DNA of 64,000 bases from Albimonas pacifica (GTDB lineage: Bacteria > Pseudomonadota > Alphaproteobacteria > Rhodobacterales > Rhodobacteraceae). Every line of letters starts with the position of its first letter. The stretch's first letter is position 1. Of this stretch, positions 1 through 64,000 are shown one piece after another. Under the pieces are notes generated by a model that was not told where the DNA came from, made no database searches, and saw only the letters and a list, made by a program, of their open reading frames with translations. A program made the translations under genes and the position numbers. The stretch is from contig NZ_FOQH01000009.1 of NCBI RefSeq assembly GCF_900113695.1, forward strand, positions 15,120 through 79,119, in the 5' to 3' direction.

Positions 1-131
1 CCCCCGGCGCCCCGTCCGCCGCGCACCGCGCCCCCCCCCTGCCCGCGCCCCCCGGCCCGCGTCCGCCCCGCCCCGCCTCTCTCTCTCACTCCGCCCGCGC
101 CAGGCGCCCCCTGCCCCAGGCCCCGCCGGGA
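1..131. other. C-rich intergenic sequence at window edge
   Basis: Very C-rich sequence with a short CT run around 78-88. I see no credible ORF, RNA gene or regulatory site. It is the left flank of the first large hairpin repeat; any gene it belongs to lies outside the window. Confidence 0.5.
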
Positions 132-338
132 GCGCCTGTTCTCCGGAGCCGTCCATCGCGGATGCCGTAAGAGCGACTCGCCCGCCCCGGTCAAGGATCG
201 CGCAGCGACCCTCCGAAGGAGGGCTTGTCCTTGACCGGGGCGGGCGAGTCGCTCAGGCATCGGACGCGATGGACGGGTCCGGAGGACAGGCGCGGGCGTC
301 TTGTTCTTGGGTGAGTCAGGAGCCCGCCGGAGGCTCCT
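132..338 (+). repeat. Large structured hairpin element, copy 1, with 3' tail
   Basis: Self-complementary element with core 132-293. Outer arms 132-147 and 278-293 pair (GCGCCTGT with ACAGGCGC). Then 149-160 pairs with 265-276, 161-166 (GATGCC) with 256-261 (GGCATC), and 173-197 with 228-252 as a perfect 25-bp stem. The apex holds two small hairpins, 198-208 (TCGC-GCA-GCGA) and 209-223 (CCCTCC-GAA-GGAGGG), joined by CTTG. A conserved tail follows (TTGTTCTTGGGTGAGTC, 301-317) with its own GGAGCC/GGCTCC hairpin. Three more copies occur at 4177, 31661 and 36408. The folding is read directly from the sequence; any function is unknown. Confidence 0.9.
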
Positions 339-381
339 CCAGCAGCCATTCCTCTGCTCCCTCCCCGTGATCGCCCCCCCG

Positions 382-414
382 CCAAGCCCGCCCGCAGGGC
401 GCCTGCAGACCGCC
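382..414 (+). repeat. 33-nt REP-like dispersed repeat, copy 1
   Basis: Matches the consensus CCARGCCCGCCCGCAGGGCG followed by CCTGCGGACCGCC. Five copies lie in this window (382, 4427, 25388, 31561 reversed, 36652). The core can fold as a short hairpin (CGCCC/GGGCG flanked by CAGG/CCTG). It lies just past the tail of large hairpin copy 1, and the two repeat types occur together at four of five sites. All copies are intergenic. Confidence 0.75.
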
Positions 415-428
415 CCTCCCAACGAGAA

Positions 429-450
429 ACGCCGCCCCGAGGGGCGGCGT
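429..450 (-). terminator. Terminator of the SDR gene at 487
   Basis: Perfect inverted repeat ACGCCGCCCC / GGGGCGGCGT with a tight loop, 37 nt past the stop of the leftward SDR gene. On the minus strand it is followed by TTCTCGTT, a weak T-rich tract. It fits an intrinsic terminator for the rhodanese-SDR pair. Confidence 0.7.
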
Positions 451-486
451 CCGGATCGCATTCGGCCGTTCGGCCCAGGGCTCAGC

Positions 487-1257
487 TCACTTCGGCGCCA
501 TGCGGATCGCGCCGTCGAGGCGGATGGTCTCGCCGTTCAGCATCGAGTTCTCGATGATGTGCGCCGCCGTCATCGCGTACTCCTTGGGATCGCCGAGGCG
601 GGAGGGGAACGGCACCTGGGCGCCCAGCGACTTGCGGGCCTCCTCACGCAGGCCCATCAGCAGGGGCGTCAGGAACAGGCCCGGGGCGATGGTGCACACC
701 CGGATGCCCGAGCGGGCGAGGTCGCGGGCCATCGGCAGGGTCATGCCCACCACGCCGCCCTTGGAGGCGGAGTAGCACAGCTGCCCGATCTGGCCCTCGA
801 AGGCCGCCACCGAGGCGGTGTTGATGATCACCCCGCGCTCGCCGTCGTCGTCCAGCGGCTCGGCCGCGGCCATGCCGGCGGCGGACTGGGAGGCGACGTT
901 GAAGGTGCCGAAGAGGTTGACCTTGATGATCTTCATGAAGTGGTCGGGGTTCAGCGGATTGCCGTCCCGGTCCACGGTCTTGGCCGCGCCGCCGATGCCC
1001 GCGCAGTTGATCGCGATCCGCTCCTGGCCATGGGCCTCGCGGGCCTTGGCGAGGCCGGCCTTCACCGACTCGGGGTCCGAGACGTCGGTCTTGACGTAGA
1101 GCCCGCCGATCTCGGAGGAGACCGCGGCCCCCTTCTCGTCGTTGAGGTCGAACAGGGTGACCTTGACGCCGGCCTCGGCCAGGCGCCGGGCGCAGGCCTC
1201 GCCGAGACCCGAGGCGCCGCCGGTGATGACGGCGGACAGACCGCTCTGGAGCTTCAT
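487..1257 (-). CDS. SDR-family 3-hydroxyacyl-CoA dehydrogenase (HSD10-like)
   Basis: 256-aa short-chain dehydrogenase. It most resembles the 3-hydroxy(2-methyl)acyl-CoA dehydrogenase type 2 group, which oxidises 3-hydroxyacyl-CoA with NAD+ in beta-oxidation or branched amino-acid breakdown. Visible features are the N-terminal Rossmann motif TGGASGLG (12-19), NCAG (84-87), catalytic Ser149 and the Y162-x3-K166 pair in CYSASKGG. Asp37 after the second strand favours NAD over NADP. Length is normal for the family. It lies 49 bp downstream of the leftward rhodanese gene, with a terminator after it. The family is certain; the substrate is inferred from similarity and from the oxidation genes in the window. 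Confidence 0.88.
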
Positions 1258-1306
1258 GCTTCTCTCCTGGGAGTTTCTGGTTGCTTGGGGCCGCGAAGGG
1301 GCGCGT

Positions 1307-1708
1307 TCAGCGCTCCTTGGGCTTGATCTCCTCGACCGGGCCGCCGGCTTTCTTCCAGCCGCCGAAGCCGGTCTCGATATGGGCGACGGGGCTCAGCCCC
1401 ATGTCCTGGGCGACCTTGGCCGCGAGCGCCGAGCGCATGCCGCCGGCGCAGTAGAGGACGAACTTCTTGCCGCTCTGGAACTCTTCCTTCGCGTAGGGCG
1501 AGGTCGGGTCGATCCAGAATTCCAGCATCCCGCGCGGCACGTGCCAGGCGCCGGGGACGGCGCCGTCGCGCCAGCGCTCGCGCACGTCGCGGATGTCGAC
1601 GAAGACGACGTCCTCGGCCCCGAGCATCTCGATGGCCGTCTCGGCGGGGATCACCTCCAGCTCCGCGTTGGCGGCGGCGACCATCTCCTTGGTGCTCTTG
1701 ATGGGCAT
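1307..1708 (-). CDS. Rhodanese-like domain protein
   Basis: 133-aa single rhodanese domain protein, probably a cytoplasmic sulfurtransferase. The active-site loop is LYCAGGMRS with catalytic Cys87, and VDIRDVRE (37-44) is the usual first-strand signature. The [13 protein letters not shown]-terminus is typical of single-domain rhodaneses. There is no signal peptide. The sulfur acceptor cannot be told from sequence. It is probably the first gene of a two-gene unit with the SDR. An 11-bp inverted repeat sits about 85 nt upstream of its start. Confidence 0.85.
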
Positions 1709-2066
1709 GGGCGTGCTCCCTGGGCTCCCTGGCGCTGCGCCGGCGGTCGAGCGGGACTCGGGTCCGGCGTCGGTTCACTGGATGGTTAAGGCCCCTGCCG
1801 GCCGACTGCAAGCCGGCCGGCAGGTGAAGCCACGCGGCGAATGCGCTCCCGGATACGCGCCCGCGCGCGGCCGCGCCTCGTCGGTCCCGCCGAGGCGCGG
1901 CCTGTCGGCGGGCGTCGGGCTGCCCTCCCCGGGGCGGCGGCGCGCGCGAGGGGGGCGTTCCCGGCCCCCGCAGGCGCGCAGGCGGGTTGACAGTTTCATG
2001 ACGAACCCATCCAGATGAACAGGATTTCATTTTCGCCGGCGCGCCGGCGCCGTCGCGAGGTTTCCG
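1709..2066. other. Divergent intergenic region
   Basis: Spacer between the leftward rhodanese gene and the rightward membrane protein. It holds the inverted repeat listed separately at 1794-1824 and a TTGACA hexamer at 1987-1992 without a good -10 partner. I see no convincing gene. Confidence 0.5.
1794..1824. promoter_or_regulatory. 11-bp inverted repeat upstream of rhodanese gene
   Basis: CCTGCCGGCCG (1794-1804) and CGGCCGGCAGG (1814-1824) form a perfect inverted repeat around a 9-nt loop. No T-run follows on either strand. An operator or a leader hairpin is possible; the role is unknown. Confidence 0.45.
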
Positions 2067-2804
2067 ATGATCCCCCAGGTCCCGCCGGGCCCCTGGACCG
2101 GCCTGCCGCCCGGCCGTGCGACGGCCTCGCTTCTGGCGGTGGACGCGGCGCTGATCGGCGCCAACGTCGGGCTCTCGGCGCTGTCGTTCCTCGACCTGAT
2201 CGCCTCGGTCCCCGATGCCTGGCGGCTGGAGACCGAGCGCAACCTCGCCGCCGCCTGGACGATCCTGAAATGGGCGGCGCTGGCCACGCTCTGCGCCTGG
2301 GCGGCCTGCCGGGGGCGCGGGGCGCTGCCCGCGGCGCTGGCGGCGGCCTTCGCGATGCTGCTGGCCGACGACGCGCTGGAAGGGCACGAGCGGCTGGGCC
2401 GGGCGCTGGCGGAGGGGCTGTCCCTGCCCGCCCCGCCCTTCCTGCGCGCCCAGGACGCGGGCGAGCTGCTGGTGGTCGCGGCGGAGTGCGCGATCCTCGC
2501 CCTGCTGCTCGCCTGGGCCTGGCGCCGCCGCCGGCAGGGGGACGCGCGGCGCCTGGCGGTGTTCGTCGCGCTCTTCGGGCTGCTGGGCCTCGCGGGGGTG
2601 GTCTGCGACATGGCGCACGAGGCGGTGCGGGCCTGGCCGGTCCCGCGCTACGCGACGGGGGTGGCCGAGGACGGCGGCGAGATGGTCGTGGCCTCCCTGC
2701 TCCTCGCCTACGCCTGGGCGGTCTTCGGCCCCGTCGCGCCGCGGAGCGAGCCCGACCCCGAGCCGGTCGCCGCGCCCGGGTTCGCGCCCGACCCCGAGCG
2801 CTAG
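2067..2804 (+). CDS. Multi-pass membrane protein of unknown function
   Basis: 245-aa protein I do not recognise. It has about five hydrophobic stretches (roughly 18-45, 68-85, 90-110, 130-152 and 162-185, with a further one near 210-225), so it is an integral inner-membrane protein. A basic loop (WRRRRQGDARR) lies between two of them. The C-terminal 20 residues are rich in Pro and Glu and should be soluble. The start is supported by a GAGG box 6 nt upstream. It runs toward the thiolase gene, with only 16 bp between their stops. No catalytic motif is visible. Confidence 0.7.
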   Translation: MIPQVPPGPWTGLPPGRATASLLAVDAALIGANVGLSALSFLDLIASVPDAWRLETERNLAAAWTILKWAALATLCAWAACRGRGALPAALAAAFAMLLADDALEGHERLGRALAEGLSLPAPPFLRAQDAGELLVVAAECAILALLLAWAWRRRRQGDARRLAVFVALFGLLGLAGVVCDMAHEAVRAWPVPRYATGVAEDGGEMVVASLLLAYAWAVFGPVAPRSEPDPEPVAAPGFAPDPER

Positions 2805-2820
2805 CCCCCTCGGCCCGGCC

Positions 2821-4011
2821 TCAGCCCAGCTCCAGCGCCACAGCCGTGCCCTCGCCGCCGCCGATGCAGATCCCGGCCATGCCGCGCTTGAGCCCGCGCG
2901 CCTCCAGCGCATGGATCAGCGTCACCAGGATCCGCGCGCCGGAGGCCCCGATCGGGTGGCCCAGGGCGCAGGCGCCGCCGTTGACGTTGAGTTTTCCGCG
3001 CGGGATGCCGAGCTCGACCTCGGCGGCCATCGGGACCACTGCAAAAGCCTCGTTGACCTCCCACAGGTCGACGTCGTCCATGCTCCAGCCGACCCGCTCC
3101 ATCAGCTTCCGCATGGCCGGCGCGGGCGCGGTCGAGAACCAGGCCGGCGCCTGCGCGTGGGAGGCGTGGCCCAGGATCGTGGCCTTCACCGTCAGCCCCA
3201 GCCGCTCCGCTTCCGATCGGCGCATCAGCGTCAACGCGGCGGCGCCGTCGGAGATCGAAGAGCTGTTGGCGGGCGTCACGGTGCCGTCCTTGCGGAACGC
3301 GGGCTTGAGGGTGGGGATCTTGTCGGGGCGGGCGTTGCGGGGCTGCTCGTCGGTGGCGACCTCGACCTCGCCCTTGCGCGTGCGGACCACGACCGGGGCC
3401 ACCTCCGCCGCGAAGCCGCCGTCGGTCTGGGCGCGCAGCGCCTCCGACAGGCTGCGGATCGCGTATTCGTCCTGCGCTTCCCGCGTGAACTGGAACTTCT
3501 CGGCGCAGTCCTCGGCGAAGGTCCCCATCAGGCGGCCCTTGTCGTAGGCGTCCTCGAGCCCGTCGAGGAACATGTGGTCCTTGACCTCGGAATGCCCCAG
3601 CCGGGCGCCGCCGCGCATCTTGGGCAGGAGATAGGGCGCATTGGACATGCTCTCCATGCCCCCTGCGACCATCACGGTCTGCGAGCCTGCCAGAAGCTGG
3701 TCATGGGCCATCATCACCGTGCGCATCCCCGAGCCGCACATCTTGTTGAGCGTCGAGGCCGGGACCTCCTCGCCCAGCCCCGCGGCGAAGCCGGCCTGCC
3801 GCGCGGGCGCCTGGCCCTGCCCGGCGGGCAGGACGCAGCCCATCAGCAGCTCGCCCACCTGGCCCGGCTCGACGCCCGCCCGCTCCAGCGCCGCGCGGAT
3901 GGCGACGCCGCCGAGCTCGGCGGCCGTGGCGCCGGAGAGCTCGCCCTGGAACCCTCCCATGGGCGTGCGCGCCGCGCCCACGACGACGACGGGATCTTCG
4001 GAAACGGACAT
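2821..4011 (-). CDS. Acetyl-CoA C-acyltransferase (thiolase)
   Basis: 396-aa thiolase that cleaves 3-ketoacyl-CoA or condenses two acetyl-CoA. All catalytic residues are present: nucleophile Cys92 ([10 protein letters not shown]), His352 ([10 protein letters not shown]) and Cys382 (CIGGGEGTA). NEAFA (320-324) is also typical. An upstream in-frame extension to 4071 is rejected, because the ATG at 4011 has a GGGAGG box at the right distance and the protein then begins like the family. It resembles the biosynthetic/acetoacetyl-CoA type (PhaA/AtoB/BktB), but the direction of use is not shown. It stands alone, with hairpin copy 2 in its upstream region. Confidence 0.92.
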
Positions 4012-4176
4012 CGGCGGCCTCCCGGAGTTTCTGGCTGCCGCGACTCTGGCGCCCCCCGCCCGCCCCCGCAAGCGCCCCCCGGGTGCGCGCCCGTCCCCGC
4101 AACCGACGCCCGCCGCCTCTCTCCCCGCTCCGCCCGCCCCGGGCGACCCGGAGCGACGCCGGCCATGCCTCGCAAA

Positions 4177-4380
4177 GCGCCTGTTCTCCGGAGCCGTCCG
4201 TCGCGGATGCCGATCAGAGCGACTCGCCCCCTCCGGTCAGGGATCGCGAAGCGACCCCGCGAAGCGGGGCTTGTCCTTGACCGGAGGGGGCGAGTCGCTC
4301 AGGCATCAGACGCGATGGACGGATCCGGAGGACAGGCGCGGGGCCTGTTCTTGGGTGAGTCAGGAGCCCGCCGGAGGCGT
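4177..4380 (+). repeat. Large structured hairpin element, copy 2, with 3' tail
   Basis: Core 4177-4339, same architecture as copy 1. The central stem 4219-4243/4274-4298 is 25 bp with one G-T pair. Its middle octamer is CCCCCTCC against GGAGGGGG, where copy 1 has CCCGCCCC against GGGGCGGG. The apical hairpins are TCGC-GAA-GCGA and CCCCGC-GAA-GCGGGG. The TTCTTGGGTGAGTCAGGAGC tail follows. It lies in the gap between the leftward thiolase and the leftward glpX. Confidence 0.9.
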
Positions 4381-4426
4381 CTCCGGTCTCCCCCCGATGC
4401 AACGCCCCACCGCAAGCGCCCGCCAG

Positions 4427-4459
4427 CCAGGCCCGCCCGCAGGGCGCCTGCGGACCGCC
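4427..4459 (+). repeat. 33-nt REP-like dispersed repeat, copy 2
   Basis: Full-length match to the five-copy consensus (CCAGGCCCGCCCGCAGGGCG then CCTGCGGACCGCC). It lies about 50 bp past the tail of hairpin copy 2, nearly the same spacing as at copy 1. Confidence 0.8.
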
Positions 4460-4516
4460 CCCCGGCCGCGCCGCGCTCGGCGGCGTCCCCGCGCGCGTCG
4501 ATCGCAAAACGACGAA

Positions 4517-4540
4517 GGGCCCGGCGTCGCCGCCGGGCCC
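4517..4540 (-). terminator. glpX terminator
   Basis: GGGCCCGGC (4517-4525) pairs with GCCGGGCCC (4532-4540) over a 6-nt loop. On the minus strand it is followed by TTCGTCGTTTT. It lies 24 nt beyond the glpX stop and fits an intrinsic terminator. Confidence 0.75.
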
Positions 4541-4564
4541 CCCTTGTCTCGCGTCTCGCGCGCC

Positions 4565-5545
4565 TTACTGGTTGCGCTGGCGATAGCCGATGCGGCGGAC
4601 CGAGCCGGTGCGCGAGCGCATCAGGATGGTCTCGGTCTCCATCCACTCGCCGTCGCGCCGGGCGCCGCGGAGGATCGAGCCGTCGGTGACGCCGGTGGCC
4701 GCGAAGATCACGTCGTCGGTGACCATCTCGGTCAGCGAATACTTCTTGTCGAAGTCGGTGATCCCGGCCTTCTTCGCCCGGCCCCGCTCGTCGTCGTTGC
4801 GGAACAGCAGCCGCCCCTGGATCTGGCCGCCCATGCAGCGCAGCGCGGCCGCGGCCAGCACGCCCTCGGGCGCGCCGCCGGACCCCATGTACATGTCGAT
4901 CCCGGTCAGATGCGCCTCGGCGCAGTGGATGATGCCGGCGACGTCGCCGTCGGTGATCAGGCGGATGGCGGCGCCGGTCTCGCGGACCTCGCGCACCATC
5001 TCCTCGTGGCGGGGCCGCTCGAGGATGCAGCAGGTCACGTCCGAGGGCTTGCCGCCCTTGGCCTTGGCCAGCGCCAGCACCCGCTCGGTGGGGGTCATGT
5101 CGAGGTCGACGAGCCCGGGCGCGTAGCCCGGCCCGATCGCCAGCTTGTCCATGTAGACGTCGGGGGCGTGCAGCATCGAGCCGCGCGGCCCCATCGCGAT
5201 CACCGCCAGCGAGTTCGGCATGTCCTTGGCGCAGAGGGTGGTGCCCTCCAGCGGGTCCAGCGCGATGTCGACGGCGGGCCCGCCGCCCTGCCCGACCTCC
5301 TCGCCGATGTAGAGCATCGGCGCCTCGTCGCGCTCGCCCTCGCCGATCACCACCACGCCCTCGATGTTGAGGAGGTTGAGCTGGGTGCGCATCGCGTCGA
5401 CGGCGGCCTGGTCGGCGGCCTTCTCGTCGCCCCGGCCGACCAGCTTCGCCGCGGCGATGGCGGCGGCCTCCGACACGCGGGCCAGTCCCAGGGACAGCAT
5501 GCGGTCGGCGAAGATGCCGCCGGGTTCCTTGATCGTGTCGGGCAT
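4565..5545 (-). CDS. glpX: Class II fructose-1,6-bisphosphatase
   Basis: 326-aa GlpX-type phosphatase that hydrolyses fructose-1,6-bisphosphate to fructose-6-phosphate in gluconeogenesis, in the cytoplasm. Visible motifs are GEGERDEAP (68-76) and the metal/phosphate site [12 protein letters not shown] (92-103), in a fold close to inositol monophosphatases. The ATG at 5545 is chosen over an upstream extension because it has a GAGGAG box and starts like known GlpX proteins. Many Rhodobacterales carry glpX beside hom; here the two are separated only by the methyl-accepting protein gene (5762-7450), which runs the other way. A function in the Calvin cycle (SBPase activity) is possible in relatives but unsupported here. 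Confidence 0.93.
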
Positions 5546-5761
5546 GGACGCTCCTCGGGTCGCGCATTCCTGAAGGGACCTGACGGCCCCATGGCTTCCT
5601 ACGAAGCGGGGCGCGCGGCGGCAAGGGAAACTCCTGTGGCGCGCGCGCGCGGGCGCCCGGGACCGGCAGGGGCCGGCACGATCCCTCGCCGAGGATCTTG
5701 GCAATTCTTTGGAAAGGACATGGGGCTATTTCCGACGCGACGCATCGAGAGGAGTCGCTGC

Positions 5762-7450
5762 ATGTTCGGATTCGCCCGCCCCGCCTCCCGTGGGAAAGAC
5801 CCGCTTCGCCGGGCGCTGGACGAGGCCTGGGCCGTGATCGAGTTCACGCCCGAAGGCGAGATCCTCGACGCCAATCCCAGTTTCCAGAAGCTGGTCGGCT
5901 ACACCCTCGAGGAACTCGTGGGCCGCCACCACCGCACGCTCTGCCCGCCCGAGGTGACGGGCAGCGACTACTACCGCACGTTCTGGAGCCGGCTGGCGGC
6001 GGGCGAGCATATGGACGGCCGCTTCCGCCGCGTCGGCAAGGGCGGCCGGATCTGCTTCCTGCGCGCCTCCTACATGCCGGTGCGCGACGAGGCGGGCAAG
6101 GTGGTGCGGGTGATGAAGCTCGCCGTCGACGTCACCCAGGACGCGACCGCCGAGCTCGACGCCCGCGGCAAGATCGAGGCGATCTCGCGCGTGCAGGCGG
6201 TGATCGAGTTCGACACCAAGGGCACGATCCTCGACGCGAACGAGAACTTCCTCAAGACCATGGGCTGGCGGCTGGAGGAGATCAAGGGCCGCCACCACCG
6301 CATCTTCATGCCTGAGGGGGAGGCCGACACGGGCGACTACGCCGAGTTCTGGCGCAAGCTCTCCCGCGGCGAGGCCGTCTCCCAGGAATTCCGCCGCCGC
6401 GCCAAGGACGGCGCCGACGTCTGGATCCAGGCCACCTACAACCCGGTGAAGGACCGCTACGGCGAGGTGCGCCGCATCGTGAAGTTCGCGCAGGACATCA
6501 CCCCCCGCGTCACCGCCGTGCGCCGCCTGGGCTCGATGCTCGAGACCCTGGCCTCCGGCGATCTCGACAGCGTCGACGACGCGCCGATGGACCCCGCCTA
6601 CGTGCCCCTGCGCGACGCGGTCCACTCGTTGCGCGGCTCCTGGCGCGACCTGGTCGAGCGGATGCGCTCGGCGATGGACCGCATCAGCCACGGCTCGACC
6701 GACATCCGCGGCAGCGCCGACGACCTCTCCGACCGGGCCGAGCGCCAGGCCGCCACGCTCGAGGAGATCGCCGCGACGGTCGAGGAGCTCTCGGCCACGA
6801 TCAACGCCACCGCCAACAACTCGCGCGACGGCGAGCAGGTGGTCCGCCGCGCCGCCGAGCGCACGGAGGAAGGCCAGCAGGTGATCGAGCAGGCCACCGA
6901 CGCGGTGCGCACGATCGAGGAAAGCTCGAAGCGGATCAACGAGATCAACGGCGCGATCGAGTCGATCGCCTTCCAGACCAACCTCCTCGCCCTGAACGCC
7001 GCGGTCGAGGCCGCACGGGCGGGCGAGGCCGGCAAGGGCTTCGCGGTGGTGGCCTCGGAGGTGCGCAACCTCGCCCAGCGCTCCTCGGACGCGGCCGCCG
7101 ACACGACCCGGCTGATCAAGCAGAGCTCGGCGGACGTCGAGCAGGGCGCGAAGCTGATGGCCTCCGCGGTGGAGGTCTTCGCCGAGATCCGCGGCCAGGT
7201 CGGAGAGCTCGCCCGCAAGATCGCCGAGATCAACGCCGCCAACACCGAGCAGGCCTCGGGCGTGAACGAGATCAACCACGCGATGTCGGAGCTCGACTCC
7301 AACACCCAGCGCAACGCCGAGATCTCGACCCGCAACGCCTCGGCCGCCCGCGACCTCGACCAGGAGCTGGCGACGCTGACCGAGATGCTGGCCTACTTCC
7401 GCTGCACCCCGGCCGGCGGCCGCGCGCGGGCCGCGGCCCGAGCCGCCTGA
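5762..7450 (+). CDS. Soluble methyl-accepting protein with two PAS domains
   Basis: 562-aa chemotaxis-type transducer without any membrane segment. Two PAS domains (about 18-130 and 137-255) share the repeated pattern VIEF-ILDAN-GRHHR, so they arose by duplication. A short HAMP-like linker follows (about 255-310), then the methyl-accepting signalling domain. Its conserved hairpin tip (about 400-442) reads [20 protein letters not shown]. Such proteins signal to CheA/CheW from the cytoplasm, and the PAS domains may bind haem or flavin. No che genes lie nearby. The ATG at 5762 has a GAGAGGAG box; another in-frame ATG at 5720 also has a purine-rich box and would add 14 residues. Confidence 0.9.
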
Positions 7451-7570
7451 CGCCAGGGGCCGGCGCCCCCTGCGGGCGCGGCCCCGAGGCGACCCGGCCC
7501 ACGGCCTCGGCCGGTCGGCGATCCCGCCCCCGGCGGCGGCTCCTCTCGGGCGCTCCCCGGGCCCGCCCCC

Positions 7571-7616
7571 GGAACGCGGAAGGCCCTCCCCGGCGCCCGG
7601 GGAGGGCCTTCGTTCC
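7571..7616. terminator. Bidirectional terminator between MCP gene and hom
   Basis: Long inverted repeat with GGAACG/CGTTCC outer arms and an inner AAGGCCCTCCCCGG/CCGGGGAGGGCCTT stem around a CGC loop, with one 3-nt bulge. It lies between two convergent genes, so it probably ends transcripts from both sides. Confidence 0.75.
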
Positions 7617-7649
7617 GCGGCGTGTTCCGGTCCCCTGCGGGCCGTCGCC

Positions 7650-8936
7650 TCAGAGGATCTCGACGCGAAGCGCCATCGGCGCGTCGATGCATTCCTCCAT
7701 CGCCCCCAGCCGCCCCAGCGCCCCGTCGAGCGAGGCGCGCTCGGCCGGGTGGGTCACGAAGATCACCGGCGCGGCGCCCCCCTCGTGGTCGTACTGGCGC
7801 ATCTGGCGGATCGAGACGCCCTCTTCGCCCAGCGCCGCGGTCACCTTGGCCAGCGTCCCCGGCGCGTCCTGCAGGGACATGCGCAGGTAGTAGGCCGCCG
7901 CGCCGGCGTCCGAGGCCCGCGGCGCCGCCGCCAGCCGCGTCGCCGGCACGCCGAAGGTGGTCCCCACCTGCCCGCGCGAGATGTCGAGCACGTCCGCCAT
8001 CACCGCCGAGGCCGTCGGCCCCTGCCCCGCGCCGGGCCCCTGGAACACGGTCTGGCCGACGAAATCGCCCTCGACCACCACCGCGTTGGTGACCCCCGCC
8101 AGGAGCCCGATCGAGCTCCCCGCCGGCACCAGGCAGGGCGTCATGCGCTGCTCCAGCCCCAGGGGCGTCATCTTGGCGACGCCGAGCAGCTTGATGCGGA
8201 AGCCCATGTCGCGGGCCTGGTGGATGTCGGTCAGCGAGATCCGGTCGATGCCCTCGGTCTGCACGCCGGGGAAGTCGACGCGCGTGCCGTAGGCGATCGC
8301 GGCCAGCAGCGCCAGCTTGTGGGCCGCGTCGATGCCGCCCACGTCGAAGGTCGGGTCGGCCTCGGCGTAGCCCAGGCGCTGCGCGTCCTCCAGCACCGTC
8401 TCGTAGGGGGCCTCGGTCGCCTCCATCTCGGTGAGGATGTAGTTGCAGGTGCCGTTCATCACGCCCATCAGGCGCTCGATGCCGTTGGCGGCCAGGCCCT
8501 CGCCCAGCGCCTTGACGATGGGGATGCCGCCCGCGACGGCCGCCTCGAACTTCAGGGCGCGGCCGGCGGCCTCGGCCTGCTCGGCCATCGCCTGGCCGTG
8601 GTGGGCCAGCATCGCCTTGTTGGCGGTGACCACGTGCTTGCCGGTCTCCAGCGCCGCCTCGACGCAGGCCTTGGCCGGGCCGTCCTCGCCCCCCATCAGC
8701 TCGATCAGCACGTCGACGTCCTCGCGCCGCGCCAGCGCGACCGGATCGTCCTCCCAGTCGTAGCCCGAAAGATCCACGCCCCTGTCGCGGTTGCGCGAGC
8801 GTGCGCAGACCGCCGAGATGGTCACCGGCCGCCCGCCCCGCGCCTCCAGCATCGCGGCATGGGTCTGGACGATCCTGACCACCCCCGCGCCCACGGTTCC
8901 AAGTCCGGCGATGCCCAGGCGGAGAGGTTCGGTCAT
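7650..8936 (-). CDS. hom: Homoserine dehydrogenase
   Basis: 428-aa enzyme that reduces aspartate semialdehyde to homoserine, the branch toward threonine and methionine. It has the N-terminal nucleotide-binding motif GIAGLGTVGAGVV (8-20), the family signature around AAVAGGIPIVKALGEGL, MNGTCNYIL, and a C-terminal ACT domain (about 350-428) that usually mediates threonine feedback inhibition. Length is typical of the monofunctional enzyme. The ATG has an AAGGGG box. It is read leftward into a strong terminator, with a long repeat-filled gap upstream. Confidence 0.94.
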   Translation of the reverse strand: MTEPLRLGIAGLGTVGAGVVRIVQTHAAMLEARGGRPVTISAVCARSRNRDRGVDLSGYDWEDDPVALARREDVDVLIELMGGEDGPAKACVEAALETGKHVVTANKAMLAHHGQAMAEQAEAAGRALKFEAAVAGGIPIVKALGEGLAANGIERLMGVMNGTCNYILTEMEATEAPYETVLEDAQRLGYAEADPTFDVGGIDAAHKLALLAAIAYGTRVDFPGVQTEGIDRISLTDIHQARDMGFRIKLLGVAKMTPLGLEQRMTPCLVPAGSSIGLLAGVTNAVVVEGDFVGQTVFQGPGAGQGPTASAVMADVLDISRGQVGTTFGVPATRLAAAPRASDAGAAAYYLRMSLQDAPGTLAKVTAALGEEGVSIRQMRQYDHEGGAAPVIFVTHPAERASLDGALGRLGAMEECIDAPMALRVEIL

Positions 8937-9506
8937 GATGCCCCTTGCGGATGATTGCGATGCTGCGGCGGCGATTCCGGGCCCTTGCTAGCCCCAAGCC
9001 GACGGCGCCGCAACAGCGCGCGGCGCCCGCGCGACGCCGCGCCCCCCAAACCCGCGCCCCCGAAACCCGCGCCCCGCCCGCCCCGCGCCGCGAGCCGACC
9101 GCCGGCCCCCGGCGCCGCGCCCGACGCGGCGCTCCCCGGCGGCCCGCCGCCGATGCCCGGGACCGCCCAGGCCCCCGTCCCGCAAGCGCCCCTTCCCGCG
9201 ATCGCGCCGCGAACACGCCGCCGCTCCGGGGCGCGCGCCCCGACGCGGCGCTCCGCCACCCGCCCCAAGCCGGGCCCGCGCCAGGGAAGAAACCGTCCCC
9301 CAGGCGCCTCCGCCCGCCGCCGCGCCGCGAGCGGACCGCCCGTCCAGATCGAGACGCCCGACGCGGCGCTCCCACGCCCGCCCCAGGCCCGGGCCGCGCA
9401 GGGAAAGAAACCGTCCCCCGCGCGCCCCGCCCGCCTCGCGCCGCGGGCGGGCCGCTCCCCCCGGGCGGGACGCCCGACGCGGCGCCCGCGCGCCGGGGCG
9501 GTCGGC
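8937..9506. repeat. Intergenic tract with ~119-bp tandem repeats
   Basis: 570-bp gap between hom and the MscS gene. CGACGCGGCG recurs at 9122, 9241, 9360 and 9475 (periods 119, 119, 115). CGCGCCGCGAGC or a close variant recurs near 9088, 9206, 9322 and 9438. The last two units share AGGGAAGAAACCGTCCCC with one indel. I read this as four degenerate direct repeats of about 117 bp. ORFs crossing it have no family resemblance and are composition artefacts. Confidence 0.7.
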
Positions 9507-11999
9507 TCAGACCTCGTCCTCGTCGGGCATGTCGCGGTTCAGCGCCTTGTCGGTCCGCGGACCGCGGGCGGGGGCGGCGGCAGGCTCGGGGGCCGGGCTC
9601 GCCTCGCCCTCGACCACCTCGGCCTTGTCGTCGCGCACCATGTGCACCGGAGGGGCCGAGCCGTCCTTGAGCTCGCCGAAGTAGACCGTCTGGTGGGGGA
9701 ACGGGATCTCGATCCCGCGGGCGTCGAAGATCTTCTTGATCTGCTCGTTCCAGGCCCGGCCGAAGCCCCACTGGGAGCCGGGGCGGGTCTTCGCCCGCGC
9801 CCGCAGCACCACCGCGCTGTCGCCCAGCGCCTGCACGCCGAACCATTCCACGTCGCCCAGCAGCGCCGCGCCCTGGGTCTCGTCCTCCTTCAGCGCGGCG
9901 AAGGCGTCCAGCACCGCCTGCTTGGCCTCGTCGATGTCCTCGCGATAGGCGATGCCCGCGTCCATCACGCAGTAGGCGAAGTCGCGCGTGAAGTTCGAGA
10001 CCATGTCGACCGAGCTGAACGGCATCAGATGGTAGGTCCCGTTCAGGTCGCGGATCGAGACCGAGCGCACGGTCAGCTTCTCGACCCCCCCGGTGATCCC
10101 GCCCACGGTCACCACGTCGCCCACGTTCATCGCGTTCTCGAGCTGGATGAACACGCCCGTGATCACGTCCTGCACCAGCTTCTGCGCGCCGAAGCCGATG
10201 GCGAGGCCCAGCACGCCCGCCGAGGCGATCAGCGGCGCGATGTCGATCCCCAGCTCCGAAAGCGCGAACATCAGCGTGATCACCAGCAGCGCGATGGTGG
10301 CGGCGTTGCGCAGCAGGCTCAGCAGCGTCGTCTCCCGCGGCGTCGGCACCCGGCCCACGTCGGGGCTCAGCCGCCAGTCCACCCAGGCCGAGAAGGCCAG
10401 CCACACCAGGAAGGCGCCCAGCAGGATGAAGATCACGCTCACCGCGGCCCCGGTCATGCGCAGGCCGGTCTCGGTCGCGAGCCAGCCCTCGGTGTCGAAG
10501 ACGCCCGCCTGCTCCAGCGCCACGCCCAGCACCACCACCGCCACGATCAGCCGCACCGCCAGCAGCAGCCGGGGCACGAAGGCGTTCAGCCGATGCTCGA
10601 GCAGCGGCAGCTTGGCGCTCAGGCTCTCGGGCAGCTTCACCCCCGCGCGCATCCGCGCGGCGAGGAAGCCGTTGATCATCATCCCGATCACGATCGCCAG
10701 CAGGATCTTGCCCGAGGCCTCCAGCACCGGCCACAGCACGTTGCCCGGCCGGGTCATCACGATCACGAAGAGCACCGCGAGGTAGATCAGCACCGGCACG
10801 TGCCACAGCTTGGCCAGGGCCGCGAAGACCCGGCGGCTGCCCGGCTCGGCCGGGGTCAGCCAGTCGGCCACGGCCCGGCGGTGGCGCAGCACCGCCACGA
10901 AGCCCATCAGCACCACGACCAGCCCCACCGCGACGCCCACCGCCTGGCCCGCCTGCCAGCCGGCGTTGCGGGCCACGATGGGAGCGGCCAGAAGCTGGCC
11001 GTAGCCCAGGATCGCCGCCGCCACGATCAGCCGCGACGTCAGATAGCGCGCCGCCGCGTCCGGCATCGGGATCAGCCGCAGCGAGCCCGTCTCGGGCCGC
11101 AACATCAGCCGGATCACGTTGCGCGCGATCTCGACCGCCACGAAGGCGTTGAGATACATGGTCTGCCGGATCCCGACCGAGCCCGGCGGATCCAGCGCGA
11201 AGGTGGCGATCGCATAGCCCGCGGCCCAGGCGGCGACCACCGTCGCCGCGTCCAGCGCCGCCATCGCGAAGCCCATCAGCAGCTTGTGAAGCGGCCCGCC
11301 CTCGGCGCCCGAGCGCCCGATCCGCCGCCGCAGCCCGCCGGCCCCCAGCCGGATCAGCACGTAGACCGCGTAGGTGCCGACGATGGTCAGTCCCAGCTCC
11401 TTGAGCGCCGACAGCAGCACCGAGGGGTCCACCGCCTCGCCCAGCCCGTCGAGACGGTCCGGCGCCTCCAGCAGCTCGTTCCAGGTCGACATCGCCGTCG
11501 AGGCGACGGCGTTCACCCAGGCCTGCGTGGTCTCGGCGATGCGCGCGCCGAGGCCGTCCTCGCCGGGCGCGGGGGCGACGGGGGCCGCCGTCTCGCCGGA
11601 GGCCGAGGCGGAGGCCGCCTCGCCCCCGCCGCCGGAAGTCTCGCCGGCGCCCTCGCCCGTGCCCTCTGCTGTTCCCTCGCCCTGGGCCTGCTCCAGCGCC
11701 TCGATCAGACGGTCGCGGGCCTCGGCGTTCCGGAGCACCTCGAGCAGCGCCGCGGTCGGCAGGGCGGCGGCCTCGGCCGCGGCCTCGCTCTCCTGGGCGC
11801 CGCCCGTCTCGGCCGCGGCGCCGGTCTGCTGCGCCTGGGCGGGCGCGAGCGACAGGGCGGCGATTCCGGCGAGGAGCGCGACGATCAGGCCGGCCAGCGT
11901 CCGCCGTCGCTTCGCCCCCCCGCGCTTCGACGGACGGGCCGCGGCCGGGCGGCGGTCAGGCGGCGGCGGGGCGGGCGTGCGGACGTCGATAGGGGGCAA
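9507..11999 (-). CDS. Large MscS-family mechanosensitive channel
   Basis: About 830-aa membrane protein whose C-terminal third is an MscS channel that releases solutes on osmotic downshock. A long basic n-region and a hydrophobic stretch ending LAPAQA (about 26-56) look like a signal peptide. A Glu/Ala-rich periplasmic segment follows, then about 10 membrane helices. The pore and beta domain (about 560-660) contains GFGAQKLVQDVITGVF and NVGDVVTVGG. The tail is acidic. A TTG at 11999 preceded by CGGAGAG is the best start. No ATG precedes the signal peptide, and a GTG at 12131 would add 44 low-complexity residues. It is read leftward as a single gene. Confidence 0.85.
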   Translation of the reverse strand: MPPIDVRTPAPPPPDRRPAAARPSKRGGAKRRRTLAGLIVALLAGIAALSLAPAQAQQTGAAAETGGAQESEAAAEAAALPTAALLEVLRNAEARDRLIEALEQAQGEGTAEGTGEGAGETSGGGGEAASASASGETAAPVAPAPGEDGLGARIAETTQAWVNAVASTAMSTWNELLEAPDRLDGLGEAVDPSVLLSALKELGLTIVGTYAVYVLIRLGAGGLRRRIGRSGAEGGPLHKLLMGFAMAALDAATVVAAWAAGYAIATFALDPPGSVGIRQTMYLNAFVAVEIARNVIRLMLRPETGSLRLIPMPDAAARYLTSRLIVAAAILGYGQLLAAPIVARNAGWQAGQAVGVAVGLVVVLMGFVAVLRHRRAVADWLTPAEPGSRRVFAALAKLWHVPVLIYLAVLFVIVMTRPGNVLWPVLEASGKILLAIVIGMMINGFLAARMRAGVKLPESLSAKLPLLEHRLNAFVPRLLLAVRLIVAVVVLGVALEQAGVFDTEGWLATETGLRMTGAAVSVIFILLGAFLVWLAFSAWVDWRLSPDVGRVPTPRETTLLSLLRNAATIALLVITLMFALSELGIDIAPLIASAGVLGLAIGFGAQKLVQDVITGVFIQLENAMNVGDVVTVGGITGGVEKLTVRSVSIRDLNGTYHLMPFSSVDMVSNFTRDFAYCVMDAGIAYREDIDEAKQAVLDAFAALKEDETQGAALLGDVEWFGVQALGDSAVVLRARAKTRPGSQWGFGRAWNEQIKKIFDARGIEIPFPHQTVYFGELKDGSAPPVHMVRDDKAEVVEGEASPAPEPAAAPARGPRTDKALNRDMPDEDEV

Positions 12000-12428
12000 G
12001 GATCTCTCCGGGGGCGGTTTCGGTTCGGTTGCGCTCCGGTCGGACGGCGCACGCGCGAAGCTAGCGCCCCGGCGCCGATTGTCACCCCCCCGCGACCCTG
12101 TCCCGCGCCGCCCGGCGGCCCGCGCGCGCACCGCAGGCGCCGCGTCGGCCGTCCCGCCCGGGGCCGCTCGTCCGCCCGCGGCGCGCCCGACGCCCGGCGC
12201 CGGCGGGCCCCGACTTCCGAAGCGGAAGGCCCGCTTCGCCGCCGTCCTGCGCCGCCCGGCGCGGGCCGCGGACGCGCCGCGTCCACGGATCCGCCCGGAC
12301 CGGGCGTCGCGCCCGCGGCGCGGGCCCGGCGGCGCGCCCGGGGGCGCCGTCTCCCGTCCCGCGCCTCGCCCGATCGCCGGGGCGCCGCGCGCGAGGGCGG
12401 ACCGCGCGGCCCGACGCCCTCGGCCAGC
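12000..12428. other. GC-rich intergenic gap
   Basis: About 430 bp between the MscS start and the SDR stop. It is almost pure G and C with several short inverted repeats. It must hold the MscS promoter and the end of the ligase-SDR transcript, but I cannot point to either. No credible ORF. Confidence 0.4.
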
Positions 12429-13214
12429 TCAGAAGATCGAGTACCCGCCGTCGATCCGCAGGCAGTCCCCGGTGTGGGCCGAGGCGCCGTCGGTCATCAG
12501 GTAGACCGCGAGGTTCGAAAAATCCTCGGGCGTGCAGTAGCGCCGGATCGGGGTCCGGCCCATCGTCGCCTTCACGAACTTCTCGTTCGAGAAGGCCGGC
12601 GCGGTCATCTCCGACTCGGTCCACCCCGGCAGGATCGCGTTCGCCGTGATCCCGAAGCGCGCCAGCTCCACCGCCAGCGCCCGCATCATCGAAAGCACCG
12701 CGCCCTTGGAGCCGCCATAGGGCTCGTTCCCCGCCGCCCCGAAGATCGTCGAAGTCGAGGAGGTCACCACCAGCCGCCCGAAGGCGTCCCCGTCCTTCGC
12801 CCGCTCGACCATGTGGGTCGCCGCGGCCTTGAAGACGCGGTGCACGCCCAGCACGTTGGCCTCGAAGACCCGGCGCCAGTCGTCCTCGGTCCGGTCCAGG
12901 AGCGAGGCCTTCCGCGCCGAGATCCCGGCGTTGGCGAACATCCCGTCCACGCGCCCGAACCGCTCCAGCGTCTGCGCCATGGCGGCGTCCACCGCCTCCT
13001 GGCTGTTGACGTCGACCGCGAGCGCCATGGCCTCGCCCGGCGCCTCGGCCAGGCGCGCCAGTGCCTTGGCGTTCTTCTCCTCGTTGCGGGCCCAGACGGC
13101 GACCTTGGCGCCCATCACCGCCAGCCCCTCGGCCATGCCGAGGCCGATGCCGCCGTTGCCGCCGGTGATCACCACCACCCGGCCCGAGAGATCGAAAGGA
13201 TTCTTCGCAGCCAT
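12429..13214 (-). CDS. SDR-family oxidoreductase, coupled to acyl-CoA ligase
   Basis: 261-aa classical short-chain dehydrogenase. It has the Rossmann motif TGGNGGIG (17-24), NAG (95-97), a Ser near 153 and Y166-x3-K170 (YGGSK). Its ATG at 13214 shares a base with the TGA of the upstream ligase (TGATG); a GTG one codon earlier would give a 4-nt overlap. The two are therefore translationally coupled and probably act on the same acyl or alcohol substrate. Cofactor and substrate cannot be assigned; a 3-hydroxyacyl-CoA or alcohol dehydrogenase role in the neighbouring oxidation cluster is likely. Confidence 0.85.
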   Translation of the reverse strand: MAAKNPFDLSGRVVVITGGNGGIGLGMAEGLAVMGAKVAVWARNEEKNAKALARLAEAPGEAMALAVDVNSQEAVDAAMAQTLERFGRVDGMFANAGISARKASLLDRTEDDWRRVFEANVLGVHRVFKAAATHMVERAKDGDAFGRLVVTSSTSTIFGAAGNEPYGGSKGAVLSMMRALAVELARFGITANAILPGWTESEMTAPAFSNEKFVKATMGRTPIRRYCTPEDFSNLAVYLMTDGASAHTGDCLRIDGGYSIF

Positions 13215-14761
13215 CACGCAGCTCCCGCCCTGGCGTCCGCCCAGTATTCGTCTTTCAAGAGACGCTTCATCAGCTTGCCCGTCGCCGTGCGCGGCAGCTC
13301 GGCGCGGAAGTCGATCGACTTGGGCGCCTTCACATGGCTCAGCCGGCCCTTCACCCAGGCGATCAGCTCCGCCTCCAGCGCGTCCGAGGCCTCGGCGGGG
13401 TTCATCAGCTGCACCACCGCCTTCACCGCCTCGCCCATCTCCTCGTCCGGCACGCCGAAGACGGCGGCGTCGGCGATCTTGTCATGGGTGATCAGCAGGT
13501 CCTCGGTCTCCTGCGGGTAGATGTTCACGCCGCCCGAGATGATCGTGTAGGAGGCCCGGTCGGTCAGGTAGAGATACCCGTCCCCGTCCAGGAACCCCAC
13601 GTCGCCCAGCGTGCCCACGCCCGGCTTGAGGAAGGACTTCGCGGTCTTCTCGGGATCGCCGAAATAGACGAAGTCGATGCCGGTGTTGAAGTAGACGCCG
13701 CCGGTCTCGCCCTGGGGCAGCTCCTCGCCGTCGGGGCCGGCGATGTAGATCGCGCCGACGATGGGCTTGCCGACGGTGCCGGGATGGGCCAGCCACTCAT
13801 GGCTGTCGCAGAAGGTGGCGCCGTTGCCTTCCGTGCCCGCGTAGTACTCGACCAGCACCGGGCCCCACCAGTCGATCATCTTCTGCTTGATCTCGCGCGG
13901 GCACGGGGCGGCCGCGTGAACGGCGGTCCGGATCGAGGAGACGTCGTATTTCGCGCGCACCTCCTCGGGCAGCTTCAGCATCCGCACGAACATCGTGGGC
14001 ACGAGCTGGGAGTGGGTGACGCGGTATCTCTCGACCGCCGCGAGATACGCTTCGGGATCGAACCGCTCCATGATCACGCAGGTGCCGCCGAAGTTCGCCA
14101 TGATCAGGCAGAAGCGCAGCGGCGCCGCGTGATAGAGCGGCGCGGGCGAGAGATAGACGGAGTCCGCGTTCGCCCCGCACTTCCCCCCCACCAGCATCTC
14201 GAGGAACGGGTTGATGTAGTCGATCGGCTCCTCGACCCAGGCCTTGGAGATGCCCTTGGGCCGCCCCGTGGTGCCCGAGGAATAGAGCATGTCCGTGCCC
14301 GCGCACGGGTCCGCGACGGGCTCGGACGGCTGGGCGGCGACCAGCGCCTCCCAGCTGTCGTAGCCCGGGGCCGTGCCGCCGACCATCATCAGCTTCGTGC
14401 CCGGCTTCACCTGGGCGGCGAATTCGTCGCCGCGCTCGGCGTATTTCTCGGAGGTGACGAAGACCTTCGCGCCGCAGTCCTGGATGATGTAGCCGGCCTC
14501 CTCGGGGGTGAGGTAGCGCGAGACGGCGGTGTAGATGATCCCGGCCCGGTGGCAGGCCCACAGGATCTCCATGAACTCGAGCCGGTTCTCCATCAGGATG
14601 GCGACGCCCTCGCCCTTCTGCACGCCCAGGCTGCGCAGCGCCTGCGCGCCGCGGTTGGAGACGGCGTCGAGCTCGGCGTAGGTCAGCCCCTTCCCCGAGC
14701 CCGCCATCACGTAGGCGAGCTTGTCGGGCGTGGTCTTCGCGTGATGCGACGGGTGCTTCAT
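13214..14761 (-). CDS. AMP-forming acyl-CoA ligase
   Basis: 515-aa ANL-superfamily ligase that activates a carboxylic acid to its CoA thioester using ATP. It shows the ATP loop [10 protein letters not shown] (161-170), YYAGTEGNG (about 301-309), [17 protein letters not shown] and the C-terminal catalytic lysine in [11 protein letters not shown] (about 494). The ATG at 14761 follows AGGGAGGATTGG. The 42-residue upstream extension lacks family resemblance and is rejected. It opens a two-gene leftward unit, divergent from the thiolase-fadJ operon, so a shared regulated promoter region is plausible. It resembles FadD3/long-chain-type enzymes, but the chain is not known. Confidence 0.9.
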
Positions 14762-15404
14762 CCAATCCTCCCTGGTCGTCCGGGCCTTCGGCGGCGCGCC
14801 CGGCTTCGTCCCCTCGCGCCTCCTGCGGCGCAGGCCGCCGGAGTCGCTCTTAATCAAGCCATTAACGCGCGGGCGGGCGGAATGCAAAGCAGGCTTGCGC
14901 TGCGACCGCCCGCCGCATAGGCTGCCCGCGGCCGCCCCGCAGAGCGCATGTTCGCTCCGCCGGGTCGGCGCACCTGAGGCGACGGCGCGAAGACGCCGCG
15001 CCGGGAGGAGACGCCTTCTTGGCCGGCCCGGCCGGTGGACGGTCCCCAGGGACGGGCGGCGGCGACGTCGCCCGCCCTTGGGTCATCTTCCAGACGCCGG
15101 GCTTTCCGAAAACCCTTGCTCCGCAGGCGTGTGCGCGCCGTGGCACGACCGGACCCGCGCCGCCCGCACGCGCGGTTGCGCGCCCGCGCCGCAGCCCCGC
15201 TCGTCGCTTCGGACGACGCCCTTGCCTGTCGGTCGGTTAGCGTATACCTGCGGTCCAAGCGTTCCGCTGTGCGGCGCCGCACGCACATTCACTGACCGAT
15301 TAACAGGCTTGACCCCCTCCCTCGGCGAACGGCACTCTCCCGCGCGACGCGTGGCCGCCGGCGCCCTGGAACGGGCCCGGGCCGCGGAGCCGGAGGAGAG
15401 CCCC
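14762..15404. promoter_or_regulatory. Divergent promoter region of the oxidation cluster
   Basis: 643-bp gap between divergent catabolic units. An AT-rich inverted repeat TTAAT-N6-ATTAA lies at 14850-14865 upstream of the ligase. A second AT-richer patch (15229-15310) before the thiolase holds TCGGTTAGCG and ACCGATTAAC, related in inverted sense. A TTGCCT/TATACC pair is possible near 15220-15250 but its spacing is poor. These are candidate sites for a TetR- or FadR-like regulator, not proven ones. No credible ORF. Confidence 0.4.
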
Positions 15405-16613
15405 ATGGCCGAAGCCGCCTACATCTACGACGCCATCCGCACGCCCCGATCCAAGGGCAAGGCGGACGGCTCGCTCAACGAGGTCAAGCCCATCGACCTC
15501 GTGACCACCCTGCTGCACGAGATGCAGTCCCGCCACGACCTCGACACCGCGCGCGTCGACGACGTGATGCTCGGCTGCGTCGAGCCGGTGATGGAGCAGG
15601 GCGCGGTCCTGCCCAAGATCGCCCTGCAGAAGGCCGGCTGGGACGAGACGGTCCCCGGCGCCCAGGTGAACCGCTTCTGCGCCTCGGGCCTCGACACGTT
15701 CAACACCGCCGCCGCCAAGGTCGCCTCGGGCTGGGAGGACCTGGTCTGCGCGGGCGGCTACGAGAGCATGTCCCGCGTGCCGATGGGGGCCTCCGGCGGC
15801 CCGATGGCCGGCGATCCCGCGACCAACATCCAGACCGGCTTCGTCCCCCAGGGCATCGGCGCCGACCTGATCGCGACGCTCGAGGGCTTCACCCGCGACG
15901 ACGTCGACGCCTTCGCCATGCGCTCCCAGCAGAAGGCGGCCGCCGCGCGCGACGCGGGCTGGTTCGACCGCTCGGTGGTGCCGGTGAAGGATGAAAGCGG
16001 CCTCGTCATCCTGCAGCGCGACGACTTCATCAAGCCCAACACCGACATGCAGGCGCTGGGGGGCCTGAAGCCCTCCTTCGCCGCTCCGGGCGCCATGGGC
16101 TACGACACCATCGCGCTGGCGAAATACCCCCATGTCGAGCGCATCGACCACGTCCACACCCCTGGCAACAGCTCGGGCATCGTCGACGGCGCGTCCCTCG
16201 TCATGGTGGGCAACGAGGCGGTGGGCAAGGACCTGGGCCTGACGCCCCGCGGCCGGGTTCTGGCGATCGCCCTGACCGCCTGCGAGCCCACCATCATGCT
16301 CACCGGCCCCGGCCCGGCCTCCAAGAAGGCTCTGGCGAAAGCCGGGCTGACCATCGACGACATCGACCTGGTCGAGATCAACGAGGCCTTCGCCTCCGTC
16401 GCCCTGCGGCTGCAGCGGGACCTGGATGTGCCCGATGAAAAACTCAACGTCGTCGGCGGCGCCATCGCCATGGGTCACCCGCTGGGCGCCACCGGCGGCT
16501 GCCTGGTGGGCACGATGCTCGACGAGCTGGAGCGTCGGAACCTCAAGCGCGCGCTGATCTGCATGTGCGTGGGCGGCGGCATGGGCATCGCCTCGATCAT
16601 CGAGAGGGTCTGA
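15405..16613 (+). CDS. Acetyl-CoA C-acetyltransferase, beta-oxidation type
   Basis: 402-aa thiolase of the FadA/FadI-like degradative kind, which cleaves 3-ketoacyl-CoA to acetyl-CoA (or propionyl-CoA for 2-methyl chains). Nucleophile Cys92 ([10 protein letters not shown]), His358 ([10 protein letters not shown]) and Cys388 (CVGGGMG) are all present. The ATG at 15405 has a GGAGGAGAG box; longer in-frame extensions are unsupported. It stands 3 nt ahead of the fadJ-type gene, and the pair would form the alpha-beta trifunctional complex. It differs clearly from the thiolase at 2821, so the window carries two. Confidence 0.93.
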
Positions 16614-16616
16614 GGA

Positions 16617-18758
16617 ATGGAAGATTTCCGTTACGAGAAGGACGAGGACGGCATCGTCGTCGTCACCATGGACATGCAGGGCCAGGGCGCGAACACGATG
16701 ACGCCCGCCTACAAGACGGGCATGACCGCGATCATCGACCGCCTGTATGCGGAAGAGGGCCTCAAGGGCGTCGTCATCGCCTCGGGCAAGAAGACCTTCT
16801 TCGCCGGCGGCGACCTCAACGGCCTTTTGGCGACCGAGGAGGTCGATCAGGCCTATTTCGACGATCTCCAGAAGAACAAGGGGATGCTCCGGCGGATCGA
16901 GAAACTGCCCGTCCCGGTGGTCGCCGCCATCAACGGCGCGGCGCTGGGCGGGGGCTACGAGATCTGCCTCGCCTGCAACCGCCGCATCATCCTCGACACG
17001 CCGGGCGCCATCACCGGCCTGCCCGAGGTCACCCTCGGCCTGCTCCCCGGCGCCGGCGGCGTGGTCCGCACCACCGCCCTGCTCGGCCTGGAAAAGGCTC
17101 TGCCGGTGGTGATGGAGGGCAAGCCTCACGCGCCGAAAAAGGCCCTCGCGCTCGGCATGGTCGACGAGATGGTCGCCACGCAGGAAGAGCTGATCCCCGC
17201 CGCGAAAGCCTGGATCAAGGCCAACCCCGGCGCCCACGCCCAGCCCTGGGACCAGAAAGGCTTCCGCTACCCCGGCGGCGACGCGACCTCGCCCAAGGTC
17301 CGCCAGATCGCCTCGGTGGCCCCCACCCTGCTGATCAAGAAGACCCGCGGCCTGATGCCCGCGCCCGAGCGGATCCTGGACGTGGCGGTCAACTCCATGC
17401 GCATGGGCTTCGACTCCGCCCTGCGCGACGAGTCCCGCCAGTTCCTGCGCCTGGTGGTCTCGAAGGAGGCCAAGGCCGCCATCACCACCTTCTTCTTCGG
17501 GAACCAGGCCATCAAGGGCGGCAAGTTCCGCCCCAAGGCCGAGAAGTGGAAGGCCGGGTCCTCCGCCGTCCTCGGCGCCGGCATGATGGGCGCCGGCATC
17601 GCCTACGCCCACGCCGCCCGCGGCCTGCCGACCGCGCTGAAGGACACCGACCTCGCCAACGCCGAGAAGGGCAAGGCCTACTCGGCCAAGCTCGTCGAGG
17701 GCGCCAGGGCCAAGGGCCGGATGGACGACGCCAAGGCCGAGGCCCTGCTCGCCAACATCCGCCCCACCGACGCCGACGACTACGAGAACGTCGACATCAT
17801 CGTGGAAGCCGTCTTCGAGGACATCGCCCTGAAGGAGCAGGTGATCCCCGCGACCTTCCCCAAGCTGTCCCCGACCGGCATCTACGGCTCCAACACCTCG
17901 ACCCTGCCGATCTCGATCCTGGCCGAGGCGGCGCCCGACCCCAGCCGCTTCATCGGGATCCACTTCTTCTCGCCCGTCGACAAGATGGCCGTCGTGGAAC
18001 TGATCCTGGGGGAGAAGACCTCGGACGAGACGCTGGCCAAGGCCTATGACTACGTCCAGCAGATCGGCAAGACGCCGATCGTGGTCAACGACAGCCGCGG
18101 GTTCTTCACCTCGCGCGTCTTCGGCACCTTCATGAACGAGGGCATGGCGCTGCTGATCGACGGCATGGCCCCCGCGATGATCGAGCGGGCCGCCTGGAAG
18201 ATCGGCATGCCCGTCGGCCCCCTGCAGGTGCAGGACGAGGTCTCGATGGTGCTCTCCGAGCGGGTCCGCGAAACCCACCGCAAGCTCGACGAGCGCCTCG
18301 GCGTCACCGACGGCTTCCCGGTGAAGAACGAGGCTTCGGCGGCCATCGCCCCGAAGATGGTCGCGCTCGGCCGCGGCGGGCGCCACTACGGCGGCGGCTT
18401 CTACGACTACGGTCCCGAAGGGCGCAGCCTCTGGCCCGGCCTCAGCCAGTTCATGACCGGCAACGGCGGCGTGACCATGGACGAGGCCCAGGACCGGATG
18501 CTCTACCGCCAGGCGATCGAGACCCTGCGCTGCCTCGACGAGGGCGTCCTGCGCTCCGAACACGAGGCCAACATCGGCTCGATCATGGCCATCGGCTTCC
18601 CCGCCTGGACCGGCGGCGCCCTGCAGTTCATCCGCGGCGTGGGCGTGGACGCCTTCGCCCGCCGCGCCGAGGAACTGGCCGACGCCTGGGGCGAGCGCTT
18701 CCGCGTGCGCCCCGAGGCCTACGACAAGCTGCGCGAAACGACGGCCAAGGCCGCCTGA
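16617..18758 (+). CDS. fadJ: FadJ/FadB-type enoyl-CoA hydratase/3-hydroxyacyl-CoA dehydrogenase
   Basis: 713-aa multifunctional beta-oxidation enzyme. The N-terminal hydratase (about 1-190) carries both active-site glutamates (GGGYEICLAC and LPEVTLGLLPGAGG). The middle NAD domain has GAGMMGAGIAYA (about 320-331) and the catalytic His in GIHFFSPV with NDSRGFF. The C-terminal helical dehydrogenase domains complete it. Length matches the family (about 700-730). It starts 3 nt after the thiolase stop with a GAGGA box, so the two are co-translated. A GC-rich hairpin follows before the next gene. fadB and fadJ cannot be separated by sequence alone. Confidence 0.93.
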   Translation: MEDFRYEKDEDGIVVVTMDMQGQGANTMTPAYKTGMTAIIDRLYAEEGLKGVVIASGKKTFFAGGDLNGLLATEEVDQAYFDDLQKNKGMLRRIEKLPVPVVAAINGAALGGGYEICLACNRRIILDTPGAITGLPEVTLGLLPGAGGVVRTTALLGLEKALPVVMEGKPHAPKKALALGMVDEMVATQEELIPAAKAWIKANPGAHAQPWDQKGFRYPGGDATSPKVRQIASVAPTLLIKKTRGLMPAPERILDVAVNSMRMGFDSALRDESRQFLRLVVSKEAKAAITTFFFGNQAIKGGKFRPKAEKWKAGSSAVLGAGMMGAGIAYAHAARGLPTALKDTDLANAEKGKAYSAKLVEGARAKGRMDDAKAEALLANIRPTDADDYENVDIIVEAVFEDIALKEQVIPATFPKLSPTGIYGSNTSTLPISILAEAAPDPSRFIGIHFFSPVDKMAVVELILGEKTSDETLAKAYDYVQQIGKTPIVVNDSRGFFTSRVFGTFMNEGMALLIDGMAPAMIERAAWKIGMPVGPLQVQDEVSMVLSERVRETHRKLDERLGVTDGFPVKNEASAAIAPKMVALGRGGRHYGGGFYDYGPEGRSLWPGLSQFMTGNGGVTMDEAQDRMLYRQAIETLRCLDEGVLRSEHEANIGSIMAIGFPAWTGGALQFIRGVGVDAFARRAEELADAWGERFRVRPEAYDKLRETTAKAA

Positions 18759-18779
18759 CCGCGACCCCGAACCACCCTT

Positions 18780-18811
18780 CCGGCCCCCCGCCCACCGGGC
18801 GCGGGGGCCGG
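18780..18811 (+). terminator. Hairpin between fadJ and acyl-CoA dehydrogenase genes
   Basis: CCGGCCCCC(C)G pairs with CGGGGGCCGG around an inner CCC/GGG, without a following T-run. It may be a partial terminator or an RNA-stability hairpin that lowers expression of the dehydrogenase-racemase pair. Confidence 0.5.
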
Positions 18812-18858
18812 TCCCGTCAGAGCGCCCCCGCAAGGCGCCCCCCCTTGGGAGGACCCCC

Positions 18859-20025
18859 ATGATCGCCCGCACGCTTTACGAAGAAGACCACGAGATGTTC
18901 CGCGACTCCGTCCGCAAATGGGTCGCGGCCGAGGTCACCCCCCACGTCGAGACCTGGCGCGAGAACGGCCAGGTCAGCCGCGAGGTCTGGAAATCCGCCG
19001 GCGCGCAGGGCTTCCTGTGCATGTACGCCGACGAGAAATACGGCGGCGCCGGCATCGACGACTTCCGCTACGACATGATCCTGATCGAGGAGATGGCGAT
19101 GGCGGGCGCGAGCTCGGGCTTCGCCGCCTCGCTGCACAACCGCGTCGTCGGCCCCTACCTGCACAAGTTCGGCACCGACGACCAGCGCGACCGCTTCATG
19201 GCCGGCTGCGTCTCGGGCGAGACGCCGCTCGCCATCGCCCTGACCGAGCCGGGCACCGGCTCCGACCTCGCGGGGATGAAGACCCGGGCCGAGGACAAGG
19301 GCGACCACTGGCTGATCAACGGCCAGAAGACCTACATCTCCAACGGCCAGATCGCGAACCTGATCGTGGTCGCCGCCAAGACCGACCCGGACAAGTCCCA
19401 CGCCGTCGGCCTGTTCCTGGTCCCCGGCGACACCCCCGGCTTCCAGCGCGGCAAGAAGCTGCGCAAGATGGGCGGCCACGGCCAGGACACGTCGGAGCTG
19501 TTCTTCGACAACGTCAAGGTCCCCAAGGAGAACGTGCTGGGCGACCCGACCGGCGGCTTCAAGGTGATGATGAACAACCTCGCCGAGGAGCGGATCATCT
19601 CCGCCGTCGGCTCCCTCTCGGCCGCCGAGCGCTCGTTCCAGATCACGCTGCAGTACATCAAGGAGCGGACCGCCTTCGGCAAGCCGATCGGCCTGTTCCA
19701 GAACTCGCGCTTCAAGATGAGCCACCTGCGCACGCGCCTCGACGCGACCTGGGCCTTCCTCGACCACTGCGCCCTGCAGCACGTCAACGGCAAGCTCACC
19801 TCCGAGCTCGCCGCCGAGATCAAGCTCTTCGCCTCCGAGACGCAGGCCGAGACGGTGGACGAGTGCGTCCAGCTCCACGGCGGCGCCGGCTACATGGACG
19901 AATACGAGATCGCCAAGCAGTACGTGGACGCCCGCGTCACCCGGATCTTCGCCGGGTCTTCGGAGATCATGAAGGAGATCATCGGCCGCGGCCTGGGTCT
20001 CGACGACCGCAAGAGGAACCACTGA
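18859..20025 (+). CDS. Acyl-CoA dehydrogenase, LCAD/IVD-type base
   Basis: 388-aa FAD enzyme that introduces the trans-2 double bond in acyl-CoA. Family signatures are ALTEPGTGSD (127-136), the FAD-binding TYISNG (158-163), RTAFGKPI and QLHGGAGYMDEYEIAKQYVDAR. The usual C-terminal catalytic Glu of MCAD/SCAD is absent (RIFAGSSEIM has Ala there). Instead Glu244 in LAEERI matches the base used by long-chain and isovaleryl-CoA dehydrogenases. That variant tends to accept long or branched chains. A GGGAGGA box precedes the start. The stop is 1 nt from the next start, so it is coupled to the racemase. Confidence 0.92.
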   Translation: MIARTLYEEDHEMFRDSVRKWVAAEVTPHVETWRENGQVSREVWKSAGAQGFLCMYADEKYGGAGIDDFRYDMILIEEMAMAGASSGFAASLHNRVVGPYLHKFGTDDQRDRFMAGCVSGETPLAIALTEPGTGSDLAGMKTRAEDKGDHWLINGQKTYISNGQIANLIVVAAKTDPDKSHAVGLFLVPGDTPGFQRGKKLRKMGGHGQDTSELFFDNVKVPKENVLGDPTGGFKVMMNNLAEERIISAVGSLSAAERSFQITLQYIKERTAFGKPIGLFQNSRFKMSHLRTRLDATWAFLDHCALQHVNGKLTSELAAEIKLFASETQAETVDECVQLHGGAGYMDEYEIAKQYVDARVTRIFAGSSEIMKEIIGRGLGLDDRKRNH

Positions 20026-20026
20026 C

Positions 20027-21154
20027 ATGCCCGGACCGCTCGAAGGACTGAAGCTGATCGAGATGGCCGGCATCGGCCCGTGCCCGCTCGCCGGCCAGCT
20101 GATGGCCGACCTCGGGGCCGAGGTCATCGTCATCGACCGCAAGTCGGGGGGCGAGCGCCCCTCCGACGTCAACAACCGCAACAAGAAGTCGGTGGCCCTG
20201 AACCTCAAGACGCCCGAGGGCGTCGAGGCGGCGCTGGCGCTCATCGCGTCGGCCGACGCCCTGATCGAGGGCTTCCGGCCGGGCGTGATGGAGCGCATGG
20301 GGCTGGGCCCCGACGTGTGCCTCGCGAAGAACCCCGGCCTCGTCTTCGGCCGGATGACCGGCTGGGGGCAGGACGGGCCGTGGAGCCAGATGGCGGGCCA
20401 CGACCTCAACTACGTCTCGCTGACCGGCGCGCTGGGGATGATGGGCAAGAAGGGGCAGGAGCCGACCCCGCCCCTCAACCTCGTCGCCGACTACGGCGGC
20501 GGCACCATGTTCCTGATCTTCGGCGTGCTGTCTGCGCTGTGGGAGCGGTCGAAGTCCGGCAAGGGCCAGGTGGTCGACGTGGCCATGATCGACGGCGTGG
20601 CGGCGATGACCGGCATCTTCCGCAACCTGATGGCCGCCGGCCGCTGGGGGCCCGAGCGCGAGAGCAACATGCTCGACGGCGGCGCGCCCTACTACCGCTG
20701 CTACGAGACCAAGGACGGCAAGTACATCTCGGTGGGCTCGATCGAGCCGCAGTTCCACCGCGAGATGATCGAGAAGGCCGGCCTCGACCCCGCGGACAAC
20801 GAGACCCAGGACGACAAGGCCGTCTGGGAGAAGCGCCGCGCGGCCTACGAGGCCCATTTCAGGACCAAGACCCGCGACGAGTGGGAGGCGATCTACGCCG
20901 GCGGCGACAGCTGCGTGGCGCCGGTGCTGACCCCGCAGGAGGCCGAGACGCACCCCCACAACGTGGCGCGCAACGCCTACCTCGAGGTCGGCGGCGCCAC
21001 GATGGCGAGCCCCGCCCCCCGCTTCGACCGCACCCCGGCCCCGACGCCGAAGCCCGCCCGCCCGATGGGCGCGGACACCGAAGCCGCCCTGACCGCCGCC
21101 GGCGTCTCGGCCGAGGATCTCGCCCGCCTGAAGTCGGCCGGCGCGCTCTCCTGA
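20027..21154 (+). CDS. Alpha-methylacyl-CoA racemase (CaiB/BaiF family)
   Basis: 375-aa class III CoA-transferase-fold protein. Rather than the single Asp of formyl/oxalate CoA-transferases, it has the residues of alpha-methylacyl-CoA racemase: His125 (AGHDLNY), Asp155 (NLVADYGGG) and Glu240 (GSIEPQF). These match the published catalytic set His126/Asp156/Glu241 of the mycobacterial enzyme MCR. The enzyme epimerises the 2-methyl group of (R)-acyl-CoA to the (S) form that acyl-CoA dehydrogenases accept. The gene follows the dehydrogenase after a single base (TGA-C-ATG), which fits that order of reactions. A strong hairpin terminator lies about 110 nt downstream. Confidence 0.88.
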   Translation: MPGPLEGLKLIEMAGIGPCPLAGQLMADLGAEVIVIDRKSGGERPSDVNNRNKKSVALNLKTPEGVEAALALIASADALIEGFRPGVMERMGLGPDVCLAKNPGLVFGRMTGWGQDGPWSQMAGHDLNYVSLTGALGMMGKKGQEPTPPLNLVADYGGGTMFLIFGVLSALWERSKSGKGQVVDVAMIDGVAAMTGIFRNLMAAGRWGPERESNMLDGGAPYYRCYETKDGKYISVGSIEPQFHREMIEKAGLDPADNETQDDKAVWEKRRAAYEAHFRTKTRDEWEAIYAGGDSCVAPVLTPQEAETHPHNVARNAYLEVGGATMASPAPRFDRTPAPTPKPARPMGADTEAALTAAGVSAEDLARLKSAGALS

Positions 21155-21264
21155 GGCGTCGCGCCTGAGGCCTCGGGCGCGCCTGCGCGCGCCCCCGCCC
21201 CCCTGCCCGCCACCGGCGGGAGAGGGGGCGCCCGGCCGCGCCGCCTCGCCCTGACCAGACCCCC

Positions 21265-21295
21265 GAGCCCCGTCGCGCATCCCGCGGCGGGGCTC
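21265..21295 (+). terminator. Terminator of the oxidation operon
   Basis: GAGCCCCGTCGCG and CGCGGCGGGGCTC form a 13-bp stem with one G-T pair and a 5-nt loop. There is no T-run. It separates the racemase gene from the lipocalin gene. Confidence 0.65.
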
Positions 21296-21389
21296 GACGC
21301 TTCCGCGGCGGCGCGCCGCCGCGACCCTGGGCCCGACGCTCCGCCGGCCTATCTTCAGCCCCCGCCCGCCGTTTCCAAAGGGACCGCCC

Positions 21390-21992
21390 ATGCGCTCGCT
21401 CGTTCCCCCTCCCGGCCGCCTCGCCGCCGCCCTCCTCCTGGCGGCGGGCCTCGCCTCCCCGGCGCTTGCAGACGAGGCCGCGGGCGTGCAGCCCGTCTCC
21501 GGCTTCGAGCTCGAGCGCTATCTCGGCCTCTGGCACGAGATCGCGGTGATCCCGAACTGGTTCCAGTCCGATTGCGCCGCCGCCACCACCGCGACCTATG
21601 CGCCCGCGCAGGACGTCGACGGCATCGAGGTGATCAACAGTTGCCTCGAAGCGGACGGCGCCCGCGCGACGGCCGAGGGCCGGGCCCGCTTCACCGGCGC
21701 CTCCGACCGCGGCGCGCTCGAAGTCGCCTTCGTGAGCGTGCTGGGAACCTGGCTCTGGCCGCTCTCGGGCGACTACATCGTCTTCGCGCTGGACCCGGAC
21801 TACCAGTGGACCGCGATCGGCCATCCGTCGCGCGACTACGGCTGGATCCTGGCGCGCGACGAGACCCTGCCGCCCGAGACCCTGGCCGGGATCCGCGCGC
21901 GCTTCGTGGCGGCCGGCTACGACCCCTGCGCCCTGCTCATGTCGCCCCGGGCCGTCGGCGACCCCCGCACCCCGCTCTGCGAGCTGCCCTGA
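21390..21992 (+). CDS. Lipocalin family protein (Blc-like)
   Basis: 200-aa exported protein. A signal peptide (about 1-28, ending SPALADEA) is followed by the lipocalin core: the GxW-type motif RYLGLWHEIA (about 44-53), NWFQSDC, and the late motif DYIVFALDPDYQW ending in IGHPSRDYGWIL. It resembles bacterial Blc but lacks a lipobox, so it should be soluble in the periplasm. Ligands of such proteins are fatty acids or lysophospholipids. Three cysteines could give a disulfide. It appears to be a single gene. Confidence 0.88.
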   Translation: MRSLVPPPGRLAAALLLAAGLASPALADEAAGVQPVSGFELERYLGLWHEIAVIPNWFQSDCAAATTATYAPAQDVDGIEVINSCLEADGARATAEGRARFTGASDRGALEVAFVSVLGTWLWPLSGDYIVFALDPDYQWTAIGHPSRDYGWILARDETLPPETLAGIRARFVAAGYDPCALLMSPRAVGDPRTPLCELP

Positions 21993-22185
21993 GCCCCGCG
22001 TCCGCGCAGGCCTCGCCGCGCGGAGCGTCGCTCCTCGCGCGGAAGCTGCGCCCGCGCCTTGGAACCTTTCGCCGCGGGGCGGTTTACATCGCGCCCGACA
22101 GTTGCGACCTTGGACCCGGAGCGACCGAGCACCCGCGCGCCGCGCGGCCTCGGCAAATTCACCCCCCCCGCCGAAAGGACATCTC

Positions 22186-22614
22186 ATGACTCAGGCGAAG
22201 CCGGGCGACACGCTGCATCTTCACTACACGGGCAAGCTGGACGACGGCGCCGTGTTCGACAGCTCCGAGGGGCGCGATCCGCTGACCTTCCAGCTGGGCT
22301 CCGGCCAGATCATTCCCGGGCTCGAGGCCGGCGTGACCGGCATGGAAGTCGGCGAGAAGCGCACCGTGCGCATCGAGCCCGCCGAGGCCTATGGCGAGCA
22401 CGATCCCGCCCGCGTCCAGGCCGTCGAGCGCGCCGCGGTCCCCGACCACATCCCCACCGAGCCGGGCACCCAGCTTCAGGTGCAGCTCCAGGACGGGCAG
22501 ATGATGAACGTCACCGTGGCCAAGACCACGGAGACCGAGCTCTACCTCGACGCCAACCACCCGCTCGCCGGCAAGGCCCTGACTTTCGACGTCGAGCTGG
22601 TCGAGATCGCCTGA
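22186..22614 (+). CDS. slyD: FKBP-type peptidyl-prolyl isomerase, SlyD-like
   Basis: 142-aa cytoplasmic prolyl isomerase and chaperone. The FKBP domain starts at residue 6 with GDTLHLHYTGKLDDG and contains FDSS and FQLGSGQIIPGLE. The insert-in-flap region (about 70-120) holds AEAYGEHDPARVQ. The His- and Cys-rich metal-binding tail of E. coli SlyD is missing, as in many alphaproteobacteria. The ATG at 22186 has a GAAAGGA box; the in-frame upstream extension is rejected because the FKBP fold starts at once after this Met. A double hairpin follows the gene. Confidence 0.9.
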   Translation: MTQAKPGDTLHLHYTGKLDDGAVFDSSEGRDPLTFQLGSGQIIPGLEAGVTGMEVGEKRTVRIEPAEAYGEHDPARVQAVERAAVPDHIPTEPGTQLQVQLQDGQMMNVTVAKTTETELYLDANHPLAGKALTFDVELVEIA

Positions 22615-22617
22615 ACG

Positions 22618-22683
22618 GGGCCCGGGATCGCCCGGGCCCCCGCGGCGCAGGAAAGGGGCGAGCCCGACGGCTCGCCCCTTTCC
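22618..22683 (+). terminator. Tandem hairpins after slyD
   Basis: Two hairpins in a row: GGGCCCGGG/CCCGGGCCC (about 22618-22638), then a perfect 15-bp stem 22650-22664/22669-22683 with loop CGAC. The second reads GGAAAGGGGCGAGCC against its complement and is the likelier terminator. Confidence 0.75.
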
Positions 22684-22961
22684 ATCTCCGGACGCGCCCC
22701 GACGGGGTCCGTCCCGCGCGCCCCCGGACCCCGACCGCCCGCGGACCCCGGGCGGCGGGCGCGCGGCAAGGCAGGCCGCCGCCCCCATGATCCCGCCGAC
22801 ACCGCGGGCCCCGGGCGCGCAGGAGCGCGGACGGCGGCGGGCGCGCCCCGCCCGGTCCCCGGCGTCGCGGCCCTGCCTGGCGCGGTTGACTTCGGGTCCC
22901 GCGCGGGGGAGCGCTTGGGCGCCCGCTCGCCGGCCCCCTGCCCGATCTCCCGGAGGATCCC

Positions 22962-23642
22962 ATGTCCCTGATCGTCATCACCGGCGCCGCCCGCGGCATC
23001 GGGCTGGAGATGGCCCGCCAGGCCCGCGCCCGCGGCGACGAGGTGCTGGCGCTGGTGCGCGACCCCGCGGCCGCGGCGCTCGCCGGGACCGGCGTGCAGG
23101 CCCTGCCCCTCGACGTGACCGACCCCGACGCCTTCGCGGCGCTGGCGCCGAAGCTCGAGCAGGCGCTCGCCGGCCGGCGCGTCGACCTCGCGGTCTGCAA
23201 CGCCGGCGTGCTGCTGGGGCGCGGGGCGCTGCCCTCGGCCCCCACGCCCGCGCAGTGGGCCGAGAGCTTCGCGGTCAACGTCGCCGGCGTGTTCCTGACC
23301 GCGACGACCCTGCTCCCGTTCCTCGCGCGGCCGGGGGGGCGGCTCGCGGTGATCGGCTCGGCGATGGGCAGCCAGGCGCGCGCGCCCGGGGGCAGCTACG
23401 CCTACCGCGCCTCCAAGGCCGCGGCGCTGAACGTGGCGCGCAACCTCGCCGCAGACCTGAGGGCCGAGGGGATCGCGGTCGGCTGCTGGCACCCCGGCTG
23501 GGTGCAGACCGACATGGGCGGCGCCTCGGCCGAGGTCGCCCCCGCCGCCTCCGCCGCCGGCCTGCTCGCGCGGTTCGACGCGCTGACGATGGAGACCACC
23601 GGCGTCTTCGAGGACTGGCAGGGCGCCCCGATCCCGTTCTGA
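22962..23642 (+). CDS. SDR-family oxidoreductase (C-factor/sniffer-like)
   Basis: 226-aa short-chain dehydrogenase with TGAARGIG (7-14), CNAG (79-82), a Ser near 133 and Y148-x3-K152 (YRASK). Its short length and the late HPGWVQTDMGG segment resemble the C-factor/carbonyl-reductase-like group. Residues after the second strand (VRD) favour NADP. The substrate is unknown. A CGGAGGA box sits 6 nt before the ATG. It converges with the leftward algH gene, 66 bp apart. Confidence 0.85.
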   Translation: MSLIVITGAARGIGLEMARQARARGDEVLALVRDPAAAALAGTGVQALPLDVTDPDAFAALAPKLEQALAGRRVDLAVCNAGVLLGRGALPSAPTPAQWAESFAVNVAGVFLTATTLLPFLARPGGRLAVIGSAMGSQARAPGGSYAYRASKAAALNVARNLAADLRAEGIAVGCWHPGWVQTDMGGASAEVAPAASAAGLLARFDALTMETTGVFEDWQGAPIPF

Positions 23643-23708
23643 CGGGATCCGCGGCGCGCCCCGCCCCGCGGCGGCGGGGTCAGTCGAAGCCGCCCCGCGG
23701 CGGCAGGG

Positions 23709-24317
23709 TCAGGCGAAGCCGCCCTGGGCCGAGAGCTTGGAGGGGTCGACGCCGATCTTGAGCATGGCGCGGCGCCACTTGGCGTCGTCGTCCGGGCCGA
23801 ACACCAGCTCGGGGTCGGAGGGGCAGACCAGCCAGCCGTTGGCCTGAAGCTCCTGCTCGAGCTGCCCGGGCGCCCAGCCCGCGTAGCCCAGCGCCAGCAC
23901 CGCGCGGCGCGGGCCCTTGCCCGCCGACATGTCGCGCAGGATGTCCACCGTCGCGGTCAGCGCGAGACCGCAAGCCAGCGGCTTGGTGGCGCCCGGCGCC
24001 TCCCAGTCGTCGGAGTGCAGGACGAAGCCGCGCCCCATTTCCACCGGGCCGCCGAAGTGGACCGAGAATTCCTCCGCCCCCTCCCCCGGCTTCACGCCCA
24101 CCTGCTTGAGCAGGTCGGAAAAACTGAGCTCTTTCGCGGGCTTGTTCACGATCAGCCCCATGGCGCCGTCGTCGCCGTGGGAGCACATGAAGATGACCGT
24201 CTGCGCGAAACGGGGATCGCCCATGGCGGGCATGGCGACCAGCAGCTCGCCCTCGAGGGGGCCGCCGGCTCGGGGCTCGGCCTCTGGGGCCGCGTCTGCG
24301 GAGGGGACCGTCGTCAT
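23709..24317 (-). CDS. YqgE/AlgH family protein (UPF0301)
   Basis: 202-aa member of the conserved AlgH/YqgE family, whose biochemical role is unsettled. Family landmarks are GELLVAMPAMGDPRFAQTVI, SHGDDGAMGLIVNKP, HFGGPVEMGRGFVLHS and ALGYAGWAPGQLEQEL. The start at 24317 is the only Met before the conserved core; the long upstream extension is rejected. The Shine-Dalgarno match is weak. The gene is divergent from the DsbD-domain gene at 24441, as in other Rhodobacterales as far as I recall. Confidence 0.9.
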   Translation of the reverse strand: MTTVPSADAAPEAEPRAGGPLEGELLVAMPAMGDPRFAQTVIFMCSHGDDGAMGLIVNKPAKELSFSDLLKQVGVKPGEGAEEFSVHFGGPVEMGRGFVLHSDDWEAPGATKPLACGLALTATVDILRDMSAGKGPRRAVLALGYAGWAPGQLEQELQANGWLVCPSDPELVFGPDDDAKWRRAMLKIGVDPSKLSAQGGFA

Positions 24318-24440
24318 GCAGAGAATGATGGACCTCCCACCCCCCCTCTTCAACGGTTGGATGGCGAAATATGCGCCCGCCGGGATGGGTTCGCCGGAAC
24401 GTGACTTCCGGGGATCGCGCCACGGGGCTATCTGGATGAC

Positions 24441-25352
24441 ATGAACCGTTCGCACCGCCCTCTCCGCCGCGGCCTCGCCGCGCTCGCCCTCGCCGGCCTC
24501 GCGCTCGCCCTGCCCTCCGCGCAGGGCGCGCAGGCGGGCGGCCCGGCGCGCAGCCTCGCCATCGCCTGGAGCGCGCAGGAAGGCGCGGGCCCCGTGGGCG
24601 AGACGGCGCGCGCCCAGCGCTCGGACCTGCGCCTGCTGGCCGGGTGGGAGACCGAGGACGGCGGGCGCATGGCGGGCCTGACCATCCGCCTCGACGACGG
24701 CTGGAAGACCTACTGGCGCGTGCCCGGCGACGCCGGCATCCCGCCGGAGTTCGACTGGAGCGGGTCGGAGAACGTCGCCTCGGTCGAGGTGCTGTGGCCG
24801 CGCCCGGTCGCCTTCGATCTCTTCGGCATGACCACGCTGGGCTACAAGCAGGAGGTGACGCTGCCGCTGAAGGCCGTCCCCGTCGATCCCGCCAAGCCGA
24901 TGGTCCTGCGGCTGAGCCTCGCCTACGGCGTCTGCGCCGACATCTGCATGCCCGAGATGGCGGAGGTGGCGCTGCCGCTGGGGGGCGCGCCGAACCGGGG
25001 CCTCGCCCCGATCGAGGCGGCGCTCGCGGCGCTGCCCGAATCTCCCGCCTCGACCGGCGCCCGTCTCGCCGGCTGCCGCCTGACCGGCGAGGGCGACGCC
25101 CGCCGGCTGGAGGCGAGCCTGCGCCTGCCCTCCCCGCCCCGCGGCCCGCTGCTGGCCGTGGTCGAGGGGCCGGAGCCGTTGTGGTTCGAGCCCGCGGCGC
25201 TGACCGCGGCCCCCGATCTGGGCCGCGACGCGATGCGCCTCAGCGCGCGGCTGGACCCGGCCTCGGGCGCCGCCTGGCTCGACCGGACCGCGCTGCGGGT
25301 CACGGTGCTGGGCGCCGACCGCGCCGTGGCCTTCGAGGGCTGCGAGGGCTGA
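24441..25352 (+). CDS. Exported protein with DsbD N-terminal-like domain
   Basis: 303-aa periplasmic protein. A signal peptide (about 1-30, ending PSAQGAQA) is followed by a domain resembling the N-terminal disulfide-binding domain of DsbD. It contains LDDGWKTYWRVPGDAG and FDLFGMTTLGYKQEVTLP, plus the pair of cysteines in AYGVCADICMPEM that would carry the exchanged disulfide. The membrane and thioredoxin parts of full DsbD are absent, so it must work with another electron donor such as CcdA. It is divergent from algH with 123 bp between the starts. Confidence 0.82.
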   Translation: MNRSHRPLRRGLAALALAGLALALPSAQGAQAGGPARSLAIAWSAQEGAGPVGETARAQRSDLRLLAGWETEDGGRMAGLTIRLDDGWKTYWRVPGDAGIPPEFDWSGSENVASVEVLWPRPVAFDLFGMTTLGYKQEVTLPLKAVPVDPAKPMVLRLSLAYGVCADICMPEMAEVALPLGGAPNRGLAPIEAALAALPESPASTGARLAGCRLTGEGDARRLEASLRLPSPPRGPLLAVVEGPEPLWFEPAALTAAPDLGRDAMRLSARLDPASGAAWLDRTALRVTVLGADRAVAFEGCEG

Positions 25353-25387
25353 GCCCCGCCCTCCGGGCGCGCCCCGTCGCCCCGGGC

Positions 25388-25417
25388 CCAGGCCCGCCCG
25401 CAGGGCGCCCACGGACC
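25388..25417 (+). repeat. 33-nt REP-like dispersed repeat, copy 3
   Basis: CCAGGCCCGCCCGCAGGGCG is identical to the consensus; the 3' part is CCCACGGACC, slightly diverged. This is the only copy without a large hairpin element next to it. Confidence 0.7.
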
Positions 25418-25520
25418 TGCGAATCCCCGCCTTTCCGGCTCTCGCCCCGCCCCCGGCCCACGGGCGCCCCGCGGGCGGGCTCGGCGGGACCGCGCCCGGG
25501 GCGGGCGGAGCGCGACGCGC

Positions 25521-25618
25521 AGGCGCAACAATATGTCCTTCTTTTGGCCACATCGGCGAACTTTATTGCGCAAGATAGTTGCGCAATCGTCTTCGCTGCG
25601 CTAGGTGCAGTGCAGCAA
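25521..25618 (+). promoter_or_regulatory. AT-richer promoter with paired TTGCGCAA palindromes
   Basis: A local drop in GC just upstream of the maoC-like gene. Two perfect TTGCGCAA palindromes lie at 25566-25573 and 25579-25586, 13 bp apart. A half site (GCGCAA) lies at 25524-25529, and CTGCGCTAGGTGCAG plus TGCAGCA follow at 25596-25617. Spacing near one helical turn suggests a dimeric repressor bound in tandem. Polyhydroxybutyrate regulator PhaR of Paracoccus and Rhodobacter binds TGC/GCA-type sites, so it is a candidate by analogy. Confidence 0.5.
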
Positions 25619-25677
25619 GCCCGCCGCTGCGGGCGAATCCGGGCCGGCGTCGCCGGTCCCCCTTCGGGAGAGCCGAC

Positions 25678-26121
25678 ATGCTCGACAACCTGCCGCGCGG
25701 CACGATCTGCATCGAGGAAATGGAGATCGGCATGTCGCGCTACGTGCTGAAGACGATCACCGACCTCGACATCGAGCTGTTCGCCCAGGTGTCGACCGAC
25801 CGCAACCCGGTGCATCTCGACGACGCCTACGCCCGCGACACGATCTTCGCCGGGCGCATCGCCCACGGGATGCTGACCGCGTCCCTGATCTCGGCGGTGA
25901 TCGGCGAGCAGCTGCCCGGCCACGGCACGGTCTACATGGGCCAGTCCCTGAAGTTCCTCGCCCCCGTGCGCCCCGGCGACACGGTCGAGGCGCGGGTGAC
26001 GGTCGCCGACATCATCCACGCCAAACGCCGCGTCGCCCTTGATTGCGAATGCCGCGTGGGCGACAAGGTCGTCCTCAAGGGCGAGGCGCTGGTTCTGGCG
26101 CCCTCCAGCAAGTTCGACTGA
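25678..26121 (+). CDS. MaoC-like (R)-specific enoyl-CoA hydratase
   Basis: 147-aa single hot-dog-domain hydratase that adds water to trans-2-enoyl-CoA to give the (R)-3-hydroxyacyl-CoA. The catalytic pair lies in DRNPVHLDDAYA (about 41-52: the Asp and His of the hydratase-2 motif), followed by GRIAHGMLTASLIS. Such PhaJ-type enzymes link fatty-acid oxidation to polyhydroxyalkanoate synthesis. Start chosen at the ATG preceded by CGGGAG; an upstream extension would run through the promoter palindromes. It is probably co-transcribed with ribF 50 bp downstream. Confidence 0.87.
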   Translation: MLDNLPRGTICIEEMEIGMSRYVLKTITDLDIELFAQVSTDRNPVHLDDAYARDTIFAGRIAHGMLTASLISAVIGEQLPGHGTVYMGQSLKFLAPVRPGDTVEARVTVADIIHAKRRVALDCECRVGDKVVLKGEALVLAPSSKFD

Positions 26122-26171
26122 CCTACACCGGGCGGCCCCGCGGCTTCGCCCGGGGCCTTCCAGGGGACCCG

Positions 26172-27113
26172 ATGCGCCTCATCCGATCCGGGACCGAGAT
26201 CCGTCCCGAGGACCGCGGCGCCTCCGCCGCCATGGGCAATTTCGACGGCGTTCACCGCGGCCATGCCTCGGTGATCGACCTCGCACGGCAGGAGGGCCGC
26301 CCCCTCGGCGTGGTCACCTTCGAGCCGCACCCGCGCGAGGTCTTCGCCCCCGACGCGCCCCCCTTCCGCCTGATGAACGCCCCCGCCCGCCGCCACCGGC
26401 TGGAGAAGCTGGGCGTGGACCTCTGCGTGGAGCTCGAATTCGACCGCGCCATGGCCGCGCTCTCGGCCGAGGCCTTCGCCCGCGACATCCTCGCCGGCCG
26501 CCTGGGCCTGAGCCGGGTGGTGGTCGGCGAGGACTTCCGCTTCGGCAAGGGCCGCGAGGGCGACGCCGCGATGCTGGCCGAGCTGGGCGCCCGATACGGG
26601 TTCGAGGCGGTGACCGCCCCGATGGTCGAGGGCCCCGCCGGCCGGGTCTCCTCCACCGCCATCCGCGAGGCGCTGTGCGCCGGCGACCCCGAGGCCGCCG
26701 CCCGGATGCTGGGCCACTGGCATCGCCTGGACGGCACGGTCAGCCACGGCGACAAGCGCGGGCGCGAGCTGGGCTTTCCCACCGCCAACGTGGTGCTCGA
26801 GAACCTGCTGCTGCCGAAATTCGGCGTCTACGCGGTCGAGATCGAGGTCTTCGACGGCCCCCATGCCGGGCGATACCCCGGCGCGGCCTCGCTCGGCGTG
26901 CGCCCGACCTTCGGGATCAACGCCCCGAACCTCGAGACCTATCTCTTCGACTTCTCCGGCGATCTCTACGGGGCCGAGGTCTCGGTCGCGCTGATCTCCT
27001 GGCTGCGCGGCGAGGAGAAGTTCGACGGGATCGAGCCGCTGATCGCCCAGATGCACGCCGACTGCGACCTGGCGCGCGAACGACTCGCCGCCCGCATCGA
27101 CCCCGCCGCCTGA
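26172..27113 (+). CDS. ribF: Bifunctional riboflavin kinase/FAD synthetase
   Basis: 313-aa RibF that makes FMN and then FAD from riboflavin. The N-terminal adenylyltransferase domain has GNFDGVHRGH (22-31) and VGEDFRFGKG. SSTAIREAL closes it. The C-terminal kinase domain (about 185-313) has the metal/ATP motif GFPTAN and GVRPTFG with LETYLFDF. Length is normal. The ATG at 26172 has an AGGGGA box. All reactions are cytoplasmic. Confidence 0.94.
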   Translation: MRLIRSGTEIRPEDRGASAAMGNFDGVHRGHASVIDLARQEGRPLGVVTFEPHPREVFAPDAPPFRLMNAPARRHRLEKLGVDLCVELEFDRAMAALSAEAFARDILAGRLGLSRVVVGEDFRFGKGREGDAAMLAELGARYGFEAVTAPMVEGPAGRVSSTAIREALCAGDPEAAARMLGHWHRLDGTVSHGDKRGRELGFPTANVVLENLLLPKFGVYAVEIEVFDGPHAGRYPGAASLGVRPTFGINAPNLETYLFDFSGDLYGAEVSVALISWLRGEEKFDGIEPLIAQMHADCDLARERLAARIDPAA

Positions 27114-27380
27114 GCGACCGCCCGGGCGGCTCCCCGCCCGCCCCGCAGGCGCCCCACGGCCCGGCCGCGCAAGCCGTTCGCTCGCAACCGCCCCCCGCGA
27201 GCGCCCCGGGCTGGACCCGGGGCCTCTCCCGCCCTCGCGGCCCGTACGCCGCGGGGCCCTCGCAGCCGCGCCCGCCGCGGCGCGCCCCTGCGCCCCGGCC
27301 CGGCCGCGCACGCACGCGCACGCCCCGCGCTTGCCCCCCGCCGCCCGCTCGGCTAGCAGCGAAGGCGAAGGAGCCGCCCG

Positions 27381-28217
27381 ATGACCACGCCCGACCCCGC
27401 CTCCGCGCCCGTGCATTTCTTCCTGCACGTCCCCAAATGCGCCGGCACCACCGTCGAGCGCCATTTCGAGCGCACCCTGGGCGAGGGCTTCCTGCTGGCG
27501 CCGCGCTGGCGCAATCCCCTGCGCGACGTGATCGGCAACCGCTATCCCTCGCTGAGCCTCGAGGACCTGGCGGGCGTCCGCGCCGTCTCCGGCCACTCCC
27601 TCTCCCGCTCGCTCTCGGAGAAATTCCCGGGGCGCGAGGTGAAGTGCTCGGTGCTGCTGCGCGACCCGGTCTCCTACCTGGTCAGCTTCTACAACTACCG
27701 CTGGGCCCGGCATGAGGAGCGCGGCCAGCCCGCCCCCGGCGCCTTCGACGCCTGGCGCGGCGCCCAGCGGCGCAACCCGATCACGCGCTTCCTGCTGCAC
27801 CGGTTCTTCGAGGTGGGCTACCCCGGCATCTACCGCCTCTCGACCCGCGCGCGCTTCCTCTACCTCGAGGCCGCCTTCCAGGGCTTCCACTTCGTCGGCG
27901 GCTACCGGCGCTGCGACGAGGCGCTGGCCGGCATCTCGCGGGAGCTGGGCGTGGATCCCACGGTCGAGTCCGAGAACGTGGGTCACGTCAAACGCCTCTC
28001 CGCCGCCGACCTGAGCGAGGCGCAGATCGCCGCGATCCTGACCGAGAACGCCGCCGACGCCCTGCTGTTCGAGCGCTGGAAGGACCGGGGCTTCGAGCGC
28101 GCCGCCAATCCCGCCGACCCCGAGGGCGCCGCCCGCGCCCTGCCCGGGCGCGACCTGGCCGCCAACCTCGCCGCCGACGTCGAAAGCGCCGTCCGCCGCA
28201 AGCTCTGGCGCGGCTGA
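27381..28217 (+). CDS. Sulfotransferase-family protein
   Basis: 278-aa protein with the P-loop-like PAPS-binding start HVPKCAGTT (16-24), then LLRDPVSYLVSFYNYRW (the 3'-phosphate-binding RDP motif). These place it in the sulfotransferase family 2/3 type seen in marine alphaproteobacteria. The acceptor (glycan, lipid or small molecule) is unknown, and no surface-polysaccharide genes flank it. There is no signal peptide or membrane segment. It stands alone between ribF and the zinc-finger gene, with over 200 bp on both sides. Confidence 0.75.
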   Translation: MTTPDPASAPVHFFLHVPKCAGTTVERHFERTLGEGFLLAPRWRNPLRDVIGNRYPSLSLEDLAGVRAVSGHSLSRSLSEKFPGREVKCSVLLRDPVSYLVSFYNYRWARHEERGQPAPGAFDAWRGAQRRNPITRFLLHRFFEVGYPGIYRLSTRARFLYLEAAFQGFHFVGGYRRCDEALAGISRELGVDPTVESENVGHVKRLSAADLSEAQIAAILTENAADALLFERWKDRGFERAANPADPEGAARALPGRDLAANLAADVESAVRRKLWRG

Positions 28218-28423
28218 GGCCGCCCGGCCCCCGGTCCCCCACGCGCCCCCGCCCGCCCCGCCGCGCGGGCGCGCCCTCGCCCCGGGCGCTGCGCCCGACG
28301 CGCGGCGCCGCGCCCCCGGCGCGGCGTCGAACCTCGCCGCCATCGCCGCGGCACGCCTTGCCCGCGCAGGCTGCGCCGCTATGATGCCCGCCAGCCGACG
28401 TCCCCCCCTGAGAAGAGGCCCGC

Positions 28424-28630
28424 ATGAGCATCGACGCGCCCGAGACCGAGATCGTCGAGAAAACCCGCATCGCCTGCGACGGCGGCGGCCCGGGCATGGG
28501 TCATCCGCGCGTCTGGCTGCAGATCCCGCCCGAGGACGGCTTCGTCGAATGCGGCTACTGCGACAAGCGCTTCATCCTCAAGGACGGCCCGGCCGACACC
28601 GGAACCGCCGACACCGGCGCGGCCTCGTAA
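28424..28630 (+). CDS. zf-CHCC protein, NDUFS6-like
   Basis: 68-aa zinc-finger protein of the zf-CHCC family. Zinc ligands are Cys18, His27 and Cys43/Cys46 (CDGGGPGMGHPRVWL then VECGYCDKRF). Its homologue in mitochondria and Paracoccus is the complex I supernumerary subunit NDUFS6 (13 kDa subunit). It may therefore join the NADH dehydrogenase encoded at 43-60 kb, although the gene lies elsewhere. It precedes polA by 34 bp and may share its transcript. A short Thr/Ala-rich tail follows the finger. Confidence 0.85.
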   Translation: MSIDAPETEIVEKTRIACDGGGPGMGHPRVWLQIPPEDGFVECGYCDKRFILKDGPADTGTADTGAAS

Positions 28631-28664
28631 GGCCCCGCGCCCCCAAAGCGACAGGAGGGGCCCG

Positions 28665-31538
28665 ATGGGACCCGGCGATCGTCTCGAGCTGATCGACGGC
28701 TCGGGCTTCATCTTCCGCGCCTATCACGCGCTGCCCGCCCTCACCCGCAAGTCCGACGGACTGCCCGTCGGCGCGGTGGCGGGCTTCTGCAACATGCTCC
28801 AGAAGATCCTCGAGGCGCGCGCCGCCAACGACGCCGAGGCCCCGACCCACGCCGCGGTGATCTTCGACTACTCGGCGAAGACCTTCCGCAACGACATCTA
28901 CCCCGAATACAAGGCCCACCGGCCGGAGCCTCCGGAAGACCTGCGCCCCCAGTTCGCCCTGATCCGCGACGCCACCCGCGCCTTCAACCTGCCCTGCATC
29001 GAGATGGAGGGCTATGAGGCCGACGACCTGATCGCCACCTACGCCCGCCAGGCGGAGGCCGCAGGGGCGAAGGTCTCGATCGTCAGCTCCGACAAGGACC
29101 TGATGCAGCTCGTCACCGACGCGGTCTCGATCGTGAAGCCCGGCCTGAAGGGCGGCGCCGACGAGATCATCGGCGCCGACGGCGTGCGCGAGAAGTTCGG
29201 CGTGGGGCCGGATCGGGTGGTCGACGTGCAGGCGCTGGCCGGCGACTCGGTCGACAACGTCCCCGGCGCCCCGGGGATCGGCCTGAAGACCGCGGCGCTG
29301 CTGATCAACGAATACGGCGACCTCGACACGCTCCTCGCCCGCGCCGAGGAGATCAAGCAGCCCAAGCGCCGCCAGACCCTGATCGACAACGCAGACCAGG
29401 TGCGCATCTCCCGCGAGCTGGTGACGCTCTGCGCCGAGGTCCCGGTCGAGGAGCCGCTGGACGACTTCGCCCTGCGCGACCCGGACCCCGAAACCCTGCT
29501 GGGCTTCCTGCGGCTGATGGAGTTCCGCACCCTCACCGCCCGCGTCGCCGAGCGGCTGGGCGTCACCGACCTCCCCGCCCCCGCCGCCCCCGAGGGCGCG
29601 AGCCCGGAGGCCAGGGGCGAGACCGGCGGCAAGGCCGCGGACGCCCTGCCCGCCGAGGACTGGCGCGACCCCGCCCTGACCGCCCCCATCGACCCCTCGA
29701 CCTACGAGATCGTGCGCGACGCCGACGCCCTGCGCGCCTGGATCGCCCGGATCGAGGACCGCGGCGAGGTCGCCATCGACACCGAGACCACCTCCCTCGA
29801 CGAGATGGTGGCCGAGCTCGTCGGCGTCTCCCTCTCCGTCACGCCGGGCGAGGCCTGCTACGTCCCCCTCGCCCACATGACCGGCGACGGCGACCTGCTG
29901 GGCGCGGCCGAGAAGGCCCCCGGCCAGATGGACCGCGAGGAGGCGCTGGAGATCCTGCGCCCGATGCTGGTGGATCCTGCGATCCTCAAGATCGGCCAGA
30001 ACCTGAAATACGACCTCAAGGTGCTCGCCCGCCACGGCACGCCGGTCAGCCCCATCGACGACACCATGCTGATCTCCTACGCGCTCGACGCAGGCCTGCA
30101 CGGGCACGGCATGGACACGCTCTCGGACAAGCATCTCGACCATCGCCCGATCCCGATCAAGGACCTCCTGGGGACCGGCAAGGCCGCGATCACTTTCGAC
30201 CGGGTCGAGATCGACAAGGCCGCCCCCTACGCCGCTGAGGACGCCGACGTCACGCTCCGCCTGCACCGGATCCTCAAGCCGCGCCTCGCGCGCGAGGGCC
30301 TCGCCTCGGTCTACGAGGTGATGGAGCGCCCCCTGGTCCCCGTGCTGGCGCAGATGGAGATGGCCGGCATCAAGGTCGACCGCCAGCACCTGAGCCGCCT
30401 CTCGGGCCGCTTCGCCCAGCGCATGGCCGGCCTCGAGGCCGAGATCCACCAGCTGGCGGGCGACAAGTTCAACGTCGGGTCCCCCAAGCAGCTCGGCGAG
30501 ATCCTGTTCGAGAAGATGGACCTCCCCGGCGGCAAGAAGGGCAAGAACGGCGCCTGGGGCACCGGCGCCGACGTGCTCGAGACGCTGGCCGCCGAGCAGG
30601 GCTCCGAGCTCGCCTCGCGAGTGCTGGACTGGCGCCAGGTCTCGAAGCTGAAATCCACCTACACCGACGCCCTGCAGGAGCATATCAACCCCGAGACGGG
30701 GCGCGTGCACACCTCCTTCAGCCTGGCCGCGACCACCACCGGGCGGCTCGCCTCGACCGATCCCAACCTTCAGAACATCCCCGTGCGCACCGAGATGGGC
30801 CGCGAGATCCGCGCGGCCTTCATCGCCGAGCCCGGGAACGTGATCCTGTCGCTCGACTACTCCCAGATCGAACTGCGCATCCTCGCCCATATCGCGGGCA
30901 TCGAGGCGCTGAAGCAGGCGTTCAGGGATGGCCAGGACATCCACGCGATGACCGCCTCCGAGGTCTTCGGCGTGCCGATGGCGGAGATGACGCCCGAGAT
31001 CCGCCGCCAGGCCAAGGCGATCAACTTCGGCGTGATCTACGGCATCTCGGCCTTCGGGCTCTCCAACAACCTGCGCATCCCACGCGACGAGGCCAAGGCC
31101 TTCATCGACGCCTATTTCGAGAAGTTCCCCGGCATCAAGGCCTACATGGACGCGACCGTCGCGGGGGCGAAGGAGACCGGCTACGTCTCCACCCTCTTCG
31201 GCCGGCGCATCCACACGCCCGAGATCGGCGCCAAGGGTCCGCGCGCCGGTTTCGCCCAGCGCGCGGCGATCAACGCCCCGATCCAGGGCTCGGCCGCCGA
31301 CATCATCCGCCGCGCGATGATCCGGGTGCCCGCCGCGATGGCCAAGGCCGGACTCGCCGGCCGCATGCTCCTCCAGGTCCACGACGAGCTTCTCTTCGAG
31401 GTCCCTGAAGCGGAGGCCGAGGCCACCATCGCCACGGTCCGCAAGACCATGGAGGGCGCGGCCCTCCCCGCCGTCGACCTCGCCACGCCCCTGGTGGTCG
31501 ACGCCGGCCAGGGCGCGAGCTGGGCCGAGGCGCACTGA
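28665..31538 (+). CDS. polA: DNA polymerase I
   Basis: 957-aa PolA for Okazaki-fragment processing and repair. An N-terminal 5'-3' exonuclease domain (about 1-300, GSGFIFRAYHALP, YEADDLIATYA, SSDKDLMQLV) is followed by an intact 3'-5' proofreading domain (Asp372/Glu374 in AIDTETTS, YAAEDADVTLRLH). The polymerase domain has motif A LDYSQIELR (Asp731), motif B RRQAKAINFGVIYG and motif C VHDELLFE (Asp907). The proofreading site is kept, unlike in some bacteria. The ATG has a strong ACAGGAGG box. Hairpin copy 3 begins about 120 nt after its stop. Confidence 0.97.
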   Translation: MGPGDRLELIDGSGFIFRAYHALPALTRKSDGLPVGAVAGFCNMLQKILEARAANDAEAPTHAAVIFDYSAKTFRNDIYPEYKAHRPEPPEDLRPQFALIRDATRAFNLPCIEMEGYEADDLIATYARQAEAAGAKVSIVSSDKDLMQLVTDAVSIVKPGLKGGADEIIGADGVREKFGVGPDRVVDVQALAGDSVDNVPGAPGIGLKTAALLINEYGDLDTLLARAEEIKQPKRRQTLIDNADQVRISRELVTLCAEVPVEEPLDDFALRDPDPETLLGFLRLMEFRTLTARVAERLGVTDLPAPAAPEGASPEARGETGGKAADALPAEDWRDPALTAPIDPSTYEIVRDADALRAWIARIEDRGEVAIDTETTSLDEMVAELVGVSLSVTPGEACYVPLAHMTGDGDLLGAAEKAPGQMDREEALEILRPMLVDPAILKIGQNLKYDLKVLARHGTPVSPIDDTMLISYALDAGLHGHGMDTLSDKHLDHRPIPIKDLLGTGKAAITFDRVEIDKAAPYAAEDADVTLRLHRILKPRLAREGLASVYEVMERPLVPVLAQMEMAGIKVDRQHLSRLSGRFAQRMAGLEAEIHQLAGDKFNVGSPKQLGEILFEKMDLPGGKKGKNGAWGTGADVLETLAAEQGSELASRVLDWRQVSKLKSTYTDALQEHINPETGRVHTSFSLAATTTGRLASTDPNLQNIPVRTEMGREIRAAFIAEPGNVILSLDYSQIELRILAHIAGIEALKQAFRDGQDIHAMTASEVFGVPMAEMTPEIRRQAKAINFGVIYGISAFGLSNNLRIPRDEAKAFIDAYFEKFPGIKAYMDATVAGAKETGYVSTLFGRRIHTPEIGAKGPRAGFAQRAAINAPIQGSAADIIRRAMIRVPAAMAKAGLAGRMLLQVHDELLFEVPEAEAEATIATVRKTMEGAALPAVDLATPLVVDAGQGASWAEAH

Positions 31539-31560
31539 GCCCGTCCCGCGCCGGCGCCCG

Positions 31561-31590
31561 GGCCCACAGGCGCCCTGCGGGCGGGCCTGG
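31561..31590 (-). repeat. 33-nt REP-like dispersed repeat, copy 4 (reversed)
   Basis: Reverse complement of the consensus (CAGGCGCCCTGCGGGCGGGC then CTGG). It lies 70 bp before hairpin copy 3, the opposite side and orientation from the other copies. It folds into a short hairpin and may help end the polA transcript. Confidence 0.75.
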
Positions 31591-31660
31591 CGGCGTCGCG
31601 CCCGGCGCAGCCGCCCGCCTCTCCAGGCGCCCCCGGCGCCCGGCCCGCCCCGGTCGCGAA

Positions 31661-31860
31661 GCGCCTGTTTCCCGGAGCCGTCCGTCGCTGATGCCGATCA
31701 GAGCGACTCGCCGGGAGCGGTCAAGGATCGCGAAGCGACCCGCGCTTGCGCGGGCTTGTCCTTGACCGCTCCCGGCGAGTCGCTCAGGCATCTTCAGCGA
31801 CGGGCGGATCCGGGGAACAGGCGCGGCCCTGTTTCCGGGTGAGATCCCGAGCGTCCCCTC
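31661..31860 (+). repeat. Large structured hairpin element, copy 3, with 3' tail
   Basis: Core 31661-31824. It is the most diverged copy but still fully paired. The central stem 31703-31727/31759-31783 is a perfect 25 bp with middle octamer CCGGGAGC against GCTCCCGG, unlike the other copies. The apical hairpin is CCCGCG-CTTG-CGCGGG. The lower stem has CGCTGA/TCAGCG where the others have CGCG/CGCG, and the outermost stem has TTCCCGGA/TCCGGGGA. The tail (TGTTTCCGGGTGAGATCC) has drifted too. It lies between polA and the serine hydrolase gene. Confidence 0.9.
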
Positions 31861-31939
31861 GCTCCGCAAACGCGCGCCCCACGCAATCGTGCGCCCCCGC
31901 GCGCTGACGCGCGGCCGCGCCGCCGCTATCTCCCTCGGC

Positions 31940-32959
31940 ATGACCCTGACCCGCCGCCCCGTCCTCGCCGCCCTTCTGGCCGCCGTCGCCGCCCCCGCGA
32001 TTCTGCGCGCCCGCGCGCTCGCCGAGGCCGACCTCGCCCCAGCCGCCGCCCGCGCCTCGGAGCTCGGGCAGCTGCACGCCCTCGCCGTCGCCCACCGGGG
32101 CGAGACGATCTACGCCCGCGCCTTCCGCGGCCCCGCGCCGGAGCGTCCGGTGAACGTGAAGTCGGTCTCCAAGACCATCGTCGCCGCGCTGGCCGGCGCC
32201 GCCATCGACCGCGGGATCCTGGAGGGGCCCGGGCAGACCCTCGCCTCCGCCGCGCCCTCGCTGATCCCGCAAGGGGCCGACCCGCGCGTCGCGCGGATCA
32301 CGCTGGGCGACCTGCTGAGCCTGCGCGCGGGGCTCGAGCGCACCTCCGGCCCCGGCTACGGCCCCTGGGTGCAGAGCTCGAACTGGGTCCGCCACGCCCT
32401 CACCCGCCCCTTCGTGGACGCGCCGGGGGGGCGAATGCTCTACTCCACCGGCTCCACCCACGTGCTGGGCGCCGTCATCGCCGAGGCCGCGGGCCGCGAC
32501 CTGCGCGCCCTCGCGCGGGCCTGGCTGGGCGAGCCGCTCGACATCGCCTTCCCCCCCTGGACCCGCGACCCCCAGGGCCGGTTCATGGGCGGCAACAACA
32601 TGGCGATGTCCCCGCTCGAGATGCTGCGCTTCGGCGAGATGGCGCGCCAGGGCGGCCGCTGGCAGGGCGCGCAGGTGCTGCCGCAGAGCTGGCTCGAGGC
32701 CTCCTGGACCCCGCGCGGCCGCTCGCCCTTCTCGGGCGACGCCTACGGCTACGGCTGGTTCCTCTCCGAGGCCCGCGGCCACCCGCTCGCCTACGCCCGC
32801 GGCTACGGCGGCCAGGCGATCTACGTGATCCCCGAGCTGGAGCTGACGGTCGCCGTCACCTCCGACCCCGACCGCCCCGCCCGCTCGCAAGGCCATTTCG
32901 GAGACCTCAACGCCCTCGTGGCCGACGAGATCGTGCCCGCCGCCGAACGCCTCGCCTGA
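31940..32959 (+). CDS. Exported serine hydrolase of the beta-lactamase fold
   Basis: 339-aa class C beta-lactamase/esterase-fold protein. The N-terminus TRRPVLAALLAAVAAPAILRARALA is a signal peptide, possibly Tat-type given the twin Arg. The catalytic SxxK is Ser75-Val-Ser-Lys78, with a Tyr168-Ser-Thr element where class C enzymes have YxN. A C-terminal GYGGQAIYVIPE is usual in this group. Such proteins are esterases or D-amino-acid peptidases more often than true lactamases; substrate unknown. The ATG at 31940 is chosen because the signal peptide starts there. Confidence 0.82.
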   Translation: MTLTRRPVLAALLAAVAAPAILRARALAEADLAPAAARASELGQLHALAVAHRGETIYARAFRGPAPERPVNVKSVSKTIVAALAGAAIDRGILEGPGQTLASAAPSLIPQGADPRVARITLGDLLSLRAGLERTSGPGYGPWVQSSNWVRHALTRPFVDAPGGRMLYSTGSTHVLGAVIAEAAGRDLRALARAWLGEPLDIAFPPWTRDPQGRFMGGNNMAMSPLEMLRFGEMARQGGRWQGAQVLPQSWLEASWTPRGRSPFSGDAYGYGWFLSEARGHPLAYARGYGGQAIYVIPELELTVAVTSDPDRPARSQGHFGDLNALVADEIVPAAERLA

Positions 32960-33058
32960 GGTCGCGCCGGCGCGCCCGCCCGGCCGGCCCCACGGCCGAC
33001 CGCCGGACCGCCGCCGCGCGCCGACCGCCTGCCCTGCGCGCGCCCGTCGCGCGGCGGC

Positions 33059-33079
33059 GCCGGCGCCGCAGGCGCCGGC
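33059..33079 (+). terminator. Hairpin after serine hydrolase gene
   Basis: GCCGGCGCC-GCA-GGCGCCGGC, a perfect 9-bp stem with a GCA triloop, 100 nt past the stop. There is no T-run. Its loop matches that of the hairpin at 33210. Confidence 0.5.
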
Positions 33080-33209
33080 TACCCGGTCCAGGCTCTCGAG
33101 ATGGTCGGCCCTCCGGGCGTCCGCGCGCGGCGCGCCCGCCCCCGGGCCCGACGCCGGTCCGCCGTCGCGGGCCGATCGCCCGCCCCGGGCACGCCCGGGA
33201 CGCGGCGGC

Positions 33210-33230
33210 GCCCGGGCCGCAGGCCCGGGC
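33210..33230 (-). terminator. Terminator of the nitrilase-family gene
   Basis: GCCCGGGCC-GCA-GGCCCGGGC, a perfect 9-bp stem directly after the stop of the leftward carbon-nitrogen hydrolase gene, which ends the comF-grxC-nit unit. There is no T-run. Confidence 0.6.
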
Positions 33231-33232
33231 CC

Positions 33233-34096
33233 TCAGGGTTTCGCGAAATCACGGGCGTTCGCCAGCGACGGCACCCGGCCGCGGGCCTTCGCCACCTCGG
33301 CCAGATCCAGGTCGACCAGCGTCGCGCCGATCTCCTCGCCCGCGTCCGCCAGCACCTCGCCCCAGGGGGCGACGGCCATGGAATGCCCGTAGGTCCTGCG
33401 CTGCCGCCCCTCCGCGACCGCCACCATCGGGTGCGTCCCGGTCGAGGCCGGGGCCAGCACGAAGCAGCCGGTCTCGATCGCCCGCGCGCGCATCAGCGGC
33501 TCCCAATGGGCGGCCCCTGTGGGCTGGGTGAAGGCCGAGGGGATGGTCAGGATCTCCGCCCCCGCCTCGGCCAGCGCGCGATAGAGCGCGGGGAAGCGCA
33601 GGTCGTAGCAGATCGTCATCCCGATCCGCCCCCAGGGCGTGTCGGCGACCACCGCCTGCCCGCCGGGCCGGTAGGCGGCGGATTCGCGATAGCTCTCGCC
33701 CTCGCCCACCTCGACGTCGAACATGTGGATCTTGTCGTAGCGCGCCACGATCCCGCCCGCGGCGTCGATCAGGAAGCTGCGGTTCACGAACCGCCCCTTC
33801 GGGAACCCCTCCTCCGGCGGCGCCTTCAGCGCCAGCGAGCCGACCAGGATCCAGATCCCCAGCTCGGCGGCCAGCGCCCGGTAGCCCGCGAGGCTCTCGT
33901 CCGCCTCCTCGGGCTTCAGCACCTCGGCCTGCAGGGCGCGCGAGAAGGTGACCATGTTGGTCACCTCCGGCGTCAGCGCCAGCTGCGCGCCCCGCGCCGC
34001 CGCCTCGCGGATCAGCGCCGAGGTCGCGGCCAGGTTCTGCGCCGGCACGTCCGAGGCGCAGGTCTGGATCAGCGCGACCCTCAGCGTGCCCGCCAT
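33233..34096 (-). CDS. Carbon-nitrogen hydrolase (Nit/omega-amidase type)
   Basis: 287-aa nitrilase-superfamily amidase. The catalytic triad is complete: Glu44 (LTPEVTN), Lys122 (YDKIHMFDVEV) and Cys163 (ICYDLRFP). It is closest to the Nit1/Nit2 branch, which removes amide groups from deaminated glutathione or alpha-ketoglutaramate; the GESYRES segment is typical. Its ATG shares a base with the TGA of grxC (TGATG), so it is coupled. Pairing with a glutaredoxin fits a glutathione-repair role, but that is inference. Confidence 0.88.
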   Translation of the reverse strand: MAGTLRVALIQTCASDVPAQNLAATSALIREAAARGAQLALTPEVTNMVTFSRALQAEVLKPEEADESLAGYRALAAELGIWILVGSLALKAPPEEGFPKGRFVNRSFLIDAAGGIVARYDKIHMFDVEVGEGESYRESAAYRPGGQAVVADTPWGRIGMTICYDLRFPALYRALAEAGAEILTIPSAFTQPTGAAHWEPLMRARAIETGCFVLAPASTGTHPMVAVAEGRQRRTYGHSMAVAPWGEVLADAGEEIGATLVDLDLAEVAKARGRVPSLANARDFAKP

Positions 34097-34350
34097 CAGG
34101 CGACCATCGCGTCGAGCCTGCCCTCGCGCTCCAGCGCGTGCAGCTCGTCGCAGCCGCCGACGCCTTCGCCCGCGATGAAGATCTGGGGCACGGTGCGCCG
34201 GCCGGCGGCGCGCTCCATCATCTCCTCGCGCGCGCCGGGCACGGAGAACACGTCGTACTCGACGTAGGGGATCCCCTTCTGGTCCAGCAGGCGCTTGGCG
34301 CGCACGCAGAAGCCGCAGATGGGGCTGGTGTAGATCTCGACCTGTTTCAT
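34096..34350 (-). CDS. grxC: Glutaredoxin 3
   Basis: 84-aa cytoplasmic dithiol glutaredoxin that reduces protein disulfides and glutathione mixed disulfides. The active site is C12-G-F-C15 (SPICGFCVRAK), a variant of the common CPYC. TVPQIFIAGEGVGGCDEL (53-70) is the conserved cis-Pro and glutathione-binding part. Its ATG overlaps the comF stop by 4 nt (ATGA), and its own stop overlaps the nitrilase start. Confidence 0.93.
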   Translation of the reverse strand: MKQVEIYTSPICGFCVRAKRLLDQKGIPYVEYDVFSVPGAREEMMERAAGRRTVPQIFIAGEGVGGCDELHALEREGRLDAMVA

Positions 34351-35219
34351 TCCGAACCTTCGCTCTGCCGGGCAGAGAATATGGGCCCGTCGGCCTCCGG
34401 CGCAACCCGCGCGAGGCAGAGCGCGTCGACGCGCACCGCCCCCGCCGCCCGCAGCGCCGCCGCGCATGCCGAGAGCGTGGCGCCCGAGGCATAGACGTCG
34501 TCGACCAGCAGCACCGCGCGCCCCTCGACCCGCGCCCGCCGGCGCGCGGGCACCGCGAAGGCGCCGGCCTGGTTCGCCGCCCGCGCCTCCCGGCTCAGCC
34601 CCCGCTGCATCGGCGTGGCGCGGGTGCGCGCCAGCAGGTCCGCGCAGCAGGGCGCCCCGGTGCGGACCGCGATCCGCCGCGCCAGCTCCGCCGACTGGTT
34701 GAAGCGCCGGCCCAGCAGGCGGCGCCAGTGCAGGGGCACGGGCGCGATCACGTCCGCCGCCTCCAGCAGCTCCCGCCCCGCCCGGATCATCCAGGTCGCC
34801 GCCGGCCGCGCGATGTCCAGCCGGTCGCCGTGCTTGAGCGCCAGCGTCAGATCCCGCCCCCGCCCCTCGTAGAGCACGGCCGCCCGCGCCCGCCCGAAGG
34901 CCAGCGCGCGCCCGAGGCAATGGTCGCAGAACGGCGCGTCCTCGGCCCCCGAGAGCGGCGAGCCGCAGCGGTCGCACAGCGGATGCGAGATGAAGGTCGC
35001 CTCGCGCCAGCAGGCGGGGCACAGCGCGTGGGCCTCCTGCACCTCCGCGCGGCACCAGGTGCATTGGGGGGGATAGAGCAGGTCCGCCGCCCCCAGCCAC
35101 AGCGGCCGCAGCCAGCCGCGCGCCGCGGCCCCGGCGCGGGCGAGGCGCGGGGGCGCCGGCAGGGTCTCCCGCGCGGCGGGCGGATCGATCTCGGGAACGG
35201 ACGCAACGAGACGGGTCAT
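34347..35219 (-). CDS. ComF family phosphoribosyltransferase-like protein
   Basis: 290-aa ComF-type protein, linked to DNA uptake in competent species. Zinc-binding cysteines occur as CTWC/CPAC (53, 56, 67, 70) and CDRC/CDHC (82, 85, 98, 101). The C-terminal PRTase domain has the PRPP loop VLLVDDVYASGAT (about 235-247). The ATG at 35219 has an AAGGAGG box 12 nt upstream; a TTG at 35258 would add 13 residues. It heads the comF-grxC-nit unit and is divergent from the methyltransferase gene, 179 bp apart. No other competence gene is present. Confidence 0.9.
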   Translation of the reverse strand: MTRLVASVPEIDPPAARETLPAPPRLARAGAAARGWLRPLWLGAADLLYPPQCTWCRAEVQEAHALCPACWREATFISHPLCDRCGSPLSGAEDAPFCDHCLGRALAFGRARAAVLYEGRGRDLTLALKHGDRLDIARPAATWMIRAGRELLEAADVIAPVPLHWRRLLGRRFNQSAELARRIAVRTGAPCCADLLARTRATPMQRGLSREARAANQAGAFAVPARRRARVEGRAVLLVDDVYASGATLSACAAALRAAGAVRVDALCLARVAPEADGPIFSARQSEGSE

Positions 35220-35398
35220 CGGCGAGCCGGCCTCCTTCCCCTTGCGTCCCGATGCCAATATATCCCGGCGCAGCCGCGGCGCCAGCCCGCGCTGCGCCCC
35301 GGATGCAGAGGAAGGAGAGCCGCCCTGCCCCCGAAGCCCGCCCGCCCCCGCGCCGACCGATCCCGGGCCGCCCGGCCCCGCCCCCCCCGGTGCGCGCG

Positions 35399-36298
35399 AT
35401 GAGCCAGCCCCCCGACCTCTCCGCCGCCGGCGGCGCGCAGCCCCCCGCGCTCTTCGACCGCGCCCTGTGGCTCGCGCGGCGCGCCCGCCGCGCCCTGCCC
35501 CGGCCCGAGGCCCGCTTCCTGCACGAGGCCGCGATCGAGGGCGTGCTCGACCGGCTCTCGATGGTCGCCGACCGGACGTTCCCGAAGGCCGCCCTGGTCT
35601 GGCCCGGCGCGCCCGAGTGGGCCCCCGCCCTCGCCGCCCACCCCCGGGTGGGCGCGCTCGAGACCGCGCCCCTGACCGCGGAGGAGGTCCTGCCCCTCGC
35701 GCCCGGCGGCTTCGACCTCGCCGTGCTCGGCTTCACCCTGCACTGGGCGAACGACCCGGTCGGCGTGCTGATCCAGATGCGCCGGGCGCTGAAGCCCGAC
35801 GGGCTGCTGATCGCCTGCGGCCTCGGCGGCGCGACGCTGGCCGAGCTGCGCGAGGCGCTGGCCGAGGCCGAGGCCGCGACCACCGGCGGCCTCTCGCCCC
35901 GCATCTCCCCGATGGGCGAGATCCGGGCGATGGGCGCGCTGCTGCAGCGCGCGGGCCTCGCGATGCCCGTCGCCGACGTCGACCGGATCGAGACGAGCTA
36001 CGCCGACAGCCTCGCGCTGATGCGGGAGCTGCGCGCGATGGGCGAGGCCAACGCCCTGCACGCGCGCAACCGCGCCCCCCTGCGCCGCGAGCTCCTGGCC
36101 CGCGCCTGCGCGATCCACGCCGAGCGTCGCCCGGCGGAGGGCGGCCGCGTCGCCGCCGCCTTCGAGATCGTGACCCTCACCGGCTGGGCCCCCGGCCCCG
36201 ACCAGCCGCAGGCCAGGCGCCCCGGCTCCGCCGTCGCCCGCCTCGCCGACGCGCTGGGCACGACCGAGCGCCCGACCGGCGACAAGCCCCCCCGCTGA
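35399..36298 (+). CDS. Methyltransferase-fold protein, NDUFAF5/BioC-like
   Basis: 299-aa SAM-methyltransferase-fold protein. FDRALWLARRARRALP near the N-terminus and FDLAVLGFTLHWANDPVGVL (about 101-120) resemble alphaproteobacterial homologues of NDUFAF5, which in mitochondria hydroxylates an arginine of complex I subunit NDUFS7 (NuoB). The canonical glycine-rich SAM motif is weak. That could mean loss of methyltransfer, as in NDUFAF5. Start chosen to match those proteins; in-frame Met codons upstream are possible. No operon partner; hairpin copy 4 follows. Confidence 0.75.
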   Translation: MSQPPDLSAAGGAQPPALFDRALWLARRARRALPRPEARFLHEAAIEGVLDRLSMVADRTFPKAALVWPGAPEWAPALAAHPRVGALETAPLTAEEVLPLAPGGFDLAVLGFTLHWANDPVGVLIQMRRALKPDGLLIACGLGGATLAELREALAEAEAATTGGLSPRISPMGEIRAMGALLQRAGLAMPVADVDRIETSYADSLALMRELRAMGEANALHARNRAPLRRELLARACAIHAERRPAEGGRVAAAFEIVTLTGWAPGPDQPQARRPGSAVARLADALGTTERPTGDKPPR

Positions 36299-36407
36299 CC
36301 GCGCGCCCCGACCTGACGCCCGGGCCTGCGCCCGCCGCCCGCGCCGCCCCCGCCTGCCCCGCCGCTCGGCCCGCCCCACGCGCCCCCGGCCCCAGGCGCT
36401 GCCGGGA

Positions 36408-36625
36408 GCGCCTGTTCTCCGGAGCCGTCCATCGCGGATGCCGTAAGAGCGACTCGTCCGCCCCGGTCAAGGATCGCGCAGCGACCGGCGAAGCCGGCTT
36501 GTCCTTGACCGGGGCGGGCGAGTCGCTCAGGCATCAGACGCGATGGACGGCTCCGGAGAACAGGCGCGGGCTTGTTCTTGGGTGAGTCCGGAGCCCGCCG
36601 GAGGCTCCCCCCTCCCCCATCCCTC
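36408..36625 (+). repeat. Large structured hairpin element, copy 4, with 3' tail
   Basis: Core 36408-36567, very close to copy 1. The outermost stem is perfect here (CTCCGGA/TCCGGAG, GAACAGGCGC). The central 25-bp stem has one G-T pair (CGTCCG against CGGGCG). The second apical hairpin is shorter, CCGGC-GAA-GCCGG. The tail CTTGTTCTTGGGTGAGTC is kept. It lies between the methyltransferase gene and hemH. Confidence 0.9.
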
Positions 36626-36651
36626 CCGACGCCTCCACCACGCGCCCCCAG

Positions 36652-36684
36652 CCAAGCCCGCCCGCAGGGCGCCTGCGTCCCGCC
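36652..36684 (+). repeat. 33-nt REP-like dispersed repeat, copy 5
   Basis: CCAAGCCCGCCCGCAGGGCG then CCTGCGTCCCGCC. It follows the tail of hairpin copy 4 at nearly the same distance as at copies 1 and 2. Confidence 0.75.
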
Positions 36685-36818
36685 CGCCCCCCCTTGCCCC
36701 CGCCCGGGCGACGCGGCATGACGCCCCCAGCGCCCTCGTCGCCATTGACCCGCGTCCGCCTCCCCCTAAGTGCGGGACGCCGGGTCCGTCGCGGGGGCCG
36801 CAGGAAACGGAGGGGCCG

Positions 36819-37892
36819 ATGCTCGACGCCAGCCAGATGACCGAAGCCGGAGCCGGCCGGCTCGCCCATGCGCCGGGCGACCATCCCCCGGTTCCCCGCG
36901 CGAAGATCGGCGTGATGCTGGTCAACCTCGGCACGCCGCCGGCCACCGACTACTGGTCGATGCGCCGTTACCTGTCGGAGTTCCTCTCCGACCGCCGGGT
37001 GATCGACTACTCGCCCCTGTTCTGGCAGCCGCTCCTGCAGCTGGTGATCCTCTCCAAGCGCCCGTTCTCCTCGGGCAAGGCCTACGAGAGCATCTGGAAC
37101 AGGGAGCGCGACGAGAGCCCGCTGCTGACCATCACCCGCGAGCAGACCGAGAAGCTGCGCGCCCGCCTCGCCGCCGACCTCGGCGAGGGCGTGGTCGTCG
37201 ACTTCTGCATGCGCTACGGCGAGCCCTCGACGATCAGCCGCGTGAAGGCGATGCAGGCGGCGGGGGCGGAGAAGATCCTGTTCTTCCCCCTCTACCCCCA
37301 GTACGCCGGCGCCACCACCGCGACCGCCAACGACGCCTTCTTCCGCGCGCTGATGGAGATCGAGTGGCAGCCCGCCGCGCGCACCGTGCCGCCCTACTAC
37401 GCCCACCCCCTCTACATCGAGGCGCTGGCGAAGTCGGTCGAGGCCGCCTATGCGGGCATGGACCGTCGCCCCGACGCGCTGGTCACCTCCTACCACGGCC
37501 TGCCCAAGCGCTACCTGGTGGAGAAGGGCGACCCCTACCACTGCCAGTGCGCCGCCACCACGCGCCGCCTGCGCGAGCGGCTGGGCTTTCCCACCGAGGA
37601 GGTCGTGCTGACCTTCCAGTCCCGCTTCGGCTCCGAGGAATGGCTGCAGCCCTACACGGTCGAGGAGGTCGCGCGCCTCGCCAAGGCCGGCAAGACGCAT
37701 ATCGCGATCATGGCCCCGGCCTTCTCGTCGGACTGCGTCGAGACGCTCGAGGAGATCTCCGAGGAGATCAAGGAGAGCTTCCTGCATGCCGGCGGCGAGC
37801 GCTTCGACTACATCCCCTGCCTCAACGCCTCCGAGGACCACATGGCGATGATCGAGGCGATCGTGCGCAACGAGCTGCAGGGCTGGATCTGA
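36819..37892 (+). CDS. hemH: Ferrochelatase
   Basis: 357-aa enzyme that inserts Fe2+ into protoporphyrin IX, the last step of haem synthesis. VMLVNLGTP near residue 33, FFPLYPQYAGATTAT and the catalytic His in SYHGLPKRY are all present, as is the late Glu-rich FSSDCVETLEEI segment. Two cysteines in HCQCAATT could belong to the variable [2Fe-2S] or metal region of some ferrochelatases. The ATG has a GGAGGGG box. It appears to be followed by a small membrane-protein gene in the same direction. Confidence 0.95.
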   Translation: MLDASQMTEAGAGRLAHAPGDHPPVPRAKIGVMLVNLGTPPATDYWSMRRYLSEFLSDRRVIDYSPLFWQPLLQLVILSKRPFSSGKAYESIWNRERDESPLLTITREQTEKLRARLAADLGEGVVVDFCMRYGEPSTISRVKAMQAAGAEKILFFPLYPQYAGATTATANDAFFRALMEIEWQPAARTVPPYYAHPLYIEALAKSVEAAYAGMDRRPDALVTSYHGLPKRYLVEKGDPYHCQCAATTRRLRERLGFPTEEVVLTFQSRFGSEEWLQPYTVEEVARLAKAGKTHIAIMAPAFSSDCVETLEEISEEIKESFLHAGGERFDYIPCLNASEDHMAMIEAIVRNELQGWI

Positions 37893-37908
37893 CGCCCCGA
37901 CGCCAACC

Positions 37909-37937
37909 GGCGCGGCCCCGCCCGTTGCGGCCGCGCC
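37909..37937 (+). terminator. Hairpin after hemH
   Basis: GGCGCGGCC and GGCCGCGCC form a perfect 9-bp stem with an 11-nt loop, 16 nt after the hemH stop. There is no T-run. It may end the transcript or partly separate it from the small gene downstream. Confidence 0.5.
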
Positions 37938-37986
37938 GCGGCGCCCTATGTCCTTCCCCGAGAGGGAATGGATACGGGAGCGCACA

Positions 37987-38157
37987 ATGGAACTCTTCGC
38001 CATACCCTGGATCGTCGCCTTCGGGCTGGTGGTCTGGTGGGCCTCGGTCTGGGGGCGCAGCGTGTTCTGGGCCGTCGTCGGGTCGCTGTTGCTGACGCCG
38101 CTGGTCTGGGGAATCGTGCTGCTGATCATGGGCCCCGACCGCGAGGCGATGGGCTGA
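37987..38157 (+). CDS. 56-aa membrane protein of unknown function
   Basis: Small protein with two hydrophobic segments (about 3-22 and 26-46) and a short charged end, GPDREAMG. The start at 37987 has a GGGAG box; an in-frame ATG at 37948 would add a charged 13-residue leader. I do not recognise a family. The C-terminal GPDRE is shared with the small protein at 58089 inside the nuo operon, which also has two membrane segments, so the two may be distantly related. It lies 94 bp after hemH. Confidence 0.65.
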   Translation: MELFAIPWIVAFGLVVWWASVWGRSVFWAVVGSLLLTPLVWGIVLLIMGPDREAMG

Positions 38158-38192
38158 GGCGGCCGCCGCCGGCCGCGCCGGCCCCTGAAAGC

Positions 38193-38227
38193 CGCGTCGG
38201 GCGCGCCGCATTCCGGCGCCCGACGCG
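38193..38227 (+). terminator. Hairpin after small membrane-protein gene
   Basis: CGCGTCGGGCGC and GCGCCCGACGCG form a perfect 12-bp stem with an 11-nt loop, then ACGTCTTTC. It plausibly ends the hemH-small gene transcript. Confidence 0.65.
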
Positions 38228-38261
38228 ACGTCTTTCGACGCGAACGTCAATCGTTTCTTGA

Positions 38262-38290
38262 TTCCGCGCAGGGCGCGCGGAAGTCTTTTT
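38262..38290 (+). terminator. Terminator-like hairpin with T5 tract before cfa
   Basis: TTCCGCGC-AGGGC-GCGCGGAA followed by GTCTTTTT. This is the best-formed intrinsic terminator in the window. It lies 35 nt after another hairpin and 188 nt before the cfa start. It could be a second terminator for the upstream unit or an attenuator in a cfa leader. Confidence 0.7.
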
Positions 38291-38477
38291 CCAGCGAGCG
38301 GCCGCGCCGCGGCCCGTCGCCGTCCACCTCGCGCCGCGCCCGGCCGTTCCGGCCCGGGCCTCCGACGCCCCTCCCGTACGGCGACCGAGCCCCGCACGCG
38401 ACCGCCTGCCGCCGCCGGCAAGGCCGCCCGTCCCCTGCCGACGCGCCCGCATCGGAGCCGGACGGACGGAGGACGCC

Positions 38478-39824
38478 ATGAAACTGCTGCCTGCCCTCTT
38501 CCAGAAAGCCATCGTGAAGGGTCGGGTCGAGCTGCGCACCCCCGAGGGCGAGACCGTCGTCATCGAGGGCGCCGAGCCCGGCCCCTGGGTCGCGATCCGC
38601 ATCACCGACCCGACGCTCGACTGGAAGATCCCCCTCAATCCCGAGCTGATCGGCGCCGAGGCGTTCATGGACGGGACCCTGATCGTCGAGGACGGTCCCG
38701 AGGGCGGCACCGCCTACGACCTGCTGAGCCTGCTGTTCGAGAACGAGAGCGCCTTCAACCTCTCCGGTCCCCAGGCGCTGGTGCACTGGATCGACAAGGC
38801 CTTCCGCCGGATCTGGCAGCACAACCCCGCCTGGCGGTCGAAGAAGAACGCCTCGCATCACTACGACCTCGGCAACGCCTTCTACCGGAGCTGGCTCGAC
38901 CCCGACCTGCAGTATTCCTGCGCCTACTACCGCGACGGGACCGAGAGCCTGCGCGACGCCCAGATCCTCAAGAAGCGCCACATCGCGGCCAAGCTGAACC
39001 TGTCGCCCGGGCAGCGGGTGCTCGACATCGGCTGCGGCTGGGGGGGCATGGCGCTCTATCTCGCCGCGACCGCGGATGTCGAGGTCACCGGCATCACGCT
39101 GGCCGAGGAGCAGCTCGAGATCGCCCGCGCCCGGGCGAAGGCCGCAGGCCTCGAGCATCGCGCGCGCTTCGAGCTGATCGACTACCGCGACGTGACCGAG
39201 CGCTACGACCGCATCGTCTCGGTGGGGATGCTGGAGCATGTCGGCGTGGGGCACCTGGAGACCTATTTCGCCAAGGTCCGCGACTGCCTGAAGGACGACG
39301 GGGTGGCGCTGATCCACACCATCTCCTCGATGAGCCCGCCGGCGGGCACCGGCCCGTTCCTGCGCAAGTACATCTTCCCCGGCGGCTACACCCCCACCCT
39401 CTCGGAATGCTCGGCCGCGACCGAGAAGGCGGAGCTGTGGGTGCTCGACTGCGAGGTCTGGCGGCTGCACTACGCCCGCACGCTGCGCGCCTGGCAGGAC
39501 AACTTCCAGAAGGTGCGCGCCGAGGTCGAGGCGATCTACGACCCGCGCTTCGCCCGGATGTGGGAGTTCTACCTGGCGGCCTGCGAGTGCAGCTTCGCCT
39601 ACGGCTCCTCGAACGTGCTGCAGCTCCAGATCGGGCGGGCGCGGGACGCGACGCCGCTGCACCGCGACTGGATCTCCTCGGCCGCCGCGGCGCTGGCGCG
39701 CAACGAGCCCGAGGCGGTCAGCCGCATCGAGGCCGCCACCGCCCGCGTCTTCGGCGAGACCCCCGCGACGCCCGAGACCGCGCCGGGCCACGTCTACGAC
39801 GGCCCGCGCGAGGCCAAGGGCTGA
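38478..39824 (+). CDS. cfa: Cyclopropane-fatty-acyl-phospholipid synthase family protein
   Basis: 448-aa SAM-dependent enzyme that methylenates unsaturated lipid acyl chains in the membrane. The N-terminal lipid-binding part is followed by HHYDLGNAFYRSWLD (127-141), YSCAYYRDG, the SAM motif VLDIGCGWGG (181-190), EHVGVGHLETYF and LHYARTLRAW. These match the CFA synthase family. A tuberculostearate- or furan-lipid-type methyltransferase of the same family cannot be excluded. The ATG has an ACGGAGGA box. It converges with rnj over a T-tailed terminator. Confidence 0.88.
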   Translation: MKLLPALFQKAIVKGRVELRTPEGETVVIEGAEPGPWVAIRITDPTLDWKIPLNPELIGAEAFMDGTLIVEDGPEGGTAYDLLSLLFENESAFNLSGPQALVHWIDKAFRRIWQHNPAWRSKKNASHHYDLGNAFYRSWLDPDLQYSCAYYRDGTESLRDAQILKKRHIAAKLNLSPGQRVLDIGCGWGGMALYLAATADVEVTGITLAEEQLEIARARAKAAGLEHRARFELIDYRDVTERYDRIVSVGMLEHVGVGHLETYFAKVRDCLKDDGVALIHTISSMSPPAGTGPFLRKYIFPGGYTPTLSECSAATEKAELWVLDCEVWRLHYARTLRAWQDNFQKVRAEVEAIYDPRFARMWEFYLAACECSFAYGSSNVLQLQIGRARDATPLHRDWISSAAAALARNEPEAVSRIEAATARVFGETPATPETAPGHVYDGPREAKG

Positions 39825-39856
39825 GCGAGGCCCGGCCGGGCCGCCGGAGACGCGAA

Positions 39857-39882
39857 GGACCGCCCCGGGGGGCGGCCCTTTT
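39857..39882. terminator. Terminator between cfa and rnj
   Basis: GGACCGCCC and GGGCGGCCC form a stem with one mismatch, followed on the plus strand by TTTT. It lies between the convergent cfa and RNase J genes and suits cfa best. Confidence 0.75.
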
Positions 39883-39936
39883 CGTCCGCCCGGGGGCGGT
39901 CCGGACCCCCGCGCGTCCCGGGGGACGCGCGGGCGG

Positions 39937-41622
39937 TCACTCGTCCTCGAGCCGGGTGACGATCACCGTCACCACAGGCCGCTTGCCCCAGCGCCGCGCG
40001 CAGACGGCGCGGACCGCGCGGGAGGCGACCTCCTCGATGTCCTTGTCGGCCCGGCGGCGCTTGGGCAGGCCCTCGACCGCCTCGTCGACGGCCTCGTAGA
40101 TCATCGCCTCCAGCGGCATCGGCCAGCGCTCGCTCTGCGACGGGCCGCCGATGACGCGGATCTCGGGATCGGCGAGCAGCTCGCCCCCCTCGTCCACCAC
40201 CAGGGCCGCCACCACGTGGCCCTGGCGGGCCATCTTCAGGCGCGAGCGGACCACGCCGTCCATCGCCCCGATCATGGTGTCGCCGTCGAGGTAGAGACGC
40301 CCCGTCGGCACCTGGTCCACGATCACCGGCCGGTCGCCGCCGATCGCCACCACCGTCCCGTTGGGCGCCGGGATCGCCGGCACCTGCAGCGAGGCCGCGA
40401 AGGCCGAATGCTCGACCAGGTGGCGATGCTCGCCGTGCATCGGCACCGCGATGCGGGGCTTGAGCGACTCGTAGAGGGCCCGCAGGTCCTCCTTGCGCGC
40501 GTGGCCGGAGACGTGGATGCGCCCGGTGAGCTCGGGCGAGCTCTCGTCGACCACGTGCACGCCCCGCTCGGAGAGCTGGTTCCACAGCTTCACCACGCCC
40601 GGCTCGTTGCCCGGAATGGTCTTGGAGGAGAAGATCACCATGTCCCCCTCCCCCAGCCGCACGGTGGGGTGGGAGCCGGACGCGATGCGCGCCAGCGCCG
40701 CGCGACCCTCGCCCTGGGAGCCGGTCACCAGATAGAGCACATGCTCCGCCGGGACGTCCTTGGCCTCGTAGTCCGAGATCACCTTGGGGAAGTCGCGCAG
40801 CAGGCCGGTCTCGACCGCGGCGGAGACCATGCGCTCCATCGCCCGGCCGACCAGCACGATCGCCCGGCCGGCGTCGTTGGCCGCGGTGGCGATCGACTTC
40901 AGCCGCGCGACGTTGGAGGCGAAGGTGGTCGCGGCCACCGCCCCCTTGGCCGAGCGGATCAGGTCGGTCAGCGGGCGGATCACCTCGGCCTCGGAGCCGC
41001 CGTGCCCCGGCAGGAACACGTTGGTCGAGTCGCAGACCATCGCCTGCACCCCCTTGGACCCGATGGCGCGGAACGCCTCCAGGTCGAAGGGCGCGCCGAT
41101 CTGGGGATCGTCGTCGACCTTGAAGTCGCCGGTGTGCACGATCCGCCCCGAGGGCGTGTCGATCACCAGGCTGGCGGCCTCGGGGATCGAGTGGGTCACG
41201 GGCTGGAAGCGGACCTTGAAGGGCCCGGCCTCGATGGTCTCGCCCACGTCGACGATGTTCAGGCAGCGCGGGTCGACGCCCGCCTCCTCCAGCTTGCGAC
41301 GGATGTGCAGGCCGGTGAAGGGGCGGGCGTGGATCGGCGCTTTCAGCTGCGGCCACAGGCGGCCGAGGCCGCCGATGTGGTCCTCGTGGGCGTGGGTCGC
41401 GAAGATCCCCACCAGCTTGTCGGACTGCTCGGCGATGAAGGAGGGGTCGGCCATCACCAGCTCGATGCCGGGAGAGGTCTCCATGTCGCCGAAGCCGACG
41501 CCGCAGTCGACCATGATCCAGCGGCGCTTCGCGCCCTGCCCATGGCCGTAGAGATACATGTTCATCCCGATCTCGCCGGCGCCGCCAAGCGCCACGAAGA
41601 CCAGGTCGGAGGGGTCGGACAT
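39937..41622 (-). CDS. rnj: Ribonuclease J
   Basis: 561-aa metallo-beta-lactamase/beta-CASP RNase with 5'-3' exonuclease and endonuclease activity in RNA maturation. The zinc motif is H77-x-H79-x-D81-H82 (ATHAHEDHIGG), with GDFKVDD and CDSTNVFLPGH also present. SGHARKEDLRALYESLKP, MHGEHRHL and a C-terminal domain complete it. The ATG at 41622 shares a base with the coaX stop (TGATG); a TTG one codon earlier is less likely. It is the last gene of the long nuo-birA-coaX-rnj unit. Confidence 0.94.
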   Translation of the reverse strand: MSDPSDLVFVALGGAGEIGMNMYLYGHGQGAKRRWIMVDCGVGFGDMETSPGIELVMADPSFIAEQSDKLVGIFATHAHEDHIGGLGRLWPQLKAPIHARPFTGLHIRRKLEEAGVDPRCLNIVDVGETIEAGPFKVRFQPVTHSIPEAASLVIDTPSGRIVHTGDFKVDDDPQIGAPFDLEAFRAIGSKGVQAMVCDSTNVFLPGHGGSEAEVIRPLTDLIRSAKGAVAATTFASNVARLKSIATAANDAGRAIVLVGRAMERMVSAAVETGLLRDFPKVISDYEAKDVPAEHVLYLVTGSQGEGRAALARIASGSHPTVRLGEGDMVIFSSKTIPGNEPGVVKLWNQLSERGVHVVDESSPELTGRIHVSGHARKEDLRALYESLKPRIAVPMHGEHRHLVEHSAFAASLQVPAIPAPNGTVVAIGGDRPVIVDQVPTGRLYLDGDTMIGAMDGVVRSRLKMARQGHVVAALVVDEGGELLADPEIRVIGGPSQSERWPMPLEAMIYEAVDEAVEGLPKRRRADKDIEEVASRAVRAVCARRWGKRPVVTVIVTRLEDE

Positions 41623-42401
41623 CAAGTCTTGCCTTGTTTATTCAATTCATAGATGGCGGCCAGGCCCCTGAGCGTCAGGTCCCCGTCGACCGCGTCGATC
41701 ACGTCGGTTCCTCGCGCGAACAGCGGCGAGAGACCCCCGGTCGCGATCACCTTCATCTTGCGGCCCCGCTCGTCCATGATCCGACGGCAGAGTCCCTCGA
41801 TCAGGGATACGTAGCCCCAGTAGATGCCCGATTGCATGCACGCAACCGTATTCAGCCCGATCACCTTCTCGGGCTTGGTCACGTCGATCTCCGGCAGGGC
41901 CGTCGCCGCGGTCTCCAGCGCCTTGAGGGCGAGGTTCACGCCGGGCGCGATGATGCCCCCTTCGTAGGCCCCGTCCTCGCCCACCACGTCGATGGTGGTG
42001 GCGGTGCCGAAGTCGATCACGATGACCTCGCCGCCGTAGGTCCGCCAGGCCGAGAGCGTGTTGACCAGCCGGTCGGCGCCCACCCGCGTGCCGGGATCGA
42101 CGCGCACGTCGATGCCCACCGCGGTCTCGGGCTTGCCCACCACGATGGGGCGCACGCCGAAGTAGCGGTCGGCGAGCACCCGCAGGTTGAACATGGTGCC
42201 CGCGGCCGTCGAGGAGATCACCACCGCGTCGATCTGCTTGGCCGAGACGCCGTGATGGTCCATCAGCTGGCGCAGCCAGACGAAGTATTCGTCCGCGGTG
42301 CGCTTCACATCGGTGGCGCAGCGCCAATCCGCAAGATATGCCGTGCCGTCATGCAGGGCGAACACGCTGTTGGTGTTGCCCACGTCGATCGCCAGAAGCA
42401 T
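41622..42401 (-). CDS. coaX: Type III pantothenate kinase
   Basis: 259-aa ASKHA-fold kinase for the first step of coenzyme A synthesis. The phosphate-binding motif AIDVGNTNSVFAL begins at residue 4. GADRLVN and DFGTATTIDVV are the pantothenate and second phosphate sites, followed by GGIIAPG. Type III enzymes are not feedback-inhibited by CoA. It is located between birA (31 bp gap) and rnj (overlap), the usual alphaproteobacterial order. Confidence 0.95.
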   Translation of the reverse strand: MLLAIDVGNTNSVFALHDGTAYLADWRCATDVKRTADEYFVWLRQLMDHHGVSAKQIDAVVISSTAAGTMFNLRVLADRYFGVRPIVVGKPETAVGIDVRVDPGTRVGADRLVNTLSAWRTYGGEVIVIDFGTATTIDVVGEDGAYEGGIIAPGVNLALKALETAATALPEIDVTKPEKVIGLNTVACMQSGIYWGYVSLIEGLCRRIMDERGRKMKVIATGGLSPLFARGTDVIDAVDGDLTLRGLAAIYELNKQGKT

Positions 42402-42432
42402 CGCCCGGTCTCCTCCCGCTCGGCTTCGTCTT

Positions 42433-43179
42433 TCAGGGAAAGAACACGTCCGCGGCCGCGATTCTGCGCGCGCCCTGCGGGGTGTCCAGAACCAGCCGAC
42501 CGTCGGGGTCGAGGTCGGCGAAGATCCCCGTGACCGTCTCCCGCGGCAGGCGGGCGACCACGGGCTCGCCCAGGCGCGCGGCGCGGGCGAGGAAGGCGTC
42601 GCGCAGGGGCGCGAACCCCTCGTCGCGATAGCGGTCGAACCAGCGCGCGAAGGCGGCGGCGAGCACGGTGAAGGCCGCTTCGGCCGAGGGCGCCGGCACG
42701 CCGGCGTCGGCCAGGCTGATCGGCGGAAACGCCGCGGCCGGGTCGCCCGGCGGGCGCGAGGCGAGGTTCACGCCGATCCCGACCGAGATCCAGTCGGGCC
42801 GCGCGCCCTGCCCCTCGGACTCGAGCAGGATGCCGGCGATCTTGCCGCCGTTCACGAGCACGTCGTTGGGCCACTTCAGCGCGATCTCGGCGGCGGGCGC
42901 GAAGCGCCCCGCCAGATCCGCCACCGCCAGCGCCGAGACGAAGCTCAGCAGCGCCGCCTCCTTGGCCGACATCTGCGGGCGCAGCATCAGCGTGGCGGCG
43001 AGGTTGCCGCCCGGGTCCTTCCAGGCGTTGCCCCGGCGGCCGCGGCCGCCGGTCTGCAGCTTGGCCATGATCCAGACCGGCCCCGGCTCGCCCGCGCGGG
43101 CTTTCGCCCGCGCGTCGTCCATGGTGGAGCCGGTCTGCTCGTGGATCTCGCGCCCGTAGCCCTCGGGCCAGACGTCCAT
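42433..43179 (-). CDS. birA: Biotin-[acetyl-CoA-carboxylase] ligase
   Basis: 248-aa biotin protein ligase that biotinylates the carboxyl-carrier protein. It has STMDDARAKA, the biotinyl-AMP loop GRGRRGNAW (about 46-54) and KWPNDVLVNGGKIAGILLE (about 99-117). There is no N-terminal helix-turn-helix, so it does not repress biotin genes. Its ATG follows the nuoN stop with no spacer, so it is translated as part of the nuo transcript. Confidence 0.93.
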   Translation of the reverse strand: MDVWPEGYGREIHEQTGSTMDDARAKARAGEPGPVWIMAKLQTGGRGRRGNAWKDPGGNLAATLMLRPQMSAKEAALLSFVSALAVADLAGRFAPAAEIALKWPNDVLVNGGKIAGILLESEGQGARPDWISVGIGVNLASRPPGDPAAAFPPISLADAGVPAPSAEAAFTVLAAAFARWFDRYRDEGFAPLRDAFLARAARLGEPVVARLPRETVTGIFADLDPDGRLVLDTPQGARRIAAADVFFP

Positions 43180-44622
43180 CTAGTGGATCAGCGAGGCGGC
43201 GGCGACCGCCGCGGCCTCCGGCACGCCGAAGAGGTTGATCAGCGGCATGCCGCCCAGCCCGATGACCAGCGCCGAGACGGCCAGCGTCACGCCATGGGCC
43301 AGCGGCATCGGGCCGGTCAGCCCCTGCCCGACCTCGTCGAAGAACATGATCTTGACGATGCGCAGGTAGTAGAAGGCGCCGATCACCGAGGCCACCGCCC
43401 CCGCCGCGGCAAGCGGGATCATCCCCGCCTCGACCGCCGCGGAGAACGAATAGTACTTGGCCCAGAAGCCCACCAGCGGCGGGATGCCGGCCAGCGAGAA
43501 GAACAGCACCAGCATGGCGATGGCCGCGGCCGGACGGGTCCCGGACAGGCCCGCCAGGTCCGAGATCTGGGTGACCGGCTTGCCGTCGCGCTCCATCGTC
43601 AGGATGAAGGCGAAGACGCCGACGTTCATGGTCACGTAGATCGCCACGTAGATCAGCAGCGAGGTCGCCCCGTCCGGCGTGCCCGCCGCCAGCCCGACCA
43701 GCGCGAAGCCCATGTGGGCGATGGACGAATAGGCCATCAGCCGCTTGATGTTGCTCTGCCCGATCGCGGCGACCGAGCCCAGGAACATGGACGCGATCGC
43801 GAGGAACGCGAGGATCTGGCCCCAGTCGTGCGCCGCCCCCCCGAACCCGTCGTAGAGCACGCGGGCGAACAGCGCCGCCGCCGCCGCCTTGGGGGCGGTC
43901 GCGAAGAAGGCGGTCACCGGGGTCGGCGCGCCCTCGTAGACGTCGGGCGTCCACATGTGGAAGGGCACGGCCGAGATCTTGAAGGCCAGGCCCGCGCACA
44001 GGAACACCAGCCCGAACAGCAGGCCGATCGAGGTCTCATGCTCGGCCACCGCGGCGATGGACTCGAACTTCGTGGCGCCGGTGTAGCCGTAGACCAGCGA
44101 CGCGCCGTAGAGCAGCAGGCCCGAGGACAGGGCGCCGAGCACGAAATACTTCAGCCCCGCCTCGGTCGAGCGCAGGCTGTCGCGGCGGATCGAGGCGATC
44201 ACGTAGAGCGCGAGCGACTGCAGCTCGAGCCCCATGTAGAGCACCATCAGGTCCCCGGCCGAGACCATCACCATCATGCCCAGCGTCGCCAGCGCGATCA
44301 GCACCGGATACTCGAAGCGCATGATCTTGTGCTTGCGCATGTAGCCGTCCGACAGCAGCAGGATGATCGCCGCGCCGAACAGGATGATCACCTTGGCGAA
44401 GCGCGCGAAGGGATCGTCGATGAAGGTGCCGTTGAAGGCGGTGTGCGTCCCGCCCGTCAGACCGTCCACCGCGCCCAGGATCGCGAGGAACAGGGCGGTC
44501 AGCCAGGTGATCGGCCCCGACCACTTGTCGCCCTGCCCGTAGGCGCCCGCCATCAGCGCGACCATCGCGAAGATCGCGAGCATCAGCTCGGGCAGGATGA
44601 CGGAGATGTCTTGGCTCAGCAT
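43180..44622 (-). CDS. nuoN: NADH-quinone oxidoreductase subunit N
   Basis: 480-aa antiporter-like membrane subunit of complex I, with about 14 helices. Conserved [12 protein letters not shown] (70-81) and [22 protein letters not shown] (about 212-233) hold the functional Lys/Glu region, and the broken-helix segment [22 protein letters not shown] is present. It pumps protons with nuoL and nuoM. One base separates it from nuoM, and it abuts birA. Confidence 0.96.
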
Positions 44623-44623
44623 G

Positions 44624-46249
44624 TCAGTGCGTCCCCTGCGCGGAATGCCCGCCGTCGCCGTGGCCGCCCTCGGGGGCCTCGGCGGCCTCCATCAGCGTCG
44701 GCGCCGCGTCCGCGGTCGTGATGATGCCATGGTCCCGCGCCTCGGCCACCGCCTGGTCGACGCCGCCGACCAGGTGCTCGACCGAGGGGCCGAACACGTC
44801 GGTGATCAGGCTGGGATAGACGCCCAGCAGCAGCGTGCCCACGACCAGCGGCGCGAACAGCGCCTTCTCCAGCCGGGTCATGTCGGCGATCTGCTTCAGG
44901 CTCTCCTTGATCAGGTCGCCGAAGACGACCCGGCGGTAGAGCCACAGCGCATAGCAGGCCGAGAAGATCACGCCCGTCGCCGCCCCGAGCGCCGCCCAGG
45001 TCGAGACCTGGTAGGTGCCGGCCATGGTCAGGAACTCGCCGATGAAGCCCGAGGTGCCCGGCAGGCCGACGTTGCCCATGGTGAACAGCATGAAGATCAC
45101 CGCGAAGGCCGGCATCCGCACCGCGAGGCCGCCATAGGCCGCGATCTCGCGCGTGTGCATCCGGTCGTAGATCACGCCGACGGTGAGGAAGAGGGCGCCC
45201 GAGATGAAGCCGTGGCTCAGCATCTGGAAGATGGCGCCGTCGACGCCCTGCTGGTTGGCCGCGAAGATGCCCATGGTCACGAAGCCCATGTGGGCGACGG
45301 AGGAATAGGCGATCAGCTTCTTCATGTCCTCCTGCATCATCGCCACCAGCGAGGTGTAGATGATGGCGACGACCGAGAGGAAGAAGACGAAGTCCGTCAT
45401 CAGCTCGGAGGCCACGGGGAACATCGGCAGGCTGAAGCGCAGGAAGCCGTAGCCGCCCATCTTCAGCAGGATCGCCGCCAGCACCACCGAGCCGGCCGTC
45501 GGCGCCTGCACGTGCGCGTCCGGCAGCCAGGTGTGCACCGGCCACATCGGCATCTTCACCGCGAAGGAGGCGAAGAAGGCGAACCACAGCAGCGTCTGCA
45601 TGCCGCCCAGGATCTCCCAGCCCATCAGGCTGAAGGGCTCGGCCGAGAACGGGTAGGTCAGCAGCGTGGGGATGTCGGAGGTCCCGGCCTCCCAGTACAT
45701 CGCCAGCATCGCCACCAGCATCAGCAGCGAGCCGAGCAGCGTGTAGAGGAAGAACTTGAACGAGGCGTAGATGCGGTCCTTGCCCCCCCAGATGCCGATG
45801 ATCAGGTACATCGGGATCAGGCCGGCCTCGAAGAACATGTAGAACAGGAACATGTCCAGCGCCGAGAACACGCCGAGCATCAGCGTCTCGAGCACCAGGA
45901 AGCAGGCCATGTATTCCTTCACCCGGCTCGTGACGTGCCAGGAGGCGCCGATCACGATGGGCATCAGGAAGGTGGTCAGCATCACGAACAGGATCGAGAT
46001 CCCGTCCACGCCCATCTTGTAGCTGAGCCCCATCAGCCAGGTCCCCTCTTCCACGAACTGGAAGTCGGGGTTGGAGCTGTCGAAGCCGCCGAGGATCACG
46101 AGGCTCAGCAGGAAGGTGGCCGTGGTGGTGATCAGGGCCACCACCTTGGCGTTGAGCTGGGCGGCTGCGTCCTCGCCGCGCAGCACCAGGATGAGGACCA
46201 GCGCCCCGATCAGGGGCAGGAAGGTCACCAGCGTGAGGATGTTGTCCAT
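44624..46249 (-). CDS. nuoM: NADH-quinone oxidoreductase subunit M
   Basis: 541-aa antiporter-like subunit with about 14 membrane helices. [23 protein letters not shown] and [20 protein letters not shown] are the conserved broken-helix and lysine segments. The C-terminus carries a His/Gly-rich extension ([15 protein letters not shown]). One-base gaps to both nuoL and nuoN point to coupled translation. Confidence 0.96.
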
Positions 46250-46250
46250 C

Positions 46251-48227
<1,977 letters not shown>

Positions 48228-48230
48228 CCC

Positions 48231-48548
48231 TTATCCCTTCATCATGTTGACGTCCTCGACCGCGATGCTTCCGCGGTTGCGGAAGAAGCAGACGAGGATG
48301 GCGAGGCCGATGGCGGCCTCCGCGGCGGCGACGGTCAGCACGAACAGGGTGAAGACCTGCCCGGCGAGGTCGCCCAGGTGGGCGGAGAACGCCACGAAGT
48401 TGATGTTGACCGCGAGCAGCATCAGCTCGATCGACATCAGGATGACGATGATGTTCTTCCGGTTGAGGAAGATGCCGAAGATCCCCGTGACGAACAGGAT
48501 CGCCGCCACGGTCAGGTAGTGCTCGATGCCGATGCCCGCGCTTTCCAT
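48231..48548 (-). CDS. nuoK: NADH-quinone oxidoreductase subunit K
   Basis: 105-aa subunit with three membrane helices. The buried Glu in [15 protein letters not shown] and the second in [12 protein letters not shown] belong to the proton path. Start at 48548 after GAAAGGGAA, matching the normal family length; the longer in-frame ORF upstream covers nuoJ in another frame. Confidence 0.95.
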
Positions 48549-48586
48549 CGCGTTCCCTTTCAGCTTGCCGTCCCGCGGCGTGTCGT

Positions 48587-49201
48587 TCAGAGGCCCTGAC
48601 CGGGCTTCACGTCCTTCAGCTCCACGGCCTCGTGCCGCTCGCGGTAGATCTGGTTCAGCACGTCCTGGCGCTTGATGCCGGCCTTGTGGCGCAGCGTCAG
48701 CACGATGGCGCCGATCATCGCCACCAGCAGCACCAGGCCGGCGAGCTGGAACAGCAGCACGTAGTCCGTGTAGATCAGCCGCCCGAGCGCGCGGGTGTTC
48801 TCCACCTCGGCCGGGATCGGGGCGACGGCGGTGCGCAGCTCCGGCGCGGCGTCCGCGAAGACCCACTGGCCGGCGACGAGGCCGAGCTGGATCAGCAGCA
48901 CCAGCCCGATCAGCAGGCCCACCGGCAGATAGTCCGACATCCCCGCGCGCAGCTCGGCGAAATCGACGTCGAGCATCATCACCACGAACAGGAACAGCAC
49001 CGCCACCGCGCCCACGTAGACGATGGCCAGCAGCATCGCCACGAACTCCGCCCCCACCAGGACGAACAGGCCCGAGCAGGAGAAGAAGGCCAGGATCAGC
49101 CACAGCACCGAATGGACCGGGTTGCGGGCCAGGACGGTCATCAGCCCCGCGGCGATGGCCGTGCAGGCGAAGAGATAGAAGGCGAGGGTCGCCACGGTCA
49201 T
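48587..49201 (-). CDS. nuoJ: NADH-quinone oxidoreductase subunit J
   Basis: 204-aa subunit with five helices, including the pi-bulge helix [29 protein letters not shown]. Its position after the inserted lipoprotein gene and before nuoK is standard apart from that insertion. The long polar C-terminus is typical of alphaproteobacterial NuoJ. Confidence 0.94.
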
Positions 49202-49277
49202 CGGTCCGTCCCCGTGTTGCGGGGCGCAGGGGTCTGCGCCATCTCAAGGCGCGCAGTCCCCTGCGCCGTCGTTCCGT

Positions 49278-49739
49278 TCAGCAGGCGTTCCCGCGGGCCC
49301 GCCAGGCGGAGGCCCGCCAGGGCGCGTCCGTCGCGGAGCGCGTGAAATCGATCTCCAGGTCGCAGGCGTATTCCTCGACCCGGGTGCGGTAGGAGGGGCC
49401 CGGCCAGCCCCAGCCGCCATACATCCCCGGCCCGCCGTAGCGGGGGGACAGCGTGCCCAGCCCGCCGGGCTGGTAGGGCGGCCAGGGGCCCCAGGGATCC
49501 TCCCAGGCCACCACCCGGCGCTGCGACCAGCGCAGCGAGCGGACGTCGTCCGCCACGTCCGGCGTCTCCTCGCCGGTGGTCAGCTCGGCGTCGGGGACGC
49601 CCAGCTCCTGCACGATCTCGCGCTCGGTCAGGCCCATGCGCGGGTCCATGCGTTCCTTCAGCGTCGGCGTCGGCGCGCCCCCGGTGCAGCCCGCGAGGGC
49701 GAGCGCAGCCAGGCAGGCGGTCGCGATACGGCGCAGCAT
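49278..49739 (-). CDS. Small lipoprotein inside the nuo operon
   Basis: 153-aa hypothetical lipoprotein. The signal peptide ends in the lipobox LAGC (15-18), so Cys18 would be acylated and the protein membrane-anchored in the periplasm. The middle has an SmpA/BamE-like flavour (GLTEREIVQELGVPDAELTTG). A Pro/Gly/Trp/Tyr-rich stretch follows (about 80-118). Its own AAAGGAGA box precedes the ATG. It sits between nuoI and nuoJ in the same direction, with 60- and 76-bp spacers. I do not know a role in complex I. Confidence 0.72.
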   Translation of the reverse strand: MLRRIATACLAALALAGCTGGAPTPTLKERMDPRMGLTEREIVQELGVPDAELTTGEETPDVADDVRSLRWSQRRVVAWEDPWGPWPPYQPGGLGTLSPRYGGPGMYGGWGWPGPSYRTRVEEYACDLEIDFTRSATDAPWRASAWRARGNAC

Positions 49740-49799
49740 AGGCCGTCTCCTTTCGTCCCCCCAGGTGGTCGCCGCGCATCATGCCCCTCGGTCCCCCGC

Positions 49800-50291
49800 T
49801 CAGCGATAGGGGGCGTCGAGCTCGAGGTTGCGGGCGATCTCCCGCTCCCAGCGCTCGCCGTTCGCGAGGAGCTTCTCCTTGTTGTAGAACAGCTCCTCGC
49901 GGGTCTCGGTCGCGAACTCGAAGTTCGGACCCTCGACGATGGCGTCCACCGGGCAGGCTTCCTGGCAGAAGCCGCAGTAGATGCACTTCGTCATGTCGAT
50001 GTCGTAGCGCGTGGTGCGGCGCGAGCCGTCCTCGCGCGGTTCGGCCTCGATGGTGATCGCCTGGGCGGGGCAGATCGCCTCGCACAGCTTGCAGGCGATG
50101 CAGCGCTCCTCCCCGTTGGGGTACCGGCGCAGGGCATGCTCGCCGCGGAAGCGCGGCGAGAGGGGGCCCTTCTCGAACGGGTAGTTCAGCGTCGCCTTGG
50201 GCTTGAAGAAGTATTTGAAGCCCAGGCGGAAGCCCCCGATGAAGTCGGCGAGCACGAAGTAGCGCGCGGCGCGGGCGGCGGTGAAAGCCAT
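49800..50291 (-). CDS. nuoI: NADH-quinone oxidoreductase subunit I
   Basis: 163-aa ferredoxin-like subunit carrying [4Fe-4S] clusters N6a and N6b. The two motifs are C64-C67-C70-C74 ([12 protein letters not shown]) and C103-C106-C109-C113 ([12 protein letters not shown]). An N-terminal amphipathic helix contacts the membrane arm. Position after nuoH is standard. Confidence 0.96.
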
Positions 50292-50304
50292 CTGCGGTTT
50301 CTCC

Positions 50305-51330
50305 TTACCAGCGGGCGTAGCCGGGGACGCCGTACTGCGCGAGCCCGGCGGCGATGACCACCCAGCCCAGCGACAGCGGCAGGAACACCTTCCAGCCGAT
50401 GCGCATCAGCTGGTCGTAGCGGAAGCGGGGCACGACCGCCTTCACCATGGCGAACATGAAGAAGAAGAAGACGGTCTTGAGCGTGAACCAGAAGATGCCG
50501 TCCGGCAGACCCGGGATCGGCGACAGCCAGCCCCCGAAGAACAGCGTCGTCATCAGCGCGCACATCAGCGTGATCGCCATGTACTCGCCGATCATGAACA
50601 GCAGGTAGGGGGTGGACGAATACTCGACCTGGTAGCCGGCGACCAGCTCGGATTCAGCTTCCGGCAGGTCGAAGGGCGGGCGGTTGGTCTCGGCCAGGGC
50701 CGAGATGAAGAACATGATCATCACCGGGAAGTGCGGCAGCCAGTACCAGGAGAACAGGCCGTAGGCGCCGTCCTGCGCCTCCACGATCCGGGTCAGGTTC
50801 AGCGAGCCGGTGGTGATCAGCACGCCCACGATGATCAGGCCGATCGAGACCTCGTAGGAGATCATCTGCGCGGCCGAGCGCAGCCCGCCCAGGAACGGGT
50901 ATTTCGAGTTCGACGCCCAGCCGCCCATGATCACGCCGTAGACCTCGAGAGAGGACACGGCGAAGATGAACAGGATGCCGACGTTGATGTCGGAGACCAC
51001 CCAGCCCGCGTTGAACGGCACCACCGCCCAGGCGATGGTCGCCAGCACGAAGCTGATCAGGGGCGCGAGGAAGAACACGGTCTTGTCCGCGCCGGCGGGG
51101 ACCACGATCTCCTTCATCGCGAACTTGAGGAAGTCGGCGAAGCTCTGCAGCAGGCCGAAGGGGCCCACCACGTTGATCGACTTGCGAAGCTGCACCGCGC
51201 CCCAGACCTTGCGGTCCATCCACAGCAGGAAGGCGAGCGAGACGAGAAGGCAGACCGTCACCACCAGGCACTGAAGCAGGATGATCAGGCCTGGGAGGGC
51301 GTAGGAGGTCCAGAAGCCGGCGTCTTCCAT
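50305..51330 (-). CDS. nuoH: NADH-quinone oxidoreductase subunit H
   Basis: 341-aa membrane subunit forming much of the quinone chamber, with eight helices. [20 protein letters not shown]-type loop (here [20 protein letters not shown]) and [20 protein letters not shown] are the conserved quinone-site loops. It lies 8 bp after nuoG. Confidence 0.96.
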
Positions 51331-51338
51331 GGGTTCGG

Positions 51339-53357
51339 TTACTCCGCGGCCATCGGCTGCGCCTCACGGTCCGCCTTCAGCCGGGAAAGCTCGGCCATGA
51401 CGGTGGAGGCGCGCTGGATCGGGTTGGTCAGGTAGTGGTCCACGACCGGGGCGATGAAGGCCGCGTCGTCGATGTCGCCGGCGGGAAGCGCCGGGCCCTC
51501 GTTGACGGGAACCTCGTCGATCTGGCCCAGGTGAGGGACCGCCTCGAACATCTTGGCGCGCAGCGCCGAGAGGCTGTCGAAGGGCAGCGTCTGCCCGAGC
51601 GTGGCCGAGAGGGCGCGAAGGATCGCCCAGTTCTCGCGCGCGTCGCCCGGGGGGAAGCCGCAGCGGTTGGCCATCTGCGGACGGCCTTCCGTGTTCACGA
51701 AGATCCCCGACTCCTCGGTCCAGGCGGCGCCCGGCAGGATCACGTCGGCGCGATGCGCGCCGCGGTCGCCGTGGGAGCCCTGGTAGACCACGAACGGGCC
51801 GGCCGGGATGTCGCCCTCGTCGGCGCCGAGGTTGAAGACCACGTCGGCCTTCAGCGCCTCGGGCACGCCGCCCTCGGCGACGCAGCCGAGATCCAGCGCG
51901 CCGACGCGGCTGGCCGCCGTGTGCAGGATCAGCAGGCCCGACTGGGTCCTGGCGCAGATCTCCTGCACCATCGCCAGGATCGAGAGGCCGTCGGCGCGGG
52001 CCAGCGCGCCCTGCCCGACCACCACGACCGTGTTCAGGTCATGGTTCTCCTCGGGGTTCTTCATCTCCAGCACGTCCTTGAGGGCGGCCTTGCCCTCGCC
52101 AGCATGATGGACGTCGTAGGTCAGGTCGTTGCGCGCGCCGATCCGGCCCACGGTCGCCCCGTTCAGCCAGGCCTTGCGGATGCGCGCGTTCAGCACCGGC
52201 GCCTCGGAGCGCGGGTCGACGCCGACCAGCAGGATGCGGTCCGCGGTCTCCAGATCCTCGATCGTGGCGGTGCCGGCGTAGGCGGCGCGGTTGTCGGCGG
52301 GCAGCATCGCGCCGTTCAGTCGGCTTTCCACGACGCCGCCCAGGCTCTCGACCAGCGACTTCAGCGCGAAGGCGGACTCGGTGGAGGCGAGGTCGCCGAC
52401 CAGGCCCGAAACGGTCTTGCCCTTGGCCGCGGCGGCGATCGCCTCGAACGCCTCCGTCCAGGTGGCGGGGGCCAGCTTGCCGTCGCGACGGATGTAGGGC
52501 TTGTCCAGCCGCTGGCGGCGCAGCCCGTCCCAGACGAAACGGGAGCGGTCGGCGAGCCACTCCTCGTTCACCCCGTCATGGTTGCGGGGCAGGATGCGCA
52601 TCACCTCGCGCCCACGCACGTCGACGCGGATGTTGGAGCCCAGGCCGTCCATCACGTCGATGGTCTCGGTCTTCTTGAGCTCCCACGGCCGCGCGGTGAA
52701 GGCGTAGGGCTTCGAGGTCAGCGCGCCCACCGGGCACAGGTCGACGATGTTGCCCTGCAGCTCCGAGGTCAGGGTCTGCGCGAGGTAGTTGGTGATCTCC
52801 GAGTCCTCGCCGCGGCCGGTCTGCCCCATCTCGGGGACGCCCGCGACCTCGGTGATGAAGCGCACGCAGCGGGTGCAGGAGATGCAGCGGGTCATGCAGG
52901 TGCCGACCAGCGGTCCGAGGTCCATGTCGACCGCGGCGCGCTTGGGCTCGCGGTAGCGCGAGAAGTCGACGCCGTAGGCCATCGCCTGGTCCTGCAGGTC
53001 GCACTCGCCGCCCTGGTCGCAGATCGGGCAGTCGAGGGGGTGGTTGATGAGCAGGAACTCCATCACCCCTTCGCGGGCCTTCTTGACCATCGGCGTGTTG
53101 GTGAAGACCTCCGGCGGCTGGCCTTCCGGCCCGGGCCGCAGGTCGCGCACCTGCATGGCGCAGGAGGCGGCGGGCTTGGGCGGCCCGCCCTTCACCTCGA
53201 CGAGGCACATGCGGCAGTTGCCGGCGATCGACAGCCGCTCGTGGTAGCAGAAGCGAGGCACCTCGACCCCCGCGGCCTCGCAGGCCTGCAGGATGGTCAT
53301 GGCCCCATCGACCTCGATCACCTCGCCGTCGATGCTGATTTTCTTGAGGTCGCTCAT
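51339..53357 (-). CDS. nuoG: NADH-quinone oxidoreductase subunit G
   Basis: 672-aa iron-sulfur subunit. It binds a [2Fe-2S] cluster (Cys37, 48, 51, 66), the N5 cluster with a His ligand (His106, Cys110, 113, 119) and N4 (Cys158, 161, 164, 208). The rest is a molybdopterin-oxidoreductase-like domain without cofactor. Extra N7 cysteines seen in E. coli are not evident. The ATG at 53357 overlaps the stop of the inserted DUF3291-like gene by 4 nt, so translation is coupled through that gene. Confidence 0.95.
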
Positions 53358-53856
53358 GCCGCCTCCGCCGCTCCGCGGCCCCGGGTCTTCCAGAGCTGCG
53401 CCTGTTCCAGATGGGACCAGCCGAACGCCGCGTCCGTGTCGCCCTCGGCTTCGAGACGACGCAGACGGGCGACGCCCTCCTCGACCGAGGGGCGATGGCC
53501 GACCGGGACCCACCACATCACCAGCCGCGGGGTCGCCCACGGCTCGAACCACTCATGACCGCGGGCGTAGAAGCGCCCGTGCACGGTCCTGAAAACGAAA
53601 CGCTCCAGCGCCTCCGCGCTCTCCCACACCGAGAGGGCCGAGGCGATGCGCGGATCGCCGCCCAACGCGCCCTGCGGGTCGAGCTGCGCGGCCTCCATCG
53701 CGGCGTCGCCGAGACGCCACACGAAGCCTTCGCTGCGCTCCCCCACCGCGTTCACCCGGTCGAGCGCGTCCCTGAAGGGCGCGACCCGCGGGTCCTCCCA
53801 GTCATGGAGCAGCCGGCCCAGGTTGAAGGCGGCGAGATGATGGGCGGCGGGCTGCA

Positions 53857-53857
<1 letters not shown>
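53354..53857 (-). CDS. DUF3291-like protein between nuoF and nuoG
   Basis: 167-aa soluble protein resembling DUF3291, a dimeric alpha/beta-barrel (monooxygenase-like) family of unknown function. Typical segments are [51 protein letters not shown] and [15 protein letters not shown]. Its ATG shares a base with the nuoF stop (TGATG), and its stop overlaps the nuoG ATG by 4 nt (ATGA). It is thus locked into the operon in both directions. No cofactor motif is visible. A function in complex I assembly or quinone chemistry would be a guess. Confidence 0.82.
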
Positions 53858-55149
<1,292 letters not shown>

Positions 55150-55154
55150 TCGCG

Positions 55155-55400
55155 TCACTCCTTATCGGCGCCCCGGTCGGTTTCCCGCCGGCGCCAGACC
55201 AGAAACAGGGTCACCAGGGCCCAGCCGAGCGCGGCCAGGCACAGCATGTCGAGCAGGAAGGCGAAGCGGAGCGGGATGCCCAGTTCGCCGCCCAGGAAGC
55301 TGAGCGCCATCCACAGCAGCATGGCGACGACGATGACGATGCTCGCCAGCCGCGTCTGCGCCCTGTCGGCGTCTCCGTCCCGCTTCCCGGTCACGCTCAT
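55155..55400 (-). CDS. Small membrane protein (DUF5337-like) between nuoE and nuoF
   Basis: 81-aa protein with two membrane segments (about 18-38 and 46-68) between charged ends (N-terminal [13 protein letters not shown]-terminal [13 protein letters not shown]). It resembles the DUF5337 proteins I associate with nuo operons of Rhodobacterales. It sits 16 nt after nuoE and 5 nt ahead of the nuoF ATG. Function unknown; it may be an accessory or assembly factor of the membrane arm. Confidence 0.75.
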
Positions 55401-55416
55401 CGCCCCCCGGTTCCCT

Positions 55417-56505
55417 TCAGTTCTCGCCCGCGTCTTCCGCGAGCGTCTTGGCCTGCCCGCGCCAGTCGTCGCGGGAGGCGCGGCCGGCGGCGCCGGTCAC
55501 GTTGGCCTCGATCCAGGCGAGCTCGGCGTCGCTCCACCCAGCGATCTGGCTGTAGTGGAAGACGCCGGCCAGGTTCAGGTTGCCCTCGATCGCCGGGCCG
55601 ATGCCCGTGATCTTCTTGAGGTCGTCGGGCTTGCCCTCGATCGCCTCGGCGAGCACGTCGGGCTGGATCGCCTCCAGCGCCTCCGACCCCTCGGGGCGGG
55701 CCTCGTGGTCGTACTCGGTCTCCGCCTCCGGCTGAGGCGGCGCGGCCTCGGGCTGGGGCGCCTCGGGCGCCTTCTCGGGCGCGGGCGCGCCCATGTCCGA
55801 GTTGATCACCGCCGCCGTGGCCACCGCCTCGGTCCCCTGGATCCGGGTCTGCCCGTCGCCCAGCGCGGTCGCGAGCTGCACCGAGGCGTTGCGCGAATTG
55901 CGCGGCTCGCCCTCGGGGATGATCAGCGCGGTCAGGCCGGTCTTCGGCTCGGAGGCGTAGCGCCCGCCCTGCGGGCCGGGCGTGGGCACGCGGCCCTCCG
56001 CCAGCTCGTCGAGGATCCAGGCGAATTTCTCCGCCGTCAGATCCTCGTAGAAGTCCTTGCCGATCTGCACCATCGGGGCGTTGGCGCAGGCGCCGAGGCA
56101 CTCGACCTCCTCCCACGAGAACATCCCCTCGCGGTAGGGGGTGTGCGCCTTGGGCCCGATCTTCTCCTTGCAGACGGCGATCAGGTCCTCGGCCCCGCAG
56201 ATCATGCAGGTGGTGGTGCCGCAGACCTGCACGTTGTAGCGGCCGACCGGGGCCATCTGGAACATGAAGTAGAACGAGGCCACTTCCAGGACGCGGATGT
56301 TGGCCATGCCCAGCATCGAGGCGACCGTCTCGATGATCGGGCGGGAGATCCAGCCCTCCTGCTCCTGGGCGCGCCACAGGAGCGGGATCACGGCCGAGGC
56401 CTGGCGGCCTTCCGGATACTTGGCGATCTGCGTCTTCGCCCATTCCAGGTTCGCCTCTGTGAAGGCGAAGCTCTCGGGCTGTTCGTGATGAAGACGGCGA
56501 AGCAT
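55417..56505 (-). CDS. nuoE: NADH-quinone oxidoreductase subunit E with HhH-like tail
   Basis: 362-aa protein, about twice the basic NuoE length. Residues 1-175 form the thioredoxin-like domain with the N1a [2Fe-2S] ligands Cys95, Cys100, Cys136 and Cys140 (VCGTTTC and ECLGAC). A long acidic Pro/Ala/Glu-rich linker (about 225-290) leads to a C-terminal domain (about 303-345) with [20 protein letters not shown] and [13 protein letters not shown]. That is the helix-hairpin-helix type also found in ribosomal L21/L31-like fusion proteins. The start at 56505 shares a base with the preceding stop (TGATG). Confidence 0.93.
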
Positions 56506-56885
56506 CAGTGACGCTCTCCCAGGTCCTTGACTGCGCACTCGGCGGTCGGCCGACCGGGGTCGGCGACCAGCACGTAGCGGCGGGTTTCCGTCGGCAGGAT
56601 CGGGCCCGCGACGATCCAGTCCTCGATCTCCGCCACCCTAGAGGCGCCGGTCATCGCGTTCTCGGCCGAGAGGATCAGGAACGCGCCGACGCGCTCGGGC
56701 TCGATCGAGGCCTGGCGATACAGGCCCGCGCGCTCGGAGGCCATGATCTCGCAGAACCCTTCCAACAGCGGACGGCGATCCGTCCGCACCAGCGCCTCGT
56801 CGAACTCCGCGGCCAGGGCCATGGACGGACCAGCCAGGCACATCGGTCCGGCCAGCGCGAGGGCGCCTGCAGCCGCCGTTCTCAC
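56505..56885 (-). CDS. Exported hypothetical protein between nuoD and nuoE
   Basis: 126-aa protein I do not recognise. It begins with GTG inside the nuoD stop (GTGA, 4-nt overlap), with GGGGAGG 8 nt upstream. A signal peptide (about 1-27, ending SMALAAEF) directs it to the periplasm. Two cysteines in the mature part ([10 protein letters not shown] and TAECAVKDL) could pair. Its stop overlaps the nuoE start. An ATG at residue 15 or 22 would destroy the signal peptide, so the GTG is preferred. It does not look like DUF5333, which often occupies this place. Confidence 0.72.
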
Positions 56886-58087
56886 CGGTCCACCTCCCCG
56901 AACACGATGTCGAGCGAGCCCAGGATGGCGGAGACGTCCGCCAGCTGGTGGCCCTTGCAGATGTGATCCATGGAGGCGAGGTGCGCATAGCCCGGCGCAC
57001 GCAGCTTCACGCGGTAGGGCTTGTTGGTCCCGTCGGAGACCAGATAGACGCCGAACTCGCCCTTGGGCGCCTCGACCGCGGCGTAGATCTCGCCGGCCGG
57101 CACGTGGAACCCCTCGGTGTAGAGCTTGAAGTGGTGGATGAGGGCCTCCATCGAGGTCTTCATGTCCGACCGCTTCGGCGGGGAGAGCTTGCCCTTGTGC
57201 TGGACCGGCTCGCCCTTGCATTTGTCCAGTTTCTCAATGCACTGGCGCATGATCTTCACGCTCTCGCGCATCTCTTCCATGCGGCAGAGGTAGCGGTCGT
57301 AGCAGTCCCCGTTCTTGCCCACGGGGATCTGGAACTCCATCTCGTCGTAGCACTCGTAGGGCTGCGCGCGGCGCAGGTCCCAGGCCATGCCCGAGCCGCG
57401 CACCATCACGCCCGAGTAGCCCCAGGCCAGCGCCTCCTCCTTGGAGATCACGGCGATGTCGACGTTGCGCTGCTTGAAGATGCGGTTGTCGGTGAGCAGC
57501 GCCTCGAGGTCGTCGACGACCTCCAGGAACGGGTCGCACCAGTCCCAGATGTCCTGCAGCAGCTGCTGGGGCAGGTCCTGGTGGACGCCGCCGGGACGGA
57601 AATAGGCCGCGTGAAGGCGGGCGCCGCAGGCGCGCTCGTAGAAGACCATCAGCTTCTCGCGCTCCTCGAAGCCCCAGAGCGGGGGCGTCAGGGCGCCCAC
57701 GTCCATGGCCTGCGTGGTCACGTTCAGCAGGTGGTTGAGGATGCGGCCGATCTCGCAGAACAGGACGCGGATCAGCTGGCCGCGGCGCGGAACCTCGACG
57801 CCGACCAGACGCTCGATGGCCAGGCACCAGGCATGCTCCTGGTTCATCGGGGCCACGTAGTCGAGCCGGTCGAGATACGGCAGGTTCTGCAGGTAGGTGC
57901 GGCTCTCCATCAGCTTCTCGGTGCCGCGATGCAGCAGGCCGATATGGGGATCGGTCCGCTCGACGATCTCGCCGTCAAGCTCGAGCACCATGCGCAGAAC
58001 GCCATGCGCCGCAGGGTGTTGCGGGCCGAAGTTCAGGTTGAAGTTGCGGATCCGCTGCTCGGCGGTCTGGAAGTCGGAACCGTCCAT
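56882..58087 (-). CDS. nuoD: NADH-quinone oxidoreductase subunit D
   Basis: 401-aa 49-kDa-type subunit lining the quinone site. [14 protein letters not shown] (about 18-31) carries the quinone-binding His, and [14 protein letters not shown] and the Tyr-bearing [12 protein letters not shown] segment follow. The C-terminal DIVFGEVDR is the usual end. It is separate from nuoC, as in most alphaproteobacteria. One base separates it from the small gene upstream. Confidence 0.96.
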
Positions 58088-58088
58088 G

Positions 58089-58301
58089 TCAGTTGCTCTC
58101 CCTGTCCGGGCCGCGGAAGGCCATGACCCACAGCAGAATGATCGAGACCGGCGGGATGATCGCGAACAGCGCCAGCCACGACGGCATGCCGGAGCGCGGC
58201 AGCAGCTTCCAGAACGGCACGATCACCAGCAGCGCGCCGATCAGCCAGACCAGCCATCCGGACATGCCGAAGGCGAAATAATGGGCCTCGCCCTGCATCA
58301 T
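58089..58301 (-). CDS. Small membrane protein between nuoC and nuoD
   Basis: 70-aa protein with two membrane helices (about 14-31 and 41-60) and end GPDRESN. ATG overlaps the nuoC stop by 4 nt (ATGA), and its own stop lies 1 nt before nuoD. Such tight packing supports it as a real gene. No family recognised; its C-terminal GPDRE recalls the small protein at 37987. Confidence 0.75.
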
Positions 58302-58903
58302 TTCGCGCCCGCCTTGTCGTCGCCGGGCAGGATGTACTCGGCGCCCTCCCAGGGGCTCATGAAGTCGAACTGGCGGTAGTCCTGGGTCAGCTTGACGGGC
58401 TCGTAGACCACGCGCTTGGCGGCCTCGTCGTAGCGGACCTCGACATAGCCGGTCGTCGGAAAGTCCTTGCGCAGCGGATGGCCGCGGAAGCCGTAGTCGG
58501 TCAGGATCCGGCGCAGGTCGGGGTGGCCCGAGAAATAGACCCCGTACATGTCGAAGGTCTCCCGCTCGAACCAGTTGGCCGAGGGGTGCAGGTTCACGAT
58601 CGAGGGGACCAGCTCGTCCTCGCGCACATGGACCTTCAGGCGGATGCGCAGGTTCTGGCGCATCGACAGGAAGTGGTAGACCACGTCGAAGCGCTGCTCG
58701 CGCGCGGGCCAGTCGACGCCGGAGACGTCCACCAGCGTGGTGAACTGGCAGGCCGGGTCGTCGCGCAGGAACTTCACCGCCTCGGGCAGCTTGTCCAGCG
58801 CCACGATCACCGTCAGCTCGCCCACCGAGATGGAATGGGAGACGACCGCCTCGGGCAGCCGCGCCTCCATCAGGGCGGCGATTTCGGCGAGGGCTTCTGA
58901 CAT
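58298..58903 (-). CDS. nuoC: NADH-quinone oxidoreductase subunit C
   Basis: 201-aa 30-kDa-type subunit of the peripheral arm. It shows the C-terminal signature [39 protein letters not shown] in spirit: ERETFDMYG (about 113-121) and [12 protein letters not shown] (about 138-149). It carries no cofactor. It starts at an ATG 43 nt after nuoB. Confidence 0.95.
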
Positions 58904-58946
58904 CGGTTCGCGGTCTCCTGGCTCGGTCGCTGGGGTCCGCCCGCGC

Positions 58947-59555
58947 TCAGCGGGCGATCACCCCGGTGCGCCGGATCTTTCGCTGAAGCTGGAGGATGCC
59001 GTAGAGCAGCGCCTCGGCGGTCGGGGGGCAGCCGGGAACGTAGATGTCGACCGGAACGACCCGGTCGCAGCCGCGCACCACGGAGTAGGAGTAGTGGTAG
59101 TAGCCCCCGCCGTTGGCGCAGGAGCCCATCGAGATCACGTAGCGCGGCTCCGGCATCTGGTCGTAGACCTTGCGCAGGGCCGGGGCCATCTTGTTGGTCA
59201 GCGTGCCCGCCACGATCATCACGTCGGACTGGCGCGGGGACGCGCGCGGCGCGAAGCCGAAGCGCTCGACGTCGTAGCGGGGCATCGAGGTCTGCATCAT
59301 CTCGACCGCGCAGCACGCCAGGCCGAAGGTCATCCAGAACAGCGAGCCGGTGCGCGCCCAGTTGATCAGGTCGTCGGCGGTGGTGAGCAGGAAGCCCTTG
59401 TCCGCCAGCTCGTCCGAGAGGTTCCGGGCGAAGATGTCCTTGTCCGCGCCGGCCGAGGCCGGCTGCCAGGTCGAGGCCTTGGCGGCGGGGACGTATTCGC
59501 CGTCGGGACCGGCGGTCTTGGCCTCGGTCCCCTGTCCGGTGGGCGTCACTCCCAT
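58947..59555 (-). CDS. nuoB: NADH-quinone oxidoreductase subunit B
   Basis: 202-aa PSST-type subunit that holds cluster N2 next to the quinone site. Ligands are Cys81, Cys82 ([10 protein letters not shown]), Cys146 (MGSCANGG) and Cys176 ([12 protein letters not shown]). [19 protein letters not shown] contains the region hydroxylated by NDUFAF5 in mitochondria. A 35-residue polar N-terminal extension precedes the domain. The ATG lies inside nuoA (10-nt overlap) with AAGGGAG upstream. Confidence 0.96.
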
Positions 59556-59911
59556 TCCAGGGCTCCCTTCTTCCACTCGTAGGCGAAGCCGATGGTCAGG
59601 ACCGCGAGGAAGATCATCATCGACCAGAAGCCGAACAGCCCGACGTCCTGGAAGGCGACCGCCCAGGGGAACAGGAAGGCGACCTCGAGGTCGAAGATGA
59701 TGAACAGGATCGAGACCAGGTAGAAGCGCACGTCGAACTTCATGCGCGCGTCGTCGAAGGCGTTGAAGCCGCATTCGTAGGCGGAGATCTTCTCCGGATC
59801 GGGCCGCCGCACGGCGAGCACGACCGCCGCAAGGATCAGCACCAGGCCGAGCCCGATCGCCAGAGCGAGGAAGATCAGGATCGGAAGGTATTCACGGAGC
59901 AGGTCTTCCAT
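59546..59911 (-). CDS. nuoA: NADH-quinone oxidoreductase subunit A
   Basis: 121-aa membrane subunit with three helices. [25 protein letters not shown] (about 40-64) includes the TM1-TM2 loop Cys that gauges the active/deactive state in mitochondria. First gene of the operon; a sigma70-like promoter is recognisable about 70 nt upstream. Confidence 0.95.
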
Positions 59912-59979
59912 GGGCCCTCCCGCTGGCCGTACGGACCCGCGCCGACCTCGGCGCGCCCTCGGCCTTCAGAGACGGGCCA

Positions 59980-60008
59980 CGTCTATCGCCGCGCCGCGGG
60001 GCAGTCAA
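59980..60008 (-). promoter_or_regulatory. Candidate sigma70 promoter of the nuo operon
   Basis: On the minus strand, TTGACT (60003-60008) and TAGACG (59980-59985) are separated by exactly 17 bp. The -35 box matches the consensus at five of six positions; the -10 box is weaker. The predicted start would give a leader of about 60 nt before nuoA. Confidence 0.5.
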
Positions 60009-60047
60009 CAAAGCGCGGCCCCAAGAAAGCGGCGGATTTGGGGAGGC

Positions 60048-60131
60048 GATTCCGCCGGATCGCGACTGGCGCGACGGCAAGATCCTGATCCGGCGGGGGA
60101 ATCGACGGCGCACAACCGCATGCAGTTGCAT
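60048..60131. promoter_or_regulatory. Inverted repeats upstream of nuo promoter
   Basis: GATTCCGCCGGATC (from 60048) is mirrored by GATCCGGCGGGGGAATC (to about 60103) with a 3-nt insertion. A second palindrome, ATGCA-GT-TGCAT, lies at 60120-60131. Both lie upstream of the candidate -35 box. They could be operator sites; no regulator is suggested by the sequence itself. Confidence 0.4.
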
Positions 60132-60327
60132 ACGGCCGCATTGCTGCGCCGCGGAAGAATCGCGGGCGCCCTCGTCGGGCCGCCGCCTGCGCCGCAGGAG
60201 TCGCTCCGGGCGCGCCTGTTCCGCGGTGATGCAGCGCAAGGGATTGAGAAACCGTTTCCACCTGGCCGGACGGTCGCGCCGAACCCTGCGTCGCGCCGAT
60301 CGGGAGGGAGAGGGGATCCTCCGTCCT

Positions 60328-60355
60328 CGCGGGATCGGACGGATCCGATCCCGCG
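60328..60355 (-). terminator. Hairpin downstream of tRNA-Asp
   Basis: CGCGGGATCGGA and TCCGATCCCGCG form a perfect 12-bp stem with loop CGGA, 17 nt beyond the tRNA 3' end on the minus strand. No T-run follows. It plausibly ends or processes the tRNA transcript. Confidence 0.55.
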
Positions 60356-60372
60356 GGAGGAGTGGGCGGCGA

Positions 60373-60449
60373 TGGCGCGGTTGACGGGGCTCGAACCCGC
60401 GACCCCCGGCGTGACAGGCCGGTACTCTAACCAACTGAGCTACAACCGC
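60373..60449 (-). tRNA. tRNA-Asp (GTC)
   Basis: 77-nt cloverleaf with CCA encoded. Acceptor stem GCGGTTG/CAACCGC, D arm GCTCAGTTGGTTAGAGT, anticodon stem CCGGC/GCCGG with loop CTGTCAC (anticodon GTC), T arm GCGGGTTCGAGCCCCGT and discriminator G. Anticodon and G73 identity agree with aspartate. It precedes nuoA in the same direction. Confidence 0.96.
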
Positions 60450-60488
60450 AGCCGCCGTCCCGGTCCGGTTCGTTCCGGGAGTGGGCGG

Positions 60489-60517
60489 TTGATATTCGGC
60501 CGGGCCGGGGGCGTCAA
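60489..60517 (-). promoter_or_regulatory. Promoter of tRNA-Asp
   Basis: Minus-strand TTGACG (60512-60517) and TATCAA (60489-60494) are separated by 17 bp. The -10 box lies about 40 nt before the tRNA 5' end, a normal leader length. Confidence 0.65.
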
Positions 60518-60660
60518 TACCCCTTCAAGCGGAAAATCGGAGGAAATCCGCATGCCGTGAGGTCGGCTTTCCGCGGGCCCCGCGACGCCCATATGAAAGG
60601 GTCTCGCCGCAGGCGGGCTCCGCCCCGCACGCCCCGCCGATTTCTCCCCGGGAGACCCTC

Positions 60661-61101
60661 ATGTTTCGCACCCTGCTCGCCGCCTTCGCCCAGCCCGAGC
60701 CCCCCGAGCGGCTGGACACCGAGGACTCGCGGCTGGCGCTGGCGGCGCTGATGGTGCGCGCGGCGCGGGCCGACTCGATGTACGAGGCGAGCGAGCGGGC
60801 CGAGATCCTCGCCCGCCTCGCCGCCCGCCATTCCCTGCCCGAGGCGCAGGCCCGCGCGCTGCTCGAAGAGGCCGAGGCGCTGGAGGCCGAGGCCCCCGAC
60901 ACCGTCCGCTTCACCCGCCTCATCAAGCAGGCCGTCCCCTACGAGGACCGCACGGAGGTGATCGAGGCGCTGTGGGCCGTGGCGCTCGCCGACGGCGCCC
61001 GCGCCCCCGAGGAGGACGCCTTCCTGCGCCAGCTCGCCCCCCTGCTCGGCGTCTCCGACCAGGACAGCGCCCTCGCCCGTCGGCGCGCCGCCCGCGACTG
61101 A
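60661..61101 (+). CDS. TerB-family protein
   Basis: 146-aa all-helical cytoplasmic protein of the TerB fold. LALAALMVRAARADSMYEASE (about 25-45) and VIEALWAVALADGARAPEEDAFLRQLAPLLGVSD (about 99-132) are the two metal-site helix pairs. The D/E residues could bind calcium as in TerB. Stand-alone TerB proteins are common in Rhodobacterales and need not confer tellurite resistance; no other ter gene is nearby. Confidence 0.85.
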   Translation: MFRTLLAAFAQPEPPERLDTEDSRLALAALMVRAARADSMYEASERAEILARLAARHSLPEAQARALLEEAEALEAEAPDTVRFTRLIKQAVPYEDRTEVIEALWAVALADGARAPEEDAFLRQLAPLLGVSDQDSALARRRAARD

Positions 61102-61114
61102 CGCGCCCCCGGCC

Positions 61115-61160
61115 CGGGGAGCAGGCGCGACCTCTGTTCCCTGGCGAGTCCGGAAGCGCC
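61115..61160 (+). repeat. Decayed right end of the large hairpin family
   Basis: GGGGAGCAGGCGCGACCTCT then GTTCCCTGGCGAGTCCGG resembles the right end and tail of copy 3 (GGGGAACAGGCGCGGCCCTG then TTTCCGGGTGAG). The left arm and central stems are missing, so this is read as a fragment. The resemblance is about three quarters by eye. Confidence 0.5.
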
Positions 61161-61251
61161 CGGCACGGCCGGCCCGAACGCCCCCCGGTTGCCAAATCCC
61201 TCTCCCGGACGCAGGCTCGCGCGCGATCCTCTCCCCCTCCCGGAGCCTCCG

Positions 61252-62661
61252 ATGACCCATCCCGCCCTTCCCGCCGTCCTGGAGCGACTCGACCAGGATC
61301 TCGACGCGGGGCTCGAGCGGCTGTTCCACCTGCTGCGCTTCCCCTCCATCTCGACCGACCCCGCCTACAAGGGCGACTGCGCCGCGGCGGCCGAGTGGCT
61401 GGCGGGCGAGTTGAGCGGCCTCGGCTTCGACGCGCAGGTGCGCCCCACGCCCGGCCACGCGATGGTCGTGGCCCATGGCGACGCGCTGGCCGAAGAGGGC
61501 GCCGACGGCCCCAGCCTGCTGTTCTACGGCCACTACGACGTGCAGCCCGTCGACCCGCTGAACCTGTGGGATGACGAGCCCTTCGATCCGAAGATCGACA
61601 CGCTCCCCGACGGCCGGCGCGTGATCCGCGCCCGCGGGGCGGCCGACGACAAGGGCCAGCTGATGACCTTCGTCGAGGCCTGCCGCGCCTGGGTCGCGGT
61701 CCACGGCAAGCTGCCCGCCCGCGTCTCGATCCTGTTCGAGGGGGAGGAGGAATCGGGCTCCCCCAACCTGGTCCCGTTCCTGAAGGCGAACGCGCAGGAG
61801 CTGTCGAAGGACATCGCCCTGATCTGCGACACCGGCATGTTCGCCCCCGGCAAGCCCGGCATCACCACCATGCTCCGCGGGCTGGTCGGCGAGCAGATCA
61901 CGGTGAAGGCCGCCAACCGCGACCTGCATTCGGGCATGTACGGCTCGGCCGCCGCCAACCCGATCCGGGTGCTGGCGAAGATCCTCGCCTCCCTGCACGA
62001 CGACCAGGGGCGCGTGCAGATCCCCGGCTTCTACGACGACGTCGACGAGCTGCCCGAGGAGATCCGCGCCCAGTGGCAGGCCCTGCCCTTCTCGGCGCAG
62101 GAGTTTCTGGGCGAGGTCGGCCTGAGCCATCCCGCCGGCGAGCAGGACCGCTCGGCCCTCGAGATGATCTGGTCGCGCCCGACCTGCGAGTTCAACGGCA
62201 TCTCCGGCGGCTACGAGGGCGAGGGCTTCAAGACCGTGATCCCTGCGCAGGCCTTCGCCAAGGTCTCCTGCCGGCTGGTCTCGCGCCAGGACCCCGAGAA
62301 GATCCGCGCCTCCCTGCGCGCCTTCGTCGAGGCCCAGCTTCCGCCGGACTGCACGGTCGAGTGGCATCCCCACGGCGGCGCCGGCGCCACGGTGATGGAT
62401 TTCTCGAAACCCTCCTTCGAGGCGGCGCGCGAGGCGCTGTCGGCCGAGTGGGAGACCGAGGCCGCCTTCATCGGCTCGGGCGGCTCGATCCCGGTGGCGG
62501 GGCATTTCCAGAGCCTGCTGGACATGCCGTCGATGCTGATCGGCTTCGGGCTGGACGACGACCGCATCCACTCGCCGAACGAGAAATACGACCTCGAGAG
62601 CTTCCGCAAAGGCGCCCGCGCGTGGGCGCGCATCCTCGCGAAGCTCGCCGAGAAGGGCTGA
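61252..62661 (+). CDS. M20-family metallopeptidase (dipeptidase type)
   Basis: 469-aa zinc peptidase of the M20/M25/M40 group, probably a dipeptidase in peptide or amino-acid salvage. Metal ligands lie in LFYGHYDVQP (about 89-98), ARGAADDKGQ (about 126-135) and FEGEEESGS (about 163-171), with a late His near the C-terminus. The long dimerisation domain (about 205-390) is present. The ATG follows CCGGAG. It is followed by a terminator. Confidence 0.9.
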   Translation: MTHPALPAVLERLDQDLDAGLERLFHLLRFPSISTDPAYKGDCAAAAEWLAGELSGLGFDAQVRPTPGHAMVVAHGDALAEEGADGPSLLFYGHYDVQPVDPLNLWDDEPFDPKIDTLPDGRRVIRARGAADDKGQLMTFVEACRAWVAVHGKLPARVSILFEGEEESGSPNLVPFLKANAQELSKDIALICDTGMFAPGKPGITTMLRGLVGEQITVKAANRDLHSGMYGSAAANPIRVLAKILASLHDDQGRVQIPGFYDDVDELPEEIRAQWQALPFSAQEFLGEVGLSHPAGEQDRSALEMIWSRPTCEFNGISGGYEGEGFKTVIPAQAFAKVSCRLVSRQDPEKIRASLRAFVEAQLPPDCTVEWHPHGGAGATVMDFSKPSFEAAREALSAEWETEAAFIGSGGSIPVAGHFQSLLDMPSMLIGFGLDDDRIHSPNEKYDLESFRKGARAWARILAKLAEKG

Positions 62662-62684
62662 GGCGCGACGCCTCGGGACGCGGA

Positions 62685-62711
62685 AAGGGGACGCGCGGGC
62701 GTCCCCTTCTT
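62685..62711 (+). terminator. Terminator of the M20 peptidase gene
   Basis: AAGGGGACGC-GCGG-GCGTCCCCTT, a perfect 10-bp stem followed by CTTCGTTTCG, 24 nt after the stop. Confidence 0.75.
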
Positions 62712-62716
62712 CGTTT

Positions 62717-62780
62717 CGGGCGGTCCTCGCGTCGGACGGTCTTCGCGTCGGGCGGTCTTCGAGTGGGGCGGTCTTCGTTC
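62717..62780. repeat. 16-bp tandem repeat, four units
   Basis: Four head-to-tail 16-bp units: CGGGCGGTCCTCGCGT, CGGACGGTCTTCGCGT, CGGGCGGTCTTCGAGT and GGGGCGGTCTTCGTTC, with a degenerate start of a fifth (CGGAGCGTC). It lies between the M20 terminator and the end of the leftward small gene. Confidence 0.85.
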
Positions 62781-62796
62781 CGGAGCGTCGCGGCGC

Positions 62797-63078
62797 TCAG
62801 CGCGCCCGGCGGCGGCCGGTGCGGCGGGTCCCGGCGGTCTCGGCGGCGGCCAGGCCCTCGGCGAGGACGGCGGTCATCGGGTGATCGGAGGCCTCGGCGG
62901 CGTAGCGGGCGTGGAGGGCGCGGACGGCCTCGGTCGTGCCCTCGTCCCGGCTGCGGCCCAGCGCCCAGTCGAAGAAGATCGCCCGGCAGGCCACGGCGTC
63001 GATCCCGGGCATGCGATAGGCCTCGGCGATCAGGCCGCGGGGGTCGAGCGGATCGGACGGGGGGCGAGACTGGCCCAT
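62797..63078 (-). CDS. Small conserved-looking hypothetical protein
   Basis: 93-aa soluble protein. The segment LIAEAYRMPGIDAVACRAIFFDWALG (about 16-41) recalls short proteins I have seen in Rhodobacterales beside cckA, but I cannot name a family. The C-terminal 12 residues are Arg/Thr-rich. The minus-strand start has an AGGAG-type box. It lies upstream of the 44-bp palindrome region, and both it and the cckA-like gene read leftward. Confidence 0.65.
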   Translation of the reverse strand: MGQSRPPSDPLDPRGLIAEAYRMPGIDAVACRAIFFDWALGRSRDEGTTEAVRALHARYAAEASDHPMTAVLAEGLAAAETAGTRRTGRRRAR

Positions 63079-63649
63079 GGGCGGCTCCTGTCGGGGCGGG
63101 AGCGCCGCGCGCTCCCCGCCCGCACCCCTAGCCGCGCGAGCGCCCGCCCTGCAACCGCGGAGGCGACGGGGCGCAGGTCGCTTCCCGACCTCCGCCCGGG
63201 GCGATCCCGCCGCCGGAGGTCTCGTCTCCCCGCCCGCGCGCCTGACGGGGCGGCCGCGGGAGCGCCCGGCGCAGGGCCTGCTCCGACACCGCCGGACAAG
63301 GTCCCATCAGCCGGCGGGCGCCCTCGCCGCTCTCGACGCTCGGCCCCCGCCCGGCGGCTGGCGCGAGTTGACAGCTGTCAACTCGCGCCAGCCGCCAGCC
63401 GTCGCCGCGCACGGATCGGCCGCCCTCGGGCCCGGCGCGCCGACGCCCGAGCGCCAGGTGTCCGACGCCAGCGGCGGAGCGGCGCGTCGATGCCGATCGG
63501 CGCGGAGCCGGGCGGCCTGCCGGCGCCGGTCGGCCCCCGACGGGGCGGAAGCCGGCGGGCTCGGGGCGGCGTCCACGTCCCTCCGGTTCCGCCGGGGTCC
63601 CGCCGCCGGCCGCAGGCGACCGGGCCGGAGGCGGCGCGGCGGCGTCGGG
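63079..63649. other. Intergenic region with a long perfect palindrome
   Basis: 571-bp gap downstream of the cckA-like gene. Apart from the palindrome at 63353-63396, it is GC-rich without a credible ORF. The frames open here on the minus strand have no family features. Confidence 0.45.
63353..63396. repeat. Perfect 44-bp palindrome
   Basis: Two 22-nt arms with no spacer. The centre reads GTTGACAG|CTGTCAAC, flanked by CTGGCGCGA/TCGCGCCAG and GGCGG/CCGCC. No mismatch occurs in 22 pairs. Without a loop it is a DNA-level palindrome rather than a good RNA hairpin. Confidence 0.9.
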
Positions 63650-64000
63650 TCAGGCGGCCTCCCGGTCGCCCTGGGCCTCGCGGATCGCGGCGGAGAGGTC
63701 GGCCAGCGAGTAGGGCTTGGGCAGGAACACGAAGTCCCGCAGCCCCTCCAGGTTGCGGCGGAAGGCGCCCTCGGCGTAGCCGGAGACGAAGACCACCGCC
63801 ACGTCGGGCCGCGTCTCGCGCGCGGTCTTCACCCAGCTCGGGCCGTCGAGGCCCGGCATCACCACGTCCGAGACGATGACGTCGACGTGGAAGCCGGGAT
63901 CCTCGAGGATCTCCAGCGCCTCCTCCGCGTTCTCGGCCTCGACCACCTGGTAGCCGCGCAGGCCCAGCGCGCGGGTGGCGAAGGAGCGCACCGGCGCCTC
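63650..64000 (-). CDS. cckA: C-terminal receiver domain of a CckA-like hybrid kinase (partial)
   Basis: The last 116 codons of a gene that continues past the window edge (the frame is open and reads EAPVRSFA into the edge). It is a response-regulator receiver domain: phospho-acceptor Asp in VIVSDVVMPGLDG, FVSGYAEGAF and the Lys in FLPKPYSL. GYAE and FLPKP are characteristic of the receiver of CckA, the hybrid histidine kinase that controls CtrA in alphaproteobacteria. Other hybrid kinases remain possible. Confidence 0.75.
   Translation of the reverse strand, partial: EAPVRSFATRALGLRGYQVVEAENAEEALEILEDPGFHVDVIVSDVVMPGLDGPSWVKTARETRPDVAVVFVSGYAEGAFRRNLEGLRDFVFLPKPYSLADLSAAIREAQGDREAA

Follow-up and report, generated by a model that had tools for sequence, protein, structure and literature searches.

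A dispersed family of long intergenic hairpins in Albimonas with a three-part heptamer match and strand-asymmetric mispairing

The REP-derived RNA naRNA4/REP325 of Escherichia coli takes a cruciform shape and works with HU; it is compared here by its general description with an element of Albimonas that is known from its DNA sequence alone. REPs themselves are palindromes of 20-40 bp that sit for the most part between genes in unidirectional or convergent arrangement, and those of the CGTC superfamily are apparently without a dedicated transposase (PMC3733652). The MITE-like repeats Correia/NEMIS, ERIC and RUP form units of about 100-200 bp in which a strand folds into a long stem-loop, and the CIR repeats of about 110 bp consist of two arms and a linker, with GANTC at a terminal loop (both as summarised in PMC2229807). 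In Bradyrhizobium, Br-REP1 and Br-REP2 are palindromes repeated in alphaproteobacterial 3' UTRs (PMC5082802).

Here we describe a family of long hairpins, four copies of which reside in a stretch of 64,000 nucleotides from Albimonas pacifica (contig NZ_FOQH01000009.1; hereafter the window). With the REPs and BIMEs of the GTAG and CGTC superfamilies, as outlined in PMC3733652, this family shares the character of dispersed intergenic palindromes and a similar gene context: the copies are numerous, intergenic and seldom placed between divergent genes. It differs from them in its hairpin of about 160 nt set in a composite unit of about 330 nt, in its T-shaped apex and in a tail that repeats the 5' arm, and it has neither a Y1 transposase (0 of 11 genomes) nor the length of 20-40 bp that mark the REP/RAYT system. 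Unit size and the long stem-loop are reminiscent of Correia/NEMIS, ERIC and RUP as these are summarised in PMC2229807, and the outer arms, GCGCCTGT/ACAGGCGC, form terminal inverted repeats of the kind by which MITEs are recognised; unlike those repeats, the Albimonas element shows a three-way match between segments that we call L, R and T. The CIR repeats of Caulobacter and Brucella are likewise alphaproteobacterial intergenic repeats with GANTC sites, but the summary given of them sets them apart, since the Albimonas element is one long hairpin with a T-shaped apex whose GANTC sites (GAGTC/GACTC, noted by eye) lie in the stems, as well as in many of the tails. The consensus sequences of Br-REP1 and Br-REP2 printed in PMC5082802 are, by eye, unlike it. 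On balance we lean towards regarding the element as a large non-autonomous dispersed intergenic repeat, REP- or MITE-like but forming a family of its own, which is kept as a fold of a single strand (RNA or ssDNA).

The four hairpins of the window (160-164 nt) are located at 132-293, 4177-4339, 31661-31824 and 36408-36567, all on the + strand, precisely at the positions and in the common direction given by the initial annotation. Its description of their layout was also borne out: an outer stem (GCGCCTGT/ACAGGCGC) is followed by a second stem, a GATGCC/GGCATC clamp, a long central stem (28 pairs in the consensus) and two small apical hairpins. Copy 1 folds with -147.1 kcal/mol, compared with a mean of -74.5 for shuffled sequences (z = -15.3), and none of 200 dinucleotide shuffles folded as well.

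The conserved unit extends beyond the hairpin, which has a left flank before it and, after it, a tail that repeats the 5' arm, a second small hairpin and, about 90 nt downstream, a small REP-like repeat. In copy 1 (all parts on the + strand) a partly conserved, GC-rich left flank ending in CCGGGA (72-131) precedes the long hairpin with its 5' arm, T-shaped apex and 3' arm; then come the tail (302-315; TGTTCTT followed by GGGTGAG), a repeat of the start of the 5' arm, the second small hairpin GGAGCCCGCCGGAGGCTCC (319-337) and the small REP-like repeat AAGCCCGCCCGCAGGGCGCC (384-403), which also occurs alone elsewhere. The tail, second hairpin and REP-like repeat are found, again on the + strand, at 4346-4359, 4363-4381 and 4429-4448 in copy 2, and at 36573-36586, 36590-36608 and 36654-36673 in copy 4. 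Copy 3 carries the variant heptamer TGTTTCC both in its hairpin and in its tail (31830-31843, + strand), after which neither the second small hairpin nor the REP-like repeat was found. This copy lies between a DNA polymerase I gene (28665-31538) and a PF00144 (beta-lactamase-like) gene (31889-32959). Across a set of 88 copies, the tail motif stands 4-9 nt 3' of the hairpin in 87 (the exception is a copy cut by the end of its stretch), the second small hairpin is present in 68, and the small repeat in 78, 65 of which have it 84-94 nt downstream; the left flank is partly conserved, in two main forms ending in CCGGGA or TCGCAAA. The small repeat constitutes a family in its own right, with 190 sites in the genome of the window when up to 2 mismatches are allowed (78 forward, 112 reverse), some of them in close pairs on opposite strands. 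One such pair is situated away from the long hairpin at 25390-25409 (+) and 25463-25482 (-), as is a further site at 31569-31588 (-).

The initial annotation spoke of a four-copy family, a figure that proved far too low: the genome of the window alone (6.02 Mb; G000) holds at least 99 copies, counting those that are distinct, full-length and provided with 900-nt flanks on both sides. A 220-base query yielded at least 40 scored copies in this genome, and the arm-plus-tail pattern ACAGGCGC-N(0-12)-TGTTCTTGGGTGAG had 73 exact matches (33 forward, 40 reverse), against 0 for the reversed pattern used as a control. The abundance is lineage-specific, with at least 138 distinct copies in the second genome of the genus (G001) and one weak match (E = 2e-4) in the third (G002). 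Albimonas is placed in the Paracoccaceae, Rhodobacterales (NCBI taxonomy). The covariance model that had been proposed at the outset was built from 33 copies and run on 295 genomes of the bacterial family; 16 of them match at E <= 0.001, half of these (8/16) in the apical core alone. A few copies occur in some further genera of the bacterial family, and in four genomes from other genera (G022, G241, G276 and G279) the long form is accompanied by a matching tail.

A search of the window against Rfam 15 at gathering scores returned tRNA as its sole match and none for any hairpin copy, while a lax search with copy 1 gave four matches, none of them convincing (best E = 0.31); a known Rfam RNA is therefore rejected for the window copies. 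We also rejected a plasmid or phage home of the element, which had no match in a plasmid and a phage collection; one copy from G241 had none in the plasmid collection. Among the papers listed on alphaproteobacterial and Rhodobacterales intergenic repeats and REPs, no title or abstract opening describes the family. The family is new to the Rfam release searched and, at that level, to the literature surveyed; its kind, the intergenic palindromic repeat, is already known, and what is unusual is the three-part matching rule together with the strand asymmetry. Two outcomes that the initial annotation had named as adverse, namely that the four copies would stand alone without conserved structure elsewhere, or that they would match a known Rfam family, thus did not occur, many structured copies being present elsewhere.

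The fold itself is strongly conserved. In the alignment of 33 copies, which were drawn from the top of the match lists, standard pairs occupy 99.3% of the pair cells, compared with 92.5% after shuffling and at most 42.7% when slid by 1-3 columns; changes on both sides are seen in 19 of 65 pairs, and 0 of 500 shuffles reached any of the pairing measures. Such compensatory changes support maintenance of the fold by selection. Mispairs, moreover, are distributed unequally between the strands. Read on the sense strand, 118 distinct copies contain 288 G·T (G·U) cells and 20 A·C cells, 8 of which fall in one pair, besides 53 other mismatches and 57 gapped cells; when three columns rich in G·T are left out, the ratio is 71 to 20. 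Of the 118 copies, 100 have a sense fold that is stabler than the antisense fold; the same holds for 11 of 11 copies found in other genera, whose G·U pairs number 69 on the sense and 18 on the antisense strand. Since an A·C at this strand is a G·T at the opposite one, a double-stranded palindrome should show no difference, and the large excess of sense G·U over A·C suggests that the target of selection is a single strand in its folded form, either RNA or ssDNA. A strand-biased mutation process may also have produced the G·U asymmetry; sense-strand variation between A and G, and not only between C and T, is seen in several of the variable columns.

These data bear on the three options raised by the initial annotation, of which the mobile element is now favoured, the structured RNA is possible, and the plain double-stranded DNA site is disfavoured by the mispair asymmetry. 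A double-stranded palindrome or cruciform bound by a nucleoid or chromosome-organising protein would suit a dispersed intergenic palindrome of great length whose arms are conserved in primary sequence; a palindromic duplex, however, has no preferred strand, in conflict with the G·T and A·C counts, and presence within the one genus is patchy, so that we consider such a site improbable. The main rival to our preferred reading is a structured RNA with a host function, in which a sense transcript, arising by read-through or from its own promoter, would fold, be processed and act on neighbouring mRNAs or on the nucleoid, the 3' arm switching between the 5' arm and the tail. Tolerance of G·U on the sense strand and compensatory changes are typical of RNA, whereas the single weak match in another genome of the same genus, the very uneven copy number between genomes and the lack of an Rfam relative argue against it; we rate it as possible, though not as the probable answer.

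Three segments of the unit obey a matching rule. In L, with which the 5' arm begins, a heptamer precedes CGGAGC; T, with which the tail begins, has the same heptamer and continues with TGGTGA in the other genera and, in most copies of the Albimonas type, with GGGTG or TGGTG; and R, in the 3' arm, pairs with L. The first six letters of L and T agree in 117 of 118 Albimonas-type copies, and wherever L is a variant in such copies T has the same variant (8/8), whereas the seventh letter differs (C vs T) in 94 of the 118. Among 11 copies from four other genera, which display seven heptamer versions (two of them also present in Albimonas-type copies), L equals T over seven letters in all 9 for which our script found T; in the other 2 the tail straddles the cut and, by eye, reads TTCGTTC as in L. 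R can pair with the T of its own copy at a mean of 9.1 of 10 positions (127 copies), compared with 7.5 of 10 for the T of another heptamer class, a difference that speaks for the host-function RNA. Because L, T and the pairing partner of R coincide, both an alternative pairing within a single strand and the core of a two-ended crossover fit the data. That L and T are identical, over six letters in Albimonas and over seven in the other genera, is what one would look for in a crossover core, and the fused L/T site described below fits this idea, but R:T pairing would explain the match equally well.

Neighbouring genes, called by a custom codon-usage script, are convergent at 69 and divergent at 13 of the 175 classified copies of G000 and G001 (p = 2e-10), i.e. 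the element avoids spaces holding two promoters. At the 93 copies flanked by co-directional genes, 54 are in sense and 39 in antisense orientation (p = 0.15). Without a clear direction relative to genes, sense transcription by the upstream gene is not required, and orientation does not distinguish RNA from ssDNA; the lack of a significant bias nevertheless weighs somewhat against an RNA with a host function. The 69 convergent sites might also be explained by a two-way transcription terminator or mRNA-end protector acting between convergent genes. We hold this to be unlikely, as no four-T run occurs within 40 nt past the hairpin in any of the 87 copies checked, 13 copies lie between divergent genes, and the size, the conserved T-shaped apex, the tail and the concerted evolution of the element go beyond the needs of a terminator.

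Among contigs with at least five copies, the split between strands is uneven from one contig to another (p = 0.004 in G000, p = 0.003 in G001). Adjacent copies show no significant tendency to share a strand (p = 0.37 and 0.20). An orientation by replication strand, as judged by GC skew, was rejected: the link was strong at an early stage but mostly disappeared once 600 nt round the copies had been masked (G000, Fisher p = 0.012 and Spearman p = 0.24; G001, p = 0.58), and we therefore regard it as largely an effect of the C-rich flanks.

Comparison of the two copy-rich genomes indicated that positions can be kept while sequences are swapped. When 27 copies of G001 were compared with 91 of G000, at least 14 had flanks in common with a G000 copy (11 on both sides, 3 on one), with 81.6-94.3% identity in the aligned flanks, and all four window copies belong to these pairs. 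The retention of some positions between species would suit an RNA with a host function. The copies themselves have a mean identity of 83.3% between orthologues, 82.9% over all cross-genome pairs, 84.4% within G000 and 85.5% within G001. Sites differ in how many of the other G000 copies resemble the G001 copy more than the orthologue does: nearly all at some (86 of 90 for window copy 4) and few at others (6 of 90 for window copy 3, whose rare heptamer is retained in G000 and G001 alike). The tail reads CTTGGG in 72 and CTTTGG in 6 of the 91 G000 copies, as against CTTTGG in 16 and CTTGGG in 6 of the 27 from G001, and this genome-specific difference is visible in 9 of the 14 orthologous pairs. 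Orthologues being no more alike than other cross-genome pairs, the copies evolve in concert, and gene conversion or another form of exchange between copies appears to be the best account of this pattern. A burst just before speciation would not easily yield the concerted difference in the tails.

Missing hairpins and REARRANGEMENTS were observed in G000 when it was compared with 20 kb of G001 in which three copies lie. One of these has a counterpart in G000. The second site has no hairpin there and measures 142 nt instead of 393, with poor alignment at its junction. At the third, which holds a full copy in G001, the left flank in G000 is followed by AGCGCCTGTTCTCTGGTGGGTCAGGAGC, in which the start of L is fused to the rest of T and the hairpin is absent. 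This remnant could be a simple slippage deletion between short direct repeats. Fused sites proved rare in the sample screened, which is biased towards full copies: there was one clear case among four candidates in 0.64 Mb of G000, none among three candidates in 0.48 Mb of G001, and no candidate in 0.15 Mb of G002. Another 20-kb stretch of G001 contains five copies, two with and three without counterparts in G000; two of the unmatched copies enclose a segment that has the inverse orientation in G000, and beside the remaining one a neighbouring gene is likewise absent from that genome. Furthermore, the G000 block that aligns with 200 kb of G001 ends at window position 36586, just past copy 4, in a synteny break. 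Neither a target-site duplication nor a clean insertion junction was obtained at the two hairpin-less sites (one poorly aligned, one an L/T fusion), and G002, although it has syntenic counterparts of the genes at window copies 1 and 2, is too diverged for the junction of a clean empty site. Taken together, the patchy presence, the hairpin-less sites, the copies at the inversion and synteny break and the fused remnant point to a repetitive and probably mobile element.

How such an element might move is constrained by the search for Y1_Tnp (PF01797), which had no match at E <= 0.001 in G000 and ten other genomes of the bacterial family (G002 and nine with a covariance-model match, of which G205 and G210 match in the core only), whereas 5 of 14 control genomes had one. 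An ordinary REP or BIME moved by a RAYT, i.e. a Y1 tyrosine transposase, would agree with high-copy intergenic palindromes and with a scarcity of divergent neighbours, features that PMC3733652 reports for REPs, but this result, and a length of 160 nt instead of 20-40 bp, make it very unlikely. A RAYT-driven REP in these genomes today is rejected by the absence of Y1_Tnp from the 11 genomes searched, and only a past, lost RAYT would save such a reading.

Under the explanation that we favour, a non-autonomous repeat kept as a single-strand fold, the folded sense strand would be the form acted on, either by an enzyme supplied in trans or by the recombination machinery of the cell. L and T would be the two ends between which the hairpin is lost or exchanged, copying or gene conversion between copies would homogenise them, and copies would be tolerated in the intergenic space between gene 3' ends. 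Most likely, long-lived intergenic sites exchange the element among themselves, and it is sometimes lost via its L/T repeats. Against this stand the lack of a Y1_Tnp mobiliser in the 11 genomes, of a target-site duplication or clean junction at the sites examined, and of agreement between L and T in the seventh letter of most Albimonas-type copies. More speculatively, and with considerable doubt, one may think of a new class of mobile element, in which a folded single strand would undergo site-specific crossover within a heptamer that is free to vary; L and T would then be attachment ends, R would enforce L by pairing, the agent would be an enzyme unrelated to Y1/RAYT or host replication machinery, and traffic among about 100 long-lived sites would keep the copies alike.

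Large bacterial repeat families with neither a RAYT nor a recognisable parent pose an open puzzle as to how they are copied and retained. The present family offers several handles on it, i.e. a strand-specific fold, a heptamer that matches in three places, and two sequenced relatives with swapped copies at the same sites. The matching rule is directly testable, and such a test would separate RNA from ssDNA mechanisms.

An exact-pattern scan with the apical core (GTCAAGG...CTTGYCCTTGAC) found at least 107 stretches, a number to be read against roughly 100 chance matches expected in the whole collection by rough arithmetic, as the pattern itself fixes much of the core. The 80 loci listed include long hairpins of Oscillospiraceae, Bradyrhizobium, Burkholderiaceae and others, and 29 of these 80 passed a strict two-hairpin test. 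Strand asymmetry is absent from these 29 cores, a mixed set from other phyla (17/29), which counts against the repeat kept as a single-strand fold. Rfam gave no match at the core of 16 foreign loci. We treat a single family extending across phyla as a lead and not as a claim.

Several of the foreign loci have conspicuous neighbours. Six loci of Burkholderiaceae and of Bradyrhizobium or related genomes (L193, L216, L243, L251, L181 and L187; Pfam was checked for one) have an IS110-like gene at a distance of about 350-450 nt from the core, and an annotated IS110 gene adjoins the core in two (L345, L346) of six plasmid matches opened. IS110 was rejected as a part of the element, since the side of the gene is not constant, which suggests insertion next to the palindrome. 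In Oscillospiraceae and other Clostridia, long hairpins have a very similar T-shaped apex (L186, L211, L213, L221, L236, L239, L242, L246 and L248), and at L211 and L239 a ParB-like gene, recognised by eye, adjoins the hairpin. In three genera a core hairpin is placed between the genes for betaine-aldehyde dehydrogenase and choline dehydrogenase (L051, L055 and L063); a conserved host site was considered and rejected, as the outer arms differ and a single ancestral element is thus not shown. Finally, a hairpin with the same apex is carried by the 2.3-kb plasmid pYQ39 of Pseudomonas putida, where it is located (L344, 386-442) with rep on one side and a gene annotated as a HigA-family antitoxin on the other.
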